Below, one piece after another: positions 1 through 64,000 of a stretch of 64,000 nt of DNA. Source of the stretch: Cycloclasticus sp. symbiont of Poecilosclerida sp. M. Lineage in GTDB: Bacteria > Pseudomonadota > Gammaproteobacteria > Methylococcales > Cycloclasticaceae. A program made the position numbers and the translations under genes. The notes under the pieces were generated by a model. The model searched no databases and was not told where the DNA came from. It saw only the letters and a program-made list of their open reading frames with translations. The stretch spans positions 25,093-89,092 of the forward strand of contig LWTN01000243.1 in the NCBI GenBank assembly GCA_002101225.1. The letters run 5' to 3'. Within the stretch, counting starts at the first letter, position 1. Each line of letters starts with the position of its first letter.

Positions 1-831
1 GCGGTTAGTACGGATACATTGGTCGAAGGCGTACACTTTTTAGAAAACAGCGACCCGTATTTATTAGGTCATAAAGCCCTTGCTGTTAACTTGAGTGATT
101 TAGCCGCAATGGGCGCAAAGCCTGCGTGGGTTTCTATGGCGCTAACGATACCAAAGGTTGATGAAAAATGGTTGTCGGCTTTTAGTGATGGCTTTTTTCA
201 ATTAGCGCAGAAATACAAAATTCAGCTCATCGGGGGTGATACTACCCGAGGGCCTTTAGCGATTAGCTTAACGGTTATGGGTTTGTTGCCGAGTGGCAAA
301 GGCCTTAAACGATCGGGCGCGAAAATTGGCGATGGCGTGTACGTTACTGGAAAGATGGGCAGTGCAGGGCTGGGTTTAAAGAAGGCTGTAGCGAACAGTG
401 TAAACCCGAGTGATGTCGATTTGATGCGTTATTTACAGCCGGAGCCGTGTGTTGATGCTGGCTTGAACTTACTTGGAAAAGCGACCTCGTGCATCGATGT
501 CTCAGATGGTTTGGCTGCGGATTTAAGTCATATTCTTAAGGCGAGTAAAGTCGGAGCAATCCTAGAGCACGCGAGCTTACCGATGAGCTTAAGTGTTAAG
601 GAGAATATTGAAATGAGGGGTGATTGGCAGTGGCCGTATTCAAGTGGTGATGATTACCAGTTATGTTTCACAATGCCGGAGACGCTAGAAAGCTGCTTCA
701 ACACAAGTGCTTGGGATGAAATAGAAAACCCGATTAGAATTGGTCGTGTTGTGGCAGAGCCAGGTTTAGTGTTGCAATATAATGGTGAGCAAGTTGTCTA
801 TTCAAGTGGAGGGTATGAACATTTCAAGTAA
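1..831 (+). CDS. thiL: Thiamine-monophosphate kinase (5' end cut by window edge)
   Basis: ThiL phosphorylates thiamine monophosphate to thiamine diphosphate with ATP, the last cofactor step, in the cytosol. The reading frame is open from base 1. The ORF-track start at 19 (TTG) is not a real start, because the family motif STDTLVEGVHF begins upstream of it. ThiL is usually about 320 residues, so some 40 N-terminal residues lie outside the window. Visible family motifs are LSDLAAMGA, IGGDTTRGP, CIDVSDGLAADLSHI and SSGDDYQLCF. The 3' end overlaps pgpA, the usual thiL-pgpA pairing. Confidence 0.95.
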   Translation, partial: AVSTDTLVEGVHFLENSDPYLLGHKALAVNLSDLAAMGAKPAWVSMALTIPKVDEKWLSAFSDGFFQLAQKYKIQLIGGDTTRGPLAISLTVMGLLPSGKGLKRSGAKIGDGVYVTGKMGSAGLGLKKAVANSVNPSDVDLMRYLQPEPCVDAGLNLLGKATSCIDVSDGLAADLSHILKASKVGAILEHASLPMSLSVKENIEMRGDWQWPYSSGDDYQLCFTMPETLESCFNTSAWDEIENPIRIGRVVAEPGLVLQYNGEQVVYSSGGYEHFK

Positions 832-1306
832 CGTTAAAACGCCGACGCTAAAACAATTGATGAAGAACCCCGTGCACTTTTTAGCCTTTGGCTTCGGCTC
901 TGGTTTGAGTCCTAAAGCGCCAGGCACTATGGGTACGCTGGTGGCGATACCTATTTACTGCGTGATGGCGCAGCTTTCGCCGACTTTGTATATGGTCTTG
1001 TTGGCGGGTATCGTGGCGGCAGGTTTTTGGTTGTGTGGAAAAACGGCACAAGACATCGGTGTGCGCGATCACGGGGGAATTGTTTGGGATGAAATTGCGG
1101 GTTTATTGCTAACGCTAGCGTGGGTATCGCCCAGCTGGCAAAACATAGCTATAGGTTTTATATTCTTCAGATTCTTCGATATCGTTAAACCATGGCCCAT
1201 TAGTTGGTTGGATAGAGAGTTAAAAGGCGGTACGGGCATTATGGTAGATGACCTCGTTGCAGGGCTTTTTGCTGCTGCTTGTTTGTATTTAACGCAACTT
1301 GTCTAG
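815..1306 (+). CDS. pgpA: Phosphatidylglycerophosphatase A
   Basis: PgpA removes the phosphate from phosphatidylglycerophosphate to give phosphatidylglycerol at the inner membrane. The motif GFGSGLSPKAPGTMGT near the N-terminus and DEIAGLL, FFRFFDIVKPWP and VDDLVAGL further on are typical of the family, and several hydrophobic stretches are present. The ORF track opens at 782, but the ATG at 815 is preceded by GGAGGG and leaves a leader of about 20 residues before the GFGSG motif, as I recall for E. coli PgpA. From 815 the protein is 163 residues. It overlaps thiL by 17 bases, which implies translational coupling. PgsA, which acts one step earlier, is encoded at 12486. Confidence 0.93.
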   Translation: MNISSNVKTPTLKQLMKNPVHFLAFGFGSGLSPKAPGTMGTLVAIPIYCVMAQLSPTLYMVLLAGIVAAGFWLCGKTAQDIGVRDHGGIVWDEIAGLLLTLAWVSPSWQNIAIGFIFFRFFDIVKPWPISWLDRELKGGTGIMVDDLVAGLFAAACLYLTQLV

Positions 1307-1351
1307 TAAAAAAATTGGCACATAAATACACAGATATTTAATTATTTTTGA

Positions 1352-1380
1352 TTGTCAAATAGCTTCAACTCTAGTATTAT
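1352..1380 (+). promoter_or_regulatory. Sigma-70 promoter for initiator tRNA / nusA operon
   Basis: TTGTCA (1352-1357) and TATTAT (1375-1380) are separated by 17 bases and lie 17 bases before the mature 5' end of the initiator tRNA. Spacing and position fit a strong housekeeping promoter for metY, possibly reading on into rimP-nusA-infB. Confidence 0.7.
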
Positions 1381-1396
1381 TTCGTCTCTTAACGGA

Positions 1397-1473
<77 letters not shown>

Positions 1474-1488
1474 ACGTCTTTATTTTGC

Positions 1489-1512
1489 TGCCCCAGTTGG
1501 GGTATTTTTATT
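1489..1512 (+). terminator. Weak hairpin plus T-run after metY
   Basis: The short inverted repeat CCCCAGTTGGGG is followed by TATTTTTATTT just after the tRNA CCA end. The stem is only 4 bp, so this is a weak or partial terminator, or a tRNA 3' processing signal. Confidence 0.45.
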
Positions 1513-1551
1513 TAAACCGACCAAGTTTAATTACGCAGTTCGGTTATAGAT

Positions 1552-1572
1552 AGGGCCATAGGCCCTTTTTTT
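1552..1572 (+). terminator. Intrinsic terminator / attenuator before rimP
   Basis: AGGGCC-ATA-GGCCCT is followed directly by a run of seven T. It forms a compact GC-rich hairpin 30 bases before the rimP start. It could terminate metY transcripts or attenuate read-through into rimP-nusA-infB, which NusA could influence. Confidence 0.7.
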
Positions 1573-1603
1573 GTATTTAAAATTTATTTGGATGAATGAC
1601 TAA

Positions 1604-2065
1604 ATGAATCAGGCCCCAACTAAAATTTTAGAGTTGATTGAGCCCGTAGTAACAGGCTTGGGGTACGAATTTGTAGGTGCTGAACTGATAGGGCAAGGGA
1701 AAGCCTCTATACTTAGGGTTTATATTGACGCTGAAGGTAGCATTCTGGTTACCGACTGCTCTAAGGTGAGTCATCAAATAAGTGGTGTAATGGACGTGGA
1801 AGACCCCATAAGTGGCCAGTACGCTTTGGAGGTGTCATCACCTGGCTTGGAAAGGCCGATGTTTACGCTGGAGCAGTTTAGTCGATTTAAAAAGTCGACC
1901 GTTAAGTTGGAATTACGTCAGGCGACACTAGAGGGTCAACGACGTTTTACCGGAGAAATTTTAGACGTGGTAGGCGAAATAATTCATTTGCACGTGGATG
2001 AAGAAGAAATTGAAATACCGTTCGCGCTGATAAAAAAAGCACGAATTGTGACTAATTATAAATAG
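1604..2065 (+). CDS. rimP: Ribosome maturation factor RimP
   Basis: RimP is needed for maturation of the 30S subunit. The product is 153 residues, the normal length. Family features are the N-terminal LIEPVVTGLGYEFVGAEL, the central DCSKVSHQISGVMDVEDPISGQYALEVSSPGLERP block, and a C-terminal SH3-like part. It is first of the rimP-nusA-infB-rbfA-truB-rpsO-pnp run and ends 8 bases before nusA. Confidence 0.96.
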   Translation: MNQAPTKILELIEPVVTGLGYEFVGAELIGQGKASILRVYIDAEGSILVTDCSKVSHQISGVMDVEDPISGQYALEVSSPGLERPMFTLEQFSRFKKSTVKLELRQATLEGQRRFTGEILDVVGEIIHLHVDEEEIEIPFALIKKARIVTNYK

Positions 2066-2073
2066 GATTTAAG

Positions 2074-3576
2074 ATGGCTAACAAAGAGATTTTAATGATT
2101 GTTGACGTTGTGTCTAACGAAAAAGAGATTGAACAAAGTGTGTTGTTTGACGCGCTTGAAGCGGCTCTTGCGATGGCAACTAAAAAGAAATATGCGAAAG
2201 ACGTAGATGTTCGTGTGTCCATTGATACAGAAACGGGTGACTACGAATCTTTCAGACGCTGGGAGGCTGTTGAAGCTGATGAAGGATTTGAAGGCGGAAT
2301 AGAAAGACCCGACGCTCAACTGTTATTGGCAGACGCGCAAAAGAAGAATGCGGATATCGCTATTGGAGAGTTTATTGAAGAGCCGATTGATTCCGTAGAG
2401 TTTGGCCGCATTGGTGCGCAAGCGGCAAAGCAAGTTATCGTGCAAAAAGTACGTGAAGCCGAGCGTAAAAAAGTTTATGAACTTTATAAAGATAAAGTGG
2501 GCGATTTAGTAACGGGCGTTATTAAACGAATCGAACGCGGCAATGTATTTCTTGATTTAGAAGGTGCGGCAGAAGCTATTATTCCTCGGGGCGAGATGAT
2601 TCCACGTGAACCCGTGCGTGTGGGTGATCGAATTCGTGGCTATTTAAAAGAAGTTGAAGAAGTCGTGCGTGGACCGCAGCTAACGGTAACGCGTAGCGCT
2701 CCAGCTTTATTGATTGCGCTATTTGAGCTAGAGGTGCCTGAAGTGGGTGACGGCCTGATTGAGATTTTAGGCGCTGCAAGAGACCCCGGTTCGCGAGCAA
2801 AGATTGCCGTGCGAACGCGTGATCAGCGTTTAGATCCAGTGGGCGCTTGTGTTGGTATGCGTGGCTCACGTGTACAAGCAGTGTCGAACGAATTAGCAGG
2901 TGAGCGTGTCGATATTATTTTATGGGACGACAACGACGCGCAGTTTGTGATTAATGCCATGTCACCCGCTGAGGTGGTAGGGATTGTTCTGGACGAAGAT
3001 AAGCACAGTATGGACGTGTCGGTTAAGGATGAAACCTTGTCGCAGGCTATTGGTCGTGGTGGGCAAAATGTTCGTTTAGCCAGTGATTTGACCGGTTGGA
3101 CGTTGAATGTGATGAGCGAAACGCAAGCTGAAGAGCAGGCAGAAACTCAAGATGGTGAACACGTTCAGCAAATTATGGAAGACATCGACGTGGATGAAGA
3201 CGTCGCGTTGATTCTTGTGCAAGAAGGTTATACATCAATTGATGATATAGGCTTGGTTGCATTGGAAGAACTTGCCGCGATTGAAGAGTTTGATGAAGAT
3301 ATTGCCGGAGAAATTCAACAACGTGCGAATGACGCGTTGTTAATTAAAGCGATTGCATCAGAAGAAGTGTTGGAAGAACACGAACCCGCTAAAGATTTGC
3401 TTGAAATGGAAGGTATGGAGCGTGAGCTTGCGTATCAATTGGCGAGCAAAGGAGTTGTTACAATGGAAGATTTAGCCGAGCAAGCCGTTGATGAGTTGAT
3501 TGAAATAATTGACGTAGATGAAGAAAAAGCAGGCGCGTTAATTCTTAAAGCACGTGAACCTTGGTTTGCTGAATAA
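2074..3576 (+). CDS. nusA: Transcription termination/antitermination protein NusA
   Basis: NusA binds RNA polymerase and RNA to control pausing, termination and rRNA antitermination. The 500-residue product has the standard order: N-terminal RNAP-binding domain (residues 1 to about 125), S1 domain (about 135-200, GDLVTGVIKRIERGNVFLD), two KH domains (about 230-345, including GRGGQNVRLASDLTGW), and two acidic C-terminal repeats from about 360 to the end. The acidic repeats are the gammaproteobacterial form that contacts the alpha subunit and lambda N. It is tightly spaced between rimP and infB. Confidence 0.98.
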   Translation: MANKEILMIVDVVSNEKEIEQSVLFDALEAALAMATKKKYAKDVDVRVSIDTETGDYESFRRWEAVEADEGFEGGIERPDAQLLLADAQKKNADIAIGEFIEEPIDSVEFGRIGAQAAKQVIVQKVREAERKKVYELYKDKVGDLVTGVIKRIERGNVFLDLEGAAEAIIPRGEMIPREPVRVGDRIRGYLKEVEEVVRGPQLTVTRSAPALLIALFELEVPEVGDGLIEILGAARDPGSRAKIAVRTRDQRLDPVGACVGMRGSRVQAVSNELAGERVDIILWDDNDAQFVINAMSPAEVVGIVLDEDKHSMDVSVKDETLSQAIGRGGQNVRLASDLTGWTLNVMSETQAEEQAETQDGEHVQQIMEDIDVDEDVALILVQEGYTSIDDIGLVALEELAAIEEFDEDIAGEIQQRANDALLIKAIASEEVLEEHEPAKDLLEMEGMERELAYQLASKGVVTMEDLAEQAVDELIEIIDVDEEKAGALILKAREPWFAE

Positions 3577-3601
3577 GCGATAACTATCTGGAGATAAAGC
3601 C

Positions 3602-6136
3602 ATGGCCGATATTACAGTTAAAAATTTAGCAAAAGTAGTTGGGACAACTGCAGAAAAGTTAGTGCTCCAGCTAAAGGATGCAGGTGTTAAAGTTAAAGAC
3701 GAGTCATCCTCTTTAAGTGAAGCTGATAAAATGAAGCTGCTTGCGCACCTTCGTGAGAGTCACGGTAAAGCTAAAGTAGAAATTTCAGGCCCAAAAAAAG
3801 TCACGTTAAAACGACGTTCGGTCACTGAGTTAAAGCAAGGTCGTGGCAGAGGTAAGCCAACAGGTACTGTCAGCATTGAAGTGCGTAAAAAGAAAACAGC
3901 AGGCCGCTCAGCAGAAGAAATCGCGACGGGCTTATCGGCTGAGGAAATTGAGGCCGCAAAAAAAGCGGCTGATGAGCACGAAAAGTTGGTCGCAGAAAAA
4001 GAGCAAGTACGTGAGAAAGAGCAAAGCAGGCTACAAAAAAACAAACAAGATGAGTTTGATAAAAAAGTACAGGCAGTAGCTGATGACGACGCTAAAGCGC
4101 AGGTTAAGCTTGAATTAGAGCAGGCTGAAAAAGAAGCGAGTACGAAGCCTGCAGAAAAACCTGTAGCGGCGGCTCCAAGCGATGCAAAATCGAAAGACCC
4201 TGCCCGTAAGGCTGATAAGAAGAAAGGTGGCGGAAAGTCTAAACCCACATTCCAAGGGCGCGAGAAATTACACGTCGCCAGTTCACGTGGTGGACGACGT
4301 AAGAAGAAGCCTCATAGGGCGAGCAGCGTAAGAATTGAGGCCGGCGATGAACATGGCTTTAACGCACCGACAGAAAAGATTACTTATGAAGTTGAAATAG
4401 CAGAAACGATTATGGTTTCTGAGCTCGCGCAAAAAATGAACATTAAGGCCGGCGAAGTCATCAAAGTGTTGATGGGTCTCGGTACCATGGCGACCATTAA
4501 TCAGGCGCTAGACCAAGACACAGCCGTTATTATTGTCGAAGAAATGGGACACACCCCAGTCTTGAAGAGTGCTGATGATATTCAAGAAAAAATGATTTCT
4601 GAGGTGGTTGAATCAGGTGCAGAAGAAATGCCACGGGGTCCTGTCGTAACAATTATGGGACACGTTGATCACGGTAAGACATCGCTGCTCGACTATATCC
4701 GCAAAAGTCGTGTGGCTGCTGGGGAATCCGGTGGTATTACGCAACATATTGGCGCTTATCGAGTGAAACAAGGCGATAGCATGGTGACTTTTATTGATAC
4801 GCCAGGTCACGCAGCTTTTACCGCTATGCGTGCTCGTGGTGCGCAAATGACCGACTTAGTTATCCTCGTTGTTGCTGCGGATGACGGTGTTATGCAGCAG
4901 ACCAAAGAAGCCGTTGAGCACTCACGCGCGGCCGGTGTTCCAATGATTGTCGCCGTCAATAAGATGGATAAAGAGGGCGTTCAGCCTGACAAAGTTAAAA
5001 ATGAATTAGCAGCGATTGAAGTTACACCTGAAGATTGGGGTGGAGATACACAGTTTGTCCACGTTTCTGCGTTAACCGGTGACGGGGTTAACGAATTATT
5101 AGAAGCGATCGCCCTGCAAGCTGAGCTGCTTGAATTAAAAGCACCTGTTGATGCAGCTGCCGTAGGCGCAGTAGTTGAATCACGTTTAGATAAAGGCCGT
5201 GGTGCGATTGCGACTATTTTGGTTCAAAAAGGTACTTTACGGGTCGGCGATTATATTGTCGCGGGTGAATCGCATGGTCGCATTAAAGCCATGTTTGATG
5301 AGCACGGCAAAACCGTTAAAGAAGCAGGTCCATCTGTGCCGGTTGAAGTGCTTGGCCTATCAAGTACAACAGAGGCAGGGGTTGAGGTTTACGGTGCAAA
5401 AAGCGAACGCAAAGTGCGTGAAATTGCTGAGTTCCGTCAAAATAAAACTAAGCTTGCGAGGCAAGCCAAGCAACAAGCTGCAAAATTAGAACAAGCCTTC
5501 TCTCAAATGGAAGAGGGTGATGTGTCAGTGATGAACGTCGTCGTCAAAGCGGATGTACACGGTAGTTTGGAAGCGCTTAAAGACTCGCTAACTCAATTGT
5601 CTACAGACGAAGTGAAGGTGTCTATCGTTGCAAGTGGCGTTGGGGGCATCAATGAAAGTGACGTGAATTTAGCGTCTGCATCCGATGCTATTATTATTGG
5701 TTTTAATGTGCGCGCCGATGCGAGTGCGCGTCGAGTCATCGAAAATCGCGGTGTGTCAGTTCGTTACTACAGCATTATTTATGACGTTATTGATGACGTA
5801 AGAGATGCGCTTTCTGGCTTATTAGCCCCTGACATTAAAGAAAAAATTGTTGGTATCGCAGATGTACGTGATGTGTTCCATTCTCCAAAACTGGGCGCTA
5901 TTGCGGGTTGTATGGTCACAGAAGGCTTTGTAAAAAGAGACTTGCCCATTCGTGTGCTACGTGAAAGCGTCGTTATTTTCGAAGGACAGCTAGAATCACT
6001 CAGACGCTTTAAGGACGACGTGCAAGACGTTAAATCTGGCATGGAATGTGGTATCGGTGTGAAGAACTACAACGATGTAAAAGAAGGCGATCAGATTGAA
6101 GTCTTTGACCGCATTGAAGTTAAAAGAAAACTGTGA
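3602..6136 (+). CDS. infB: Translation initiation factor IF-2
   Basis: IF-2 is the GTPase that places fMet-tRNA on the 30S subunit and promotes subunit joining. The 844-residue protein starts with the IF2 N-terminal fold, then has a long charged Lys/Glu/Ala linker (about 85-250). A second IF2_N-like block (about 260-330) precedes the G domain, with G1 GHVDHGKTS near residue 352, G3 DTPGH and G4 NKMD near 452. The C-terminal beta-barrel domains complete it. The fMet-tRNA it binds is encoded at the head of the same gene run. Confidence 0.98.
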
Positions 6137-6169
6137 TTTGAACGCGTAGGCATAATTTAGGCCAGCTTA

Positions 6170-6550
6170 ATGCCCAGAGAGTTTTTACGTTTTCAGCGCG
6201 TTGCCCGTCAGTTACAGCGCGAGCTTGCCGTTACCTTACAGCAGGACATTAAAGACCCCGCAGTGGGTTTTGTTACTGTCAATGATGTAGATGTGACCAA
6301 AGACTTGTCTGTCGCTAAGGTGTATATCAGTGTCTTAACGACGAGCGCAAAGGAAGATAAAAACACCAGTATTACCGCGCTAAACCACGCGTCTAATTAT
6401 ATTCATGGGCTTGTATCAAAACGTATGCGTATGCGGATGGTGCCTGAGCTGCGATTCTTTTTAGACGAATCGACGGAACAGGGTATTAAGATGGATACTT
6501 TGTTAAAAGAAACGAATCCAGAAAACGATAAATCCAAAAAAGGTCAGTAA
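6170..6550 (+). CDS. rbfA: Ribosome-binding factor A
   Basis: RbfA is a cold-shock KH-type protein that assists late 16S rRNA processing on the 30S subunit. The 126-residue product begins MPREFLRFQRVARQLQREL and contains DPAVGFVTVNDVDVTKDLSVAKVYISVL and RMRMVPELRFFLDES, all characteristic. It sits in the conserved infB-rbfA-truB order, and its stop codon directly abuts the truB start. Confidence 0.97.
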   Translation: MPREFLRFQRVARQLQRELAVTLQQDIKDPAVGFVTVNDVDVTKDLSVAKVYISVLTTSAKEDKNTSITALNHASNYIHGLVSKRMRMRMVPELRFFLDESTEQGIKMDTLLKETNPENDKSKKGQ

Positions 6551-7474
6551 GTGTCGCGTCGAAAAAAGACGGGGCGCGATATCAGCGGAATCGTCATACT
6601 CGATAAGCCGCTAGAGCTTTCTTCCAACCACGCCGTACAGCGGGTTAAGCGTTTGTTTAACGCAAATAAAGCAGGGCATACGGGTAGTTTGGATCCGTTA
6701 GCGTCGGGCGTATTGCCGATATGTTTAGGTCATGCAACGAAGGTTTCCTCCTATCTATTAGCGTCGGATAAAACTTATCAATTCACCATGCATCTGGGGC
6801 AAACGACCAGTACGGGCGACAGCGAAGGTGAGGTGTTGAAAGAGCGTCCAGTGCCGAGTATCATAAAAGATGAATTGCTGGAAATTTTGCAGCGTTTTAC
6901 GGGTCACATACAACAAATTCCCCCTATGTATTCTGCTTTAAAACATGAAGGGCAGCGGCTGTATAAATTAGCGCGCCAAGGGCAAAGTGTCGAACGCCCA
7001 GCAAGGTCGTTGGAGATTAAAGCCTTGCAGCTCATCGTTAAAGAAAAAGACAGTTTGACCTTAGAAGCGACGTGTAGCAAAGGAACTTATATACGGGTGT
7101 TGGCAGAAGACATAGGAGAGGCGATAGGGTGTGGTGCATACGTCATGATGTTAAGGCGGTTAGTTACAGGTCCTTTCCGCATCAACGAATCGGTAACACT
7201 CGATAAATTACAAAGTATCAGCGAGAAAAGTGACGCAGGAAATTTTCTCGCTTTAGATGAGCAACTGCAAAGTTTAGATGCCGCCTTGCAAGATTATCCA
7301 TCGCTGCAGTGGGTGGATGAGTACAAGCAACGCCTGTGCCAAGGGCAAGCAGTGGTGTGTGAAACAGCACCAAAGCAGCCTTTAATTAGACTGTATGGGC
7401 AGGACGACACTATTTTTGGTTTAGGCAAGTGGTGCGAACCCAACCTAATAGCCCCGATAAGGATATTCGACTGA
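6551..7474 (+). CDS. truB: tRNA pseudouridine(55) synthase
   Basis: TruB converts U55 of the tRNA T-loop to pseudouridine and also acts as a tRNA chaperone. The 307-residue product has the catalytic motif GHTGSLDPLASGVLP, with the nucleophilic Asp at residue 48. It also has the downstream signatures QIPPMYSALKHEGQRLYKLAR and CSKGTYIRVLAEDIG. The start is GTG, immediately after the rbfA stop, so the two are probably translationally coupled. Confidence 0.97.
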   Translation: MSRRKKTGRDISGIVILDKPLELSSNHAVQRVKRLFNANKAGHTGSLDPLASGVLPICLGHATKVSSYLLASDKTYQFTMHLGQTTSTGDSEGEVLKERPVPSIIKDELLEILQRFTGHIQQIPPMYSALKHEGQRLYKLARQGQSVERPARSLEIKALQLIVKEKDSLTLEATCSKGTYIRVLAEDIGEAIGCGAYVMMLRRLVTGPFRINESVTLDKLQSISEKSDAGNFLALDEQLQSLDAALQDYPSLQWVDEYKQRLCQGQAVVCETAPKQPLIRLYGQDDTIFGLGKWCEPNLIAPIRIFD

Positions 7475-7529
7475 ATTTAAGCGTATAAAAACGCCCGCAA
7501 AAGATAATAATGTTTAGAGGTGTTACAGC

Positions 7530-7558
7530 TTGTTAGTCAAAGGCTTGGCGAGTACAAT
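7530..7558 (+). promoter_or_regulatory. Sigma-70 promoter upstream of rpsO
   Basis: TTGTTA (7530-7535) and TACAAT (7553-7558) have a 17-base spacer and sit in the 133-base gap between truB and rpsO, about 50 bases before the rpsO ATG. This fits a separate promoter for rpsO-pnp in addition to operon read-through. Confidence 0.65.
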
Positions 7559-7607
7559 ACACTGTTTTTTAACCAACACAGAATCAATATAGATACGGGG
7601 AAGTAAT

Positions 7608-7877
7608 ATGGCGTTCGTGACAGAACAGAAGCAAAAAATTGTTAAGGAATTTGCACAAGCAGAAGGTGATACAGGTTCACCAGAAGTGCAGGTTGCTTTG
7701 TTAACAGAAAGAGTAAATTATTTAACACCACATTTTTCTGAAAACAAGAAAGATCATCACTCTCGCCAAGGGTTAATCAGAATTATCAATCGTCGTCGTA
7801 AGTTGCTTGATTATTTGAAAGGTAAGGACGTTGAGCGTTATCGTGCACTGATAGCGAAATTAGGATTGAGAAAATAA
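7608..7877 (+). CDS. rpsO: 30S ribosomal protein S15
   Basis: S15 is a primary 16S rRNA binding protein of the central domain. The 89-residue product has the normal length and motifs: [29 protein letters not shown] and [18 protein letters not shown] lies ahead of the ATG. It is followed by pnp after 27 bases, the usual pairing. Confidence 0.98.
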
Positions 7878-7904
7878 AGATAAATAATTAGGCGGGAATA
7901 TAAA

Positions 7905-9971
7905 GTGAATTCAGTAAAAAAAGAGTTTCAGTTCGGTAAACAAACAGTAACGTTTGAAACAGGTGAAATTGCACGTCAAGCAGACGGCGCAGTGATGGTA
8001 GAAATTGATGGCACGATCGTTTTAGTAACGGCTGTTGGTAAACGTGAAGGTGGAGAAAATAATTCATTTTTCCCATTGACGGTTAATTACCAAGAAAAAA
8101 CATACGCCGCCGGCAAAATACCAGGCGGTTTTTTTAAGCGCGAAGGTCGTCCTAGCGAGAAAGAAACACTGACATCACGCCTTATCGATCGTCCGATTCG
8201 TCCGCTTTTCCCCAAAGGCTATAAAAACGAAACTCAAATCATTGCGACAGTTGTTTCGCTAAACCCGGAAGTTGATCCAGATATTCCTGCCTTATTAGGC
8301 GCGTCAGCTGCGTTAGCTATTTCTGGCCTTCCTTTCGATGGCCCAATTGGTGCGGCGCGTGTTGGCTACATCAATGGCGAATATGCTTTGAACCCACTTA
8401 AGTCTGAGCTAGAAGAGTCTAAGCTTGATTTAGTCGTTGCGGGTACAGAAAGCGCTGTGCTGATGGTTGAGTCAGAAGCTGACTGTTTGCCTGAAGATGT
8501 GATGCTAGGCGCGGTAACGTTTGGCCACGAACAAATGCAATCAGCGATTAAGGCGATTAACGAGCTGGCAGCTGAAGTGGGTGAGCCACGTATGGAATGG
8601 TCTGCTCCTGAAAAAAATCAAATATTGGTCGAGAAAGTAGCCGACCTTGCTAATGCGGGTATTGCCGACGCTTATACGGTTCTTATTAAGCTTGACCGTC
8701 AAATTAAATTAAAAGAAGTGCGTGGCGAAGTTTTAGCGCAACTAGAAGATGAAGATGTAAGTGAAGTAAAAGATATCTTCTCATCATTAGAAAAGAAACA
8801 CGTTCGTGAACTCGTGCTTTCTACTAAAAAGCGTATTGATGGACGTGATTTATCAACGGTTCGTCCTATTCACGTTCGTACTGGCGTGTTACCCCGTGCA
8901 CACGGTTCAGCTTTGTTTACGCGTGGAGAAACTCAAGCGTTGGTAGTGGCTACTTTAGGCACGGATCGTGATGCGCAAATGATTGACGCGGTTGAAGGTG
9001 AGTATCGTGATCACTTTATGTTGCATTACAACTTCCCTCCATTCTGTGTGGGTGAAACAGGTTTTGTTGGATCACCAAAAAGACGTGAGATTGGCCATGG
9101 ACGTCTAGCAAAACGCGGTATTCAAGCGGTATTGCCAAGCCAAGATGATTTTTCATACGTGCTACGTGTGGTTGCTGAAGTGACAGAGTCAAATGGCTCA
9201 AGCTCTATGGCGAGTACTTGTGGTACTAGCTTAGCGTTAATGGATGCGGGTGTGCCTGTTAAAGCCCCGGTTGCTGGTATTGCAATGGGTCTTATTAAAG
9301 AAGGCGAAGACTACGCGGTGCTGTCCGATATTTTAGGCGACGAAGATCACTTAGGTGATATGGACTTTAAAGTATCTGGAACAAATTCTGGTGTAACCGC
9401 GTTGCAAATGGACATTAAAATCCAAGGTATTACGCATGAAATTATGTCTAATGCTTTGGAGCAAGCAAAAGACGGCCGCTTACACATTTTAGAAAAAATG
9501 AATGCAGAGTTGTCAGCAGGTCGTGAAGAAATGTCAGATTTCGCACCACGTATTCTTACAATCAAAATTGACCCTGCAAAGATTCGCGACGTAATTGGAA
9601 AAGGTGGCGTGACTATCCGAGCGATTACCGAAGAAACAGGTGCTTCAATCGATATTACAGACGATGGTTTAGTAAAAGTTGCATCAGTTGATCGTGAGGC
9701 CGGCGAGAAAGCGTTGCAACGCATTGAAGATATTACCGCTGAAGTTGAAGTGGGTAAAATTTACGAAGGTAAAATTGCTAAACTCATGGACTTTGGTGCT
9801 TTTGTAACAATCCTGCCGGGTAAAGATGGATTGGTTCACATTTCACAAATTTCTGAAGAACGCGTGGAAAAAGTAAGTGATAAACTGACTGAAGGTGACG
9901 TTGTTAAGGTGAAAGTTTTAGAAGTTGATCGCCAAGGACGCGTACGCCTCAGCATGAAAGAGGTAGATTAG
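7905..9971 (+). CDS. pnp: Polyribonucleotide nucleotidyltransferase (PNPase)
   Basis: PNPase degrades RNA 3'-5' by phosphorolysis and is a degradosome component. The 688-residue product has two RNase PH domains separated by an alpha-helical domain. These are followed by a KH domain ([20 protein letters not shown], from about residue 560) and an S1 domain ([20 protein letters not shown], from about 615). The start is GTG with GGCGGGA upstream. No hairpin is obvious in the 27-base rpsO-pnp gap, so RNase III-type autoregulation as in E. coli, if present, would need structure elsewhere. Confidence 0.97.
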
Positions 9972-10006
9972 ACTAATAATCATCCATTAAACAAACGAGC
10001 ACGACT

Positions 10007-10462
10007 ATGACAGAAGCCCGTATTATTAAAAAATACCCTAATCGTCGTTTATACGATACGACGATTAGCAAGTATGTAACGCTCAACGATGTGAAGGAAC
10101 TAATCGTTGAACGCATTGACGTGAAAGTTGTCGATGCAAAGACTAAAGATGATTTGACGCGCAGCGTTTTGTTGCAAATTATCTTGGAGCAAGAAGAAGA
10201 GGGTCAACCGATGATGAGCGCGGAAATGCTTGAGCAGCTCATTCGTTTTTATGGTGATCCGATGCAAAATAACTTTGCAACTTATCTTGAGAACACGGTA
10301 AAACTTGTGGCTGAGCAGCGCGCTAAAGTAAAAGATAGAATGGATAAAATAACAGATCCACTATCAATGATGAGCTCACTTGCTGAACGTAACATGGAGA
10401 TGTTTAAAGACATTCAGAGTGAAATGTTTAAGGGCATTACTAGCGATACTGATAAAAAATAG
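10007..10462 (+). CDS. phaR: Polyhydroxyalkanoate synthesis regulator PhaR
   Basis: PhaR-type proteins bind DNA upstream of phasin and PHB genes, and also bind PHB granules, releasing repression when polymer accumulates. The 151-residue product carries the PHB_acc_N DNA-binding domain at its start (IIKKYPNRRLYDTTISKYVTL, residues 5-25) and a PHB_acc motif (LEQLIRFYGDPMQ). A Met-rich amphipathic tail follows. It lies 35 bases after pnp and may share its transcript. Its likely targets, phaB and a phasin gene, are at the far end of this window. The family call is firm; the targets are inferred. Confidence 0.9.
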   Translation: MTEARIIKKYPNRRLYDTTISKYVTLNDVKELIVERIDVKVVDAKTKDDLTRSVLLQIILEQEEEGQPMMSAEMLEQLIRFYGDPMQNNFATYLENTVKLVAEQRAKVKDRMDKITDPLSMMSSLAERNMEMFKDIQSEMFKGITSDTDKK

Positions 10463-10501
10463 TTTGCTGTATAAAAGTCACGCAGTTGGCTAAAAATGTT
10501 T

Positions 10502-10528
10502 AAAACCTCTTTTTGAGGTTTTTTTTGC
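10502..10528 (+). terminator. Intrinsic terminator after phaR
   Basis: AAAACCTC-TTTTT-GAGGTTTT is continued by T residues, an 8-bp hairpin with a U-tract 40 bases after the phaR stop. It should end the rpsO-pnp-phaR transcript. Confidence 0.85.
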
Positions 10529-10590
10529 ATGGATGTTAGAGCGGCTGACAAACAATATTCTTTTCATCAAAAGAAAAGTAGAATAAATAG

Positions 10591-12432
10591 ATGGCCATAA
10601 AAGACGACATTGTGGAGTTTGACAGTAAAAACTTCTTAAAGAATTTAACGCTAAAACCGGGTGTGTATAAGATGTTTGATGCGCGTGAGCAATGCATCTA
10701 CGTGGGTAAGGCAAAAAGTTTAAAAAAGCGTGTGTCGAGCTATTTCAAGAAGAACGACAGCGACGTTAAAAAGAAAATAATGGTGTCGTATATACGCCAT
10801 ATTGAAGTGGTGGTAACGCATACGGAGGGGGAGGCCTTGTTGCTGGAAAACCAGCTAATCAAACAGTTAAAGCCCCGATATAATATTTGCTTGCGCGACG
10901 ATAAGAGCTACCCCCATATTTATCTTTCCACCCAACAAGATTTTCCACGATTGACTTTTCATCGTGGCGCAAAGAAAAAACAAGGCGACTACTTTGGCCC
11001 CTATCCGAGTGCTGGCGCGGTTCGGGAAAGTTTACAGATATTACAAAAGGTTTTCCCAGTGCGACAGTGTGATGATAGCTTTTACCAAAATCGTTCACGA
11101 CCCTGTTTGCAGCATCAGATTCAGCGTTGTTCTGCACCTTGCGTTGGGCTGATTAACCAAACGGATTATGCGGAAGATGTCGCGCATACCATCATGTTCT
11201 TAGAAGGAAAAAACAGCCAGCTTATTGATGACTTAGTGAAAAAAATGGATGGTTGTGCAAAAGATCTTAAGTTCGAGAAAGCAGCCCAGTATCGTAATCA
11301 AATAGCACATTTAAGAAAGCTTATTGAGCGTCAATATGTGAGTGGTAAAACGGGTGATGTTGATGTGGTCGCTTGTTTAGTTGAAAGTGGGATTGCTTGC
11401 GTACAAGTGTTTTTTATACGCAATGGACAACACCTTGGTAATCGTACGTTCTTCCCTAAGATACCCAGTGAAAAAACAGAAGCCGAGGTATTAGCAGCGT
11501 TTTTGCTTCAGTTATATTTGGATAAAAAAATTCCTAAAGAAATACTCATCAGCCATCCACTCGAGGAACTGGCCTTGGTTCAAGAGGTGTTATCTAAAAA
11601 AGCTGAACGTAAAGTTTCATTGTTTGTACAGCCGCGTGGCGCGAGAGCACGGTGGCTTAAAATGGCAAAAAGTAATGCGCAGGTTGCTCTAGCACAAAAG
11701 AAATTAAGTCGGGATACAGTTAGAGAACGGCTGCGTCAACTGACAAAATTACTCGACTTGAATGTGGATATACAACGCATTGAATGCTTCGACATTAGCC
11801 ATACACAAGGGGATCAAACGGTCGCTTCGTGTGTGGTGCTAAACAAAGAAGGTCTGCTCAAGAGTGCCTATCGCCGGTTTAATATTGCAGGGGTTCAAGC
11901 GGGTGATGATTGTGCCGCGCTAGCGCAAGCTGTATCGCGTCATTTCTTAAAAGTTGAAGAAGGTGATCGTGCTTTACCCGATGTATTGGTCATTGATGGT
12001 GGGCGAGGACAGGTGAGTGCTGTTACGCATGCGTTATCAGAAATAAAGCGCTCAGATATTTTTGTTATTGGTTTGTCAAAAGGAAGTGATAGAAAGGTGG
12101 GTATGGAGAAAATATACCGTGCTATCGATGGTAAAACTATTATTGTGGATTCTGATGAGTCAGCATTACTTGTTCTCCAGCAAGTGCGCGACGAAGCGCA
12201 TCGTTTTGCTATCAGTGGCCACCGCCAGCAGCGCGCTAAAGCGAAGAAAACATCAACATTAGAGAAGATAGAGGGCTTGGGCCCTAAGCGCCGACAAAAG
12301 CTGCTGAAGCAATTTGGCGGCTTGAGCGATATCAAGTCGGCTGGTGTTGAGGACCTATGTACAGTGGATGGGATTAATAAAGAATTGGGACAACGGATTT
12401 ACGACCGGTTTCACGATAGTGAGGCGGGGTAA
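10591..12432 (+). CDS. uvrC: Excinuclease ABC subunit C
   Basis: UvrC makes both incisions in nucleotide excision repair after UvrAB damage recognition. The 613-residue product has an N-terminal GIY-YIG nuclease domain (GVYKMFDAREQCIYVGKAKS), a UVR motif that contacts UvrB (near residue 210-240) and an RNase H-like domain for the 5' cut (IECFDISHTQGDQTVASCVV). Tandem helix-hairpin-helix motifs at the C-terminus include EKIEGLGPKRRQKLL. It is followed by pgsA, as in E. coli. Confidence 0.97.
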   Translation: MAIKDDIVEFDSKNFLKNLTLKPGVYKMFDAREQCIYVGKAKSLKKRVSSYFKKNDSDVKKKIMVSYIRHIEVVVTHTEGEALLLENQLIKQLKPRYNICLRDDKSYPHIYLSTQQDFPRLTFHRGAKKKQGDYFGPYPSAGAVRESLQILQKVFPVRQCDDSFYQNRSRPCLQHQIQRCSAPCVGLINQTDYAEDVAHTIMFLEGKNSQLIDDLVKKMDGCAKDLKFEKAAQYRNQIAHLRKLIERQYVSGKTGDVDVVACLVESGIACVQVFFIRNGQHLGNRTFFPKIPSEKTEAEVLAAFLLQLYLDKKIPKEILISHPLEELALVQEVLSKKAERKVSLFVQPRGARARWLKMAKSNAQVALAQKKLSRDTVRERLRQLTKLLDLNVDIQRIECFDISHTQGDQTVASCVVLNKEGLLKSAYRRFNIAGVQAGDDCAALAQAVSRHFLKVEEGDRALPDVLVIDGGRGQVSAVTHALSEIKRSDIFVIGLSKGSDRKVGMEKIYRAIDGKTIIVDSDESALLVLQQVRDEAHRFAISGHRQQRAKAKKTSTLEKIEGLGPKRRQKLLKQFGGLSDIKSAGVEDLCTVDGINKELGQRIYDRFHDSEAG

Positions 12433-12485
12433 TAGTGTAGTATTATCACGTTCATCTATAGATTAAAGAATAAGTAATAAGTTTG

Positions 12486-13040
12486 ATGATTCTAAATATT
12501 CCAACCCTGTTGACCTTGCTGCGGATTGCGCTAATTCCAGTGCTAATAGCGGTCTTTTATTGGCCAAATGAAGAAGCGAGAACGTGGTGCACGATTATTC
12601 TTATAACCTCATCATTAACAGATTGGTTTGATGGGTTTCTGGCCCGCCAGTTAAACCTTCAAACACCGTTTGGAGAGTTTTTAGACCCCGTGGCAGATAA
12701 GTTAACAGTCGTCGTTATTTTGGTCTTAATTGTGCAGGCGAATCCGCATGTTTATGTTGCTATACCGGCCGCTATCATTATTGGTCGGGAGGTATTCGTT
12801 GCCTCATTGCGTGAGTGGATGGCCGAATTGGGAAAGCGAGCAGCGTTAAAGGTTTCTTGGATTGGCAAGTGTAAGACGGGTTTCCAAATGTTAGCAATGG
12901 TCTGCTTACTTTATAGCCAAAACTTGTTCGGAATACCTGTGGAAATGATTGGATTGGTTGCTATTTATATCGCCGCAATCTTAACGCTTTGGTCATTGTG
13001 GCAATACATCGAATTAGCGTTGCCGGAATTTAAGAAATAG
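12486..13040 (+). CDS. pgsA: CDP-diacylglycerol--glycerol-3-phosphate 3-phosphatidyltransferase
   Basis: PgsA forms phosphatidylglycerophosphate from CDP-diacylglycerol and glycerol-3-phosphate in the inner membrane. The CDP-alcohol transferase signature DG-x2-AR-x8-G-x3-D-x3-D is visible as DGFLARQLNLQTPFGEFLDP followed by VADK. Several membrane helices are present. The track opens at a TTG (12483), but the adjacent ATG at 12486, giving MILNIPTLLTLLRI, is the better start (184 residues). The uvrC-pgsA-tRNA order is conserved with E. coli. Confidence 0.95.
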   Translation: MILNIPTLLTLLRIALIPVLIAVFYWPNEEARTWCTIILITSSLTDWFDGFLARQLNLQTPFGEFLDPVADKLTVVVILVLIVQANPHVYVAIPAAIIIGREVFVASLREWMAELGKRAALKVSWIGKCKTGFQMLAMVCLLYSQNLFGIPVEMIGLVAIYIAAILTLWSLWQYIELALPEFKK

Positions 13041-13053
13041 TCGGTATTCCGAC

Positions 13054-13081
13054 TTGACAGTTCACCCACGGAAGATAGAAT
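13054..13081 (+). promoter_or_regulatory. Consensus sigma-70 promoter for tRNA-Gly/tRNA-Cys
   Basis: A perfect TTGACA (13054-13059) is followed after 16 bases by TAGAAT (13076-13081), 13 bases before the tRNA-Gly 5' end. It starts directly after the pgsA stop. Confidence 0.85.
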
Positions 13082-13094
13082 ACACGGCTTAAAT

Positions 13095-13169
13095 GCGGGA
13101 ATAGCTCAGTGGTAGAGCACAACCTTGCCAAGGTTGGGGTCGCGAGTTCGAATCTCGTTTCCCGCTCCA
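13095..13169 (+). tRNA. glyW: tRNA-Gly (GCC)
   Basis: The 75-base cloverleaf GCGGGAATAGCTCAGTGGTA... has anticodon GCC in the loop CTTGCCAAG. Its acceptor stem GCGGGAA pairs with TTCCCGC, and CCA is encoded. It corresponds to E. coli glyW, downstream of pgsA. Confidence 0.97.
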
Positions 13170-13214
13170 ATTTCTAATCGTGATTCCACCATGGTTTTCG
13201 TATAAAGTCCCTCC

Positions 13215-13288
13215 GGCTGAGTGGCAGAGTGGTTATGCAGCGGCCTGCAAAGCCGTGTACAGCGGTTCGATTCCGCTCTCAGCCTCCA
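13215..13288 (+). tRNA. cysT: tRNA-Cys (GCA)
   Basis: The 74-base cloverleaf has anticodon GCA in CCTGCAAAG, acceptor stem GGCTGAG pairing with CTCAGCC, and encoded CCA. It lies 45 bases after tRNA-Gly and is probably cotranscribed. A phage-type integrase remnant starts 166 bases downstream, so the 3' end of this tRNA is the probable integration target. Confidence 0.97.
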
Positions 13289-13390
13289 TTTACACATTTC
13301 TTAACGTCCCATATCGTACTAAACCCCTTTGTTTTAAAGGCATTTCTGGGTAGTTGTTGTCTTTTGTCATCCCATGACATTCCTTGACAT

Positions 13391-13455
13391 ACCCCCCAAC
13401 TTTGGGGGGTAACTTTGGGGGTAACTGTTACCTCTAAAAAGGAGTTACCCCCAAA
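13391..13455. repeat. Inverted-repeat cluster (TTTGGGGGTAAC) overlapping the integrase start
   Basis: Two nested structures are visible. ACCCCCC-AACTTT-GGGGGGT (13391-13410) is a 7-bp hairpin. TTTGGGGGTAACT (13414-13426) is exactly complementary to AGTTACCCCCAAA (13443-13455), giving a 13-bp perfect stem whose second arm contains the A of the integrase ATG and touches its AAGGAG ribosome site. Counting a copy with one extra G at 13401-13413 and another at 15057, TTTGGGGGTAAC occurs four times around the island. It may be an integrase arm-site, an autoregulatory operator, or an RNA hairpin limiting translation. Confidence 0.75.
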
Positions 13456-14210
13456 TGCCATTAACAGATATAAAAACCAAGAGCCTAAAAGGTGGCGTAA
13501 AGCCTAATGGAGATAAAACCAAAAAGCCTTATCGTGTAACAGATGAAAAGGGGCTGTATATTGAAGTCCCGCTAAAAGGTAGAAAGCGTTGGCGGTTTAA
13601 GTTTCGTATTGGTGGAAAAGAAAAAAGGTTGTCACTTGGTGTTTACCCAGAAGTGACGCTGAAGTCAGCCAGAAAAAAGCGTGATGAATATAGGGCGTTA
13701 GTTGCGGATGGTGTAGACCCGTCCATCATGCGAAAAGTAAAAAAACTAACGGTAGCAGGTGAAGGTAGTTTTGAATCCATAGCGCGTGAGTGGCACGGCA
13801 AATTTGGTAAAAACTGGAGCGATTCCCATACGGCAAGAACAATCAAACACCTTGAAAATAATATATTCCCTTGGTTGGGGGCAATGCCAATTAACGATAT
13901 TAAGCCTGTTGAATTATTGGCCACATTAAAACGAATTGAAAGTAGGGGTGCGCTTGATACGGTTCATAGGGTGCGGGGTATCTGTTCATCTGTTTTTAAG
14001 TACGCAGTTACAACAGGGCAAGGTGAAAGAAACCAAGCCGCCGATTTAATAGGGGCTATTCCACGCACCGAAACAAAGCATCATGCGGCTATCACCGACC
14101 CAGTGGGTGAGCAAACTATACAAGCCATTGAGGCTGGCAATATCATCCGTGTGCTAATACAAGGCGGCGGCAGATTTAATAGACAAAGCCAGCATCACGT
14201 TAGGGGTTAA
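13455..14210 (+). pseudogene. P4-type tyrosine recombinase (integrase), C-terminally truncated
   Basis: The first ~220 residues are a typical P4-like integrase. They comprise an N-terminal arm-binding domain (DUF4102-like, MPLTDIKTKSLKGGVKPNGD and KRLSLGVYPEVTLKSARKKRDE) and a core-binding domain (residues about 95-200). After AITDP the sequence no longer resembles the family, and the frame stops at 251 residues against about 400 normally. The catalytic R-H-R-Y region is absent, so the enzyme should be inactive. AAGGAG precedes the ATG within a strong inverted repeat. Position next to tRNA-Cys is typical of such islands. Confidence 0.85.
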
Positions 14211-14337
14211 CCAACGCTTTGCCAGTGCCACGGTAATCAATAATGAATATTCATCGCCTAAGGATGTTGTGCTATCAGGTAAAGAACTAGAGGATGAACT
14301 TAAGAGGCGTGACTTACCTATGTTGGACTTGGATTAG
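14158..14337 (+). pseudogene. 5'-truncated remnant of an unidentified gene
   Basis: A frame different from the integrase frame is open from just after a TAA at 14155 to TAG at 14335-14337. It encodes about 59 residues beginning YKAAADLIDKASITLGVN and ending RDLPMLDLD. It has natural-looking coding composition but no start codon or ribosome site. It probably is the 3' end of another mobile-element gene joined to the integrase by deletion. I do not recognise the family. Confidence 0.4.
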
Positions 14338-14447
14338 CAAGCAAGGCAACTATTGACGGTGTTCGATATGGAATCGAAGGCTTATCGGCCGATACCTGTA
14401 AAGCCGACTGCGGTTTGTGGGTGACACAGTAGCCTTTTAGCTACTTA

Positions 14448-14462
14448 TGTTATACTTGTATA
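14448..14462 (+). promoter_or_regulatory. Extended -10 promoter overlapping a palindromic operator for the TA pair
   Basis: TG-T-TATACT (14448-14456) is an extended -10 element. The perfect palindrome TATAC-TT-GTATA (14451-14462) covers it and lies 26 bases before the antitoxin ATG. A ribbon-helix-helix antitoxin binding here would block RNA polymerase, the usual autoregulation of such operons. The binding is inference. Confidence 0.6.
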
Positions 14463-14488
14463 CCCATTCCATTAACGAGGCTATTCCC

Positions 14489-14716
14489 ATGAGTAGACAA
14501 GCAGCGATTAGGTTAGCAGATAAAACATACGACAGGTTACAAGAGCTTGCTGAAAAAACAGGACGTACAGCTACGTTTTATATGCGTGAAGCCATTGAGA
14601 CGCACTTAGAAGACCTTGAAGACGTTTACCTAGCAGAACAAACGCTTGAGCAAGTCAAGCGTGGAAAACAGCGCACCTTCTCACTAAGCGAGGTTGAGCG
14701 TGAGTTGGAAAATTGA
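14489..14716 (+). CDS. RelB-like ribbon-helix-helix antitoxin
   Basis: The 75-residue protein starts MSRQAAIRLADKTYDRLQELAEKTGRTATFYMREAIETHL, a ribbon-helix-helix DNA-binding fold of the RelB/CopG type. An acidic C-terminal tail that would wrap the toxin follows. The track start at 14447 is upstream of a better ATG at 14489 with CGAGG 8 bases before it. It should neutralise the RelE-like toxin that overlaps its 3' end by 17 bases and repress their shared promoter through the palindrome at 14451. Confidence 0.85.
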   Translation: MSRQAAIRLADKTYDRLQELAEKTGRTATFYMREAIETHLEDLEDVYLAEQTLEQVKRGKQRTFSLSEVERELEN

Positions 14717-14969
14717 GCTAACAGACCAAGCATTAAAGCAACTTAAAAAAATGGGGCAAGGTGAAGCGAGGCGCATCACTCACTATCTAAGAAAACGAAT
14801 TGAACCGTTGGATAATCCACGTCAGCTAGGCAAAAACCTAAAAGGTGGCTTGTCAGAACTTTGGCGTTATCGCGTGGGTGACTATCGCTTGATATGCGAG
14901 ATTAGAGAAAATGAATTAATCGTTCTAGTGGTACGCATAGGACACCGTAAAGGCGTTTACCAGAAATAA
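14700..14969 (+). CDS. RelE/ParE-superfamily toxin
   Basis: The 89-residue protein matches the RelE fold: WKIELTDQALKQLKKMG at the start, then LWRYRVGDYRLICEI and VVRIGHRKGVY. RelE proteins cleave mRNA on the ribosome; ParE relatives poison gyrase. The R-GDYRLI...IGHRKGVY pattern favours RelE. The preferred start is GTG 14700 (SWKIEL), with GCGAGG 6 bases ahead; the track uses a TTG at 14694. It overlaps the antitoxin gene, implying coupled translation. Both genes look intact although the adjoining integrase is decayed. Confidence 0.85.
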   Translation: MSWKIELTDQALKQLKKMGQGEARRITHYLRKRIEPLDNPRQLGKNLKGGLSELWRYRVGDYRLICEIRENELIVLVVRIGHRKGVYQK

Positions 14970-15292
14970 CGTACGCTACGTCCCACTCATCACCAACGAC
15001 GCGCATTAGGTCAAGTCAGCAATATAACGGGTTAAAAAAGAAGTTAAGAAAAAATATTTGGGGGTAACTATTAACTTTCAAATCTCTAAATCCTTTTGTA
15101 CCAATGGCTGTGGGGTTTAATTAGGCTGTGCTCTCACCACATGTTCTCTTAAGTTTAACTATCTTTTTGATTTAAAAACACACCTTCAAATAAAGAAACT
15201 AACACTGTTATATCGTATACTTACGACACATATAATTGCGCTATTGCGAGTGCATTAATTCGTATTAATTTAAAGATCAATTTGGAGATAAA
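14970..15292. other. Intergenic region between toxin gene and icd
   Basis: There is no gene in these 323 bases. They contain the fourth TTTGGGGGTAAC copy (15057-15068), which may mark the right edge of the island. A TATAAT at 15231-15236 is a plausible -10 for icd, although its -35 is poor. I found no duplicated tRNA-Cys 3' end (CTCTCAGCCTCCA) that would prove attR. Confidence 0.5.
15057..15068 (+). repeat. Right-hand copy of TTTGGGGGTAAC
   Basis: This is an exact 12-base match to the motif clustered before the integrase at 13401-13455, 1.6 kb away and on the far side of the toxin-antitoxin genes. It may be an attachment-site arm element or an island boundary. Confidence 0.55.
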
Positions 15293-17524
15293 ATGGCTGC
15301 GAAGAAGTCCAAAATAATTTATACCTTAACGGATGAAGCGCCTTTGTTGGCAACCGCGTCTTTGTTACCTATCATTGAGACGTTTACTTCAGCAGCTGAT
15401 ATTGAGGTGGCTTTAAGTGATATTTCGCTGGCTTCACGAATTCTTGCGGCATTTTCGGATAAATTAAAAGACAACCAAAAAGTTGATGATGCGCTTGCAG
15501 AGCTGGGCCGTTTAACGCAGTTTTCGGATACTAACATTATCAAATTGCCAAATATTAGCGCATCCATACCGCAACTAAAATTAGCGATTAGCGAGTTGCA
15601 GGATAAAGGCTATAACATTCCTGATTTCCCAGAATCCCCGAGCACTAAAGAGGAGCGTGCAACACTGCAACGCTACGAGAAAACATTAGGCAGTGCAGTA
15701 AACCCAGTTTTAAGAGAAGGTAACTCTGACCGAAGAGCGCCAAGAGCGGTTAAGGATTACGCGCGTAAAAATCCACACTCTATAGGTAAGTGGAGTCAAG
15801 CATCGCGCACCCACGTTTCGCATATGCACGCGGGTGATTTTTATTGCAGCGAAAAAAGCTTGACCCTAGATAAAGCTTGCAACGTCAAAATAGAATTCGT
15901 TTCTAAAAGTGGTGATGTAACAGTTTTAAAAGAGAACACGCCTCTTTTAAAGGGTGAAATCATAGATAGCATGTTCATGAGTAAAAAAGCGCTGTGCCAG
16001 TTTCTTGAAGAGGAACTGGAAGATGCGAGAGAAACGGGTGTTATGTTCTCTTTTCACGTTAAGGCCACCATGATGAAGGTATCGCATCCTATTGTTTTCG
16101 GGCACGCGGTTAAAATTTATTATAAAGACCTCTTTGAAAAACACGGTGAGTTGTTTGATAAATTAGGCGTAAACCCGAATGATGGCTTAAGTAGTGTTTA
16201 CGATCATATTGAGACGCTTCCGGCGTCAATTAAGGAAGAAATTCTTGCCGATATGCACGCGTGTTACGAAACACGTCCAGAGTTAGCGATGGTGGATTCT
16301 GCTAAGGGAATTTCTAACCTGCATACGCCTAATGAAGTGATTGTAGATGCATCAATGCCAGCCATGATTCGCTCTGGTGGCAAAATGTGGGGCCCAGACG
16401 GAAAGCTTAAAGATACCAAGGCAGTTATGCCTGAAAGTACTTTTGCAAGAATTTATCAAGAAATTATTAATTTCTGCAAAACGCACGGAGCGTTTGACCC
16501 AACAACAATGGGGAGTGTACCTAATGTTGGCCTGATGGCGCAAAAGGCGGAAGAGTATGGTTCGCACGATAAGACATTTGAAATGGTAGCCGATGGCAGT
16601 ACGCGCATTGTTGATGAGGGTGGGAATGTTCTTCTCGAAATGGACGTCGAAGAAGGCGATATTTGGCGGATGTGCCAAGTAAAAGATGCGCCTATTCAAG
16701 ACTGGGTAAAGTTGGCTGTGTCTCGTGCCTGCTTATCAGGAACAACGGCTGTTTTTTGGTTAGATGAATATCGTCCCCATGAATTTGAGCTGATTAAAAA
16801 GGTAAGAAAATATCTAGAAGAATATGATTTGTCTGGTCTCGATATTCACATTATGTCGCAACAGCGGGCCATGCGTTTTACGCTTGAGCGAATTATTCGT
16901 GGCAAAGATACGATCTCTGTAACAGGCAATATTTTACGTGACTATCTAACTGATTTATTCCCAATTTTGGAGCTAGGAACCAGCGCAAAAATGCTCTCTA
17001 TTGTGCCTCTTATGGCAGGTGGGGGATTGTTTGAAACAGGTGCGGGTGGCTCAGCACCCAAACACGTTAAACAGCTGACGGAAGAAAATCACCTGCGTTG
17101 GGATTCACTCGGCGAGTTTTTAGCATTGGGAGCATCTCTCGAAGATATAGGGCAAAAAAATGATAACGTGAAAGCCATGGTGCTGGCCAAAACATTAGAT
17201 ATTGCGGTTGGTAAGTTATTGGAAAATGGTAAGTCTCCGTCGCGCAAAACTGGTGAGCTAGACAACCGGGGTAGTCACTTTTATTTAGCACTGTATTGGG
17301 CGCAAGCTTTAGTGGCTCAAACAGAGAGTTCAGAGTTACAGGCAAGTTTTAAAGCGCTAGCTAAGGCCTTGCTAGACAATGAACAAGCTATTGTGGATGA
17401 TTTAACAACTGATCAATGGCATTCGGTCGACTTAGGTGGATATTTCTTAATCGACGAAGAAAAGATGAATCAGATTATGCGCCCATCCAAAGCATTTAAT
17501 GATGCGTTGGCTTCTATGGGGTGA
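15293..17524 (+). CDS. icd: Monomeric NADP-dependent isocitrate dehydrogenase
   Basis: This enzyme oxidatively decarboxylates isocitrate to 2-oxoglutarate with NADP in the TCA cycle. The length of 743 residues and motifs such as [56 protein letters not shown] and [14 protein letters not shown] identify the roughly 80-kDa monomeric IDH-II family, not the dimeric Icd of E. coli. TTTGGAG stands ahead of the ATG. It is a single transcription unit, convergent with the GGDEF-like gene 17 bases downstream. The dimeric enzyme is not in the window. Confidence 0.97.
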
Positions 17525-17540
17525 AGGGTTAAGAAACTAT

Positions 17541-17999
17541 TTAATGAACGTCGCGACTGGCGACATAGAGTAAATCTTGGTGTGTGCTTCCGTTTGCCGG
17601 ATATTCAGCGATGCCAATTTTTGCGTTGAGCTTTATACGTGAGCCATCGTCTAAGAAGATGGGTTCAGCTAATTTATTTTTTAGTTTTTCTACCACGATG
17701 GCGACGTGATTCTCGCTCGTTTGAATAGATAAGTTCGCGAACTCCATACCTTGAATGTGGGCGTAAATATCAGACTCTCGTGACCTTAAGAGCAAGCGCT
17801 CAGTGATAGCTTGTAATGCCAGATTATTTTGTTTTTTATTGATACTTTCAACTAAGCCATCGAATTTTATATATAGCATCACAACCTTTGCGTGCGCTCT
17901 TGCGCTAAAGCACAGTAGGTGCTCCCCTAGGTCTTCAAACTCAACTGCAGAAGGCAGTGTTTGAGGTATGTCGATGTATTTACTACTTACGGAACTCAT
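17541..17999 (-). CDS. Stand-alone degenerate GGDEF-domain protein
   Basis: The 152-residue protein is essentially one GGDEF-type domain. The core strand and helix (VVMLYIKFDGLVESI), the pre-signature RESDIYAHI and the C-terminal IGIAEYPANGSTHQDLLYVA align with diguanylate cyclases. The signature is QGMEF instead of GGDEF, so cyclase activity is unlikely. An RxxD (RESD) lies five residues before it, the spacing of the allosteric c-di-GMP I-site. No membrane or receiver domain is present. A c-di-GMP effector role is inference. It is divergent from regB. Confidence 0.75.
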   Translation of the reverse strand: MSSVSSKYIDIPQTLPSAVEFEDLGEHLLCFSARAHAKVVMLYIKFDGLVESINKKQNNLALQAITERLLLRSRESDIYAHIQGMEFANLSIQTSENHVAIVVEKLKNKLAEPIFLDDGSRIKLNAKIGIAEYPANGSTHQDLLYVASRDVH

Positions 18000-18094
18000 G
18001 CTTTAAATATGGCAGATATTTCTAATAAAGCTAGTCTTTAGCAGGGTTTTGCTACTTAGCACACGAATTGCTTCGTTAGAAACAGTATTTGAAT

Positions 18095-18109
18095 GCGTCA
18101 AATTGTCGC
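18095..18109. promoter_or_regulatory. Possible RegA-type box in the regB upstream region
   Basis: GCGTCAAATTGTCGC resembles the RegR/RegA consensus as I remember it (GNGRCRTTNNGNCGC), matching 8 of 11 fixed positions. It lies about 65 bases before regB in the divergent region. Autoregulation by the adjacent RegA is possible but speculative. Confidence 0.25.
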
Positions 18110-18173
18110 AGGTACTCGTTGCAGGCGTTAGATGCTGGTAAAGTGCCCATCTAACAATAAGATATAAATAGTC

Positions 18174-19448
18174 ATGGGTACGCATAAAGTCACAATTTTC
18201 ACTACAAGCGAAGATTTACGTCGTTTATTGTTTTTGCGTGCGCTGAGTATTGTCGGGCAACTATTTGCCATTATGGTGGCGGTTAATTATTTAGAAATGA
18301 CCTTGCCGCTTATACCTTTAGCGCTTGTGCTATCGGCTTTATTTGTGTGGAGCTTTTTGTCATATCTTTCGTTGAAAGATGAAATGAAATTAACCGAAAA
18401 CGCCTTTTTTGTTCAGCTCTGTGTCGATGTGCTTGCGCTGACAGCTGTGTTATACCTTACAGGCGGTGCAACGAACCCATTCGCCTGGTTCTTATTAGTG
18501 CCTCATAGCATTGCCTCTACGTTGTTAGCAAGGCCATACGCGTGGGCAATGGCGGTCACTATATCGGTAGCCTATACGGCAATTGTGTTTTTCTATCAGC
18601 CGCTATTACACCTCGACCACCCGATGGAGATGGGGTTAGGTGGGCACTTTCAAGATCATATCGTTGGTATGTGGATTGGTTTTGTTCTATCTGCATTTTT
18701 GATGGCTTATTTTGTCGCGGGTATGGCCGAGTCGCTGCGACGAAGAAATGACTTACTCGCCAGCATGCAGCAAAAAATGTTTCGAGATGAAAGGTTGGTT
18801 GCGCTGGGTACTTTAGCTGCAGGAGCGGCGCATGAGCTAGGTACGCCATTGAGCACAGTGGATATCATTACGCATGAGTTAGAGCTTGAGTTAACTAAAC
18901 CTGAGTATAAACTTATTGCGAAAAAGCTAAAAATTATTCAAGGGCAAGTAAAGCGATGCAAGCAAGCGCTTTCGAGTATTACAGAAACAGCCACTCAGGA
19001 GCGTTATGACGCTGGGCAACTCATGCCTGTTGACGTGTATTTGAGAAATATCTTAAATCAGTGGAGAGTGTCACATTTAGATGTTGTGTTAGAGGAGAGC
19101 TTTCATGGTGACGCGTTAGTGCCAACGATTATTTCAGACCTTTCGATTAGTCATGCGTTAATTAATGTTTTAGATAATGCAGCGCAAGCCTCGCCATACC
19201 AAGTTTCCTTTTCTGCTAATTGGAACGACAAAGAGTTTCAAGTGGTTATTGAAGATGAAGGTGTTGGGGTTGATGAGGAGCAGCTTGCCAAGCTGGGTGA
19301 AGAGCCCGTGTCATCCAAAAACTCTGGTTTAGGTATTGGGCTGCATTTATCCAAAGTATCTGTCGAACGTGTTGCTGGACAGATAATTTGGAAAAACCGA
19401 AAACCACGTGGTTTGCAGGTAAGCATTACCATTCCTTTAGGTGTTTAA
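18174..19448 (+). CDS. regB: Redox-sensing histidine kinase, RegB/PrrB family
   Basis: RegB senses quinone redox state and phosphorylates RegA to control respiratory and energy genes. The 424-residue protein begins with about 190 residues of membrane helices. These contain GGATNPF (from about residue 96), matching the RegB quinone-binding motif GGxxNPF. The H-box is LGTLAAGAAHELGTPLST with the phospho-His at residue 220. A Cys at 262 in the dimerisation helix (QVKRCKQAL) corresponds to the redox-active Cys of Rhodobacter RegB. N and G boxes (NVLDNAAQAS, GLGIGLHLSK) complete the kinase domain. regA follows after 3 bases. Confidence 0.93.
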   Translation: MGTHKVTIFTTSEDLRRLLFLRALSIVGQLFAIMVAVNYLEMTLPLIPLALVLSALFVWSFLSYLSLKDEMKLTENAFFVQLCVDVLALTAVLYLTGGATNPFAWFLLVPHSIASTLLARPYAWAMAVTISVAYTAIVFFYQPLLHLDHPMEMGLGGHFQDHIVGMWIGFVLSAFLMAYFVAGMAESLRRRNDLLASMQQKMFRDERLVALGTLAAGAAHELGTPLSTVDIITHELELELTKPEYKLIAKKLKIIQGQVKRCKQALSSITETATQERYDAGQLMPVDVYLRNILNQWRVSHLDVVLEESFHGDALVPTIISDLSISHALINVLDNAAQASPYQVSFSANWNDKEFQVVIEDEGVGVDEEQLAKLGEEPVSSKNSGLGIGLHLSKVSVERVAGQIIWKNRKPRGLQVSITIPLGV

Positions 19449-19451
19449 GAA

Positions 19452-19991
19452 ATGATAGGGCACGCTAAAAGGTTGATGCTTATTGACGACGACGAGGTGT
19501 TGTGTGACACCCTGTGCAATGCATTTACACGGCGCGGTTTTGAGGTAAAAACGGCGTGTGATCAAGTAAGTGCTGAAAAAGTTATCGAGTCTTTTTGTCC
19601 AGAATTGGCCGTCGTTGATTTGCGCTTAGGTCAAAGTTCCGGGCTGCATATCATTAAGCTTCTTAAACAAAAGGATGAAAACACTAAAATTGTGATGCTA
19701 ACGGGCTTTGCAAATATAGCAACGGCGGTAGAAGCGGTAAAGCTCGGTGCTATGCAATATATAACTAAGCCGGCTAATGTCGATGAGATTTTATCCGCTT
19801 TTGATAAGATAGCTCCAGATGTCGATACAGTGCCGCCAGAGCAGCCTTTATCTGTCAAGCGACTAGAGTGGGAGCATATGCACCAAGTGCTTCAATTATG
19901 CGATGGAAATATTTCACAAGCCGCGAGGCTGCTCAATATGCATCGCCGCACATTGCAAAGAAAGCTCGCTAAGAAGCCCGTTAGGTCTTGA
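19452..19991 (+). CDS. regA: Redox response regulator, RegA/PrrA family
   Basis: This is a 179-residue receiver plus short DNA-binding domain. The acidic pocket is IDDDE, the phospho-acceptor is Asp56 in AVVDLRLG, and the conserved Thr and Lys are in MLTGFA and ITKPA. The C-terminal Fis-type helix-turn-helix (LCDGNISQAARLLNMHRRTL) is the hallmark of the RegA/PrrA/ActR group. It is cotranscribed with regB. By family it would activate respiratory, carbon and energy genes at low oxygen; the actual regulon here is unknown. Confidence 0.93.
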   Translation: MIGHAKRLMLIDDDEVLCDTLCNAFTRRGFEVKTACDQVSAEKVIESFCPELAVVDLRLGQSSGLHIIKLLKQKDENTKIVMLTGFANIATAVEAVKLGAMQYITKPANVDEILSAFDKIAPDVDTVPPEQPLSVKRLEWEHMHQVLQLCDGNISQAARLLNMHRRTLQRKLAKKPVRS

Positions 19992-19996
19992 AGGTT

Positions 19997-20881
19997 TTAC
20001 AAGCCTCGTAACCACTCTGGAATAAGCTGTGTTTCGCCTTGAGATGCAGAGTTGAGCTGCTTTAGTAGATTCTCTTTATCTCTAGGTAAGTTTCCTTTTA
20101 GAGGTAAGGCGTTAGAGGCATGGTTGGAACGGAATATCATGGGCTTTTCTGGCGATAACAAAGAAATGAGCAGCTCTAATTCTTGTAACACAGCTAAGTC
20201 ATTTTGTGCTTCAAAAGTGCGTTTTTGTCGTTCAAATTTTTGCAAGAATTCGGCTTGAATACCTTCTTCTAGCGTGAGTTGCAGCGTCGATAGGAACGTA
20301 AGCTTTAAACTATTCACGAGTTCGGCCGTTTGCTGAATATGTTCACGCCAATAGTGTTTTCCGCCTAGCCCTAAAATAACGGTAGCGGATACCTTCATTC
20401 TTGCGTCGGTTGCTTTGGTTAAACCAACTTTCATCTTTTCGGGTGTAGCGCCTTTTGTTATGCACTTTAAAAGATTCGCGTTACCGGTTTCTATGCCGTA
20501 GTACAGCAGTGTTAATCCAGCGGCTTTTAGATCTTTGAGTTCCCCCATCGTCTTAGTGAGTAAGTTATTGGGTAAGGCGTAACTGCTCACGCGGCGCAAA
20601 TGGAGGAAGTGCTGGTGCAAGGCATTGAGTATCGTGAGCAAGCTAGCCGTGTCGCGATATAAGGCGTCACCATCGGCTAGAAAAACACGTCGCGTGTTGG
20701 GCTGAGTTTTAGCGGCGGTTTCAATTTCAGCTAAAACTATATCGAGTGGCTTTTCGTTAAACGTTTTGTCGCGATACATCGAGCAAAAGCTACAGCGGTT
20801 AAAGCTGCAACCCTCAGTCACTTGAAAAATTAAGCTGTTAGCTTCAGAAGGAGGGCGGTAAAGGGGATAGGTATATTCCAT
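19997..20881 (-). CDS. Radical SAM protein of unknown function
   Basis: The 294-residue protein has the iron-sulfur cluster motif EGCSFNRCSFCSMY near residue 31, with Cys spaced C-x4-C-x2-C. That differs from the classical C-x3-C-x2-C but is what I recall from a COG1032-like subgroup. Later features are VFLADGDAL, YYGIETGN and VSATVILGLGG, typical of the SAM-binding barrel. There is no B12 domain and no extra cluster. It converges on regA with a 5-base gap. The substrate cannot be read from sequence. Confidence 0.8.
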   Translation of the reverse strand: MEYTYPLYRPPSEANSLIFQVTEGCSFNRCSFCSMYRDKTFNEKPLDIVLAEIETAAKTQPNTRRVFLADGDALYRDTASLLTILNALHQHFLHLRRVSSYALPNNLLTKTMGELKDLKAAGLTLLYYGIETGNANLLKCITKGATPEKMKVGLTKATDARMKVSATVILGLGGKHYWREHIQQTAELVNSLKLTFLSTLQLTLEEGIQAEFLQKFERQKRTFEAQNDLAVLQELELLISLLSPEKPMIFRSNHASNALPLKGNLPRDKENLLKQLNSASQGETQLIPEWLRGL

Positions 20882-20987
20882 AAAAAGGTGTCAAAGGCAC
20901 TTAAATGAGTAAAACTTTATTGTCGCTCCTTGATTGATGGAACGCAATCGTGGACAATCCTCATCCTGATTGAAACCAATGAACAAT

Positions 20988-21102
20988 GGTGACTTATGTC
21001 GGTCCCCTCGCAATGTGAAGTTGTGAATCCCGCCAGGCCCGAAAGGGAGCAACGGCAGCAGCGGAATTGTGTGCTGGGTGTGGCTGGCATGAGTTACCAC
21101 CC
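20988..21102 (+). ncRNA. ffs: 4.5S signal recognition particle RNA
   Basis: The conserved SRP tip GCCAGGCCCGAAAGGGAGCA, followed by ACGGCAGC, contains the GGAA-like tetraloop region and the Ffh-binding internal loops. The ends pair along their length: GGTGACTTATGTCGGTC (20988 on) with GGCTGGCATGAGTTACC (ending 21099), allowing G-U pairs. Size is about 112-115 nt. Its position directly ahead of dnaX is conserved in Gammaproteobacteria. Exact ends are estimated from pairing. Confidence 0.92.
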
Positions 21103-21170
21103 CTCCTTTTACTGTAAAAACAAACGCAATAGTTTCTTGTTAGTTAGAGCTTTGTTACCCTAATGGTCTT

Positions 21171-22859
21171 ATGAGTTATAAAGTCTTCGCAAGAAAATGG
21201 CGGCCACTTAATTTTGCCCAATTAGTTGGGCAAGAACACGTTGTGCGCTCGCTCGTTAATGCGTTGGAACATGATCGTCTGCATCATGCCTATCTATTTA
21301 GCGGGACCCGAGGCGTCGGGAAAACAACGATTGCTAGGGTGTTAGCTAAGGCGCTTAATTGTGCCGATAAAGTAGGTGCAGAGCCGTGTGGAAAATGCCA
21401 AACGTGTTTAGAGATTGACCAAGGCTACTACCCCGATTTAATCGAGGTAGACGCGGCCTCAAGAACGGGTGTTGACGATACGCGTGAATTGCTTGAAAAC
21501 GTTCAATACGCACCGAGCAGGGGTAAATACAAAGTCTATTTAATAGACGAGGTTCATATGTTTTCAAAAAGCAGCTTTAATGCGCTGCTGAAAACACTCG
21601 AAGAGCCTCCTGAACACGTTAAGTTTTTATTGGCAACGACCGATCCGCAAAAGATGCCTGTCACCGTCTTGTCACGTTGCTTGCAATTCAACCTTAAGCG
21701 CTTGTTGCCAGAGCAAATAGAAGGCCAGTTTAAGCTTATTTTAGAAAGCGAAGGCATAGATTATCAAGCTGAGGCAACTGTGCTCTTAGCTCGTGCGGCC
21801 GACGGCAGTATGCGCGATGGTTTGAGTTTATTAGATCAAGCGATTGTCTTTGGAAATGGTGTGCTCAAAGAAGAAGACGTTATTAATATGCTAGGCAGTG
21901 TTGCGCGTGAACCTATATTAGACATACTGACTGCGCTGGCCAGCATGGATGGAAAAACGGTTTTGGATAGCGTTCAGGAATTGGATCAGTTTGCGCCAGA
22001 CTATGCAGAGGTCTTACAAAGCCTATTAACTTACTTACATAAAATTTCGGTTGCGCAGGTCGTGCCGGATGCTGAAACCGATTCTTCTATAGAGCAGCTA
22101 GTTGAAAAATTAAGCAAAGAAGACGTGCAACTATTTTATCAAATTGGCTTGGTAGGCCAGAAAGATTTATCTTTGGCACCCAACCCAAAAGTCGGTTTTG
22201 AGATGGTGCTGTTGCGCATGGTGACGTTTTCACCTAGTCAAAGTGGGGAGGTTAAAGCTGTACCTTCATCTCTAGAGGCACAGCCACAAACGCAACAGGT
22301 GAATCAGTCCGCAACCACCTCTGTTACGAAGGCACCAAGAATAACAATCCCAGAAAAAAAAGCACCTGATAACCTCAGCCTAGTCACAGAAGATAAAAAA
22401 AAAGATAAGCCAGCGGCCGAAGTAGATACGAAAGCCACAAAGGTTTCAGTGCCTATTAAAGAAGAGCTGAAATCTACCGTAGAAGTTGTTTGGTCTGAAT
22501 TGCTTCCCTTGCTTGCGTTAGACCCTATGACGATGCAATTGGCTAAAAATTCCGCCTTAGTCCGCATAGATGAAAATGAATGTGAATTGTTATTAGCGAA
22601 GGGGCACGTGTCACTAAATGAAAAGTCAGAACAGCGCTTAGAAGCGGCTTTGTCGGATTATTTTGCTAGAAAATTAAAATTAGTTTTTAGGCAAGACGAA
22701 GAAGGCGTTGTAACACCGAATGCTATAGAAGATAAAAAACAACTTGCGCGACAACAAAAGGCAGAGCAAGAAGTAAGGAGCAACAAAACAGTTAACAAGA
22801 TAATTGAGATGTTTGACGCTAAAATAATTGAAGGCTCGATAAAGCCTATTGATAAATAG
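21171..22859 (+). CDS. dnaX: DNA polymerase III subunits tau/gamma
   Basis: Tau/gamma is the motor of the clamp loader. The 562-residue product has Walker [10 protein letters not shown] (near 46), a four-Cys zinc module ([16 protein letters not shown]), the DEVH Walker B and AAA+ sensor motifs (SRCLQFNLK) in the first ~370 residues. A low-complexity linker and a tau-specific C-terminal domain (from about 440) follow. An A9 run at 22395 allows a -1 slip to AGA TAA, which would give a gamma form of about 412 residues. dnaX-ybaB-recR is the standard order. Confidence 0.97.
22395..22408 (+). promoter_or_regulatory. Candidate dnaX slippage site (A9, immediate -1 stop)
   Basis: Nine A residues encode Lys409-411 (GAT AAA AAA AAA GAT AAG). 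In the -1 frame the run is followed by AGA TAA, a stop one codon later. This is the architecture by which other dnaX genes make gamma, through ribosomal frameshifting in E. coli and transcript slippage in Thermus. Confidence 0.65.
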
Positions 22860-22893
22860 TCGTTGGACGAATGGCAACCGTACGGAGAAAACA

Positions 22894-23220
22894 ATGAAAA
22901 ACCAATTAGGCGACCTCATGCAGCAAGCGCAAAAGATGCAAGAGAAGATGTTAGAGGCGCAGCAAAAGTTAGCAGAGATGGAAGTAACGGGTGAGTCGGG
23001 TGCGGGTCTAGTCAGTGTCTTAATGACGGGGAAGAATATGGTGCGTAAAGTTTCTATTGACCCCAGTCTCTACGAAGAAAAAGACCAAGAAATGCTGGAG
23101 GATTTAATTACGGCAGCGATCAACGATGCCGTGCAAAAAGTCGAAAGCCTTAATAAAGATAATATGTCATCGATGGCATCGGGTATTCCATTGCCACCAG
23201 GATTTAAGCTCCCGTTCTAG
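22894..23220 (+). CDS. ybaB: YbaB/EbfC nucleoid-associated protein
   Basis: The 108-residue DNA-binding protein of the YbaB/EbfC family forms a dimer like tweezers. The start at 22894 ([19 protein letters not shown]) has GGAG ahead; the track start at 22849 overlaps the dnaX end and is unlikely. Characteristic parts are the N-terminal [21 protein letters not shown] coiled region, [15 protein letters not shown] and the C-terminal [12 protein letters not shown]. It lies between dnaX and recR, as usual. Confidence 0.95.
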
Positions 23221-23221
23221 C

Positions 23222-23818
23222 GTGCAAGCAGAGCCGATTCTTCTTCAACTAATGCAGGCGCTGCGGTGTTTGCCGGGTGTAGGGCCAAAGTCAGCGCAAC
23301 GCATGGCCTTCCATTTGTTAGAACGCGATCGCCAAGGCGCTTTTTACTTAGCTGAGCGTTTAGCCGATGCAGTGGATAAAATCGGCCAGTGTAAGACGTG
23401 CCAGACACTAACGGCGTCAGAAGAATGCACAATCTGTAGTGACCAGCGACGGGAGCAACACCTGTTATGCGTGGTAGAAACACCCGCAGATGTGGTGGCC
23501 GTGGAGAATGCAACCGATTTTAAAGGACTTTATTTTGTGCTGAATGGGCGCCTGTCACCTTTGGATGGTTTAGGTCCAGCAGAAATCGGTTTAGATAAAT
23601 TGGCAGAACGCGTTAAACAGGGCCAAATAAAGGAAATTATTTTAGCGACTAATTCCACAGTAGAAGGGGAAGCGACGGCGCATTATATTGGTGAAATGGC
23701 CAAGAAATATAATGTCAGCGCAAGCCGTATTGCCCATGGCGTGCCCTTTGGGGGTGAGTTAGAGTATATCGATAGCGGAACGCTGTCTCACGCGTTTAGT
23801 GGTCGTAGTCAAGTTTAA
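23222..23818 (+). CDS. recR: Recombination protein RecR
   Basis: RecR works with RecF/RecO to load RecA at gaps. From the GTG at 23222 (MQAEPILLQLMQALRCLPGVGPKSAQRMAFHLL) the protein is 198 residues, close to the family length. The track start at 23126 is inside ybaB. It has an N-terminal helix-hairpin-helix, a four-Cys zinc finger (CKTCQTLTASEECTIC) and a Toprim domain (CVVETPADVVAVE, LNGRLSPLDGLGP). It begins one base after the ybaB stop. Confidence 0.95.
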   Translation: MQAEPILLQLMQALRCLPGVGPKSAQRMAFHLLERDRQGAFYLAERLADAVDKIGQCKTCQTLTASEECTICSDQRREQHLLCVVETPADVVAVENATDFKGLYFVLNGRLSPLDGLGPAEIGLDKLAERVKQGQIKEIILATNSTVEGEATAHYIGEMAKKYNVSASRIAHGVPFGGELEYIDSGTLSHAFSGRSQV

Positions 23819-23830
23819 CAAGGGTTTAAC

Positions 23831-23840
23831 GGGGGGGGGG
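23831..23840 (+). repeat. G10 homopolymer just upstream of hinT
   Basis: Ten consecutive G lie 4 bases before the hinT ATG and replace an ordinary ribosome-binding site. Length change by slippage would alter spacing to the start codon. Confidence 0.8.
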
Positions 23841-23844
23841 TTAA

Positions 23845-24189
23845 ATGAGTGATTGTTTGTTTTGTAAAATGGTAGCCGGCGAGATAACACCCGAGGTTGT
23901 CTATGAAACTGATTTAGTTTTAGCCTTTCGGGATATTAACCCGCGCGCGCCGACTCATATCTTGCTTATTCCCAAAAAACACATTCCCACATTGGCCGAT
24001 ATGACGGACGAAGATACGCAGTTAATGGGTGAACTTATGCAGGCTGCAAAAACGGTGGCTGAAAAAGAAGATTTGGCCGACTCGGGTTATCGTACGGTGT
24101 TTAACTGTAAGCAAGATGCGGGGCAAGAGGTCTATCACATCCATATGCACTTACTCGGTGGGCGTCGCCTGCAATGGCCGCCAGGTTAA
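23845..24189 (+). CDS. hinT: HIT-family purine nucleoside phosphoramidase (HinT-like)
   Basis: The 114-residue protein has the histidine triad HIHMHLL near residue 98 and the N-terminal CLFCKMVAGEI and FRDINPRAPTHILLIPKKHI signatures of HinT. These enzymes hydrolyse AMP-lysine and similar phosphoramidates in the cytosol. The start lies just after a G10 tract. Its 3' end overlaps the convergent rsgA stop by 4 bases. Confidence 0.93.
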   Translation: MSDCLFCKMVAGEITPEVVYETDLVLAFRDINPRAPTHILLIPKKHIPTLADMTDEDTQLMGELMQAAKTVAEKEDLADSGYRTVFNCKQDAGQEVYHIHMHLLGGRRLQWPPG

Positions 24190-25097
24190 TAGGATAGTTT
24201 TTCTCTTAATTTTAGGTACCTTAAGTAACGCTGTTTCGATATAGCTCCACTCTCAACCCCCTCTTTTACAGCGCAAGACGGCTCTTTTAGATGTACACAG
24301 TTGGCGTATTTACATTCCCCAGCGAGTTGTTCTATTTCTCTAAACCCGTGCGCTAAATTTTGCTCGGTTACGTGGGCTAGGCCAAAAATATTTACCCCGG
24401 GGCTGTCTATAATCTCACCACCTTCGGGCAGTTTATATAGGGTGGAAGAGGTAGTGGTGTGTTTGCCTAAGCCGGATGCGGTCGAAAGCGTTTTGGTTTG
24501 TAGTTCTAAGTCGGGCAGTAAAGCGTTAGTGATGCTGGATTTCCCGACCCCTGATTGGCCGACTAAAATGCTGGTTTCGTTTTGCAGCCGCTTTCGTAGC
24601 GCGTCAAGCCCCGTGTGCTCGGCGGCGCTGACGTCTAGTATTTCGTAACCAATGTTGTCGTAAATATGGATTAATTCATCTGTGCTTTCTCTCGAGTTAT
24701 CGTCTAACAGGTCGATCTTATTTAAGACGATGAGTGGCTTAATACCTTGAAACTCACATACGATGAGGTATTGGTCGAGGAGCAGCGCGTCTATGGCCGG
24801 CTTAACGGCGAGGATAACGACAATTTGATCTAAGTTTGCCGCAACCGGGCGTAGCTTCCCGTTTTTTGCAGGCCGAGAGAGCAAAGAGCGTCGTTCTAAT
24901 ACTTTCTCGACGCGGCCCGCACCTTCTTCAGTTCTTATCCATTCAACGTAATCGCCTACAGCGGGTTGTTCTAATTGTGTGCGTTTCTGACATCGAGCGG
25001 TGTGTCCTTCGTCGTCTTCAACAATAAGCGCTTTGCCTAAGTGGGCGACAATTCGCCCTTTTATGGGTATGGTTGTTTGATGGCTGGGCTTGCTCAA
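24186..25097 (-). CDS. rsgA: Small ribosomal subunit biogenesis GTPase RsgA
   Basis: RsgA is a circularly permuted GTPase that checks 30S maturation. The 303-residue product has an N-terminal OB fold, then the permuted order: G4 (LNKIDLL) before G1 (GQSGVGKSS) and G3 (DSPG). A C-terminal zinc module is formed by CKYANCVHLKEPSC. It is shorter than the E. coli protein at the N-terminus. In E. coli it neighbours orn; here a cytochrome c and an M48 protease gene lie between them. Confidence 0.95.
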   Translation of the reverse strand: MSKPSHQTTIPIKGRIVAHLGKALIVEDDEGHTARCQKRTQLEQPAVGDYVEWIRTEEGAGRVEKVLERRSLLSRPAKNGKLRPVAANLDQIVVILAVKPAIDALLLDQYLIVCEFQGIKPLIVLNKIDLLDDNSRESTDELIHIYDNIGYEILDVSAAEHTGLDALRKRLQNETSILVGQSGVGKSSITNALLPDLELQTKTLSTASGLGKHTTTSSTLYKLPEGGEIIDSPGVNIFGLAHVTEQNLAHGFREIEQLAGECKYANCVHLKEPSCAVKEGVESGAISKQRYLRYLKLREKLSY

Positions 25098-25101
25098 TCG
25101 G

Positions 25102-25380
25102 TTATTTAAATTTGTAGAAATCTTGGTTTAAGTAGGCGACAACGTCTTCAATATCTTCTTCGAACCACTGGGTGCTTAAGGAAAAATCGCACCGTTTTAC
25201 TCGGCTTTCTAATGCAGCTAAGTCTTGCACTTTACGCGTTTTAGAGATGTATTTGTCGGTGGTATGGCAGCTCAAACAATTTTCATTATGCAGCGTTCGC
25301 CCATTGTTAATATCAACGGCGTGGCTGTTGAAAGAGGTAAAGATAAATAGGCTAATAACAATCGCAAATAGAATTTTCAT
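25102..25380 (-). CDS. Small periplasmic mono-haem cytochrome c
   Basis: The 92-residue protein has a signal peptide (MKILFAIVISLFIFTSFNSHA) and a single haem-attachment motif CLSCH. The C-terminal EEDIEDVVAYLNQDFYKF helix matches class I cytochromes. A clear Met axial ligand is not obvious. It lies 4 bases upstream of rsgA and probably shares its transcript. Electron partner unknown; a small carrier to a terminal oxidase or oxidoreductase is plausible. Confidence 0.85.
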   Translation of the reverse strand: MKILFAIVISLFIFTSFNSHAVDINNGRTLHNENCLSCHTTDKYISKTRKVQDLAALESRVKRCDFSLSTQWFEEDIEDVVAYLNQDFYKFK

Positions 25381-25419
25381 GTTGGCTCCTGTCGATTAGA
25401 GATTTGTAATACCAAATTT

Positions 25420-26667
25420 TTAACTGCTTTCTAGCGTTTCTAGGTGTTTAATTCTAACACCCGCGGGTGGGTGGCTATGGTGAAAACTTGAATACAACGG
25501 GTCAGGCGTTAAGGTGCTCGCGTTATCACGATACAATTTTACCAAGGCTTGAATAAGCAAAGATGGTTTGGTCATAGTGGAGGCGAACTCATCGGCCTCA
25601 AATTCAAATTTTCGCTGAAAGAAGCTACCGATAGGTTGAAAGAAAGTGGTAAAAACGGGCGTAATTAAGATGAACAATAACAGCGCGATGGCGTCAGTAA
25701 TCAAGACCATATCAAGCCCATCGAAGAACCACGTTTTTTGTTTTAACCAGCCTAGAATGGCAAAACCCGCCAAGGTGATAAAGGTGGATGCAATCATATG
25801 TTTAACAATGTGCTTACGCTTGAAGTGACCGAGTTCATGCGCGAGCACGGCCTCAATTTCATCCGCTTCAAGCGTATCGATGAGGGTATCAAAAAAGACG
25901 ATGCGTTTGTTATTCCCCATACCAGTAAAGTAAGCGTTACCGTGCCCCGAGCGGCGCGAACCGTCCATCACAAAAATGCCTTTGCTACTAAATCCACAGC
26001 GGGTCATTAATGCAGTAATCCGCCGGTTCAAATCTTCGTCTTCCAAGGGCGTGAATTCGTTAAATAATGGCGCGATAACGGTAGGCATCAACCACGTCAT
26101 GATAAAGGTGAACGCGATGGTTAATAGCCAGGCGTACAGCCACCAATAGTCACCCATTTCTCGCATCACCCAGAGCAACGCAAAGATTAAAGGCACGCCG
26201 ATGATAAGAAGTAATAGAATTTGCAAAGTTTGGTCTTTGGCAAATTGTGAATAGCAGGTTCGGTTGAACCCAAAGGCTTGCTCAATCTTGAATGTTTGGT
26301 AAATGCTGATAGGCAGCTCAACCAAGTGAGAAATAAGAAAGACCGTCATGATGAGTGCTACACCCGCCCAAGTATCACTGGTAACGTATAACTGAGTTAG
26401 AGGAATTAAAGTATTAATTACACCGCCCAGGGTTAGCATAACGAGCAATGCTGCGCCAACGATGGTGCTTAAAGAGGCTATCTTGGTTTTAGCAAAGGTA
26501 TAGTCAGCTGCTTTTTGATGTGCCTCCAAACTTATTTTGCCTTTGAAGGCCGCTGGCACTTCATCGCGATGAAAAAGAATGTGCGCCATTTGACGGCGAT
26601 TCAACCATAATTTCAGGAAGAGCGAGGCGACGAGAAAAAATAAAAATACATAGGTAAATTCGTTCAT
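25420..26667 (-). CDS. M48-family (Ste24/CAAX-like) membrane metalloprotease
   Basis: The 415-residue integral membrane protein has the zinc motif HELGH ([12 protein letters not shown]) and a downstream EADEFA supplying the third ligand. Several membrane helices lie before and after, and the ending [21 protein letters not shown] is typical of Ste24-type M48 peptidases. Such proteins degrade membrane or periplasmic proteins in bacteria. It is divergent from orn across a very short gap. Confidence 0.88.
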
Positions 26668-26727
26668 GTGTTTTTTCGTGTGTTAGTGTTTGATTTTAGT
26701 GAGTTGAGTAATAAGGAGTTGTATTTA

Positions 26728-27273
26728 GTGTCTTTAGATAAACAAAATTTAATTTGGATTGACCTTGAAATGACGGGCTTAGATGCTGTCAACGATTCTA
26801 TCATTGAAATCGCGACAGTTGTAACGGACAAAGAGCTTAATATTCTTGCGCAAGGCCCTGTTATTGCGGTGAACCAAACAAAACAAAAGATGGACGGGAT
26901 GGATGCTTGGAATCAAAAGCACCACGGCCAATCGGGTTTAATAGAACGCGTTTTAAGCAGTCAGGCTGATGAACAGATGGCAGAGCAAGAAACCATTGAA
27001 TTTCTTCAGCAGTGGGTGCCAGAAGGGGCATCCCCGATGTGTGGTAACAGCATTTGCCAAGATCGACGGTTTATGGCAAAAGATATGCCGGCACTAGAAG
27101 CGTTCTTTCACTATAGAAACTTAGATGTGAGCACTTTGAAAGAACTAGCCGTTCGTTGGTCGCCAGAAACATTAGCGGGGTTTAAAAAACACGGCACACA
27201 CCAAGCGATGGATGACGTTCTGGAGTCCATCAATGAACTTAAATATTATCGCGAACACTTCATAAAGCTTTAA
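26728..27273 (+). CDS. orn: Oligoribonuclease
   Basis: Orn degrades 2-5-nt RNAs and finishes c-di-GMP breakdown by cutting pGpG. The DEDDh motifs are visible: [10 protein letters not shown] at the start, [11 protein letters not shown] in the middle and [16 protein letters not shown] near the end. The track start at 26668 would add an unrelated leader. GTG 26728 ([17 protein letters not shown]) has AAGGAG 9 bases ahead and gives 181 residues, the E. coli length. Its 3' end overlaps the convergent queG gene. Confidence 0.96.
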
Positions 27274-28333
27274 TGCTCATTTGATGCTCGATAGCCCATT
27301 TAACGTGCTCTAAAATAATTGGGTGTTGGTCGTTTAATCGAGCTTTTAGGGCGTCTACTACTAATTGACTGTACGGTGCATTACCCAAACAGACGGCGAT
27401 GTTGCGTATCCAGCTGGTGTGTCCAATACGCCGAATGGCCGAGCCCTCGGTCTTCTTTAAAAAGGTCATTTCATCCCATTTAAATAGCTCAATCAGAGTG
27501 GCGGTATCAAGTTGATGGCGAGGCAAAAAGTCGGGCTCTTCTGTCAATGTGGCAAAGCGGTTCCAAGGGCAAACTTGCTGGCAGTCGTCGCAGCCATAAA
27601 CATGATTACCCATCAGTGGGCGCAATTCCTCAGGAATCGAGCCCTGTAGTTCGATGGTTAAGTACGAAATACAGCGCCTAGAATCAACGGTGTACGGCGC
27701 GACGATAGCGCCCGTCGGACAGATATCGATGCAATCATTGCACTGGCCACAATGCTCGGTAGCGGCCGAGTCAGTGGGTAAGGGTAAGTCGGTATACAGC
27801 TCACCGAGAAAAAACCAAGATCCTGCTGATTTGTTGATGAGGTTGCTGTGCTTGCCGATCCAACCAATGCCAGCTTTTTCAGCGAGCGCCTTTTCCATCA
27901 CCGGCGCGCTATCGACAAAGGCCCGATAGCCGAACTCTCCAATAGAACTTTGTATTTTGTCTGCTAAGCGCTGTAGCTTTTTCCTCATTACTTTATGGTA
28001 ATCGCGCCCCAGCGCGTAGCGAGAAATATACGCACTCGTGGGGTTTTCCATAACCTCATCGGTTTGCTCCATAGGTTCAGGTAAATAATCCATGCGGCAA
28101 GAGATAACACGAACGGTCCCCGCGATAAGTTGTTCGGGTCGTGTTCTTTTTTCTCCATGGTGTTGCATATACCCCATCTCACCGTGAAACCCCGCGTCTA
28201 ACCAATGGCTCAATTGCACCTCGGCTTCGGATAAATCGGTATTAGTAATACCAACTTGCTGGAAGCCTAGTTCAAGCCCCCAGTCTTTTATATCACTTGC
28301 GAGTTGTTGTAAATCAGTGCCGTCTTTGCTCAT
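27260..28333 (-). CDS. queG: Epoxyqueuosine reductase
   Basis: QueG reduces epoxyqueuosine to queuosine in tRNA, the last step of the pathway, using cobalamin and two 4Fe-4S clusters. The 357-residue product has the N-terminal DUF1730 region, two cluster motifs ([16 protein letters not shown] and [12 protein letters not shown]) and a C-terminal HEAT-like part. It is divergent from tsaE. In E. coli an nnr gene lies between queG and tsaE; none is present here. Confidence 0.95.
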
Positions 28334-28388
28334 GTGGGGTAGGATACCCGAAAAGATTACTTAGGGATTTTACGGTTCACTAAATTAA

Positions 28389-28811
28389 ATGCGGATAAAA
28401 AACGAACAAAGCATGCTGGCGTTTGGTGGCCGTGTCGCGCGTACTATTATAGCGAGTGCTAAAAAGGGCGTAGTTGTCTATCTTTTGGGCGACCTAGGAG
28501 CAGGGAAAACAACGCTTGTAAGAGGTTTTTTACAAAGCTTAGGTCATAAGGGTGCTGTTAAAAGCCCGACCTATAATATTGTTGAGCCCTACTGCATTGA
28601 TGGACAACAGATTTATCACTTTGATTTATACCGTTTGAACGATGCGGAAGAGCTCGAATACATAGGCATAAGAGATTATTTAAATGCCGATAGCATTTGT
28701 TTAATTGAGTGGCCTGAAAAGGGGCGAGGGGTATTACCCAGTGCTGATTTGAGTATTCAGATAGATATTAAAGGTAATGAGCGAACAATATCCACTTCTC
28801 TAAGCTTGTGA
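28389..28811 (+). CDS. tsaE: tRNA threonylcarbamoyladenosine biosynthesis ATPase TsaE
   Basis: TsaE is the ATPase that assists TsaB/TsaD in making t6A37 of ANN-decoding tRNAs. The 140-residue protein has Walker A GDLGAGKTTLVRGF, then VKSPTYNIVEPY, IYHFDLYRL and LIEWPEKG, all diagnostic. It is the first gene of the tsaE-amiB-mutL-miaA-hfq-hflX block. Confidence 0.95.
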   Translation: MRIKNEQSMLAFGGRVARTIIASAKKGVVVYLLGDLGAGKTTLVRGFLQSLGHKGAVKSPTYNIVEPYCIDGQQIYHFDLYRLNDAEELEYIGIRDYLNADSICLIEWPEKGRGVLPSADLSIQIDIKGNERTISTSLSL

Positions 28812-28926
28812 CACGGTTATTCTCCGAGTTAAATAGTTAGATAAATTTGTTGACATACATATACTTATAGAATTATCCTCGAAAAAAATTTAGCTATGTT
28901 CTATTATAGTAATAGAAGAGGCTGAG

Positions 28927-30297
28927 ATGATGATGTCAATAAATGCTAAAAAACATATAAAAACAGGGCTGATGAGGCTGTCTGCACTCATTTTGCTTTT
29001 GAGTAGTCAGTTCGTGCTCGCTGCCCCTGCGAATATTGACTCCCTGCGGTTTTGGACAGCACCAGACCATACGCGGCTTGTATTCGGAACGTCATCCCCT
29101 GTTGAACACAAAATCTTTATGTTGGCTAACCCCGCGCGTTTAGTTATTGATATAGAAGATTCCGGTTTTAAAGCAGATATTCCCGCTTTCTCATCAAATC
29201 ATGCGCTGATTGACCGTGTAAGGCACGGCAAGCGTAATAAGGGTGGCTTGCGCGTAGTACTTGATTTAAAGCAAACGATTAAACCCAAGAGCTTTTTGTT
29301 AAAACCAAATTCGCAGTATGGCCACCGTTTGGTCGTTGACCTATTTCCCAAAAAACAAATTGTTATAGCTGAAACGCCTAAAAGCAATAGTGCTAATAAA
29401 AATACGCCGCCAAAAGTTGTGAAATCGACCAAAGCTGAGTCGACCAAGAAGAAGTGGGTGGTCGCAATTGATGCGGGGCATGGTGGAGAAGACCCGGGTG
29501 CAAAAGGGCATCGCGGGACTAAAGAAAAAGAGGTCGTTCTTTCAATCGCTAAAAAATTAGCGCAGCAAATTAACCAGCGAGACGACATGAAAGCTGTGCT
29601 TATCCGCTCTGGGGATTATTATGTTGGGCTGCGCCAGCGTATGGAAAAGGCGCGCCAAGCCCGTGCAGATCTTTTTATATCAATTCACGCGGACGCATTC
29701 AAAGACCAAAGGGCTAGAGGTTCTTCTGTCTATGTGCTATCTAACCGAGGTGCAAGTAGTGAAGCGGCGCGCTGGCTCGCAAAAGGCGAAAACGAGACCG
29801 ACTTGGTGGGTGGCGTAAGCTTGGATGATAAAAGCGATGTATTGGCGTCTGTATTACTAGATTTGTCTCAAAACGCAACGAAGGATTCAAGCGCTTCAAT
29901 TGCAGGCCATGTTCTTAGTAACTTAAAAAGTGTGGGCCACACGCATAAAAGGAAAGTCCAGCACGCTGGTTTTATCGTGCTTAAGTCGCCTGATATCCCG
30001 TCTATTTTGGTTGAAACAGCCTTTATTTCAAACAAAAATGAAGAGACTAAGCTACGCGACCCTAAGCACCAAACAAAAATTGCGAGGGCTATCCTAAAAG
30101 GAGTTAATAGTTACTTCTCCGGTCAAGCACCTTCCAGCGCAACGCTTGCACAAGTGCAAACGTATAAGATAAAAAAAGGCGATACCCTGTCAACCATAGC
30201 GCAACGTTATCAAGTTTCTATGCGGTCCATTAAAAAAGCTAACGCGATGAAAAGCAGTACTATCCGTTCAGGTCAAGTTATTCGAATACCGAGTTAG
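28927..30297 (+). CDS. amiB: N-acetylmuramoyl-L-alanine amidase with LysM domain
   Basis: This periplasmic enzyme splits septal peptidoglycan for daughter-cell separation. The 456-residue protein has a signal peptide (residues about 1-34), an AMIN domain (about 35-140) for septal targeting, and a Ser/Lys/Pro linker. The zinc-dependent Amidase_3 domain (IDAGHGGEDPGAKG, SIHADAF, VETAFISN) follows. It ends with one LysM (YKIKKGDTLSTIAQRYQVSM). Position before mutL matches E. coli amiB, which also has LysM. A TTGACA at 28850 is a possible -35 element. Confidence 0.93.
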   Translation: MMMSINAKKHIKTGLMRLSALILLLSSQFVLAAPANIDSLRFWTAPDHTRLVFGTSSPVEHKIFMLANPARLVIDIEDSGFKADIPAFSSNHALIDRVRHGKRNKGGLRVVLDLKQTIKPKSFLLKPNSQYGHRLVVDLFPKKQIVIAETPKSNSANKNTPPKVVKSTKAESTKKKWVVAIDAGHGGEDPGAKGHRGTKEKEVVLSIAKKLAQQINQRDDMKAVLIRSGDYYVGLRQRMEKARQARADLFISIHADAFKDQRARGSSVYVLSNRGASSEAARWLAKGENETDLVGGVSLDDKSDVLASVLLDLSQNATKDSSASIAGHVLSNLKSVGHTHKRKVQHAGFIVLKSPDIPSILVETAFISNKNEETKLRDPKHQTKIARAILKGVNSYFSGQAPSSATLAQVQTYKIKKGDTLSTIAQRYQVSMRSIKKANAMKSSTIRSGQVIRIPS

Positions 30298-30404
30298 TTA
30301 GCGACTTAATCTAGCTTTATCCGTTACAATATTCTTTGGACTAACGGCGCTTCCATTTGAAAGGTCGTTTGAATTTCAATCGATGTTTTGCGGAATGCAC
30401 GGCT

Positions 30405-32222
30405 ATGGCGATAAAGCAGTTACCCCCTCAATTAGTTAATCAGATAGCCGCCGGTGAAGTTATCGAGCGCCCTGCATCGGCACTGAAAGAGTTGATTGAA
30501 AACTCTTTAGATGCGGGTGCAACACAGGTAGATATTGAAATAGAGGAAGGGGGCGTTCGTTCAATTAAGGTGCGTGATAACGGTTCGGGCATATTAAAAG
30601 GCGATATTGCACTTGCATTATTAAGACACGCAACCAGCAAAATTGCCTCGTTAGGCGATTTGGAATCGGTGCTGAGCTTTGGTTTTCGTGGTGAAGCCTT
30701 ACCCAGTATGAGTTCTGTCTCACGGCTTGTCTTGACATCAAAAGTTGCGAGCGAAGACCATGCGTGGTCTGTACGGGGAGATGGTACAGAGGTCGATCTC
30801 GAGCCGATGCCAGCATCACACCCAGTGGGTACGACGGTTGAGCTAAGGGACCTTTTTTACAATACCCCCGCGCGTCGAAAGTTTCTAAAGACAGAAAAAA
30901 CGGAGTTCAGCCATATCGAAACGGTCGTAAAGCGTATGGCGCTTAGCCAATTCGGCGTGGGCTTTAGTCTAGCGCATAATAAGCGACGCATTTTTACATT
31001 AGACGCTGCCGAATCGTTGGCCGATAGAGAGCACCGTGTATCGATGCTGTGTGGCGAAAACTTTATTGGAAATGCCTTAGCAATTGATATAGAGGCAGCC
31101 GGTTTAAGCTTAACCGGTTGGCTCGGTTCACCCACGTATTCACGCTCGCAAGCTGACATGCAATTTTTTTATGTTAATGGGCGTTTAATTCGCGATAAGT
31201 TGATTAATCACGCCGTTCGATTGGCTTTTCAAGATGTGCTATTCCATGGGCGCCACCCAGTGTACGCCTTATACCTTACGATGGATCCCCGCTTAGTTGA
31301 TGTCAATGCACACCCTGCGAAACTCGAAGTGCGGTTTCGTGAGAGCAGAGCGGTACATGATTTTATTTTCCGACGTTTAAAACAAGTGTTAACCGACGTG
31401 CGGCCAGCCGTTCAGCAGACGTCGCCGTCTGTTCCGCAAGGCGGACTAACACAAGACGGGGAGTATAGGCCCAGTAATTTAGCCTATATTGATAGTCAGC
31501 AAGCTATTCCAATGCAGGTATCAGAAATAGCGCCTCGCTACCCTGTGGGCGGTGACCGGTCGGCTTACCAAAGTCAGTATTCTACTTCTCACGCGTCACA
31601 CGGTGCTGCCGATTTTTCAATACCGAAAGGCCAAGATGTTCCTCCTTTAGGCTACGCTATAGCGCACTTGCACAATACTTATATTTTGGCGGAATCTGTA
31701 GAAGGTTTGGTTATTGTCGATACACACGCCGCGCATGAACGAATTCTGTATGAAAAATTAAAACAGCAGAGCTCAGCCGGAAAACTCGCAGAGCAGCCGA
31801 TGTTGATTCCGCAAAAAATACACGTATCGAGCGCTGAAATGGCCATTTTTGAAGAACAGCAGCCTTTGTTGGCGGAGTTATCAATTGAGCTGAGTGCGGC
31901 AGGTCCAGAAACCTTGTTAGTCCGCTCTTTGCCGGTTTTATTGGCCACCCAGGACCCTGAGGAACTTATTCGAGATTTACTGCAAGATTTAGCGCAAACG
32001 GGCGCGAGCAAGGGTGTCGAAGAGGCGTGTAACGCCGTATTTTCAAGCATGGCTTGTCACGGTTCTGTTCGCGCAAATCGCCGCCTCACGATGGTCGAAA
32101 TGAATGCGTTATTACGCGATATTGAAACAACAGAAAACAGTGGTCAGTGTAATCACGGTCGTCCGACGTGGACATTGCTGAACGTAAAGCAGCTCGATGG
32201 CTTGTTTTTACGTGGGCAATAG
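30405..32222 (+). CDS. mutL: DNA mismatch repair protein MutL (endonuclease-type motif)
   Basis: MutL links MutS mismatch recognition to strand incision. The start at 30405 (MAIKQLPPQLVNQIAAGEVIERP) is the family start; the track start at 30357 adds an unrelated leader. The protein is 605 residues: GHKL ATPase (NSLDAGAT, DNGSGI, GFRGEAL) and a C-terminal dimerisation domain. The C-terminal domain has DTHAAHERILYE, which fits the endonuclease motif DxHA-x2-E-x4-E, plus ACHGSVRAN and CNHGRP, the other metal-binding motifs of nicking MutL. E. coli MutL lacks these. Confidence 0.96.
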   Translation: MAIKQLPPQLVNQIAAGEVIERPASALKELIENSLDAGATQVDIEIEEGGVRSIKVRDNGSGILKGDIALALLRHATSKIASLGDLESVLSFGFRGEALPSMSSVSRLVLTSKVASEDHAWSVRGDGTEVDLEPMPASHPVGTTVELRDLFYNTPARRKFLKTEKTEFSHIETVVKRMALSQFGVGFSLAHNKRRIFTLDAAESLADREHRVSMLCGENFIGNALAIDIEAAGLSLTGWLGSPTYSRSQADMQFFYVNGRLIRDKLINHAVRLAFQDVLFHGRHPVYALYLTMDPRLVDVNAHPAKLEVRFRESRAVHDFIFRRLKQVLTDVRPAVQQTSPSVPQGGLTQDGEYRPSNLAYIDSQQAIPMQVSEIAPRYPVGGDRSAYQSQYSTSHASHGAADFSIPKGQDVPPLGYAIAHLHNTYILAESVEGLVIVDTHAAHERILYEKLKQQSSAGKLAEQPMLIPQKIHVSSAEMAIFEEQQPLLAELSIELSAAGPETLLVRSLPVLLATQDPEELIRDLLQDLAQTGASKGVEEACNAVFSSMACHGSVRANRRLTMVEMNALLRDIETTENSGQCNHGRPTWTLLNVKQLDGLFLRGQ

Positions 32223-32243
32223 GGCCATCTGCACAATACGAAC

Positions 32244-33182
32244 TTGATTAAATCGAATAAACCACCCGTTGTATTGTTAATGGGGCCAACGGCTTCGGGC
32301 AAAACCGTATTAGGTATTGAGCTTGCAAAAGCTTTCGATGGAGAAGTAATAAGCGTTGATTCGGCGCTGGTGTATCGAGGTATGGATATTGGAACCGCAA
32401 AACCAAATTTGGCTGAACGTGACGGAGTCGAGCACCATTTAATTGACATACTAGACCCTGCAGAGACATTTTCTGCTGGGGAGTTTCGTCGTCAAGCGTT
32501 ACAACTTATTAATGAGATTACACGCCGAGGTAAATTGCCGATATTGGTCGGCGGTACGATGTTGTATTTTCATGTGTTGCAAGAAGGTTTAGCCGTATTG
32601 CCAGATGCAGATACAAGCATTCGCCAAGAAATAGAAGCTCAAGCAGAGGCAGAAGGCTGGGAGAGTGTGCACCGTCGGTTGAGTGAAGTTGACCCTGTTG
32701 CGGGCAAGCGTATCCACCCGCATGATACTCAGCGAATCCAGCGCGCGCTGGAAGTTTATTTGGTGTCTGGGTGTACCCAAACAGAATGGATTGAACAGCA
32801 AAAGGCATCAGAGCGGGAGTTTGAGGCGATAAAACTCGCAATTGCGCCGACTGAACGTTCAGAGCTACATAAGAAAATTGCCCAGCGTTTTGATCTGATG
32901 CTAGAGCAGGGTTTTATTGCAGAAGTCGAAGGCCTATATAGCCGTTCAGACCTTGACGCTTTTTTGCCATCAATGAGAGCGGTGGGTTACCGCCAAGCGT
33001 GGAGCTTTTTATCTGGAAACTATAATCAGGATGTTATGCGTGAGAAGGCGATTATTGCGACAAGGCAATTAGCAAAACGGCAATTCACTTGGTTAAGGGG
33101 TCAAGAAGATACCACATGGCTTCAGTCCGAAGACCCGCAAGCATTTGATAAAGCACGTAATAAAATAAAAAATTACCCCTAA
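32244..33182 (+). CDS. miaA: tRNA dimethylallyltransferase
   Basis: MiaA adds the isopentenyl group to A37 of tRNAs reading UNN codons. The 312-residue product has the P-loop LMGPTASGKT, then SVDSALVYRGMDIGTAKP, HHLIDILDP and VGGTMLYFHVL, and a C-terminal FTWLRGQ. The only reasonable start is a TTG at 32244, 21 bases after mutL; no ATG is available upstream in frame. hfq follows after 156 bases. Confidence 0.94.
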   Translation: MIKSNKPPVVLLMGPTASGKTVLGIELAKAFDGEVISVDSALVYRGMDIGTAKPNLAERDGVEHHLIDILDPAETFSAGEFRRQALQLINEITRRGKLPILVGGTMLYFHVLQEGLAVLPDADTSIRQEIEAQAEAEGWESVHRRLSEVDPVAGKRIHPHDTQRIQRALEVYLVSGCTQTEWIEQQKASEREFEAIKLAIAPTERSELHKKIAQRFDLMLEQGFIAEVEGLYSRSDLDAFLPSMRAVGYRQAWSFLSGNYNQDVMREKAIIATRQLAKRQFTWLRGQEDTTWLQSEDPQAFDKARNKIKNYP

Positions 33183-33338
33183 TGGCTTGAAAAATTGTGA
33201 GATAGTCACCATAACCAGTTTAACAGGCGGGCAGTTGTCACGTTAAACTACGCCTAAGCGGTGTGTTTGCATCGCAAATTACGTATGAAAATGTTGAAGA
33301 TAACGGGTTTTCGTTAATAATAATAAAAGGAGCAAGGC

Positions 33339-33572
33339 ATGTCAAAGAGCCATAATTTACAAGATTCGTTTTTAAATACACTTAGAAAAGAACACGTACC
33401 GGTCGCCATTTTTTTGGTCAACGGCATTAAACTACAAGGGCAGATTGATTCATTCGATCAGTATGTCGTTATTCTTAAAAATGCGGTCAACCAAATGGTC
33501 TACAAACACGCCATTTCAACCGTTGTGCCATCACGTGGTGTTAGCACACCACGCGCAGACGCTGAGGAATAA
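33339..33572 (+). CDS. hfq: RNA chaperone Hfq
   Basis: Hfq forms a hexameric Sm ring that pairs small RNAs with mRNAs. The 77-residue protein has the Sm1 motif ([29 protein letters not shown]) and the Sm2 [12 protein letters not shown]. It has only a short acidic tail (about 12 residues), shorter than in E. coli. AAGGAGCAAGGC precedes the ATG. The miaA-hfq-hflX order is conserved. Confidence 0.97.
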
Positions 33573-33600
33573 TTCTTTATGGTAGGCAGATGATTTATTA

Positions 33601-34863
33601 ATGGAGTTATTTGAACGCCCTGCTTTTGGTGAGAGAGCCGTCGTTGTTCATCTGTCTATCAATCATAGTTTCGAGCAAGAAGCGCTTGACGAGTTTGTGC
33701 AACTCGTTGAATCAGCAGGCGTTGAAGCGGTCACAACGATAACGGGTTCGCGTAAATCACCTGATGCCAGATTTTTCATAGGCAAGGGTAAACTCGAAGA
33801 AGTTCTAGGTGTTTTAAAAGCCGAGTGTGCTGATGTTGTGTTGTTTAATCATATACTTAGCCCAAGCCAGCAGCGCAATTTAGAAAAAGAACTCGAGGTG
33901 CGTGTTTTAGATCGATCTAGCCTAATTTTAGATATCTTCGCCCAACGGGCCCAGTCGTTTGAAGGTAAGTTGCAAGTCGAGCTGGCTCAGTTGCAACACT
34001 TATCCACGCGTCTAATTCGTGGTTGGACTCACTTAGAGCGTCAAAAAGGGGGTATCGGTCTACGTGGCCCAGGTGAAACCCAGCTCGAAACCGATAGACG
34101 TTTAATTGCACAGCGTATTCGGCAAATCAAAGCGCGTTTAGTAAAAGTGAGTAAGCAACGTGACCAAGGCAGGCGAAGCAGAAAACGTGCAGATGTGCCG
34201 ACGGTTTCTTTAGTTGGCTATACCAACGCAGGAAAATCAACGTTGTTTAATGCCCTAACGCAGGCAAATATTTACGCAGCGGATCAACTCTTTGCGACAC
34301 TCGATCCAACGTTAAGGCAAGTTAAATTGCCCGATTATGGAGAGCTAGTTATCGCCGATACAGTTGGTTTTATCCAAGATTTGCCGCACGAGCTGGTCGT
34401 AGCGTTTCGATCAACTCTGCAAGAAACAATAGAAGCTGACTTGTTGCTACACGTTGTCGATGCAAGCAGTTCGAATAGAAATGAACAGATTCATGAGGTA
34501 AACAAAGTTTTACGTGCAATCGGTGCGGATAAAATTCCGCATATCATGGTGTATAACAAAATTGATTTGCTGCCGTCTGTTGAACCCCGTATTGTTAAAG
34601 ATGCAGTAGGTGAAATACAAGCTGTTTGGTTATCGGCTGAAAAAAAATTAGGCTTGGCAGAATTATTGAGCAGCCTTGCGACGAGTTGTCACCAAGAAAC
34701 ATCAAAACGCTGGGTAACGCTCAAGTCAAGCCAAGGCAAGTTAAGGGCTGAACTATTTTCAGCGGGTGAAGTCGTAAGTGAGGTCATTCAAGAAAATGGA
34801 GATTTTAAGATAGTGGTCAACCTATCGGATAGATATGCGCATTTATTGGATGAAGTGCAGTGA
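33601..34863 (+). CDS. hflX: Ribosome-associated GTPase HflX
   Basis: HflX splits stalled 70S ribosomes and binds the 50S subunit. The 420-residue protein has the N-terminal HflX domain, the Gly-rich GGIGLRGPGETQLETDRR linker helix, then the G domain: GYTNAGKSTLFN, DTVGFIQDLP and YNKIDLL. It lies 28 bases after hfq and 106 before hflK. Confidence 0.96.
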   Translation: MELFERPAFGERAVVVHLSINHSFEQEALDEFVQLVESAGVEAVTTITGSRKSPDARFFIGKGKLEEVLGVLKAECADVVLFNHILSPSQQRNLEKELEVRVLDRSSLILDIFAQRAQSFEGKLQVELAQLQHLSTRLIRGWTHLERQKGGIGLRGPGETQLETDRRLIAQRIRQIKARLVKVSKQRDQGRRSRKRADVPTVSLVGYTNAGKSTLFNALTQANIYAADQLFATLDPTLRQVKLPDYGELVIADTVGFIQDLPHELVVAFRSTLQETIEADLLLHVVDASSSNRNEQIHEVNKVLRAIGADKIPHIMVYNKIDLLPSVEPRIVKDAVGEIQAVWLSAEKKLGLAELLSSLATSCHQETSKRWVTLKSSQGKLRAELFSAGEVVSEVIQENGDFKIVVNLSDRYAHLLDEVQ

Positions 34864-34969
34864 TTTTTAATTTTTTTGTTTATCGCTATAGCCTTTTCTA
34901 GCTTGCGAAAAAATGCTTATCACCCTAAAATTACGTTTTAAATTGAGTTAAATTTCAAAAGAGGTTTTT

Positions 34970-36178
34970 ATGTCCTGGGACGAATCAGATAAAGATAAAG
35001 ATAAAGGCAAGAAAAAAGATCCGTGGAGTGGTCGCAAGCAAGAACAAAGGCCGCCAGATCTTGATGAAATGGTGCGAGCTATGCAGGAGAAACTCAGCGT
35101 TTTATTTGGCGGCGGCGCAAAAAACAGCAAGAACAATGGTTCATCAACACCCAGTGGCTCGTCAGGCATGAGGTTAGGGTTTTTGCTGATTGCTGCTTTA
35201 ACACTTTGGGCAGCCTCAGGTATTTACATCGTTGATGAGGGTAATCGAGGTGTTATTTTACGCTTTGGTGAGTACCTAGAAACAACGATGCCGGGCCCAC
35301 ATTGGCGTTTACCGCGTCCGATCGATACCACTACCATCATTAATATCGATCAACAACGTTTTGTTGAAATCGGTTATCGTTCTGGCCGAGGTCAGCAGGC
35401 TGCAAGTGGAGTGAGCAAAGAAGCCTTAATGTTGACAGAAGATGAAAACATTATCGACGTACGTTTGGCCGTGCAATACAGGATTAAAGACGCGCAGGAC
35501 TATATGTTTAATGTACGTGCGCCAGAAATGAGCCTGAAGTTAGCGACTGAAAGTGCCTTAAGAGCGGTTATCGGCAAAAGTAAAATGGACTTTGTACTGA
35601 CTGAAGGGCGAAGTGACGTGGTCGCAAAAACGCGTTCAGAATTGCAAACCATGTTAGACGACTATGGTACGGGCATCGAAGTCACCTCAGTCAACTTAGT
35701 TGAAGCGCAGCCACCAGAAGAAGTTCAGGGTGCATTTTCTGACGCAATTAAAGCGAGGGAAGATGAGCAACGGTATATCAACGAGGCACAAGCTTATTCA
35801 AACGAAGTTATCCCTAAAGCACGGGGTGCAGCGTCTAGAATCGTGCAAAAAGCAGAAGCTTATGACTCTCGTGTTAGAGCTGAAGCCTCAGGTGATGCAT
35901 CGCGATTCACCCAGTTGTTAAAAGAATATGAAGCGGCGCCTGTAGTGACGCGTAAGCGGCTTTACTTAGAAACCATGGAAAGTGTTTTGGGTAACAGTAA
36001 TAAAGTCTTAATGGATGTAAAGGGGGGTAATAATTTAATGTACCTACCGATAGACAAATTAATTAACAAGTCCAAGACGGGCGGTGTTTCAACAGAGAGT
36101 GTTCCAGTTGAGCCTGTGCAGCAAGCTGGACAGTCGCCTACAAGCGACACTAGAGGTAGAGATGGGAGGAGAATATAA
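34970..36178 (+). CDS. hflK: FtsH protease modulator HflK
   Basis: HflK forms the SPFH-type HflKC cage around FtsH at the inner membrane and restrains its proteolysis. The 402-residue product has a Gly/Lys/Pro-rich cytoplasmic N-terminus, one membrane segment (residues about 67-85), then a periplasmic SPFH domain and a coiled coil (ARGAASRIVQKAEAYDSRV). Its TAA overlaps the hflC ATG in a TAATG junction, so the pair is translationally coupled. Confidence 0.95.
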   Translation: MSWDESDKDKDKGKKKDPWSGRKQEQRPPDLDEMVRAMQEKLSVLFGGGAKNSKNNGSSTPSGSSGMRLGFLLIAALTLWAASGIYIVDEGNRGVILRFGEYLETTMPGPHWRLPRPIDTTTIINIDQQRFVEIGYRSGRGQQAASGVSKEALMLTEDENIIDVRLAVQYRIKDAQDYMFNVRAPEMSLKLATESALRAVIGKSKMDFVLTEGRSDVVAKTRSELQTMLDDYGTGIEVTSVNLVEAQPPEEVQGAFSDAIKAREDEQRYINEAQAYSNEVIPKARGAASRIVQKAEAYDSRVRAEASGDASRFTQLLKEYEAAPVVTRKRLYLETMESVLGNSNKVLMDVKGGNNLMYLPIDKLINKSKTGGVSTESVPVEPVQQAGQSPTSDTRGRDGRRI

Positions 36179-37047
36179 TGATTAAGATACATCCAGCAAT
36201 GATATTAGGGTTAGTCGTTACGTTGTTTATTGGTTCCATGTCTGTTTTCATGGTCGATGAACGTGAAAAAGCAATTGTCTTCCGTTTGGGTGAGATTGTT
36301 AGAAGTGACCTTGCGCCAGGCTTGTACTTCAAGTTTCCATTTATCAATAATGTACGTAAATATGACGGTAGAATTCAAACCTTGGATTCAGCACCAGAAC
36401 GCTTTTTAACCAATGAAAAGAAAAACGTGATTGTCGATACCTACGTGAAATGGAGAATATCTGACGTGGGTAATTACTATCGTTCTGTGGGTGGTGACCC
36501 GCGTCAAGTCGATACGCGTCTTAACCAATTTGTAAAAGATGAGATTCGTGCGGCCTTTAGTAAGCAGACTATTAAACAGCTAATTTCAGTCGGGCGTGAT
36601 GAAATCCGTGTTGGGCTGGTCGAAAACACCGATAAGCTTGGCAAAGCCTTGGGTATTGATATTATCGACGTGCGGATTAAGCGCATTGATTTACCGAGTG
36701 AGGTGAGCGCATCAGTTTTTAGGCGTATGGAGTCTGAAAGAGAACGTGTTGCGCGTGATTTTCGTTCGCGGGGCAAAGAAGCGGCTGAAAAAATTCGCGC
36801 CGATGCCGACAAGCAATCTGAAATCATTTTGGCTGATGCGTATAACGAATCGCAGCAACGCAGAGGTGCAGGTGATGCGGTTGCAGCAAAAACGTATGCG
36901 ACGGCTTACAAGAGAAACAAAGAGTTTTTTGCTTTTTATCGGAGTTTGAACGCGTACCGTAAGAGTATGGGGAAGAACAACGACATTATTGTTTTAGAAC
37001 CCGACTCCGATTTCTTCAAGTACTTTAAAAGTGAGCGTGGTCGGTAG
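36178..37047 (+). CDS. hflC: FtsH protease modulator HflC
   Basis: HflC is the HflK partner. The 289-residue product has an N-terminal membrane anchor (residues about 7-25), the SPFH/Band 7 domain (DEREKAIVFRLGEI, PGLYFKFPFINNV), the IDVRIKRIDLPSEVSASVFRRMESERERVARDFRS region and a C-terminal part. It follows hflK with a one-base overlap. Confidence 0.96.
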   Translation: MIKIHPAMILGLVVTLFIGSMSVFMVDEREKAIVFRLGEIVRSDLAPGLYFKFPFINNVRKYDGRIQTLDSAPERFLTNEKKNVIVDTYVKWRISDVGNYYRSVGGDPRQVDTRLNQFVKDEIRAAFSKQTIKQLISVGRDEIRVGLVENTDKLGKALGIDIIDVRIKRIDLPSEVSASVFRRMESERERVARDFRSRGKEAAEKIRADADKQSEIILADAYNESQQRRGAGDAVAAKTYATAYKRNKEFFAFYRSLNAYRKSMGKNNDIIVLEPDSDFFKYFKSERGR

Positions 37048-37071
37048 GGTAATAAAGTTAAGTAGACACAG

Positions 37072-37260
37072 GTGGTGTGGAGTGATTTATTTGCAGCGAT
37101 TGCCTTAGTGCTTGTCATTGAGGGTTTGTTGCCGTTTATCAGCCCAAGCTCAATGCGTGAAAACTATAAGCGAATCACAGAAATGAACGACCAAACCATT
37201 CGTATGGCAGGCCTTGTCAGTATGATAGGCGGTGTTTTATTATTAACTTGGGTGCGATAA
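37072..37260 (+). CDS. yjeT: DUF2065 small membrane protein (YjeT-like)
   Basis: This 62-residue protein has two hydrophobic segments (LFAAIALVLVIEGLLPFI and MAGLVSMIGGVLLLTWV) around a short polar loop, the DUF2065 pattern. It occupies the hflC-yjeT-purA position known from E. coli. Start is one of two consecutive GTG codons (37072 or 37075). Function is unknown; position suggests a link to HflKC or the membrane. Confidence 0.88.
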   Translation: MVWSDLFAAIALVLVIEGLLPFISPSSMRENYKRITEMNDQTIRMAGLVSMIGGVLLLTWVR

Positions 37261-38447
37261 AAAAAGCCGTGTCAGATATTAATAACTGGGTGTTACCAGA
37301 GGGTATTGAAGAGCTGTTGCCGGACGAAGCGTTGCGCCTGGAAAAAATACGCCGTGATTTAATTGATCTATTTGCAAGTTGGGGCTACCAGTTTGTTATT
37401 CCTCCCTTAATCGAGTTTTTGGATTCGTTGTTGGCGGGTACCAATAGCGAGTTAGCGCTTCAAACGTTTAAATTAACAGACCAAATTAGCGGTAAAACAC
37501 TCGGTATACGCGCGGATATGACGCCGCAAATTGCACGTATGGCCGCGCACCACATCAAAAAATGTGATGCACCTGTTAGGCTTAGTTATTTAGGAACAGT
37601 CTTGCACGCACGCGGTGCGCAGATAGAAAAATCACGCAGCCCGATACAACTAGGTGCCGAGTTGTACGGTAGCCAACACATAAAAAGTGACGTAGAAATA
37701 ATTCAATTGATGCTTGAAGTGCTTGCGGTTTCGGCCATTCAGCACGTGCATTTAGACTTGGGTCACGTTGGTGTTTATAGGGGGCTTGCCCAACAAGCAG
37801 GGCTTACCACTTCACAGGAAGGTGAGTTACTCGATGTATTGCAACGTAAATCCTCTGATGAGGTGGTCGAACTACTAGAAACTTATAAGTTAGATAAAAA
37901 GTGGGTTAATGTATTTGTTCAGTTATTGCAGCTAAATGGCGACGTCACGGTGCTAGAACAAGCGAAAAAGGTTCTAAAGTTAGGCGATGCATCTGTGCAG
38001 CAGGCGATTGAAGAGCTTCAAGAGATAGCCGCTCTTCTGCAGCAAAGCTACCCAAGTCTGCCATTATATTTTGATTTGGCAGAACTGCGTTGCTATCGCT
38101 ATCAGACGGGCGTGGTATTTGCCGCTTTTGTCCCAGGTTTTGGTTCAGAGATTGCGAGAGGTGGACGTTACGATAACCTGATGATTGAACAAGGCGAGCA
38201 AGTTCGCTCGGCTACAGGTTTTAGTGCGGACCTAAAGGTACTTACTCGTTTAATGGCAGTGATACTAGATGAGCAAGCAAAGGAAATTATTTTGGCGCCA
38301 GACGTTTTAGATGAAAATTTACAAGGACTCATACGGGAGTTACGTACAGCCGGTAAAACGGTCATCATGCAGTTGCCAGACTCCTCAAAACAACCCAACC
38401 ACACGGCACTAATCGCCAAAGTTAACGATAAATGGTCTGTTTCTTGA
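37248..38447 (+). CDS. hisZ: ATP phosphoribosyltransferase regulatory subunit HisZ
   Basis: HisZ is a histidyl-tRNA-synthetase-like protein that forms an octamer with the short HisG and confers histidine feedback. The 399-residue product starts near NWVLPEGIEELLP and has class II synthetase-like motifs (PPLIEFLDSLL, LTDQISGKTLGIRADMTPQIAR and GFGSEIARGGRYDNL). It lacks the anticodon-binding domain of HisRS. The start is TTG 37248, overlapping the DUF2065 gene, or GTG 37269. hisZ between hflC and purA is common outside enteric bacteria. Confidence 0.94.
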   Translation: MGAIKKAVSDINNWVLPEGIEELLPDEALRLEKIRRDLIDLFASWGYQFVIPPLIEFLDSLLAGTNSELALQTFKLTDQISGKTLGIRADMTPQIARMAAHHIKKCDAPVRLSYLGTVLHARGAQIEKSRSPIQLGAELYGSQHIKSDVEIIQLMLEVLAVSAIQHVHLDLGHVGVYRGLAQQAGLTTSQEGELLDVLQRKSSDEVVELLETYKLDKKWVNVFVQLLQLNGDVTVLEQAKKVLKLGDASVQQAIEELQEIAALLQQSYPSLPLYFDLAELRCYRYQTGVVFAAFVPGFGSEIARGGRYDNLMIEQGEQVRSATGFSADLKVLTRLMAVILDEQAKEIILAPDVLDENLQGLIRELRTAGKTVIMQLPDSSKQPNHTALIAKVNDKWSVS

Positions 38448-38491
38448 TGTATTCATCACGCATTACTTAGAAATACCCGTAGCAAAACTAA

Positions 38492-39803
<1,312 letters not shown>

Positions 39804-39805
<2 letters not shown>

Positions 39806-39841
39806 AGGGGACGCTACCCTATAAAGGGGACGCTACCCTTT
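39804..39841. repeat. Left REP-like repeat pair flanking the RAYT gene
   Basis: Two adjacent copies of AAAGGGGACGCTACCCTTT lie at 39804-39820 (missing the last two T) and 39823-39841. They are the reverse complement of the right-hand array. Each folds into a 6-bp hairpin (AAAGGG/CCCTTT). The first overlaps the purA stop codon. Confidence 0.9.
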
Positions 39842-39869
39842 GTTTAAAGATTCCTCTATGCTATGTAGT

Positions 39870-40544
39870 ATGCCTAGATTAGCTCGCAGAGTATTTGCCG
39901 ATATTCCACACCATATTACCCAGCGAGGTAATCGGCGTGAAGATGTGTTTTTTACAGATGAAGACTGGTTCTTTTATCTTGAGTTACTCACTCTTTACTG
40001 TAAAAAACATAATGTTTCAATTCTAGCCTACTGCTTGATGACAAATCATGTGCATCTGGTTTTAACACCCCGTTCTGAGAAGGGCTTACAGCAGGTATTA
40101 AAACCGTTACATATGCGATATTCCCAACATATCAATAAAATAAAAGGCTGGAAAGGCCATTTGTGGCAAGGGCGGTTTTTCTCCTCACCGCTAGATGATG
40201 CGTATACATGGTCAACTATTCGTTATGTAGAAAGAAATCCTGTTCAAGCAAGGATGATAATAAAATCAGAAAATTACCAATGGTCTAGTGCTGCCGCCCA
40301 TTGTGGTTTGAAAAAATCGCCCATACTCTCAAAGTTACCTGATTCAATGAATGGTGTGCCCCAAGATGGTTGGTCTGAATGGCTGGCTTTGCCACAAGAG
40401 CGGAGTGTTGAAAGCATTATTGAACGGAATGTTGAAAAAGGCTTGCCTTGTGGTAGTGATGATTTTATTAGTCAATTAGAGTCCATATCGAAAAGTTCTC
40501 TTCGATTTAAACCACAAGGTCGGCCTTTTAAAAACAAAGAATAG
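39870..40544 (+). CDS. REP-associated tyrosine transposase (RAYT, TnpA_REP)
   Basis: This is a Y1-transposase (IS200-like fold) of the domesticated RAYT class that processes REP hairpins. From ATG 39870 (MPRLARRVFADIPHHITQRGNRRE) it has 224 residues; the track start at 39840 lies inside the flanking repeat. The HUH motif is HVH in CLMTNHVHLVLTP, and the candidate catalytic Tyr is in TIRYVERNPVQARM. KGHLWQGRFFSSP is also typical. The gene sits between inverted sets of the same 19-bp repeat. It looks full length and is probably active or recently active. Confidence 0.93.
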   Translation: MPRLARRVFADIPHHITQRGNRREDVFFTDEDWFFYLELLTLYCKKHNVSILAYCLMTNHVHLVLTPRSEKGLQQVLKPLHMRYSQHINKIKGWKGHLWQGRFFSSPLDDAYTWSTIRYVERNPVQARMIIKSENYQWSSAAAHCGLKKSPILSKLPDSMNGVPQDGWSEWLALPQERSVESIIERNVEKGLPCGSDDFISQLESISKSSLRFKPQGRPFKNKE

Positions 40545-40646
40545 CGTCCTCTTTAATCAATTGGAACGTAATTAGACAGGATGACGCTGTTATGGAAGGA
40601 CATTATCAACACATCGAAACAACCATTAACCCAGCAGCTACAAAAC

Positions 40647-40838
40647 AAAGGGTAGCGTCCCCTTTAAACGCACAAAACAAAGGGTAGCGTCCCCTTTAAA
40701 CGCAAAACAAAGGGTAGCGTCCCCTTTAAACGTGAGTAACCAAAACAAAGGGTACCGTCCCCTTTAACTTCCCTCTAAGGGTACCGTCCCCTTTAACTTC
40801 CCTTTAACTGAAACCGTCCCCTTTAAACGTGTCCCTTT
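40647..40838. repeat. Right REP-like array flanking the RAYT gene
   Basis: AAAGGGTAGCGTCCCCTTT recurs at 40647, 40679 and 40709. The variant AAAGGGTACCGTCCCCTTT follows at 40747 and 40777 (first A missing), then decayed copies near 40811 and 40831. Spacers contain AAACG, CAAAACA and AACTTCCCT. The orientation is inverted relative to the left pair. The 100 bases between the RAYT stop and this array hold no recognisable gene. Confidence 0.92.
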
Positions 40839-40848
40839 ACTTTAACCC

Positions 40849-40876
40849 CAAAAAAAACCCTGCCGAAGCAGGGTTT
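40849..40876 (-). terminator. Intrinsic terminator of the FadL-like gene
   Basis: On the minus strand AAACCCTGC-TTCG-GCAGGGTTT is followed by a run of T, a 9-bp stem with a stable TTCG tetraloop. It lies about 25 bases after the stop of the porin gene. Confidence 0.9.
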
Positions 40877-40899
40877 TAATATCTATTTAAATAACTAGA

Positions 40900-42399
40900 T
40901 TATGGTAAAGCGATGTTAATACCAGCGCCAACCATAAATTCATAATCTACTTGCGCCTCAAGCTGTAACTCAGTTACTGGCACTACATACGCTACAGCAG
41001 CATCTTGAATCTTAGGTAGGTCTACAGTCTCTTCTTCACCAAAAGCGTAAGCAGCGTACGCATCAATGCTTACAGCATCTGTAATTGCATAGCCTACACC
41101 AGCCGTAATAGTATGGTTCCAGATTACTGGAAGTAAAGTGGCTTGAGCGATTTTTACAATGTCATTGCCAAACGGGCCGCCGTCGCCAACAGGTAATGTA
41201 CCTAAGCCAACAAGTGAGTCAAGAGTAGTATCTGGGTCACTGCGTAGGATGTCTTCTGCATAGCTATAACCTGCTCTAAATGACCAGTCACCTGTTTCAT
41301 ACTGAGCACCTAGCAAGAATAAAAACTGGTCGTCGTAAGCGTTTTCGTATGTCGCCGCGTCACTCCAGTTTTTCCACACAACATCAGCTTCAACTAATAA
41401 GCCTTGTGCAATTACATTATCAAACGCAACGCCAACAATAACTTCTGCTGGTTGAGCGACTGATAAATCTTGGTAATCAGGGCCAAACGCGCCTGACCCT
41501 AGTCCTGCTCCGTTTCCGCTTGGACCGTTTAAAGAAGTGTCTTGGTAGAGAATATTAGTAAAGTTATATTCATGTTTTGTCTTATATGCTGCACTTAACA
41601 TAACGCCTTCTTGCACTTCATAAGTAGCGCCTAAACTACCACTAAAGCCGATATCATGTACTGATGAAGTTGTGCCGCCGAAATCATTTATACCAAGATT
41701 TGCTCCTATCGCAGGAAGTGGCCCAGGTCCATCTAAGTCAGTTGGGGCGTCAGAGCCTAATAATGCGGTAAGGCCTGCACCACCACCCGTTGGGCCAGTT
41801 GTACCAAGTTGTGCTAGTGCAAAACCAATTGTCACTGCACCACCTATAGACAATTTTTCGGTTGCTTGGTAAGCAGCCGCTAAATTAGCGTTGAAAGAAA
41901 TAAGTTCAACATTCAATGGTATTGTAACAAGACCTGTACCAAGTAGGCTAATGGGGTCATCTCGGTAGTCTGCACCTAAACCAGCATCAACTTCTAAACC
42001 GGTACCTAAGACTAGGTTAGGAGAAACTTGTAGCGTTAAACCGAAATCAGGAACAATATAATTATCAGCATCACTTTTTGATGATGTAGATACACCGCCG
42101 CCCAGTGCTGCAATGGTTGAGCTTGTTTCTATGTCAATAGACTTAAGGCCAAGGTATGACGCACCAAAGTTCATATTAATGCCTTTAAACTGCGTCAACG
42201 TAGCTGGGTTACCAAACACGGCCGCTGATGCTTCTTGTGGCATTGTGTAGGCTGCGCCCGCCATGCCGCCTGCGCGTGCTTTTGCTGACAAGTTAAGATC
42301 AGTACCAGTGCTAATAGCCATAGCGCCAGTAGATGCAAGAAGAAGCCCTAAGCCTGCTGCTACTCCAAGTGATAAAGGTGTTTTACGTATTGTTTCCAT
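40900..42399 (-). CDS. FadL/TodX-type outer-membrane transport protein
   Basis: The 499-residue protein has a signal peptide ending GAMA (residues about 1-28) and the FadL/OmpP1 N-terminal block (SAKARAGGMAGAAYTMPQEASAAVFGNPATL). Alternating beta strands follow up to a C-terminal aromatic-poor end (EFMVGAGINIALP). FadL-type proteins let long-chain fatty acids or hydrophobic compounds such as toluene cross the outer membrane. GAGGGGAGAA is the ribosome site. The gene stands alone with its own terminator. Substrate cannot be told from sequence; hydrocarbon or fatty-acid uptake is likely. Confidence 0.88.
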   Translation of the reverse strand: METIRKTPLSLGVAAGLGLLLASTGAMAISTGTDLNLSAKARAGGMAGAAYTMPQEASAAVFGNPATLTQFKGINMNFGASYLGLKSIDIETSSTIAALGGGVSTSSKSDADNYIVPDFGLTLQVSPNLVLGTGLEVDAGLGADYRDDPISLLGTGLVTIPLNVELISFNANLAAAYQATEKLSIGGAVTIGFALAQLGTTGPTGGGAGLTALLGSDAPTDLDGPGPLPAIGANLGINDFGGTTSSVHDIGFSGSLGATYEVQEGVMLSAAYKTKHEYNFTNILYQDTSLNGPSGNGAGLGSGAFGPDYQDLSVAQPAEVIVGVAFDNVIAQGLLVEADVVWKNWSDAATYENAYDDQFLFLLGAQYETGDWSFRAGYSYAEDILRSDPDTTLDSLVGLGTLPVGDGGPFGNDIVKIAQATLLPVIWNHTITAGVGYAITDAVSIDAYAAYAFGEEETVDLPKIQDAAVAYVVPVTELQLEAQVDYEFMVGAGINIALP

Positions 42400-42749
42400 T
42401 TTGGGTTCTCCCCTCTGTTAAAATTGTTTTAGCTTTATGTATAAAGTACTAATACTTTTGTGGAATTAGTATCATAAATATAGTTGATTGTTTGCTAAAA
42501 AGCAACATTTTATTGCTTTTATGTTGGCATTATTCTAATTGCTTGTTTTTTATGCTTATTCTGTTTCATATTCTGGTTTGTATTAGCTCTTTTTGGGTGT
42601 TTTATTAGCTTTATTTGGCATTTTGTTGTTTATTTTATGCAACGGTTGGGTTTTTGAGTTTTTACTCGATGTTTCCTGATGGCGTGTTGTATTATCTGCA
42701 TCTATCTTTTGCTTTGTTTTTATAGGGGTATTTTTTGCAGGAAGTAACG
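42400..42749. other. AT-rich divergent intergenic region
   Basis: About 350 bases between the FadL-like gene (minus) and the prmB remnant (plus) contain no ORF with coding character. The sequence is T-rich on the plus strand. TATACA/TTTATAC-like elements near 42435-42450 on the minus strand could be part of the porin promoter. No clear operator was seen. Confidence 0.4.
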
Positions 42750-43518
42750 ATGGGTTCTTTGATTCTGGAGGGTGAGGCTTTGTTTAAATCGGCCAGTCTT
42801 TTTTATGGTCATGGAACAGAGTGTGCTTATGACGAGGCACTCTATATAGTATTGTCTATAACGGGTAATCTACCACTTGTTGATAATACTGTTTTTGGGC
42901 GCGTGGTTGACGAGGCTACGCAGCGGCGTATTCATATCCTTTTTCAACAACGCATTGAGGAGAAATTACCTGCCGCCTATCTTTTGGGCGAAGCTTGGTT
43001 TGCTGGCTTGCCTTTTTTTGTAGATGAAAGCGTATTAGTGCCGCGATCACCCTTTGCTGAGTTGATAGCTGATGGTTTTGCCCCTTGGGTTGAAAAGTCT
43101 AAAACAAAAACTATTCTAGACCTATGTACAGGGTCTGGCTGTATTGGGACTGCCTGTGCAGTGCAATTTCCAGAAGCAGAGGTGGATATAAGCGATATTT
43201 CTAAGACGGCATTGCGTGTTGCGAATAAAAATATTGTTAGACATGGGTTGGAATCACGCGTTAATGTAATCGAATCGGATTTATATGTAGGTCTTAGGGA
43301 TAAGCAGTACGATTTTGGCTTATGCCGATGAGCATTTGACAGAGACGGGGGTACTTTATGTTGAAGTCGGCAATACCGCTGATACCTTGCAGACGTGCTA
43401 CCCAAACGTGGAATTTTTATGGCAAGAGTTTGAACACGGCGGTGACGGGGTGTTTATGCTGACGAGAAAACAACTACAACAATATAAAAGCCAGTTTATG
43501 GTTAACGTGATTAAGTGA
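42750..43518 (+). pseudogene. prmB: prmB remnant: L3 glutamine methyltransferase with internal deletion
   Basis: PrmB methylates a glutamine of ribosomal protein L3. The first part (from ATG 42750, AGGAAG upstream) is normal through LDLCTGSGCIGTACAVQFPEA (SAM site) to DLYVGLRDKQYD. The next expected segment, containing the catalytic NPPY motif, is missing. The sequence resumes out of frame at ILAYADEHLTETGVLYVEVGN and runs to GGDGVFMLTRKQL. About 40 codons are lost with a frameshift, leaving separate ORFs 42735-43331 and 43315-43518. The protein cannot be catalytic. It is adjacent to aroC, as in E. coli. Confidence 0.9.
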
Positions 43519-43536
43519 AAGCGATACAATAAAGCC

Positions 43537-44637
43537 ATGTCTGGAAATTCTATTGGAAAATTATTTGCGGTGAGCTCTTTTGGCGAAAGCCACGGCCCGG
43601 CTATGGGCTGTGTTGTGGATGGCTGCCCACCGGGAATGGCGCTTTGTGAAGTTGATTTACAAGGTGATTTAGATTTACGCAAACCGGGTACGTCGCGCCA
43701 TACCACGCAACGTAGAGAAGCCGATCAAGTTAAAATCCTCTCGGGTGTGTTTGAAGGCAAAACCACAGGAACGCCGATTGGTTTGATGATTGAAAATACC
43801 GATCAGCGTTCTAAAGACTATTCTAATATAAAAGATAGTTTTCGCCCGGGGCACGCCGATTACGTGTACCAACAGAAATACGGCCTCCGCGATTATCGCG
43901 GTGGTGGGCGTTCTTCTGCACGAGAAACGGCCATGCGCGTGGCAGCGGGGGGTATCGCCAAGAAATACCTGCGTGAAAAGCTGGGTATTGAGATTGCGGG
44001 CTATTTAGCGCAATTAGGGCCTATAACAATAGACCCGATTGATATGGGCGTGGTTCACGATAATGTGTTTTTCTGTCCTGATTTGAGTAAAATCACCGAA
44101 TTAGAAGCGTATATGGATGCCTTAAGAAAATCGGGCGATTCAGTCGGTGCGCGGGTTAACGTGATGGCAACGGGTGTGCCGGTAGGTTTAGGCGAGCCTA
44201 TATTTGATCGTTTGGACGCCGAGTTGGCGCACGCGCTGATGAGCATTAATGCGGTGAAGGGTGTTGAAATTGGCGGTGGCTTTTCCTGTGTAGAGGCAAA
44301 AGGTACTGAATTTCGCGATGAAATGACGCCAGAAGGGTTTTTGAGCAATAACGCGGGTGGTATTTTGGGTGGGATATCAACCGGTCAAGCCGTAACGGCG
44401 AGTATCGCCCTGAAAGCTACTTCTAGCCTGCGATTGCCGGGTCGTTCGGTTAATATTCATGGTGAACCTGAAGAGGTCATTACGAAAGGTCGCCATGATC
44501 CTTGTGTCGGCATTCGTGCAACGCCCATTGCTGAGGCGATGATGGCTATTGTCTTGATGGACCACGTTTTGCGGAATCGCGCGCAGAATGCGGAGGTTCG
44601 ATCTGAAACTCCGATTATCCCTGCGGGTAAAAGCTAG
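43537..44637 (+). CDS. aroC: Chorismate synthase
   Basis: AroC converts EPSP to chorismate with reduced FMN, closing the shikimate pathway. The 366-residue product has [25 protein letters not shown]-like [35 protein letters not shown] and [17 protein letters not shown], all canonical. It follows the prmB remnant by 18 bases and is intact. Confidence 0.98.
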
Positions 44638-44728
44638 TAAACTTAGCTAATCTTTTGCATTGAGCGGTTTTTCTGACGTTGTAACGCTCTGCTACTTATA
44701 CACCTTAATATATACGATATAAATTATC

Positions 44729-45907
44729 TTGAAACTACCGTACTGGCGACTGTCGAATTTTTATTTTTTTTATTTTGCCTCATTGGGCGCGCTCATCCCT
44801 TATTTCGGTCTCTATTTAAAATCGAACGGCTATACAGCGTGGCACGTCGGCTTGGTTATCGCAGTCATTCAAGGTACAAAAATTATCGCGCCTTATTTGT
44901 GGGGGTGGTTGGCAGACCATAAACAACGACGCTTAGGTGTGATTCGCATGGCGGCGTTTTTTACTTTTATCGCCTTTGGTTTTGTAGCTCAGGCCGATAG
45001 CCTTACCGGTGTACTGCTGGCGTCGTTCGTGTTTAGCTTTTTTTGGAATGCGATGCTGCCACAGTTCGAAGCGCTGACGTTTTCTTTGTTAAAAGATCAG
45101 CCAAGCGACTATAGCCGTATAAGGTTATGGGGTTCGTTCGGTTTTGTGTTGGCGGTAACCGCGTGTGGCGCAGCGTTTGATGTAATAAGTGTGAATTATT
45201 TGCCGCTGGTTGTGGTGCTTATTTTGGCTTGTACTTGGGTTGCAAGCTTGCTGGTAACAGAGCCGTCAAATACTGGAAGTGCAACGCATGCAGGTAGTTT
45301 TAAGAGTGTTTTGTTTAAAAAACACGTCATTGCTTTTTTGCTCATTTGTTTTCTCGTCCAAATGTCGCACGGCCCGTATTATTCTTTTTTCTCAATCGCG
45401 TTGAATGATTTGGGCTACAGCGAGTTACAAATAGGACAGTTTTGGTCGTTAGGCGTGGTAGCAGAAATTGTACTGTTTATTTTTATAGGTGCGATGGCGC
45501 AGAAAATTGGCTTGCGCGCTATATTATTGGCGAGTATCTTGTTGACGATTGTGCGCTGGTTAATGCTCGCGTGGTTAGCTGACAGCTTTATTAGCTTAAT
45601 CTTTGTACAGCTCTTGCACGCAGCATCGTTTGGTGCTTTTCATGTGGTCGCTATTCAGTTAATCCATCAGTATTTTTACGGTCAATTCCAAGGCCGAGGA
45701 CAAGCTTTATATAGTAGCGTAGGCTATGGGGCAGGCGGGATGTGTGGAAGTTTAATTGCCGGTATGTTGTGGGACGAGGTAGGTGCGACATGGGTGTTCA
45801 CGCTCGCGGCTGCCTTTAGTGGTTTAGCGTTCGTTATTGCTTGGTTATGGGTTGCGCGGGATCAAAAAAAGGTGGAGTTATCAGAGCGAGATTTCAATGC
45901 AGTGTAA
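44729..45907 (+). CDS. MFS transporter (MFS_1-like / HcaT-type)
   Basis: The 392-residue protein has about 12 predicted membrane helices. The motif GWLADHKQRRLGVIRMAAF is the MFS loop 2-3 signature. The N-terminus (LSNFYFFYFASLGALIPYFGLYLKSNGYT) resembles the HcaT/LacY-like PF12832 group. The start is TTG at 44729 with no strong ribosome site. A homologous MFS gene next to aroC is known to me in pseudomonads. Substrate unknown; an aromatic acid or sugar is possible. Confidence 0.85.
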   Translation: MKLPYWRLSNFYFFYFASLGALIPYFGLYLKSNGYTAWHVGLVIAVIQGTKIIAPYLWGWLADHKQRRLGVIRMAAFFTFIAFGFVAQADSLTGVLLASFVFSFFWNAMLPQFEALTFSLLKDQPSDYSRIRLWGSFGFVLAVTACGAAFDVISVNYLPLVVVLILACTWVASLLVTEPSNTGSATHAGSFKSVLFKKHVIAFLLICFLVQMSHGPYYSFFSIALNDLGYSELQIGQFWSLGVVAEIVLFIFIGAMAQKIGLRAILLASILLTIVRWLMLAWLADSFISLIFVQLLHAASFGAFHVVAIQLIHQYFYGQFQGRGQALYSSVGYGAGGMCGSLIAGMLWDEVGATWVFTLAAAFSGLAFVIAWLWVARDQKKVELSERDFNAV

Positions 45908-46025
45908 AACAGTCGAAATGTTTAATAAGCACTTGATTTGTTGCTGAATAGTGTGTTCTATTGGAGTCTGTGCGATTTATGCATATATAAGACATATCAT
46001 AATAATATAAATAGAGGAGGAAGGC

Positions 46026-46997
46026 ATGTCATCAACAAGCCTGAAATTAGCAATAGGGGTTTTGTTCCTTAGTTATTCTGCTTTTACGCTAGCGTATGAA
46101 ACAGGCACTGAATTAGTAGGCGCAAAACTTGAAGCATCACAAGCAGTATCAGTATCAAACAGCCGTAGTTCTGAAGCCGATAGTAGTATTTTGTATGTAA
46201 AAAACACTGATTTTAGAGTGGTTGAAAATATTGGTTTTTATATTCCAGATTTAACAGTAAAAATAGCCGCCAATGACAGCAGCATGCCTGTTGTTTTTGA
46301 CGACCCAACGTCTTTCTCAATGACGCCACTTAATGGCTCTGTGGTGTTGGATGGCGCAAAACTTGAAGATTTGTTAAATAAACAAGTTTTTGCATTCAAA
46401 GGGGCGACGCTTAAAAAATTAACGGTTAAAACAGCTGATAAAGTGATGACCTTAGGTGGAGAAATGATACGTCGTGGTAAATGGGTTCCATTTTCCATGA
46501 AAGGTAATATTTCTCTACACGATGGACACATTTTAAAATATGTGCCTTGGTCAGTTATCGTTGACGGTGTGGATGCCACTAAGGTGTTGAAAGCGGCTAA
46601 CGTTAATTTAGATGAACTGCTAACGGTAAAAGCTCCAGGTGCGAACTTAATTGGTAGCACAGTCGTATTAGATACACTGAAACTTTTCCCACCACCTGTA
46701 CTGCACTTAAACATTTCTAGTGCTTCTATGGAAAAACGAGGACTGGTTTTAAACTTTAACAATGCGGGCGGCGATTCAGATCCTGCGACCATAACCGATA
46801 GCAATAGTTACATATTGATTAAAGGTGGTGACGTTAAGTTTATGAAAGCGATGCCTACAGATGCGAGAGTTCAAGTGATGAGCGAATCTACGGATGCTGA
46901 TCTAATCTTTGACCTGTATAAATACAGAGACCAGCTTTCAGCCGGACACCTTAAATTTAAAGAAGATGGCGCGATTTTAGCCTACTTAAAAAACTAA
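46026..46997 (+). CDS. Secreted protein of unrecognised family (paralogue 1)
   Basis: The 323-residue protein has a signal peptide (MSSTSLKLAIGVLFLSYSAFTLA). The mature part is rich in beta strand, with VENIGFYIPDLTVKI, PVVFDDPTSFSM, WVPFSMKGNISLHDG, LKLFPPPVLHL and DLYKYRDQLSAG. The following gene shares all of these blocks, so the two are tandem duplicates. I do not recognise a named domain. GAGGAGG before the ATG predicts strong translation. It has no lipobox and no membrane helix after the signal, so it is probably periplasmic. Confidence 0.85.
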   Translation: MSSTSLKLAIGVLFLSYSAFTLAYETGTELVGAKLEASQAVSVSNSRSSEADSSILYVKNTDFRVVENIGFYIPDLTVKIAANDSSMPVVFDDPTSFSMTPLNGSVVLDGAKLEDLLNKQVFAFKGATLKKLTVKTADKVMTLGGEMIRRGKWVPFSMKGNISLHDGHILKYVPWSVIVDGVDATKVLKAANVNLDELLTVKAPGANLIGSTVVLDTLKLFPPPVLHLNISSASMEKRGLVLNFNNAGGDSDPATITDSNSYILIKGGDVKFMKAMPTDARVQVMSESTDADLIFDLYKYRDQLSAGHLKFKEDGAILAYLKN

Positions 46998-47030
46998 TAA
47001 CGGTAAACAAACCGATTAGGAGCAATTAAA

Positions 47031-48353
47031 ATGCATTATAAAAAAATTACAAAACTTGCGATGTGCTTACTGTTGGCTGCTGGAGTTTCTAGCAGTTTGA
47101 TGGCGGCTACATTAATTGAAAAACAACAGCAAGAGCTCAAAGCAGCCCGTGCTCAATGGCAACAAAAGAATATTCCAGAGGGTATGCAGTCAGGTGATTT
47201 AAGAGCTATGAGTGAACGCGACTCGGGTGTCGAAAACGTTTCAATGCAAATTAAAAATGTAAACTTCGATGTAGTAGAAAACATCGGTTTTTATATTGAA
47301 GATTTGAACGTTACTCTAGAACCTAAAACGGCAGGCGATCCGATTGTCTTTGATGACGTTGAAAGTTTTACCATTAACGTCCACAGTGGTGCAGTTGTTT
47401 TAAGCTCACAAGTGATTACAGACTTGTTTAATCAACATATCTTAGATTACTGGCCTCGTCCACTTAATGACTTAACGATTACCGCTCAAGATGATTATCT
47501 TTTAGTAGAAGGTGGTTTGAGATTATGGAGCTGGCTCATTCCAGGTATTTGGTTGCCTGCTGAGTTAGGCGGTAAAATCGTGCTGAATGATGACAATAAA
47601 CTTGTTTATGAAATTGACGACGTACACGTAATTGGTATTCCTCTGTTTGGCTTACTAAGTGCGTTATTCATTGATTTAGACTTGTTACTTTCTGTGGATA
47701 GAGAAGGCGCTGAGCTGGTTGATAACAATCTCGAATTGGATCATACGAAGGTATTCCCTCCACCTGCATTAGCAGGTAGATTGGCTTCTGCTACTTTGAA
47801 CGAAGATGGGTTACGTTTAGTTTTCGCTGATAACGAAGCAGCTGAATTTTCTAAACCACCTGTTGCCTCAGATAGCTATATTTGGGCGCAGTCGGGTGAC
47901 CCGCGTCTATTTGGCGTTGTTGTGAACAATGGCACGGTTCAAGTTATTGCGGATGACACCAGCAAACCACTACGTTTCAATTTGTACGATTACAGAAAAC
48001 AAGTGGCTGCCGGCACTATTAAAATGGCTAAGAACGGTGATATTATTGCGACCGTTCCTTCAGCTGAGGGGCCTGACTTTAAAGCATCAAAATTTGTACC
48101 TTCATCAAGTGATGGCGGAGCTACAAAGTCAGCACCTGCTAAAGCGGCAGCACCAGCTGCTGGTTGTATAACTAGAGCAGGCTTTAATGTTTGTGAGGAG
48201 CCAAAGCCAGTAAAAGCTAAAGCACCCGTTGCTAAAAAGAAGGCCAAGCCACAAGTGAATAGCTTATCGACTGAAGAAAGAGCTTCAATGAAAAAGGATA
48301 AAGCAGGCACTTGCTATAACCGCGCAGGTTTCGAGACGGCTTGTCAGCAATAA
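47031..48353 (+). CDS. Secreted protein of unrecognised family (paralogue 2, Cys-repeat tail)
   Basis: The 440-residue protein has a signal peptide (residues about 1-26) and repeats the paralogue 1 core: VENIGFYIEDLNVTL, PIVFDDVESFTI, WLPAELGGKIVLNDDNKLVYE, KVFPPPALAG and FNLYDYRKQVAAG. It adds a tail of about 100 residues rich in Lys, Ala and Pro. The tail carries two copies of a Cys motif: CITRAGFNVC and CYNRAGFETAC. The tail could anchor to peptidoglycan or form disulfides. Function unknown. It lies 33 bases after paralogue 1 and ends at a strong terminator, so the two form one operon. Confidence 0.85.
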   Translation: MHYKKITKLAMCLLLAAGVSSSLMAATLIEKQQQELKAARAQWQQKNIPEGMQSGDLRAMSERDSGVENVSMQIKNVNFDVVENIGFYIEDLNVTLEPKTAGDPIVFDDVESFTINVHSGAVVLSSQVITDLFNQHILDYWPRPLNDLTITAQDDYLLVEGGLRLWSWLIPGIWLPAELGGKIVLNDDNKLVYEIDDVHVIGIPLFGLLSALFIDLDLLLSVDREGAELVDNNLELDHTKVFPPPALAGRLASATLNEDGLRLVFADNEAAEFSKPPVASDSYIWAQSGDPRLFGVVVNNGTVQVIADDTSKPLRFNLYDYRKQVAAGTIKMAKNGDIIATVPSAEGPDFKASKFVPSSSDGGATKSAPAKAAAPAAGCITRAGFNVCEEPKPVKAKAPVAKKKAKPQVNSLSTEERASMKKDKAGTCYNRAGFETACQQ

Positions 48354-48372
48354 AGTAAGAAAGTATTAAAAA

Positions 48373-48398
48373 AATGCCCCATTAGGGGCATTTTTTTT
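48373..48398 (+). terminator. Intrinsic terminator after the secreted-protein pair
   Basis: AATGCCCC-ATTA-GGGGCATT is followed by T6, an 8-bp GC-rich stem 20 bases after the stop of paralogue 2. The A-run on its left would let it work in both directions. Confidence 0.92.
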
Positions 48399-48444
48399 GC
48401 CTAATGAATTATTATGGTTGTTATAACTAAAATATTTACCGCGC

Positions 48445-49344
48445 ATGCTTAAAGGCCAAACTAAAAAGAAGTTAACCGTTGCGATTTCATCGATGGCGCT
48501 GTTTGACTTAGTTGAATCAAATACCATTTTCGAGAATGAAGGTACGGAGGCTTACTGTGCTTATCAAATAGCCCGAGAAGATGAAACACTAGCACCGGGT
48601 GTGGCTTATTTGCTGGTTAAAAAACTATTGGGGATTAATGGCTTGTTATCAGAACCTTTAGTTGAAGTTATTTTATTATCGCGAAACAGTGCCGACACGG
48701 GGTTGAGAATCTTCAATTCTATCAAACAGCACCAGCTAGATATTAAGCGGGCAGCCTTCACGAGTGGACAGACGCCTTACGGTTATATTTCAGCTTTTGG
48801 TGCTGACTTGTTCTTATCGACCGACCCTGAAGATGTAAGAAAGGCGTTAGAGGCAGGTTATGCAAGTGCAACGATACTTTCTGGAAAAGGCGGCGAATCA
48901 ATGGGCGATCAACTTCGTATTGCCTTTGACGGCGATGCGGTTATTTTTTCTGATGAATCGGAGCGTATTTACAAGGAAGAGGGCTTGGTAGCCTTTACTG
49001 AAAATGAGCGTCAGGCCGCAAAAGAGCCGCTCTCAGGTGGCCCATTTAAGCCTTTCCTTTCGGCCTTACATAATCTACAGAGCCACTTTACCGATAAAGA
49101 TTCACCCGTTAGAACGGCTTTAGTGACTGCGCGTTCAGCCCCTGCTCACGAACGAGTCGTACGGACCTTACGTTCTTGGGATATACGTATTGATGAAGCT
49201 TTATTTCTAGGGGGTATGCCAAAAGGCGAATTTTTAAAATCATTCGGTGCGGATATTTTCTTTGACGATCAAACGAGCCATTGTGAGTCTGCTAGTGAGC
49301 ACGTCGCAACGGGTCACGTACCGCATGGCGTAGCTAACGAGTAA
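48445..49344 (+). CDS. Cytosolic 5'-nucleotidase (PF06189-like)
   Basis: The 299-residue protein resembles the 5'-nucleotidase family related to eukaryotic cN-I. Family blocks are LTVAISSMALFDL, ILLSRNSADTGLRIFNSI, FTSGQTPYGYISAFGADLFLST, AFDGDAVIFSDESE, VRTALVTARSAPAHERVVRTL and GADIFFDDQTSHCE, which together give a HAD-like fold with DGDAV as an acidic motif. It would dephosphorylate nucleoside 5'-monophosphates. Its 3' end overlaps the convergent epmB gene by 31 bases. Confidence 0.85.
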   Translation: MLKGQTKKKLTVAISSMALFDLVESNTIFENEGTEAYCAYQIAREDETLAPGVAYLLVKKLLGINGLLSEPLVEVILLSRNSADTGLRIFNSIKQHQLDIKRAAFTSGQTPYGYISAFGADLFLSTDPEDVRKALEAGYASATILSGKGGESMGDQLRIAFDGDAVIFSDESERIYKEEGLVAFTENERQAAKEPLSGGPFKPFLSALHNLQSHFTDKDSPVRTALVTARSAPAHERVVRTLRSWDIRIDEALFLGGMPKGEFLKSFGADIFFDDQTSHCESASEHVATGHVPHGVANE

Positions 49345-50372
49345 GTGAGGCTATATGCTGGTGTTAACAAGGTTTTATGCCGCCTCCCGCTTTCTTCCTT
49401 AACTAACTTTGGAACTAAATAGCCGGGTAAAGCGCTTTGAACTTGTTCATAAAGGATATTAATTCTATCTATTTCAAGGTCAAAGTGTTGCGCCCCTTTG
49501 ACTCTATCAAGTACGTGTAGATAGTATGGCGTAACCTTATAGTCAAATAACTTGTGACTAAGCTCAACGAGAGTTTCTGCGCTGTCGTTAACGCCTTTTA
49601 AGAGTACCGTTTGATTAAACAGGTGAGGTGTCGCTTCACTTAGCTTGTTAATCGCCCGGCAAACATCGATAGATAGCTCATTAGCGTGGTTTGCGTGTAC
49701 AACGATAATAAGTTGCTGCCGGACTGCTTTAAGCAACGATACCAGTTCATCGGTTATTCGGCTTGGCAGCACAATAGGCAGGCGGCTATGTATGCGTATT
49801 CGTTTGATATGTTCAATATTCGCCAGTTGTTCAAAATAGCTTTTCAGTCGCTGGTCGCTCAATGTAAGTGGATCCCCGCCACTAAAAATTACCTCTGAAA
49901 TGTCTGGGTTCTTGTTTAAATACGCCACTATGTCGGTAAATTGCGAGCGCAGTGCGCTGTTTTCAGAGTAGGGGAATGAGCGACGGAAACAGTAACGGCA
50001 ATGGATAGCGCAAGCGCCCGTTGTTACTAGTAGTACGCGCCCGTGGTACTTATGAATAAGCCCAGGCAAAACACTCGCTTGTTCATCTCCAACAGGGTCA
50101 ACGCTGTAGGCGGAACCGTTTTTTATTTCGCCAGGTGTGGGAAGTACCTGTCTAAGTAAGGGGTCATTCAGATCTGATTTTTTAATGCATTTTGCATAAC
50201 TGAGTGTCACCAGAAGAGGAAAGTCATGGTTGGCTTTGTAATGGTTAGCCAAGTCATCAATTTCCAAATCTAAAAATGACAATAAATCATCTAATTGTGT
50301 AAATGCATTGGCTAATTCTTGTTGCCAAGTTTGGGGTGTGTAACTTTTTGCAACGAGTTCCATGCAAAGCAT
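49314..50372 (-). CDS. epmB: EF-P beta-lysylation 2,3-aminomutase EpmB
   Basis: EpmB is a radical SAM enzyme that converts (S)-alpha-lysine to (R)-beta-lysine for attachment to EF-P. The 352-residue product has the cluster motif CAIHCRYCFRR, then VIFSGGDPLTLSDQ and RIHSRLPIVLP, matching the KamA/EpmB family. The ATG at 50372 or a second Met at 50363 could start it. It is divergent from efp, and epmA follows efp, so modifier and target genes are all together. Confidence 0.95.
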   Translation of the reverse strand: MLCMELVAKSYTPQTWQQELANAFTQLDDLLSFLDLEIDDLANHYKANHDFPLLVTLSYAKCIKKSDLNDPLLRQVLPTPGEIKNGSAYSVDPVGDEQASVLPGLIHKYHGRVLLVTTGACAIHCRYCFRRSFPYSENSALRSQFTDIVAYLNKNPDISEVIFSGGDPLTLSDQRLKSYFEQLANIEHIKRIRIHSRLPIVLPSRITDELVSLLKAVRQQLIIVVHANHANELSIDVCRAINKLSEATPHLFNQTVLLKGVNDSAETLVELSHKLFDYKVTPYYLHVLDRVKGAQHFDLEIDRINILYEQVQSALPGYLVPKLVKEESGRRHKTLLTPAYSLTYSLATPCGT

Positions 50373-50378
50373 TATAAT
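50348..50378 (+). promoter_or_regulatory. Possible efp promoter
   Basis: TATAAT at 50373-50378 is preceded after 19 bases by TTGCAA (50348-50353). The -10 is perfect but the spacer is long. It would give an efp leader of about 80 bases and overlaps the start of the divergent epmB. Confidence 0.4.
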
Positions 50379-50464
50379 GGCTTTAACTAGGGAATGTCTT
50401 TGGCGTGTTACGACAAAACCGTATGTATTTTAACGCTAGAACTTAATTATTAAAGAGGGTTTAA

Positions 50465-51034
50465 ATGGCAACATACAGTACCAATGAGTTTAAGGGTGGT
50501 TTGAAAATTATGCTAGATAGCGCGCCGTGCTCAATTATTGAGAATGAGTTTGTTAGGCCAGGTAAAGGCCCGGCTTTTAGTCGGGTTAAAATCAGAAATT
50601 TAAAAACAGGGCGTGTGATTGATCGAACATTCAAATCAGGCGAGACGGTTGAAGCTGCGGACGTTATGGAAACTGAAATGGCTTATCTATATGCAGACGG
50701 TGAGTTCTGGCACTTTATGAATGAAGAGAGTTATGAGCAATATGCAGCGGATGAAACGGCTGTGGGTGATGCGAGCAAGTGGTTAAAAGAGCAAGATAAA
50801 TGTACAGTTACGCTTTGGAATGGCGCGCCATTGAGCGTGGATCCACCCAATTTTGTTGAGTTAAAAGTAGCCGATACCGACCCAGGTTTAAAGGGTGATA
50901 CCTCAGGCGGTGGGGGTAAGCCCGCAACGATGGAAACCGGTGCGGTTGTGCGCGTTCCGTTGTTCGTTCAAATCGATGAAATGGTTAAAATTGATACCCG
51001 AACAGGCGAGTATGCGTCCCGCGTTAAAGGTTAG
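50465..51034 (+). CDS. efp: Elongation factor P
   Basis: EF-P rescues ribosomes stalled at consecutive prolines. The 189-residue product has the modification loop [19 protein letters not shown] with Lys34 at its tip, the site of beta-lysylation in E. coli. The three beta-barrel domains are complete. AAAGAGG precedes the ATG. Divergent epmB and following epmA provide the modification enzymes. Confidence 0.97.
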
Positions 51035-51041
51035 CGTTTAG

Positions 51042-52004
51042 TTGGCTAACACGGGCACAAACGATTGGCCGCCGACTTGTTCGGCGGCTTTGTTGCATAA
51101 GAGGGCAGAGCTCTATAAAACCATCAGGAGTTTTTTCGAACAACGCTCGGTGCTTGAAGTTGAAACGCCCATTCTGTCGCAGGCGACCAACGCTGACCCC
51201 AATTTAGCTAGTTTTCCAGTAGGTGACTCGCTTTACCTGCAAACGTCTCCAGAGTTTCCAATGAAGCGTTTGTTGGCTACGGGCTCTGGCTCAATTTATC
51301 AAATAACGAAGTCTTTTAGGCGCTCGGAAAGTGGGCGGTTTCATAACCCTGAATTTACTTTATTAGAGTGGTATCGCCTAGATTTTGGTGTACAACAGCT
51401 CATAGATGAGGTCGTTGATTTGTTGAAGCACTGTTTTAACCTTAGCTTAAACATTGAGGTTAATACGTATAGCGAACTCTTTTTTAATGCGACAGACATC
51501 GACCCACACACGGCGGGTGTTGATGAACTCCAACAGTACGCGTCCGATAAGGGGAGTCCGGAAGCGGTTACGATTTGTGGTAGGCGTCATTCAGATTGGC
51601 TGGATTACATCTTTAGCCAGTATATTCAGCCGACACTCGATAAGGATACGCTTTACTTTGTTACTGATTACCCCGCTTGTATGGCGATGCTAGCGAAGTT
51701 GTCGGATGAAGATATTCCAAAGGCAAAACGATTTGAAGTCTACTATCGCCAGCTTGAGCTAGCCAACGGCTACGAAGAATTAACAGATGCAAATATTCAA
51801 CGTGCACGCTTTGAAGCGGATCAACTTTGCCGTAAAGGCCAAGGCTTAGAAGCGGTACCAATGGACCAGAGATTACTCGCCGCGTTGGAGCATGGCTTAC
51901 CCAGCTGTTCGGGTGTCGCTCTTGGTTTAGATCGTTTATTGATGTCGATGACTAATGCATCATCAATCGATGAGGTTTTAAGCTTCCCTATCCAGCGCGC
52001 TTAA
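51042..52004 (+). CDS. epmA: Elongation factor P--(R)-beta-lysine ligase
   Basis: EpmA is a lysyl-tRNA-synthetase paralogue that attaches beta-lysine to EF-P. The 320-residue product has the class II core motifs: FFEQRSVLEVETPIL, SPEFPMKRLLATGSGSIYQITKSFRRSESGRFHNPEFTLLEWY and GVALGLDRLLM. It lacks the N-terminal anticodon-binding domain. The start is TTG at 51042, 7 bases after the efp stop, with AAGG upstream. Confidence 0.95.
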   Translation: MANTGTNDWPPTCSAALLHKRAELYKTIRSFFEQRSVLEVETPILSQATNADPNLASFPVGDSLYLQTSPEFPMKRLLATGSGSIYQITKSFRRSESGRFHNPEFTLLEWYRLDFGVQQLIDEVVDLLKHCFNLSLNIEVNTYSELFFNATDIDPHTAGVDELQQYASDKGSPEAVTICGRRHSDWLDYIFSQYIQPTLDKDTLYFVTDYPACMAMLAKLSDEDIPKAKRFEVYYRQLELANGYEELTDANIQRARFEADQLCRKGQGLEAVPMDQRLLAALEHGLPSCSGVALGLDRLLMSMTNASSIDEVLSFPIQRA

Positions 52005-52015
52005 AACTGATATAG

Positions 52016-52039
52016 CGGAAGGGTATTATCTTCCGTTTC
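52016..52039. terminator. Possible bidirectional terminator between epmA and the DUF2238 gene
   Basis: CGGAAG-GGTATTAT-CTTCCG followed by TTTC lies between the two convergent genes. The loop is 8 bases and the T-run is short, so it is weak. Confidence 0.4.
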
Positions 52040-52047
52040 AATGAAAC

Positions 52048-52692
52048 TTATGCCCTTGGGTATAATTGTTTGTCATGCGGTTTCGCGAGCAAGAGTAGGG
52101 CCAGTATAGCGCCCGTGAGCGCGAAGGCCATATCGGACTGGGTATCCCAGATATAGCCTTGCGTGCCTAAGAATGCTTCTGCGGCTTCCCCTGAGGCTAG
52201 TGCCGTCCACCACTCAATCAGCTCGTAAAATGCGCTAAAGCCCAAGCAGAAACAGATAATGAAAAAATTCATCCAACCGCGTGTCTTCATAACTGAACGG
52301 CGAAGCAGTATTTCTCTAGCGACAATAGCGGGTACAAAGCCTTGTGCAAAATGGCCGACTTTATCGTAGTTGTTACGCGTTGAGCCCATGGACTCTGCTA
52401 TTTCATTAAACAGAGGGACTTCAGCGTAGGTGTAATGCCCGCCGACCATTAAGATAATGGCGTGAATTAAGATTAGGCAATAAGTGAGCGTGGTTAAAGG
52501 GAAAGATTTTTGTGTAATAGCCAGCGCCACAAAAGCGATTAGCGCAGGGGCGACCTCTAGCCACCAAGTAAAATCGTCTTTTGGGTTAATAGCAGACCAC
52601 GTTAGTGCTGCAAAAAAGATTACTACCCAAGCAACGCAGAACCACGATGCCCCGAGTTGATTGAAGTGTTGATTAGCGTGTTGATCGGTCAT
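52048..52692 (-). CDS. DUF2238 membrane protein (YjdF-like)
   Basis: The 214-residue protein has about 6 predicted membrane helices and the family blocks GGHYTYAEVPLFN, RNNYDKVGHFAQGFVPAI, FSAFYELIEWWTAL and GTQGYIWDTQSDMAFAL, identifying DUF2238. The function of this family is not established. It lies 8 bases downstream of psd and is probably cotranscribed with it. Confidence 0.88.
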   Translation of the reverse strand: MTDQHANQHFNQLGASWFCVAWVVIFFAALTWSAINPKDDFTWWLEVAPALIAFVALAITQKSFPLTTLTYCLILIHAIILMVGGHYTYAEVPLFNEIAESMGSTRNNYDKVGHFAQGFVPAIVAREILLRRSVMKTRGWMNFFIICFCLGFSAFYELIEWWTALASGEAAEAFLGTQGYIWDTQSDMAFALTGAILALLLLAKPHDKQLYPRA

Positions 52693-52699
52693 ATGAATA

Positions 52700-53548
52700 T
52701 TATTTTGTTATCTTCCCAATAACCTGTCCGCGCTGAACGCTTTCACCAGGTATTAGCTTTTTTGCCCACTTAACCTTATCTTTACCAAACAAAAGAACAA
52801 TGGTTGAGCCCATGTTGAAGCGCGCCATTTCCTCGTTCTTTTTGAACTTAAGTTTTTTATCTGTCATCTCCCAGCGGCGTATTTGGTTGTGACGAGGCGG
52901 CGTCACCTCACCGTGCCAAACTGTTTCAATGCTAGATACGAAAATCGCACCGACTATCACCATCGCCATCGGTCCTGCAGGGGTATCGAAGAAGGCAACC
53001 ACGCGTTCATTTCTAGCAAACAACTCGTCAACCGCTCCAACGGTTGTTGGGTTAACACTATATAGGTCACCTGGTACATGAATCATGCTCGTTAACGTGC
53101 CGCCAATAGGAAAGTGGATGCGGTGATAATCTTTGGGTGATAAGTAAATCGTGGTGTAGTGCCCGCCTTCAAATTGCGCATCGTGCTGCTCTGAACCGAG
53201 CAGCGCAGACAAATTAAATGATTTTCCTTTGGCTTGAAATAGCTCGCTGTTAGAAATGACGCCAGCTTGGCTCACGGTTCCATCAACAGGGCAGGCTAGT
53301 GTAGTCCGGCCTTTCTCTAAGGGACGAGCATCGTCACGTAATACACGGGTAAAAAAAGCATTAAAGCTTTCGTAGGCTTCAGGATCCGGTTCTAGCGCCT
53401 CAGACATGTTAACGCGAAAACTTTTAACGAAGCTATTGATGACAAAATTCTTAAACCAGGGCGCTTCTATGCGGGCTAGTTTATGCATCAAGGCGGATAA
53501 GCCGTGTTGCGGTAACAGTTGTTGCAAAATGATGAAGAGTTTATCCAT
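52700..53548 (-). CDS. psd: Phosphatidylserine decarboxylase proenzyme
   Basis: Psd makes phosphatidylethanolamine from phosphatidylserine in the inner membrane. The start at 53548 (MDKLFIILQQLLPQHGLSALMHKLARIEA) is preferred over the track start at 53620, which lies within the upstream aminotransferase gene. The 282-residue protein has LACPVDGTVSQAG, YLSPKDYHRIHFP and NMGSTIVLLF. The GST motif holds the Ser that self-cleaves to the pyruvoyl group; the family usually has LGST, here MGST. It begins 4 bases after the aminotransferase stop. Confidence 0.94.
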   Translation of the reverse strand: MDKLFIILQQLLPQHGLSALMHKLARIEAPWFKNFVINSFVKSFRVNMSEALEPDPEAYESFNAFFTRVLRDDARPLEKGRTTLACPVDGTVSQAGVISNSELFQAKGKSFNLSALLGSEQHDAQFEGGHYTTIYLSPKDYHRIHFPIGGTLTSMIHVPGDLYSVNPTTVGAVDELFARNERVVAFFDTPAGPMAMVIVGAIFVSSIETVWHGEVTPPRHNQIRRWEMTDKKLKFKKNEEMARFNMGSTIVLLFGKDKVKWAKKLIPGESVQRGQVIGKITK

Positions 53549-53552
53549 TTTA

Positions 53553-54734
53553 TTATCCAAAGGTTGCTTTTTGTGCAGCGGGTAGAGCGACGCCCACTCT
53601 AATATTTGCGCCCATATCACTGAGTACGGATTCTAGTGAGGCTAGGCAAAACATAACGTTACGCGCGTTGGCTGAGTGTCCCATTAAACCGATACGCCAT
53701 ACTTTACCAGCCAATGAACCCAAACCGGCGCCAATCTCTAAATCATATTCGTGTAGTAAGCGTTTTCTAACGACAGCTTCGTCAATGCCTTCAGGAATGG
53801 TTACAGCGTTCAACTGGGGTAAACGCGAATTTTCAGGCACAATAAAATTGATACCCATAGCTTCTAAACCGGCTTTTAAGGCGTTGTGTAGACGCGTGTG
53901 ACGCGTCCACGCGTTTTCTAGACCTTCTTCTTGCAACATCAATAATGACTCGTGAAGAGCGTATAGGCTATTAACCGGTGCAGTGTGATGGTACGACCGA
54001 CCGCCGTCACTTCCCCAGTAGCCCATAACGAGGTTTAAATCTAAAAACCAACTTTGCACACGTTCTTTACGTTGTTTGATGCGCTCTTGTGCGCGTTCGC
54101 TAAAGCTAACGGGTGATAAGCCTGGTACACAGGATAAACATTTTTGCGTGCCAGAATAAATCGCATCGATACCCCAGTCGTCAACGCGCAACTCAGAACC
54201 GCCTACGGATGTCACGGCATCCACGAGCGATAAGCAATCGTATTGATGTGCCAAGGCGCAGAGAGTTTTTGCGTCGGAAAGTGCGCCAGTGGATGTTTCA
54301 GCGTGAACAAAGGCCAAGATGCTTGCCTCTGGATGTGCTTTTAGCGCACCTTCCACTTTTTGCGGGTCAACGGCTTTACCCCACTCGTCTTCAACCATAA
54401 TGGCGGTTGCGCCACAACGTTCGACGTTTTCTTTCATACGCCCACCAAACACACCGTTTTGGCAAACAATCACGGTGTCGCCGGCTTCTAATAAGTTGGC
54501 AAAGCAGGTTTCCATGCCCGCAGAACCGGGTGCAGAAACAGGGAAAGTCAGTTGGTTGTCTGTTTGGAATGCGTATTGAAGTAGCGTTTTAACTTCATCC
54601 ATCATCATGCCAAAACTTGGGTCTAAATGACCAATGGTTGGGCGAGCTAAAGCAGAGAGTACGCGCGGGTGTACGTCAGATGGGCCGGGGCCCATCAGGG
54701 TGCGAACAGGTGGGTTAAAGGTTGTGATTGTCAT
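53553..54734 (-). CDS. Class V aminotransferase, alanine/serine--glyoxylate type
   Basis: The 393-residue PLP enzyme starts LMGPGPSDVHPRVLSA and has APGSAGMETCFANLLEAGD, VHAETSTG, DAVTSVGG and SGTQKCLSCVPGLSP, where Lys binds PLP. These match alanine-glyoxylate and serine-glyoxylate aminotransferases. C1 or photorespiratory-type glyoxylate use is possible. It lies between ppsA and psd on the minus strand. The preferred amino donor cannot be told from sequence. Confidence 0.9.
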   Translation of the reverse strand: MTITTFNPPVRTLMGPGPSDVHPRVLSALARPTIGHLDPSFGMMMDEVKTLLQYAFQTDNQLTFPVSAPGSAGMETCFANLLEAGDTVIVCQNGVFGGRMKENVERCGATAIMVEDEWGKAVDPQKVEGALKAHPEASILAFVHAETSTGALSDAKTLCALAHQYDCLSLVDAVTSVGGSELRVDDWGIDAIYSGTQKCLSCVPGLSPVSFSERAQERIKQRKERVQSWFLDLNLVMGYWGSDGGRSYHHTAPVNSLYALHESLLMLQEEGLENAWTRHTRLHNALKAGLEAMGINFIVPENSRLPQLNAVTIPEGIDEAVVRKRLLHEYDLEIGAGLGSLAGKVWRIGLMGHSANARNVMFCLASLESVLSDMGANIRVGVALPAAQKATFG

Positions 54735-54755
54735 CTTCTTTATTATCCTTTGTTT

Positions 54756-57131
54756 TTAACCTTCGATTTTTTGACCAGCCATAAACATCCACGTTTCGAT
54801 CACGGTGTCAGGGTTTAGCGAAACGCTTTCTATACCTTCTTCCATTAACCACTTTGCTAAATCAGGGTGGTCGGATGGGCCTTGGCCACAAATACCAATG
54901 TATTTGTTTTGTTTGCGGCAAGCTTGAATAGCCATAGAGAGTAGCTTTTTAATCGCAGGGTCTCGTTCGTCGAACAAGTGAGCGATGAGCGCGGAATCAC
55001 GGTCAAGCCCAAGTGTTAATTGGGTTAAATCGTTTGAACCGATTGAGAAGCCATCAAAGTACTCTAAGAACTCTTCTGCCATCAATGCGTTAGACGGTAA
55101 CTCACACATCATAATAAGTTTTAAGCCATTTTTACCGCTTTCAATGCCGTTGGCTTTGAGCAGTTCGGTCACTTGTCTGGCTTCATCTAATGTACGAACA
55201 AAAGGAATCATGATCCAGACATTGGTTAAGCCCATCTTATCGCGAACAAATTTAAGTGCTTCACATTCCATATCGAAACAATCGCGGAATGAATCAGAAA
55301 TATAACGTGATGCGCCTCTAAAGCCAATCATTGGGTTTTCTTCTTCCGGCTCGTAACGCTCGCCACCAATTAAGTTAGCGTATTCGTTCGATTTGAAATC
55401 GGACAGTCGAACAATAACCGACTTAGGTGAAAACGCCGCCGCAATGGTTGAAACGCCTTCTACTAAACGCTTAATGTAGTAGTCTTTTGGGCTGCCATAG
55501 CATGAGATGCGTTTGCTAATGGTGTCCTGTAAGTTAGACGGTAACTTGTCAAACTCCAATAATGCTTTAGGGTGAATACCAATCATACGGTTGATGATGA
55601 ACTCTAAACGTGCCAAGCCAACGCCTTCGTGCGGTAATGCGGCAAAGTCGAATGCACGGTCAGGGTTACCGACGTTCATCATCACTTTAACAGGAATTTC
55701 TGGCATTGAATCCAAGTTGATTTTATCAATTTTGAAATCAAGCAAACCTTCGTAAATAAAGCCAGTGTCGCCTTCGGCACATGACACGGTTACTTCTTGA
55801 TCTTGCGTGATATGGTCGGTTGCATCGCCACAACCCACAACAGCAGGAATGCCGAGTTCACGAGCAATAATCGCAGCGTGGCATGTTCTGCCGCCACGGT
55901 TAGTAACGATAGCTGAAGCACGCTTCATGATGGGTTCCCAATCTGGATCGGTCATATCGGTAACCAGTACGTCGCCTTCTTGAACTTGGTCCATCTGAGC
56001 GATGCTGTCGATAACACGCGCAGGGCCTGAACCAATTTTTTGCCCAATACTACGGCCTTCAACCAATACACTGGCTGTTTCATTTAATGAATAACGCTCA
56101 ATTTCTTTACCAGCGCGGCTTTGTACCGTTTCTGGACGCGCTTGAACGATGTAAAGCTGGCCATCTAAGCCATCTTTTGCCCACTCGATATCCATCGGGC
56201 GCTGGTAGTGTTTTTCAATGGTAATGGCGATTGCAGATAGCTTTTCAACCTCGGCATCGGTTAATGAATACACCACGCGTGTAGTCGGGTCGGTATCAAT
56301 AACTTTAACGGGGTCTTTGGAGGAAGTATCATCGTTGTAAACCATTTTGATGAGTTTACTGCCTAGATTGCGTCGTAGAATGGCTGGTCTGCCTGCTTCA
56401 AGTGTTGGTTTATGTACGTAAAATTCATCGGGGTTTACTGCGCCTTGCACTACCATTTCGCCCAAGCCATAGCTGGATGTAATGAATACGGCATCGCGGA
56501 AACCTGATTCTGTATCGAGGGTAAACATAACGCCAGATGCGCTAATGTCGCTGCGTACCATGCGTTGTATACCCGCAGAAAGCGCCACGCCGCTATGTTC
56601 AAAGCCTTGGTGTACACGGTAAGAAATAGCGCGGTCGTTAAATAACGAGGCGAAGACTTCTTTAATTGAAAGCATAATGCTATCGATACCGTCGACGTTC
56701 AAGAAGGTTTCTTGTTGCCCAGCAAAAGATGCGTCGGGTAAGTCTTCCGCAGTAGCTGAGGAGCGCACAGCAACGGAAAACTCGCTTTTTGCATCTGCCT
56801 GCATTTTTGCATAAGCCGATTCAATAGCGTTAGTTAGCTCTGGTTGAAACGGCGTGTCGATAACCGATTGCCTAATTTCTTTACCCGCCGCGGCGAGGGC
56901 GTTTACATCGTCAACGTCTATCGCATCCAGCTTTTCGTTAATGCGGTCGTCTATCCCGCTTTGTGATAAAAAATCACGAAAGGCTTTAGCGGTTGTTGCA
57001 AAGCCGCCTGGAACATCGACACCCACAGAGGCTAAGTTGCTAATCATCTCGCCAAGAGAAGCATTTTTGCCGCCTACATGTTCAACGTCATCCATACCCG
57101 TTGAATCTAGCCAAACTACGTATTCTTCCAA
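54756..57131 (-). CDS. ppsA: Phosphoenolpyruvate synthase
   Basis: PpsA makes PEP from pyruvate and ATP for gluconeogenesis. The 791-residue product has an ATP-grasp PEP/pyruvate-binding domain ([12 protein letters not shown]), the phospho-His domain ([18 protein letters not shown], with regulatory Thr and catalytic His adjacent) and a C-terminal PEP-binding TIM barrel ([19 protein letters not shown]). It is divergent from ppsR, whose product phosphorylates that Thr, across a gap of 65 bases. Confidence 0.97.
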
Positions 57132-57196
57132 CTCGTTATCCTCTGTATAGTTTAAAATTAATTCACCATTTTACCAAAATAACTCACTTACATAAA

Positions 57197-58018
57197 ATGA
57201 AAAATAGAACAATCTTTTTTGTCTCCGATAGAACAGCGATAACGTCCGAAACTTTAGGTAACAGCCTTTTGACACAGTTTGCTGGAGTGGAGCGAGAACG
57301 ACACGTGATTCCATTTGTTGATACCGAAGCGCGGGCAACAGCATTGAAGGAAAGAATCAATAGTTCTTATGTCGTTAACGAGGGTAGACCACTTGTATTT
57401 AGTACGTTCACTAATGATGATTTGCGTGAAATTGTCGCCGAAAGCGACTGCATTTTTTATGATTTATTTAATGATTATATTTCCAGAATGGAGAATGATC
57501 TTCGACAAGAATCATCGCACGAGGTAGGCAAAAGCCACGGTTTAGTGGATAAGAACTCGTATGAATCACGCATTCGCGCGGTTAATTATGCTTTAGTAAA
57601 TGACGATGGAGCACGTTTGGATCACTACCAACAAGCGGATGTGATTTTGGTGGGCGTATCGCGTACGGGTAAAACGCCAACCTCGTTATTTCTAGCGCTT
57701 CAATACGGTATTTTCACAGCGAACTTTCCGATTACAGATAGTGACTTGGATAATTGTAGTTTGCCGCGCGCTTTAAAAGCCTACAAAAAAAAGTTGTTCG
57801 GCTTAACAATTGGTGCTGAACAGCTCAGCCGTATTCGAGAAGAGCGTCGACCGGGCAGCCCTTATGCAACGTTACGAACTTGTCAGCGTGAAGTGTCACA
57901 AGTTGAAGAATTGTTTCAATTAGAAAATATTCCCTTCCTAAATGTAACGTCGATTTCGATTGAAGAAATTGCAGCGCAAATACGCTTAACTAGAGAGCTC
58001 GATACAAAGCAATTTTAG
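57197..58018 (+). CDS. ppsR: PEP synthase regulatory protein (kinase/pyrophosphorylase)
   Basis: PpsR inactivates PpsA by ADP-dependent phosphorylation and reactivates it by Pi-dependent removal. The start at 57197 (MKNRTIFFVSDRTAITSETLGNSLLTQF) is the family start, giving 273 residues; the track start at 57101 overlaps ppsA. The P-loop is GVSRTGKTPTSLFLA, and FGLTI and RPGSPYAT follow. Its position divergent from ppsA strongly supports the pairing. Confidence 0.95.
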   Translation: MKNRTIFFVSDRTAITSETLGNSLLTQFAGVERERHVIPFVDTEARATALKERINSSYVVNEGRPLVFSTFTNDDLREIVAESDCIFYDLFNDYISRMENDLRQESSHEVGKSHGLVDKNSYESRIRAVNYALVNDDGARLDHYQQADVILVGVSRTGKTPTSLFLALQYGIFTANFPITDSDLDNCSLPRALKAYKKKLFGLTIGAEQLSRIREERRPGSPYATLRTCQREVSQVEELFQLENIPFLNVTSISIEEIAAQIRLTRELDTKQF

Positions 58019-58140
58019 ACTTGAACGTGGTGGGTATTTACGGGTCTTACGTGGAACGAAAGATTTAACCTTGCCAGTTTAATGATTAACTCTTATCATC
58101 ACGCGCTTTAAAATGACGTATTTGGCCTAGGAGTTTTCAA

Positions 58141-60978
58141 TTGGAACAAAATGTTTTTCAACCAGGTCAGCGCTGGATCAGCCATTTCGAAACCGAGTTA
58201 GGTCTAGGTTCAGTTGAAAAAATTGAAGGCCGACAGGTCACTGTTTTTTTCCCTGCCGTTGATGACGAGCGCGTTTACGCGCTTGATAATGCGCCACTAA
58301 GCCGTGTTATTTACGACGTTACAGACACGATACGAAATACCGAAGGGGATCAGATGCAGGTCGTGCAGGTGCAAGACCATAACGGTTGCGTCATTTATTT
58401 ATGTCGTGATGAGCAAGAAAACGAAGTGGTTTTGCACGAGCTCGATATCGACGCGCTCGGTATTTTCAATAAACCGCAAGGGCGTCTGTTTACTGGACAG
58501 GTGGATAAAAATAAACTTTTTGAGCTTCGCATTGCTACCTTAGACCACCAACGCAAACTCGACCAGTTTGCTTATTTTGGATTGTCGGGGCCTCGTGTGC
58601 AGGTGCTACCGCATCAATTTTATATAGCGGACCAAGTTACTAAACGCCAAGCGCCACGCGTGTTGCTTGCTGATGAGGTGGGTTTGGGTAAAACCATAGA
58701 GGCCGGTTTAATTCTACACCAGCAGTTATTAACCGGTTCTGTTGAACGCGTGTTGATTGTCGTTCCTGATGCCTTAATCCATCAGTGGCTCGTCGAATTA
58801 CTGCGTCGCTTCAATTTATCCTTCACCATTTTGGACCACGAGCGCTGTGATGCGATTCGTGCAGAAGGTGATATTAATCCATTTGAAACAGCTCAACTGG
58901 TGTTGTGCCAAGAGTCTTTTTTAACTCAGCAAGTCGAATTTCATGAATTGGCAAGCGAGGCGAGATGGGACCTGTTGATTGTTGATGAGGCGCATCACCT
59001 TTATTGGAGCGAAGATCATGTGAGTGCTGAGTATCAATGTGTTGAAACGCTGGCACGACAAATCAAAGGTTTATTGCTATTAACGGCAACGCCTGAGCAA
59101 CTCGGTGTTGCGAGCCATTTTGCACGATTACGCTTGTTGGATCCAGATCGCTATTATGACTTGAAGGTTTTTCGTGGTGAGCAGGCAGGTTATCAGGCGG
59201 TTAATGGTTTGATTAAACAAATTATGGCGGCTGATTCTATGCAAGAACTTTGTGATGATGAAGCTCTTAAAGAAACATTAGACGAGCGCCTTGGAACAGA
59301 TTTTCTTCAAGCGGAAGACGTCTCAATTGACGCAGTTGTTAGTGCATTACTAGACCGTTACGGAACGGGCCGAGTGCTCTATCGCAACACACGCGATACG
59401 GTTGAAGGCTTCTCTGACCGTCAACTACATACCTACCCATTAACGGTAGCTGAGAATGAAGATGCGGGTGATGTATTGGATGTGCAGGTTTCGTTACACC
59501 CAGAATTACAAGCGGGTGATGGCTGGGCGGAACATGACCCACGCGTCAAATGGTTGTGCGATTGGCTAGCAGAGCATAAGGGTAAAAAAGTTCTGTTGAT
59601 CTGCGCGTTGCAGAAAACGGCTGAGCAATTACACGAGTTTTTGAAACTTAAAAGTGTTTTTAAATCAGCAGTTTTTCATGAGGAAATGAGTTTAATTGAG
59701 CGAGATAGGGCAGCCGCTTATTTCGCAGGTGATGAAGAGGGCGCGCAAATATTAGTGTGTTCCGAAATTGGCAGTGAAGGGCGTAACTTCCAGTTTTCTC
59801 ACCACCTCGTTTTATTTGATTTGCCGCTTAACCCAGATTTATTGGAGCAGCGTATTGGGCGACTAGACCGCATTGGGCAAACGGACACCGTTAATTTGCA
59901 CGTGCCGTTTATTGAAAATTCGCCGCAACATCGGTTATTACGATGGTTTGACGAAGGCCTCAATGCCTTTTCTCACGTGTGTTCAACCGGACATTTTGTG
60001 TATTCATCAGTAAAAATAGAGCTTAAGCCAGCTCTTGTACGGCTGGCTAACGATGAGGCATTTGAGAAGTTAATAGCCCACACGCGTCAATTAGCCGAAG
60101 CCAGTTTGCAAGAGATGCGTGACGGACGTGACTTAATGTTGGAGCTCAATTCGTGTCGTAAGGACGAAGCGCAGAAAATTGTAGATGAAGTCGTGTTGTC
60201 TTCCAGTCACCTTGAGCTATCTAAATATATGGAGCAAGTGTTTGAGCAATATGGGGTGGAGCAGCAATACCATAGCGAAGATTGCGTGGTGATAAAACCC
60301 ACCGACCATATGCAAAAAGAACGTTTCCCTGGATTAGGTGAAGACGGGCTTACGGCCACTTATAATCGCAAAGTGGCGTTATCTCGAGAGGATTTTCACT
60401 TTCTAACGTGGGAACACCCAATGGTCGTTGGCGCGATGGATCAAATCATCAACAGTGAATTTGGTAACGCTACGTTTAATACGATTAAGTTGTCGCCTGT
60501 GCCCGCTGGAACGCTCATATTAGAAGCTATTTATACAGTGCATTGCCCTGCGCCTAGACGGTTGCAACTACAACGTTATTTGCCGCACACGGTACAACGG
60601 ATTGTTGTGGGTAGTAATGGCTTGGATATGACGAAAATAGCAAAAGCGGAGCATATTAGTGCGCGCTTGACGCGGGTTAAGAAAGGCGTGGCGCAAAACA
60701 TTATTCAGCACGGTAAAGAATCTATCAAATCGCTGATTGAACGCTCAGAAGAATTGGTTAAGCCGTATCAAGAAGCGCTAATAGAAGAGACCGTAAGCAC
60801 GATGCAGCAGCAAGAAGACGATAAGCTGAACCGCCTTAAGGCGATGGCAAAAGTGAATCCGAATATCCGTGAAGACGAAATTCAATTGCAGCAGAAAATG
60901 AAAGAGCAGTTGTTAACCCATTTAAAACGAGCGGTATTTAAACTCGATGCAATTCGGGTGTCGCTCGTGAGTGATTAG
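58141..60978 (+). CDS. rapA: RNA polymerase-associated protein RapA
   Basis: RapA is a Swi2/Snf2 ATPase that recycles RNA polymerase from post-termination complexes. The 945-residue product has two N-terminal Tudor-like domains (FQPGQRWISHFETELGLGSV), helicase motif I (LADEVGLGKTIEAGLI), the DEAH box (VDEAHHLYWS), motif III LLLTATPEQ, the SNF2 C-terminal motifs (RIGRLDRIGQTDTV) and the RapA-specific C-terminal region. The start is TTG at 58141 with AGGAG ahead. It forms its own unit. Confidence 0.96.
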   Translation: MEQNVFQPGQRWISHFETELGLGSVEKIEGRQVTVFFPAVDDERVYALDNAPLSRVIYDVTDTIRNTEGDQMQVVQVQDHNGCVIYLCRDEQENEVVLHELDIDALGIFNKPQGRLFTGQVDKNKLFELRIATLDHQRKLDQFAYFGLSGPRVQVLPHQFYIADQVTKRQAPRVLLADEVGLGKTIEAGLILHQQLLTGSVERVLIVVPDALIHQWLVELLRRFNLSFTILDHERCDAIRAEGDINPFETAQLVLCQESFLTQQVEFHELASEARWDLLIVDEAHHLYWSEDHVSAEYQCVETLARQIKGLLLLTATPEQLGVASHFARLRLLDPDRYYDLKVFRGEQAGYQAVNGLIKQIMAADSMQELCDDEALKETLDERLGTDFLQAEDVSIDAVVSALLDRYGTGRVLYRNTRDTVEGFSDRQLHTYPLTVAENEDAGDVLDVQVSLHPELQAGDGWAEHDPRVKWLCDWLAEHKGKKVLLICALQKTAEQLHEFLKLKSVFKSAVFHEEMSLIERDRAAAYFAGDEEGAQILVCSEIGSEGRNFQFSHHLVLFDLPLNPDLLEQRIGRLDRIGQTDTVNLHVPFIENSPQHRLLRWFDEGLNAFSHVCSTGHFVYSSVKIELKPALVRLANDEAFEKLIAHTRQLAEASLQEMRDGRDLMLELNSCRKDEAQKIVDEVVLSSSHLELSKYMEQVFEQYGVEQQYHSEDCVVIKPTDHMQKERFPGLGEDGLTATYNRKVALSREDFHFLTWEHPMVVGAMDQIINSEFGNATFNTIKLSPVPAGTLILEAIYTVHCPAPRRLQLQRYLPHTVQRIVVGSNGLDMTKIAKAEHISARLTRVKKGVAQNIIQHGKESIKSLIERSEELVKPYQEALIEETVSTMQQQEDDKLNRLKAMAKVNPNIREDEIQLQQKMKEQLLTHLKRAVFKLDAIRVSLVSD

Positions 60979-60981
60979 TCC

Positions 60982-61758
60982 TTAGGCGGCTTGTTTTCTA
61001 AGAAACACCCAGTCGCTATCGGTCGATTGTTCGGCTGAGAAAACATAGCCGTTGGTATCGAAGGCTTTGATATCTTCAGGGTTTTCTATGCGGTTTTTAA
61101 TAATATAAGCCGACATCATGCCGCGCGCTTTTTTTGCGTAAAAACTGATGACTTTATACTTGTCGTTTTTCCAGTCTTTAAATACGGGTGTAATCACGCC
61201 TGCTTTCAGATGCCTAGCTTTAATTGACTTAAAGTATTCATTCGACGCGAGGTTAATGAGCACGGGGCTTTCTTGGCTAGCCATTTCCTCATTGATTTTG
61301 TCGGTAATCTTATGGCCCCAAAATTCGTATAGATTCTTGCCGCGCTGGTTATTGAAGCGCGAGCCCATTTCCAGTCGGTAGGGTTGAATTAAGTCCAAAG
61401 GGTTTAGCAAGCCGTATAAGCCAGACAGTATGCGTAAGTGTTCATTTGCCCAGCCCAAGTCTTTTTCGGACAAGGAGTCGGCGGATAAACCCTCATACAC
61501 ATCGCCTTTAAATGCGAGTAACGCTTGCTTGCTGTTTTCGGGAGTGAAAGGTAATTGCCATTCAATAAATCGGTTGCTGTTTAAAACGGCTAGTTTTTCA
61601 CTGATGCTCATAAGTGAAGAGATATCGGCGGGCGAGAGCAGCTTTAACTGTTCAATAAGCTCTTCAGACTCTTTAAGAAACGCAGGCTGTGTGGACAAAG
61701 CCGTTTTAGCAGGGGTCTCAAAGTCTAGTGTTTTGGCGGGCGATATGACAAGCAGCAT
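60982..61758 (-). CDS. yaaA: Peroxide stress protein YaaA
   Basis: YaaA belongs to the UPF0246/DUF328 family, lowering free iron and DNA damage during peroxide stress. The 258-residue product has [77 protein letters not shown] and [14 protein letters not shown], all diagnostic. It is convergent with rapA with a gap of 3 bases. Confidence 0.95.
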
Positions 61759-61905
61759 GATGAATTCGTTTGTTTGGTTAGATTTTATTATACGATTTTA
61801 TTAAGACGATAGCTAAACAACTGTTTTTTCGAGTAACGTATTTAGTAGGGTGATTGAGCGCGCCAAGCGATATAATTCAGTTCTCTTAATAAAGATGGTT
61901 GGCTT

Positions 61906-62403
61906 GTGACGAATAACGATATTTTACGACGTGTACGCTTTATTTTTGATTTTAATGACGCGAAGGTGATAGGTGTTTTTGCTCAAGCTGATTGTCAGGT
62001 AACGCGTGAGGACGTGAGTAGTTGGTTAAAGAAAGATGAAGATCCAGACTATAAAAGTTGTTCAGATAGTCAAATAGCAACCTTCTTAAACGGCCTTATT
62101 AATGATAAGCGTGGAAAAAAAGAAGGCGCACAGCCCGAGCCGGAAAAGAAAATAAATAACAATATTGTTCTTAGGAAACTAAAAATCGCCTTAAATTTAC
62201 ATAACGATGAATTGTTACGATTGATGAAAGACGGTGGGCTTAATATTAGTAGCCATGAGCTCAGCGCTTTTTTCCGAAGAATAGGGCATAAGCACTACCG
62301 TGTATGTAAAGACCAAGTGCTACGCAATTTTTTACGCGGTTTGCAGTATCGGCATCGGCCTGAAACGAAAAGAGACGAAATCGATAATGAAGGCGGCACT
62401 TAA
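61906..62403 (+). CDS. DUF1456 protein (YehS-like)
   Basis: The 165-residue protein has two related DUF1456 repeats: NNDILRRVRFIFDFNDAKVIGVF with VSSWLKKDEDPDYKSCSD, and NNIVLRKLKIALNLHNDELLRLM with LSAFFRRIGHKHYRVCKDQVLRNFLRGL. This matches E. coli YehS, whose function is not known. The start codon is GTG (61906). It ends 234 bases before phaB and is probably a separate unit. Confidence 0.9.
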   Translation: MTNNDILRRVRFIFDFNDAKVIGVFAQADCQVTREDVSSWLKKDEDPDYKSCSDSQIATFLNGLINDKRGKKEGAQPEPEKKINNNIVLRKLKIALNLHNDELLRLMKDGGLNISSHELSAFFRRIGHKHYRVCKDQVLRNFLRGLQYRHRPETKRDEIDNEGGT

Positions 62404-62558
62404 GAAATAATTGTTTGAATATTAGACGAGCGATGCTTGATAAAATGCTTTTTCCTTCAAGTCGCTTATCGTACATGTATGCGTTTATAAAGGCTTTCTA
62501 AAGCTTTGTTTGTCACTGAAATATTGAATTTTGGCTCTAAAGTCTAAAAATGGAGAGT

Positions 62559-62588
62559 ATTGACAAAACGGTCAATTTTATCTATATT
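62559..62588 (+). promoter_or_regulatory. phaB promoter with overlapping palindrome
   Basis: TTGACA (62560-62565) and TATATT (62583-62588) have a 17-base spacer, a near-consensus sigma-70 promoter. ATTGAC-AAAACG-GTCAAT (62559-62576) is a perfect 6-bp inverted repeat that covers the -35 box, a plausible operator. It lies 50 bases before phaB. Binding by PhaR is only a guess. Confidence 0.75.
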
Positions 62589-62637
62589 GCACTGCATTAT
62601 AAATTTAATTTCAATCATACTTACATAAAGGAAAGAA

Positions 62638-63384
62638 ATGTCTCAAACAGTTGCTTTAGTTACGGGTGGTCTAGGTGGGATCGGTACCGAAATTTCTAGA
62701 AAATTAGTTGAACAGGGTTACTTAGTTGTAGCTACCACGTTTAACAAAGAAATTGAAAAGGCCGATGAATGGCAGCTAGTACAAAAAGAAGCGGGTTTTG
62801 ATTTGTTGGTTGAAGAAGCCGACGTAACCAGTTTTGAAGCCTGCGCTGACATGGTTGGCCGTATTGAAAAGAACGTTGGACCGATTGAAGTTCTTGTTAA
62901 CTGCGCGGGCATTACACGCGATTCATTTTTGAAAAATATGGATGAACCGATGTGGGACGCTGTTTTGTCGACAAATTTAGACGGCGTGTTCAATATGACA
63001 AAAAACGTGTTGGATTTCATGTTAACCAGAACACATGGTCGTATTATCAATATTTCGTCTGTAAATGGTCAGCGTGGTCAGTTTGGGCAAACCAACTACT
63101 CTGCTGCTAAAGCGGGTATGCATGGTTTTACTATGGCTTTATCTCAAGAAGTTGCGCGTAAAGGCATCACGGTAAATTCGATTAGCCCAGGCTACATTGC
63201 TACCCAAATGGTTATGAAGATTGATGAAGAGATTCGAAATGACCTAGTCGCTCAGATTCCTATGCAGCGTATGGGTGAGCCAGCGGAAATTGCGAATGTT
63301 GTAAATTTCCTCGCATCAAGCGATGCGGGATATATTACGGGTGCCAATATCCCTGTAAACGGAGGCTTGTTTACTAGCTTTTAA
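62638..63384 (+). CDS. phaB: Acetoacetyl-CoA reductase
   Basis: PhaB reduces acetoacetyl-CoA to (R)-3-hydroxybutyryl-CoA with NADPH, the PHB precursor. The 248-residue SDR has the cofactor motif TGGLGGIGTEI, NCAGITRD, the catalytic Ser-Tyr-Lys (ISSVNGQRGQFGQTNYSAAKAG), and FLASSDAGYITGANIPVNGGLF near the end. QRGQFGQTNYSAAKAG is typical of PhbB rather than FabG. A phasin gene follows after 46 bases, so the context supports PHB. The synthase and thiolase are not in the window. Confidence 0.93.
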   Translation: MSQTVALVTGGLGGIGTEISRKLVEQGYLVVATTFNKEIEKADEWQLVQKEAGFDLLVEEADVTSFEACADMVGRIEKNVGPIEVLVNCAGITRDSFLKNMDEPMWDAVLSTNLDGVFNMTKNVLDFMLTRTHGRIINISSVNGQRGQFGQTNYSAAKAGMHGFTMALSQEVARKGITVNSISPGYIATQMVMKIDEEIRNDLVAQIPMQRMGEPAEIANVVNFLASSDAGYITGANIPVNGGLFTSF

Positions 63385-63430
63385 GCTAGACAAGTTACAT
63401 GAATAAAACGAATACTGTACGGAGAATGCT

Positions 63431-64000
63431 ATGAATGATGATATGAAAAAGCAGTGGGAAGAGTTAAGTGGGAAAGCGAATGAAGCGTTAAAGAAAATTC
63501 ACCAGCTAAACACGGAGTCAATTAAGAAAATGACCAAATTGCAAATGGAAATGGTTTCTAATTGTATCGAAGGAGGCATGGAGAAAGCACGCAACCTCAG
63601 CAAGACGACGTCATTGTCTGAAATCATCGACCTTCAATCAGGTTTGTATAAACAGCTGAGTGAAAAAGTGATGGAGGGTGCGCAAAGCTCAGTTAAGGTT
63701 GCGATGGAAACGAAAGAAGCCATGAGCGCGTTAATAAAAGAAGGTTTTGCTGAAATGCCAAGCATGGTTGAGAAGCCAGTTGCCGAGAAAACTGCAGCCA
63801 AGAAAGCAGCGCCTAAGCCTGAAGCCAAGAAAGCAGCGCCTAAGCCTGAAGCCAAGAAAGCAGCGCCTAAGCCTGAAGCTAAGAAAGCAGCGCCTAAGCC
63901 TGAAGCCAAGAAAGCAGCGCCTAAGCCTGAAGCTAAGAAAGCAGCGCCTAAGCCTGAAGCTAAGAAAGCAGCGCCTAAGCCTGAAGCTAAGAAAGCAGCG
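63431..64000 (+). CDS. Phasin with Lys/Ala/Pro repeat tail (3' end cut by window edge)
   Basis: The ORF track omits this frame because it runs off the window. It starts at ATG 63431 with GGAG ahead: MNDDMKKQWEELSGKANEAL. The first ~120 residues are an amphipathic phasin domain (TKLQMEMVSNCIEGGMEKARNLS, DLQSGLYKQLSEKVMEGAQSSV). From residue 123 a 9-residue repeat AKKAAPKPE runs to the edge, a basic histone-H1-like tail like that of PhaF in pseudomonads. It probably coats PHB granules and may bind DNA to distribute them at division. That dual role is inferred from the family. Confidence 0.9.
   Translation, partial: MNDDMKKQWEELSGKANEALKKIHQLNTESIKKMTKLQMEMVSNCIEGGMEKARNLSKTTSLSEIIDLQSGLYKQLSEKVMEGAQSSVKVAMETKEAMSALIKEGFAEMPSMVEKPVAEKTAAKKAAPKPEAKKAAPKPEAKKAAPKPEAKKAAPKPEAKKAAPKPEAKKAAPKPEAKKAAPKPEAKKAA
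63797..64000 (+). repeat. 27-bp tandem repeat in the phasin tail
   Basis: The unit GCCAAGAAAGCAGCGCCTAA GCCTGAA codes AKKAAPKPE and is present seven times (63797, 63824, 63851, 63878, 63905, 63932, 63959) with a partial eighth at 63986 to the window end. Copies differ only in GCC/GCT at the first codon, so they arose recently and could change in number by slippage. Confidence 0.95.

Follow-up and report, generated by a model that had tools for sequence, protein, structure and literature searches.

The dnaX gene of a Cycloclasticus sp. symbiont of Poecilosclerida sp. M carries two runs of A in its sense strand, which raises the question of whether, and by which route, a short gamma subunit is produced from it beside full-length tau. 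The stretch of contig LWTN01000243.1 which was analysed, called the window in the following, comprises 64,000 nucleotides, and all positions refer to it. E. coli produces gamma by -1 ribosomal frameshifting on A_AAA_AAG, and in Caulobacter crescentus gamma is obtained by proteolysis of tau (PMC5009743). Slippage on the dnaX transcript has been demonstrated in Thermus; the work on Thermus thermophilus (Larsen et al. 2000) is described in PMC1088944 and PMC5009743, and, according to the former, the gene contains nine As and gamma results from any length of the run other than 9+3n. As judged from sequence comparisons, the A runs of dnaX in the window are probably sites of slippage, by RNA polymerase or by the ribosome, from which a short gamma results beside full-length tau. 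A search of the open literature found no paper covering both Cycloclasticus and dnaX.

The dnaX gene

The gene extends from 21171 to 22859 (+) and encodes a tau subunit of 562 amino acids, as indicated by the open reading frame, by matches to PF13177, PF22608, PF12169 and PF12170, and by TIGR02397 with 425 bits. Domains I–III, which are common to gamma and tau (residues 20–353, from Pfam matches), correspond to positions 21228–22229 (+), and domain V, which occurs in tau only and is missing from gamma (residues 440–557; PF12170, E = 2e-13), to positions 22488–22841 (+). Both A runs are located in the linker between these two parts, about 70% along the gene. Tau is encoded in a single open frame of 562 codons; a two-ORF arrangement of dnaX was not encountered in the window.

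The A9 run at position 22395

A sequence-only reading of this DNA had pointed to nine As encoding Lys409–411 in a dnaX gene of 562 codons, and the run is present at 22395–22403 (+) as AAA AAA AAA (codons 409–411). Its prediction for a -1 slip was also correct on translation: the product ends with ...DKKKR, followed by TAA at 22406–22408 (+), and has 412 amino acids with one inserted A. The +1 frame is closed by TAG at 22423–22425 (+), with products of 417–418 amino acids; the stops are at codon 2 (-1) and codon 8 (+1).

The comparison covered dnaX of 15 other Cycloclasticus genomes in which the linker is complete, with proteins 65–73% identical to that of the window; G014 (88% identical over residues 1–135) was left out, its assembly being devoid of the dnaX linker. 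Conservation of the run in relatives, which had been proposed as a check, did not hold: no counterpart was found at this position in the 15 genomes, and the A9 was ruled out as the conserved site. One relative (L023) possesses an A9 further downstream.

Taken alone, the A9 would point only weakly beyond chance. Since 72% of the Lys codons in this dnaX are AAA, a KKK stretch has a chance of about 37% of being written as A9. The genome of 2.32 Mb contains about 48 runs of at least nine A or T (after grouping), and 12 of 46 examined were in sense orientation within ORFs of at least 100 amino acids, although some of these ORFs are probably spurious. With about a dozen other ORFs of this kind, a lone A9 is therefore unremarkable. 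These numbers form the basis of one alternative explanation, namely that the runs reflect Lys-rich and A-rich codon usage without a programmed role, with any slippage products being noise; it would fit the run at 22395 by itself. In the lineage of the window, that run may have been gained as an additional site or as a substitute.

A conserved run 33 nt upstream

The element which is conserved in the genus is a different one, not flagged by the sequence-only reading, whose site is not supported as the conserved one. An A8 run at 22354–22361 (+), 33 nt upstream of the A9 in the same linker, belongs to codons 395–397 (GAA AAA AAA) in the context CCA GAA AAA AAA GCA CCT GAT. From sequence, alignment and codon identity it is the homologue of longer runs in the relatives, which have G-A9 (14 of 15) or A10 (one of 15) at the aligned site. 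The -1 frame reads AGC ACC TGA, with the stop at 22367–22369 (+) as third codon and a gamma of 399 amino acids when one A is inserted; the +1 frame ends with TAG at 22381–22383 (+), the eighth codon, with products of 403–404 amino acids. Every insertion or deletion of 1–2 nt at the A8 or the A9 gives a product of 398–418 amino acids, so that, due to the close stops in both shifted frames, any such slip would result in gamma.

In the genus alignment the conserved run sits in a PEKK motif, and the remainder of the linker is variable. Codons 395–397 are GAA AAA AAA in all 16 aligned genes, each of which also has the -1 stop as third codon after the run and the +1 stop at most nine codons away, although these counts are not independent, since the members of a genus have common ancestry. 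In the relative with A10, the extra A and a lost base offset each other, and the -1 stop stays third. Synonymous sites elsewhere in dnaX have changed freely among the members of the genus; among 259 invariant amino-acid columns (Met and Trp left out), one codon is used throughout in only eight, and codons 395–397 are among these eight. The conservation of the run goes well beyond chance, and the A8 at 22354 is most likely the ancestral slippage site. Directly behind the two Lys codons, the window has GCA (Ala) versus ACA or ACT (Thr) in most relatives, and this difference shortens the run to A8.

Identical codons in 16 genes and a fixed -1 stop argue against an origin from codon usage. They also bear on another alternative, in which gamma is cleaved from tau by a protease and the A runs are incidental; although Caulobacter crescentus provides a precedent (PMC5009743), this process would leave a conserved nucleotide run and stops in shifted frames unexplained, and it is considered very improbable.

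Runs of A in dnaX of gammaproteobacterial families

A survey was carried out with one dnaX per family from 140 class-level genomes, of which 122 were usable; expected counts were derived from 500 shuffles, in which synonymous codons were rearranged within each gene. Runs of at least nine As in the linker were seen in 17 families versus 6.3 ± 1.8 expected, the maximum of the shuffles being 13, and A8 runs in eight versus 4.5 expected. No excess was detected in the 122 families for A7 runs in the linker (6 seen, 9.1 expected), for runs of at least nine As in domains I–III (1 versus 0.4), or for such runs in the C-terminal 125 codons (0 versus 0.1). For 15 of the 17 long linker runs, each of the two shifted frames has a stop within 12 codons, compared to 2.7 ± 1.3 such runs expected. 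Two of the 17 genes are GC-rich (third-position GC of 0.82 and 0.87).

The survey suggests that roughly one gammaproteobacterial family in eight possesses an arrangement resembling that of Thermus, with at least nine As and stops in both frames. Enrichment in the linker only, and the paired stops across families, argue further against mere codon usage, as does a gene of another family with domain V out of frame behind its A9 (L184, see below); an origin from codon usage appears rather improbable.

Transcript slippage or ribosomal frameshifting

The main rival would be -1 ribosomal frameshifting on A_AAA_AAA in one or both runs, without a strong stimulator. This heptamer is in frame in both runs, the -1 stop is the nearer and better conserved one (third codon, 16 of 16), and E. 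coli dnaX with A_AAA_AAG is a precedent (PMC5009743). However, ribosomes of E. coli shift less readily on A_AAA_AAA than on A_AAA_AAG (PMC5009743), and the latter heptamer was not found in frame at the sites of the window, where A_AAA_AAA is followed by the G of the next codon. The runs are also nine long, not seven, and a close +1 stop is retained as well.

A Shine-Dalgarno-like stretch about 10 nt upstream of the A8 or the A9 was not detected, and none is conserved in the relatives. Duplex energies were -0.7 (A8) and -1.6 kcal/mol (A9), versus -7.4 for E. coli and a mean of -3.2 kcal/mol for the window gene; the power of this test is modest, since the E. coli value lies close to the 5th percentile in the background of the window gene. 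For the A9, the sequence-only reading had likewise noted no obvious stimulator of this kind just upstream. Folding of the downstream region gave z = 0.4 (A8) and z = -2.1 (A9), but the E. coli positive control itself reached only z = 0.1; the test is therefore devoid of power, and folding was dropped as a criterion. The phase of the runs was also discarded as evidence for transcript slippage, because a slippery heptamer can be placed in frame, in one register or another, within any run of at least seven As.

Frameshifting of the E. coli type requires a heptamer, stimulators and a single stop. Slippage on the transcript adds or removes As and reaches both frames, and is therefore expected to favour long runs as well as stops in both frames. 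For seven A_AAA_AAG sites from the surveys, chosen for a -1 stop within four codons, the median distance to the +1 stop was 25 codons, compared to 7 codons for the A9 group (p = 0.0005, one-sided Mann-Whitney test); these seven are a small and selected sample. The window and its relatives fit transcript slippage better, in view of the lack of a conserved Shine-Dalgarno stimulator, of an enrichment which concerns runs of at least nine As and not those of seven, and of the stops in both frames. Gamma by frameshifting alone is regarded as unlikely, although frameshifting on A_AAA_AAA and slippage on the transcript may both contribute.

The preferred explanation, which we hold to be fairly likely, is transcript slippage of the Thermus type at tandem A8 and A9 sites. 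The signal would consist of two pieces, the conserved A8 at 22354–22361 and the lineage-specific A9 at 22395–22403, on both of which RNA polymerase would add or drop As. Tau would be translated from transcripts whose runs have their templated length or depart from it by a multiple of three, and the other variants of 1–2 nt would reach a stop within about eight codons in either frame, resulting in a gamma of 398–418 residues. Counterpoints are that the conserved run is only A8 in the window, one A short of the run on which slippage is known in Thermus, and that the A9 is not conserved. The occurrence of slippage, its mainly transcriptional nature and the participation of both runs are inferred. 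The general proposal of the earlier reading, gamma by slippage, with the transcript favoured over frameshifting of the E. coli type, is thus upheld, since poly-A is kept in the linker within the genus and enriched across families, stops are found in both frames, and no Shine-Dalgarno sequence is conserved; its site at 22395 is not supported as the conserved one.

Comparison with known systems

In Thermus-type dnaX, gamma is formed about 1:1 with tau. The window shares with Thermus thermophilus a sense-strand run of nine As in dnaX, here in the linker, a tau read in the zero frame, nearby stops in both other frames, and a shorter gamma, which is predicted in the window. It differs by possessing two runs, A8 and A9, 33 nt apart, by a conserved run of A8 instead of A9, and by their location about 70% along the gene versus seven-eighths in Thermus. 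With E. coli dnaX it has in common a site between the gamma and the tau-only parts, a nearby -1 stop and a short gamma (again predicted); differences are the A_AAA_AAA within longer runs instead of A_AAA_AAG, the lack of a conserved Shine-Dalgarno stimulator, and the additional close +1 stop.

Two-ORF dnaX genes were known earlier from other bacteria (PMC3711429). They resemble the window by a poly-A run at the junction of gamma and tau; however, their tau needs a frame transition, whereas tau of the window is the zero-frame product. In one further gammaproteobacterial family (L184, G236:C167:42720-45165), an A9 is followed immediately by a zero-frame stop, giving a gamma of 379 amino acids, while the -1 frame encodes an intact domain V (PF12170, E = 5.9e-16), so that tau of this organism would need slippage or frameshifting.

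Slippage on poly-A in dnaX transcripts could be a common route to gamma in the class of E. coli, one that would have arisen repeatedly at different positions and phases, with the Cycloclasticus of the window in the course of site turnover: a change from a Thr to an Ala codon would have cut the ancestral A9 to A8, and 33 nt downstream another A9, again followed by stops in both frames, would have arisen anew. This combined view is tentative and somewhat doubtful. If transcript data confirm the pattern seen in the survey, related bacteria would reach the same outcome, gamma and tau, via different decoding steps, and the different routes would support the notion that gamma is useful to these bacteria. 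Stops in both frames versus a -1 stop only would be a simple sequence test for separating transcript slippage from frameshifting.

Other observations

A second gene with two frames was seen in L236 (G143:C5:76527-79017), where a zero-frame stop comes directly after A11 and the -1 frame, which is long, resembles the tail of tau; this second frame had no Pfam match, and a two-ORF dnaX is claimed for L184 only. In G003 (Cycloclasticus sp. DC_out13; L025/L050), A11 with a zero-frame stop was found at the conserved site. It was not counted, because the contig extends for only about 20 nt beyond this point and TAG is present in the tau frame, too; this run may be an assembly artefact. As in the window, second runs of A8 or A9 are present elsewhere in the linker of Cycloclasticus L014, L017, L023 and L010. 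Exact A9 runs in the linker, with stops in both shifted frames, were seen at codon 395 of L152 (third-position GC 0.87) and at codon 377 of L238 (0.82). Directly upstream of dnaX in the window, a gene for a bacterial small SRP RNA is located at 20997–21092 (+) (Rfam RF00169, 59.1 bits); downstream there is a gene of the ybaB family, and the ORF beside it reads as recR.
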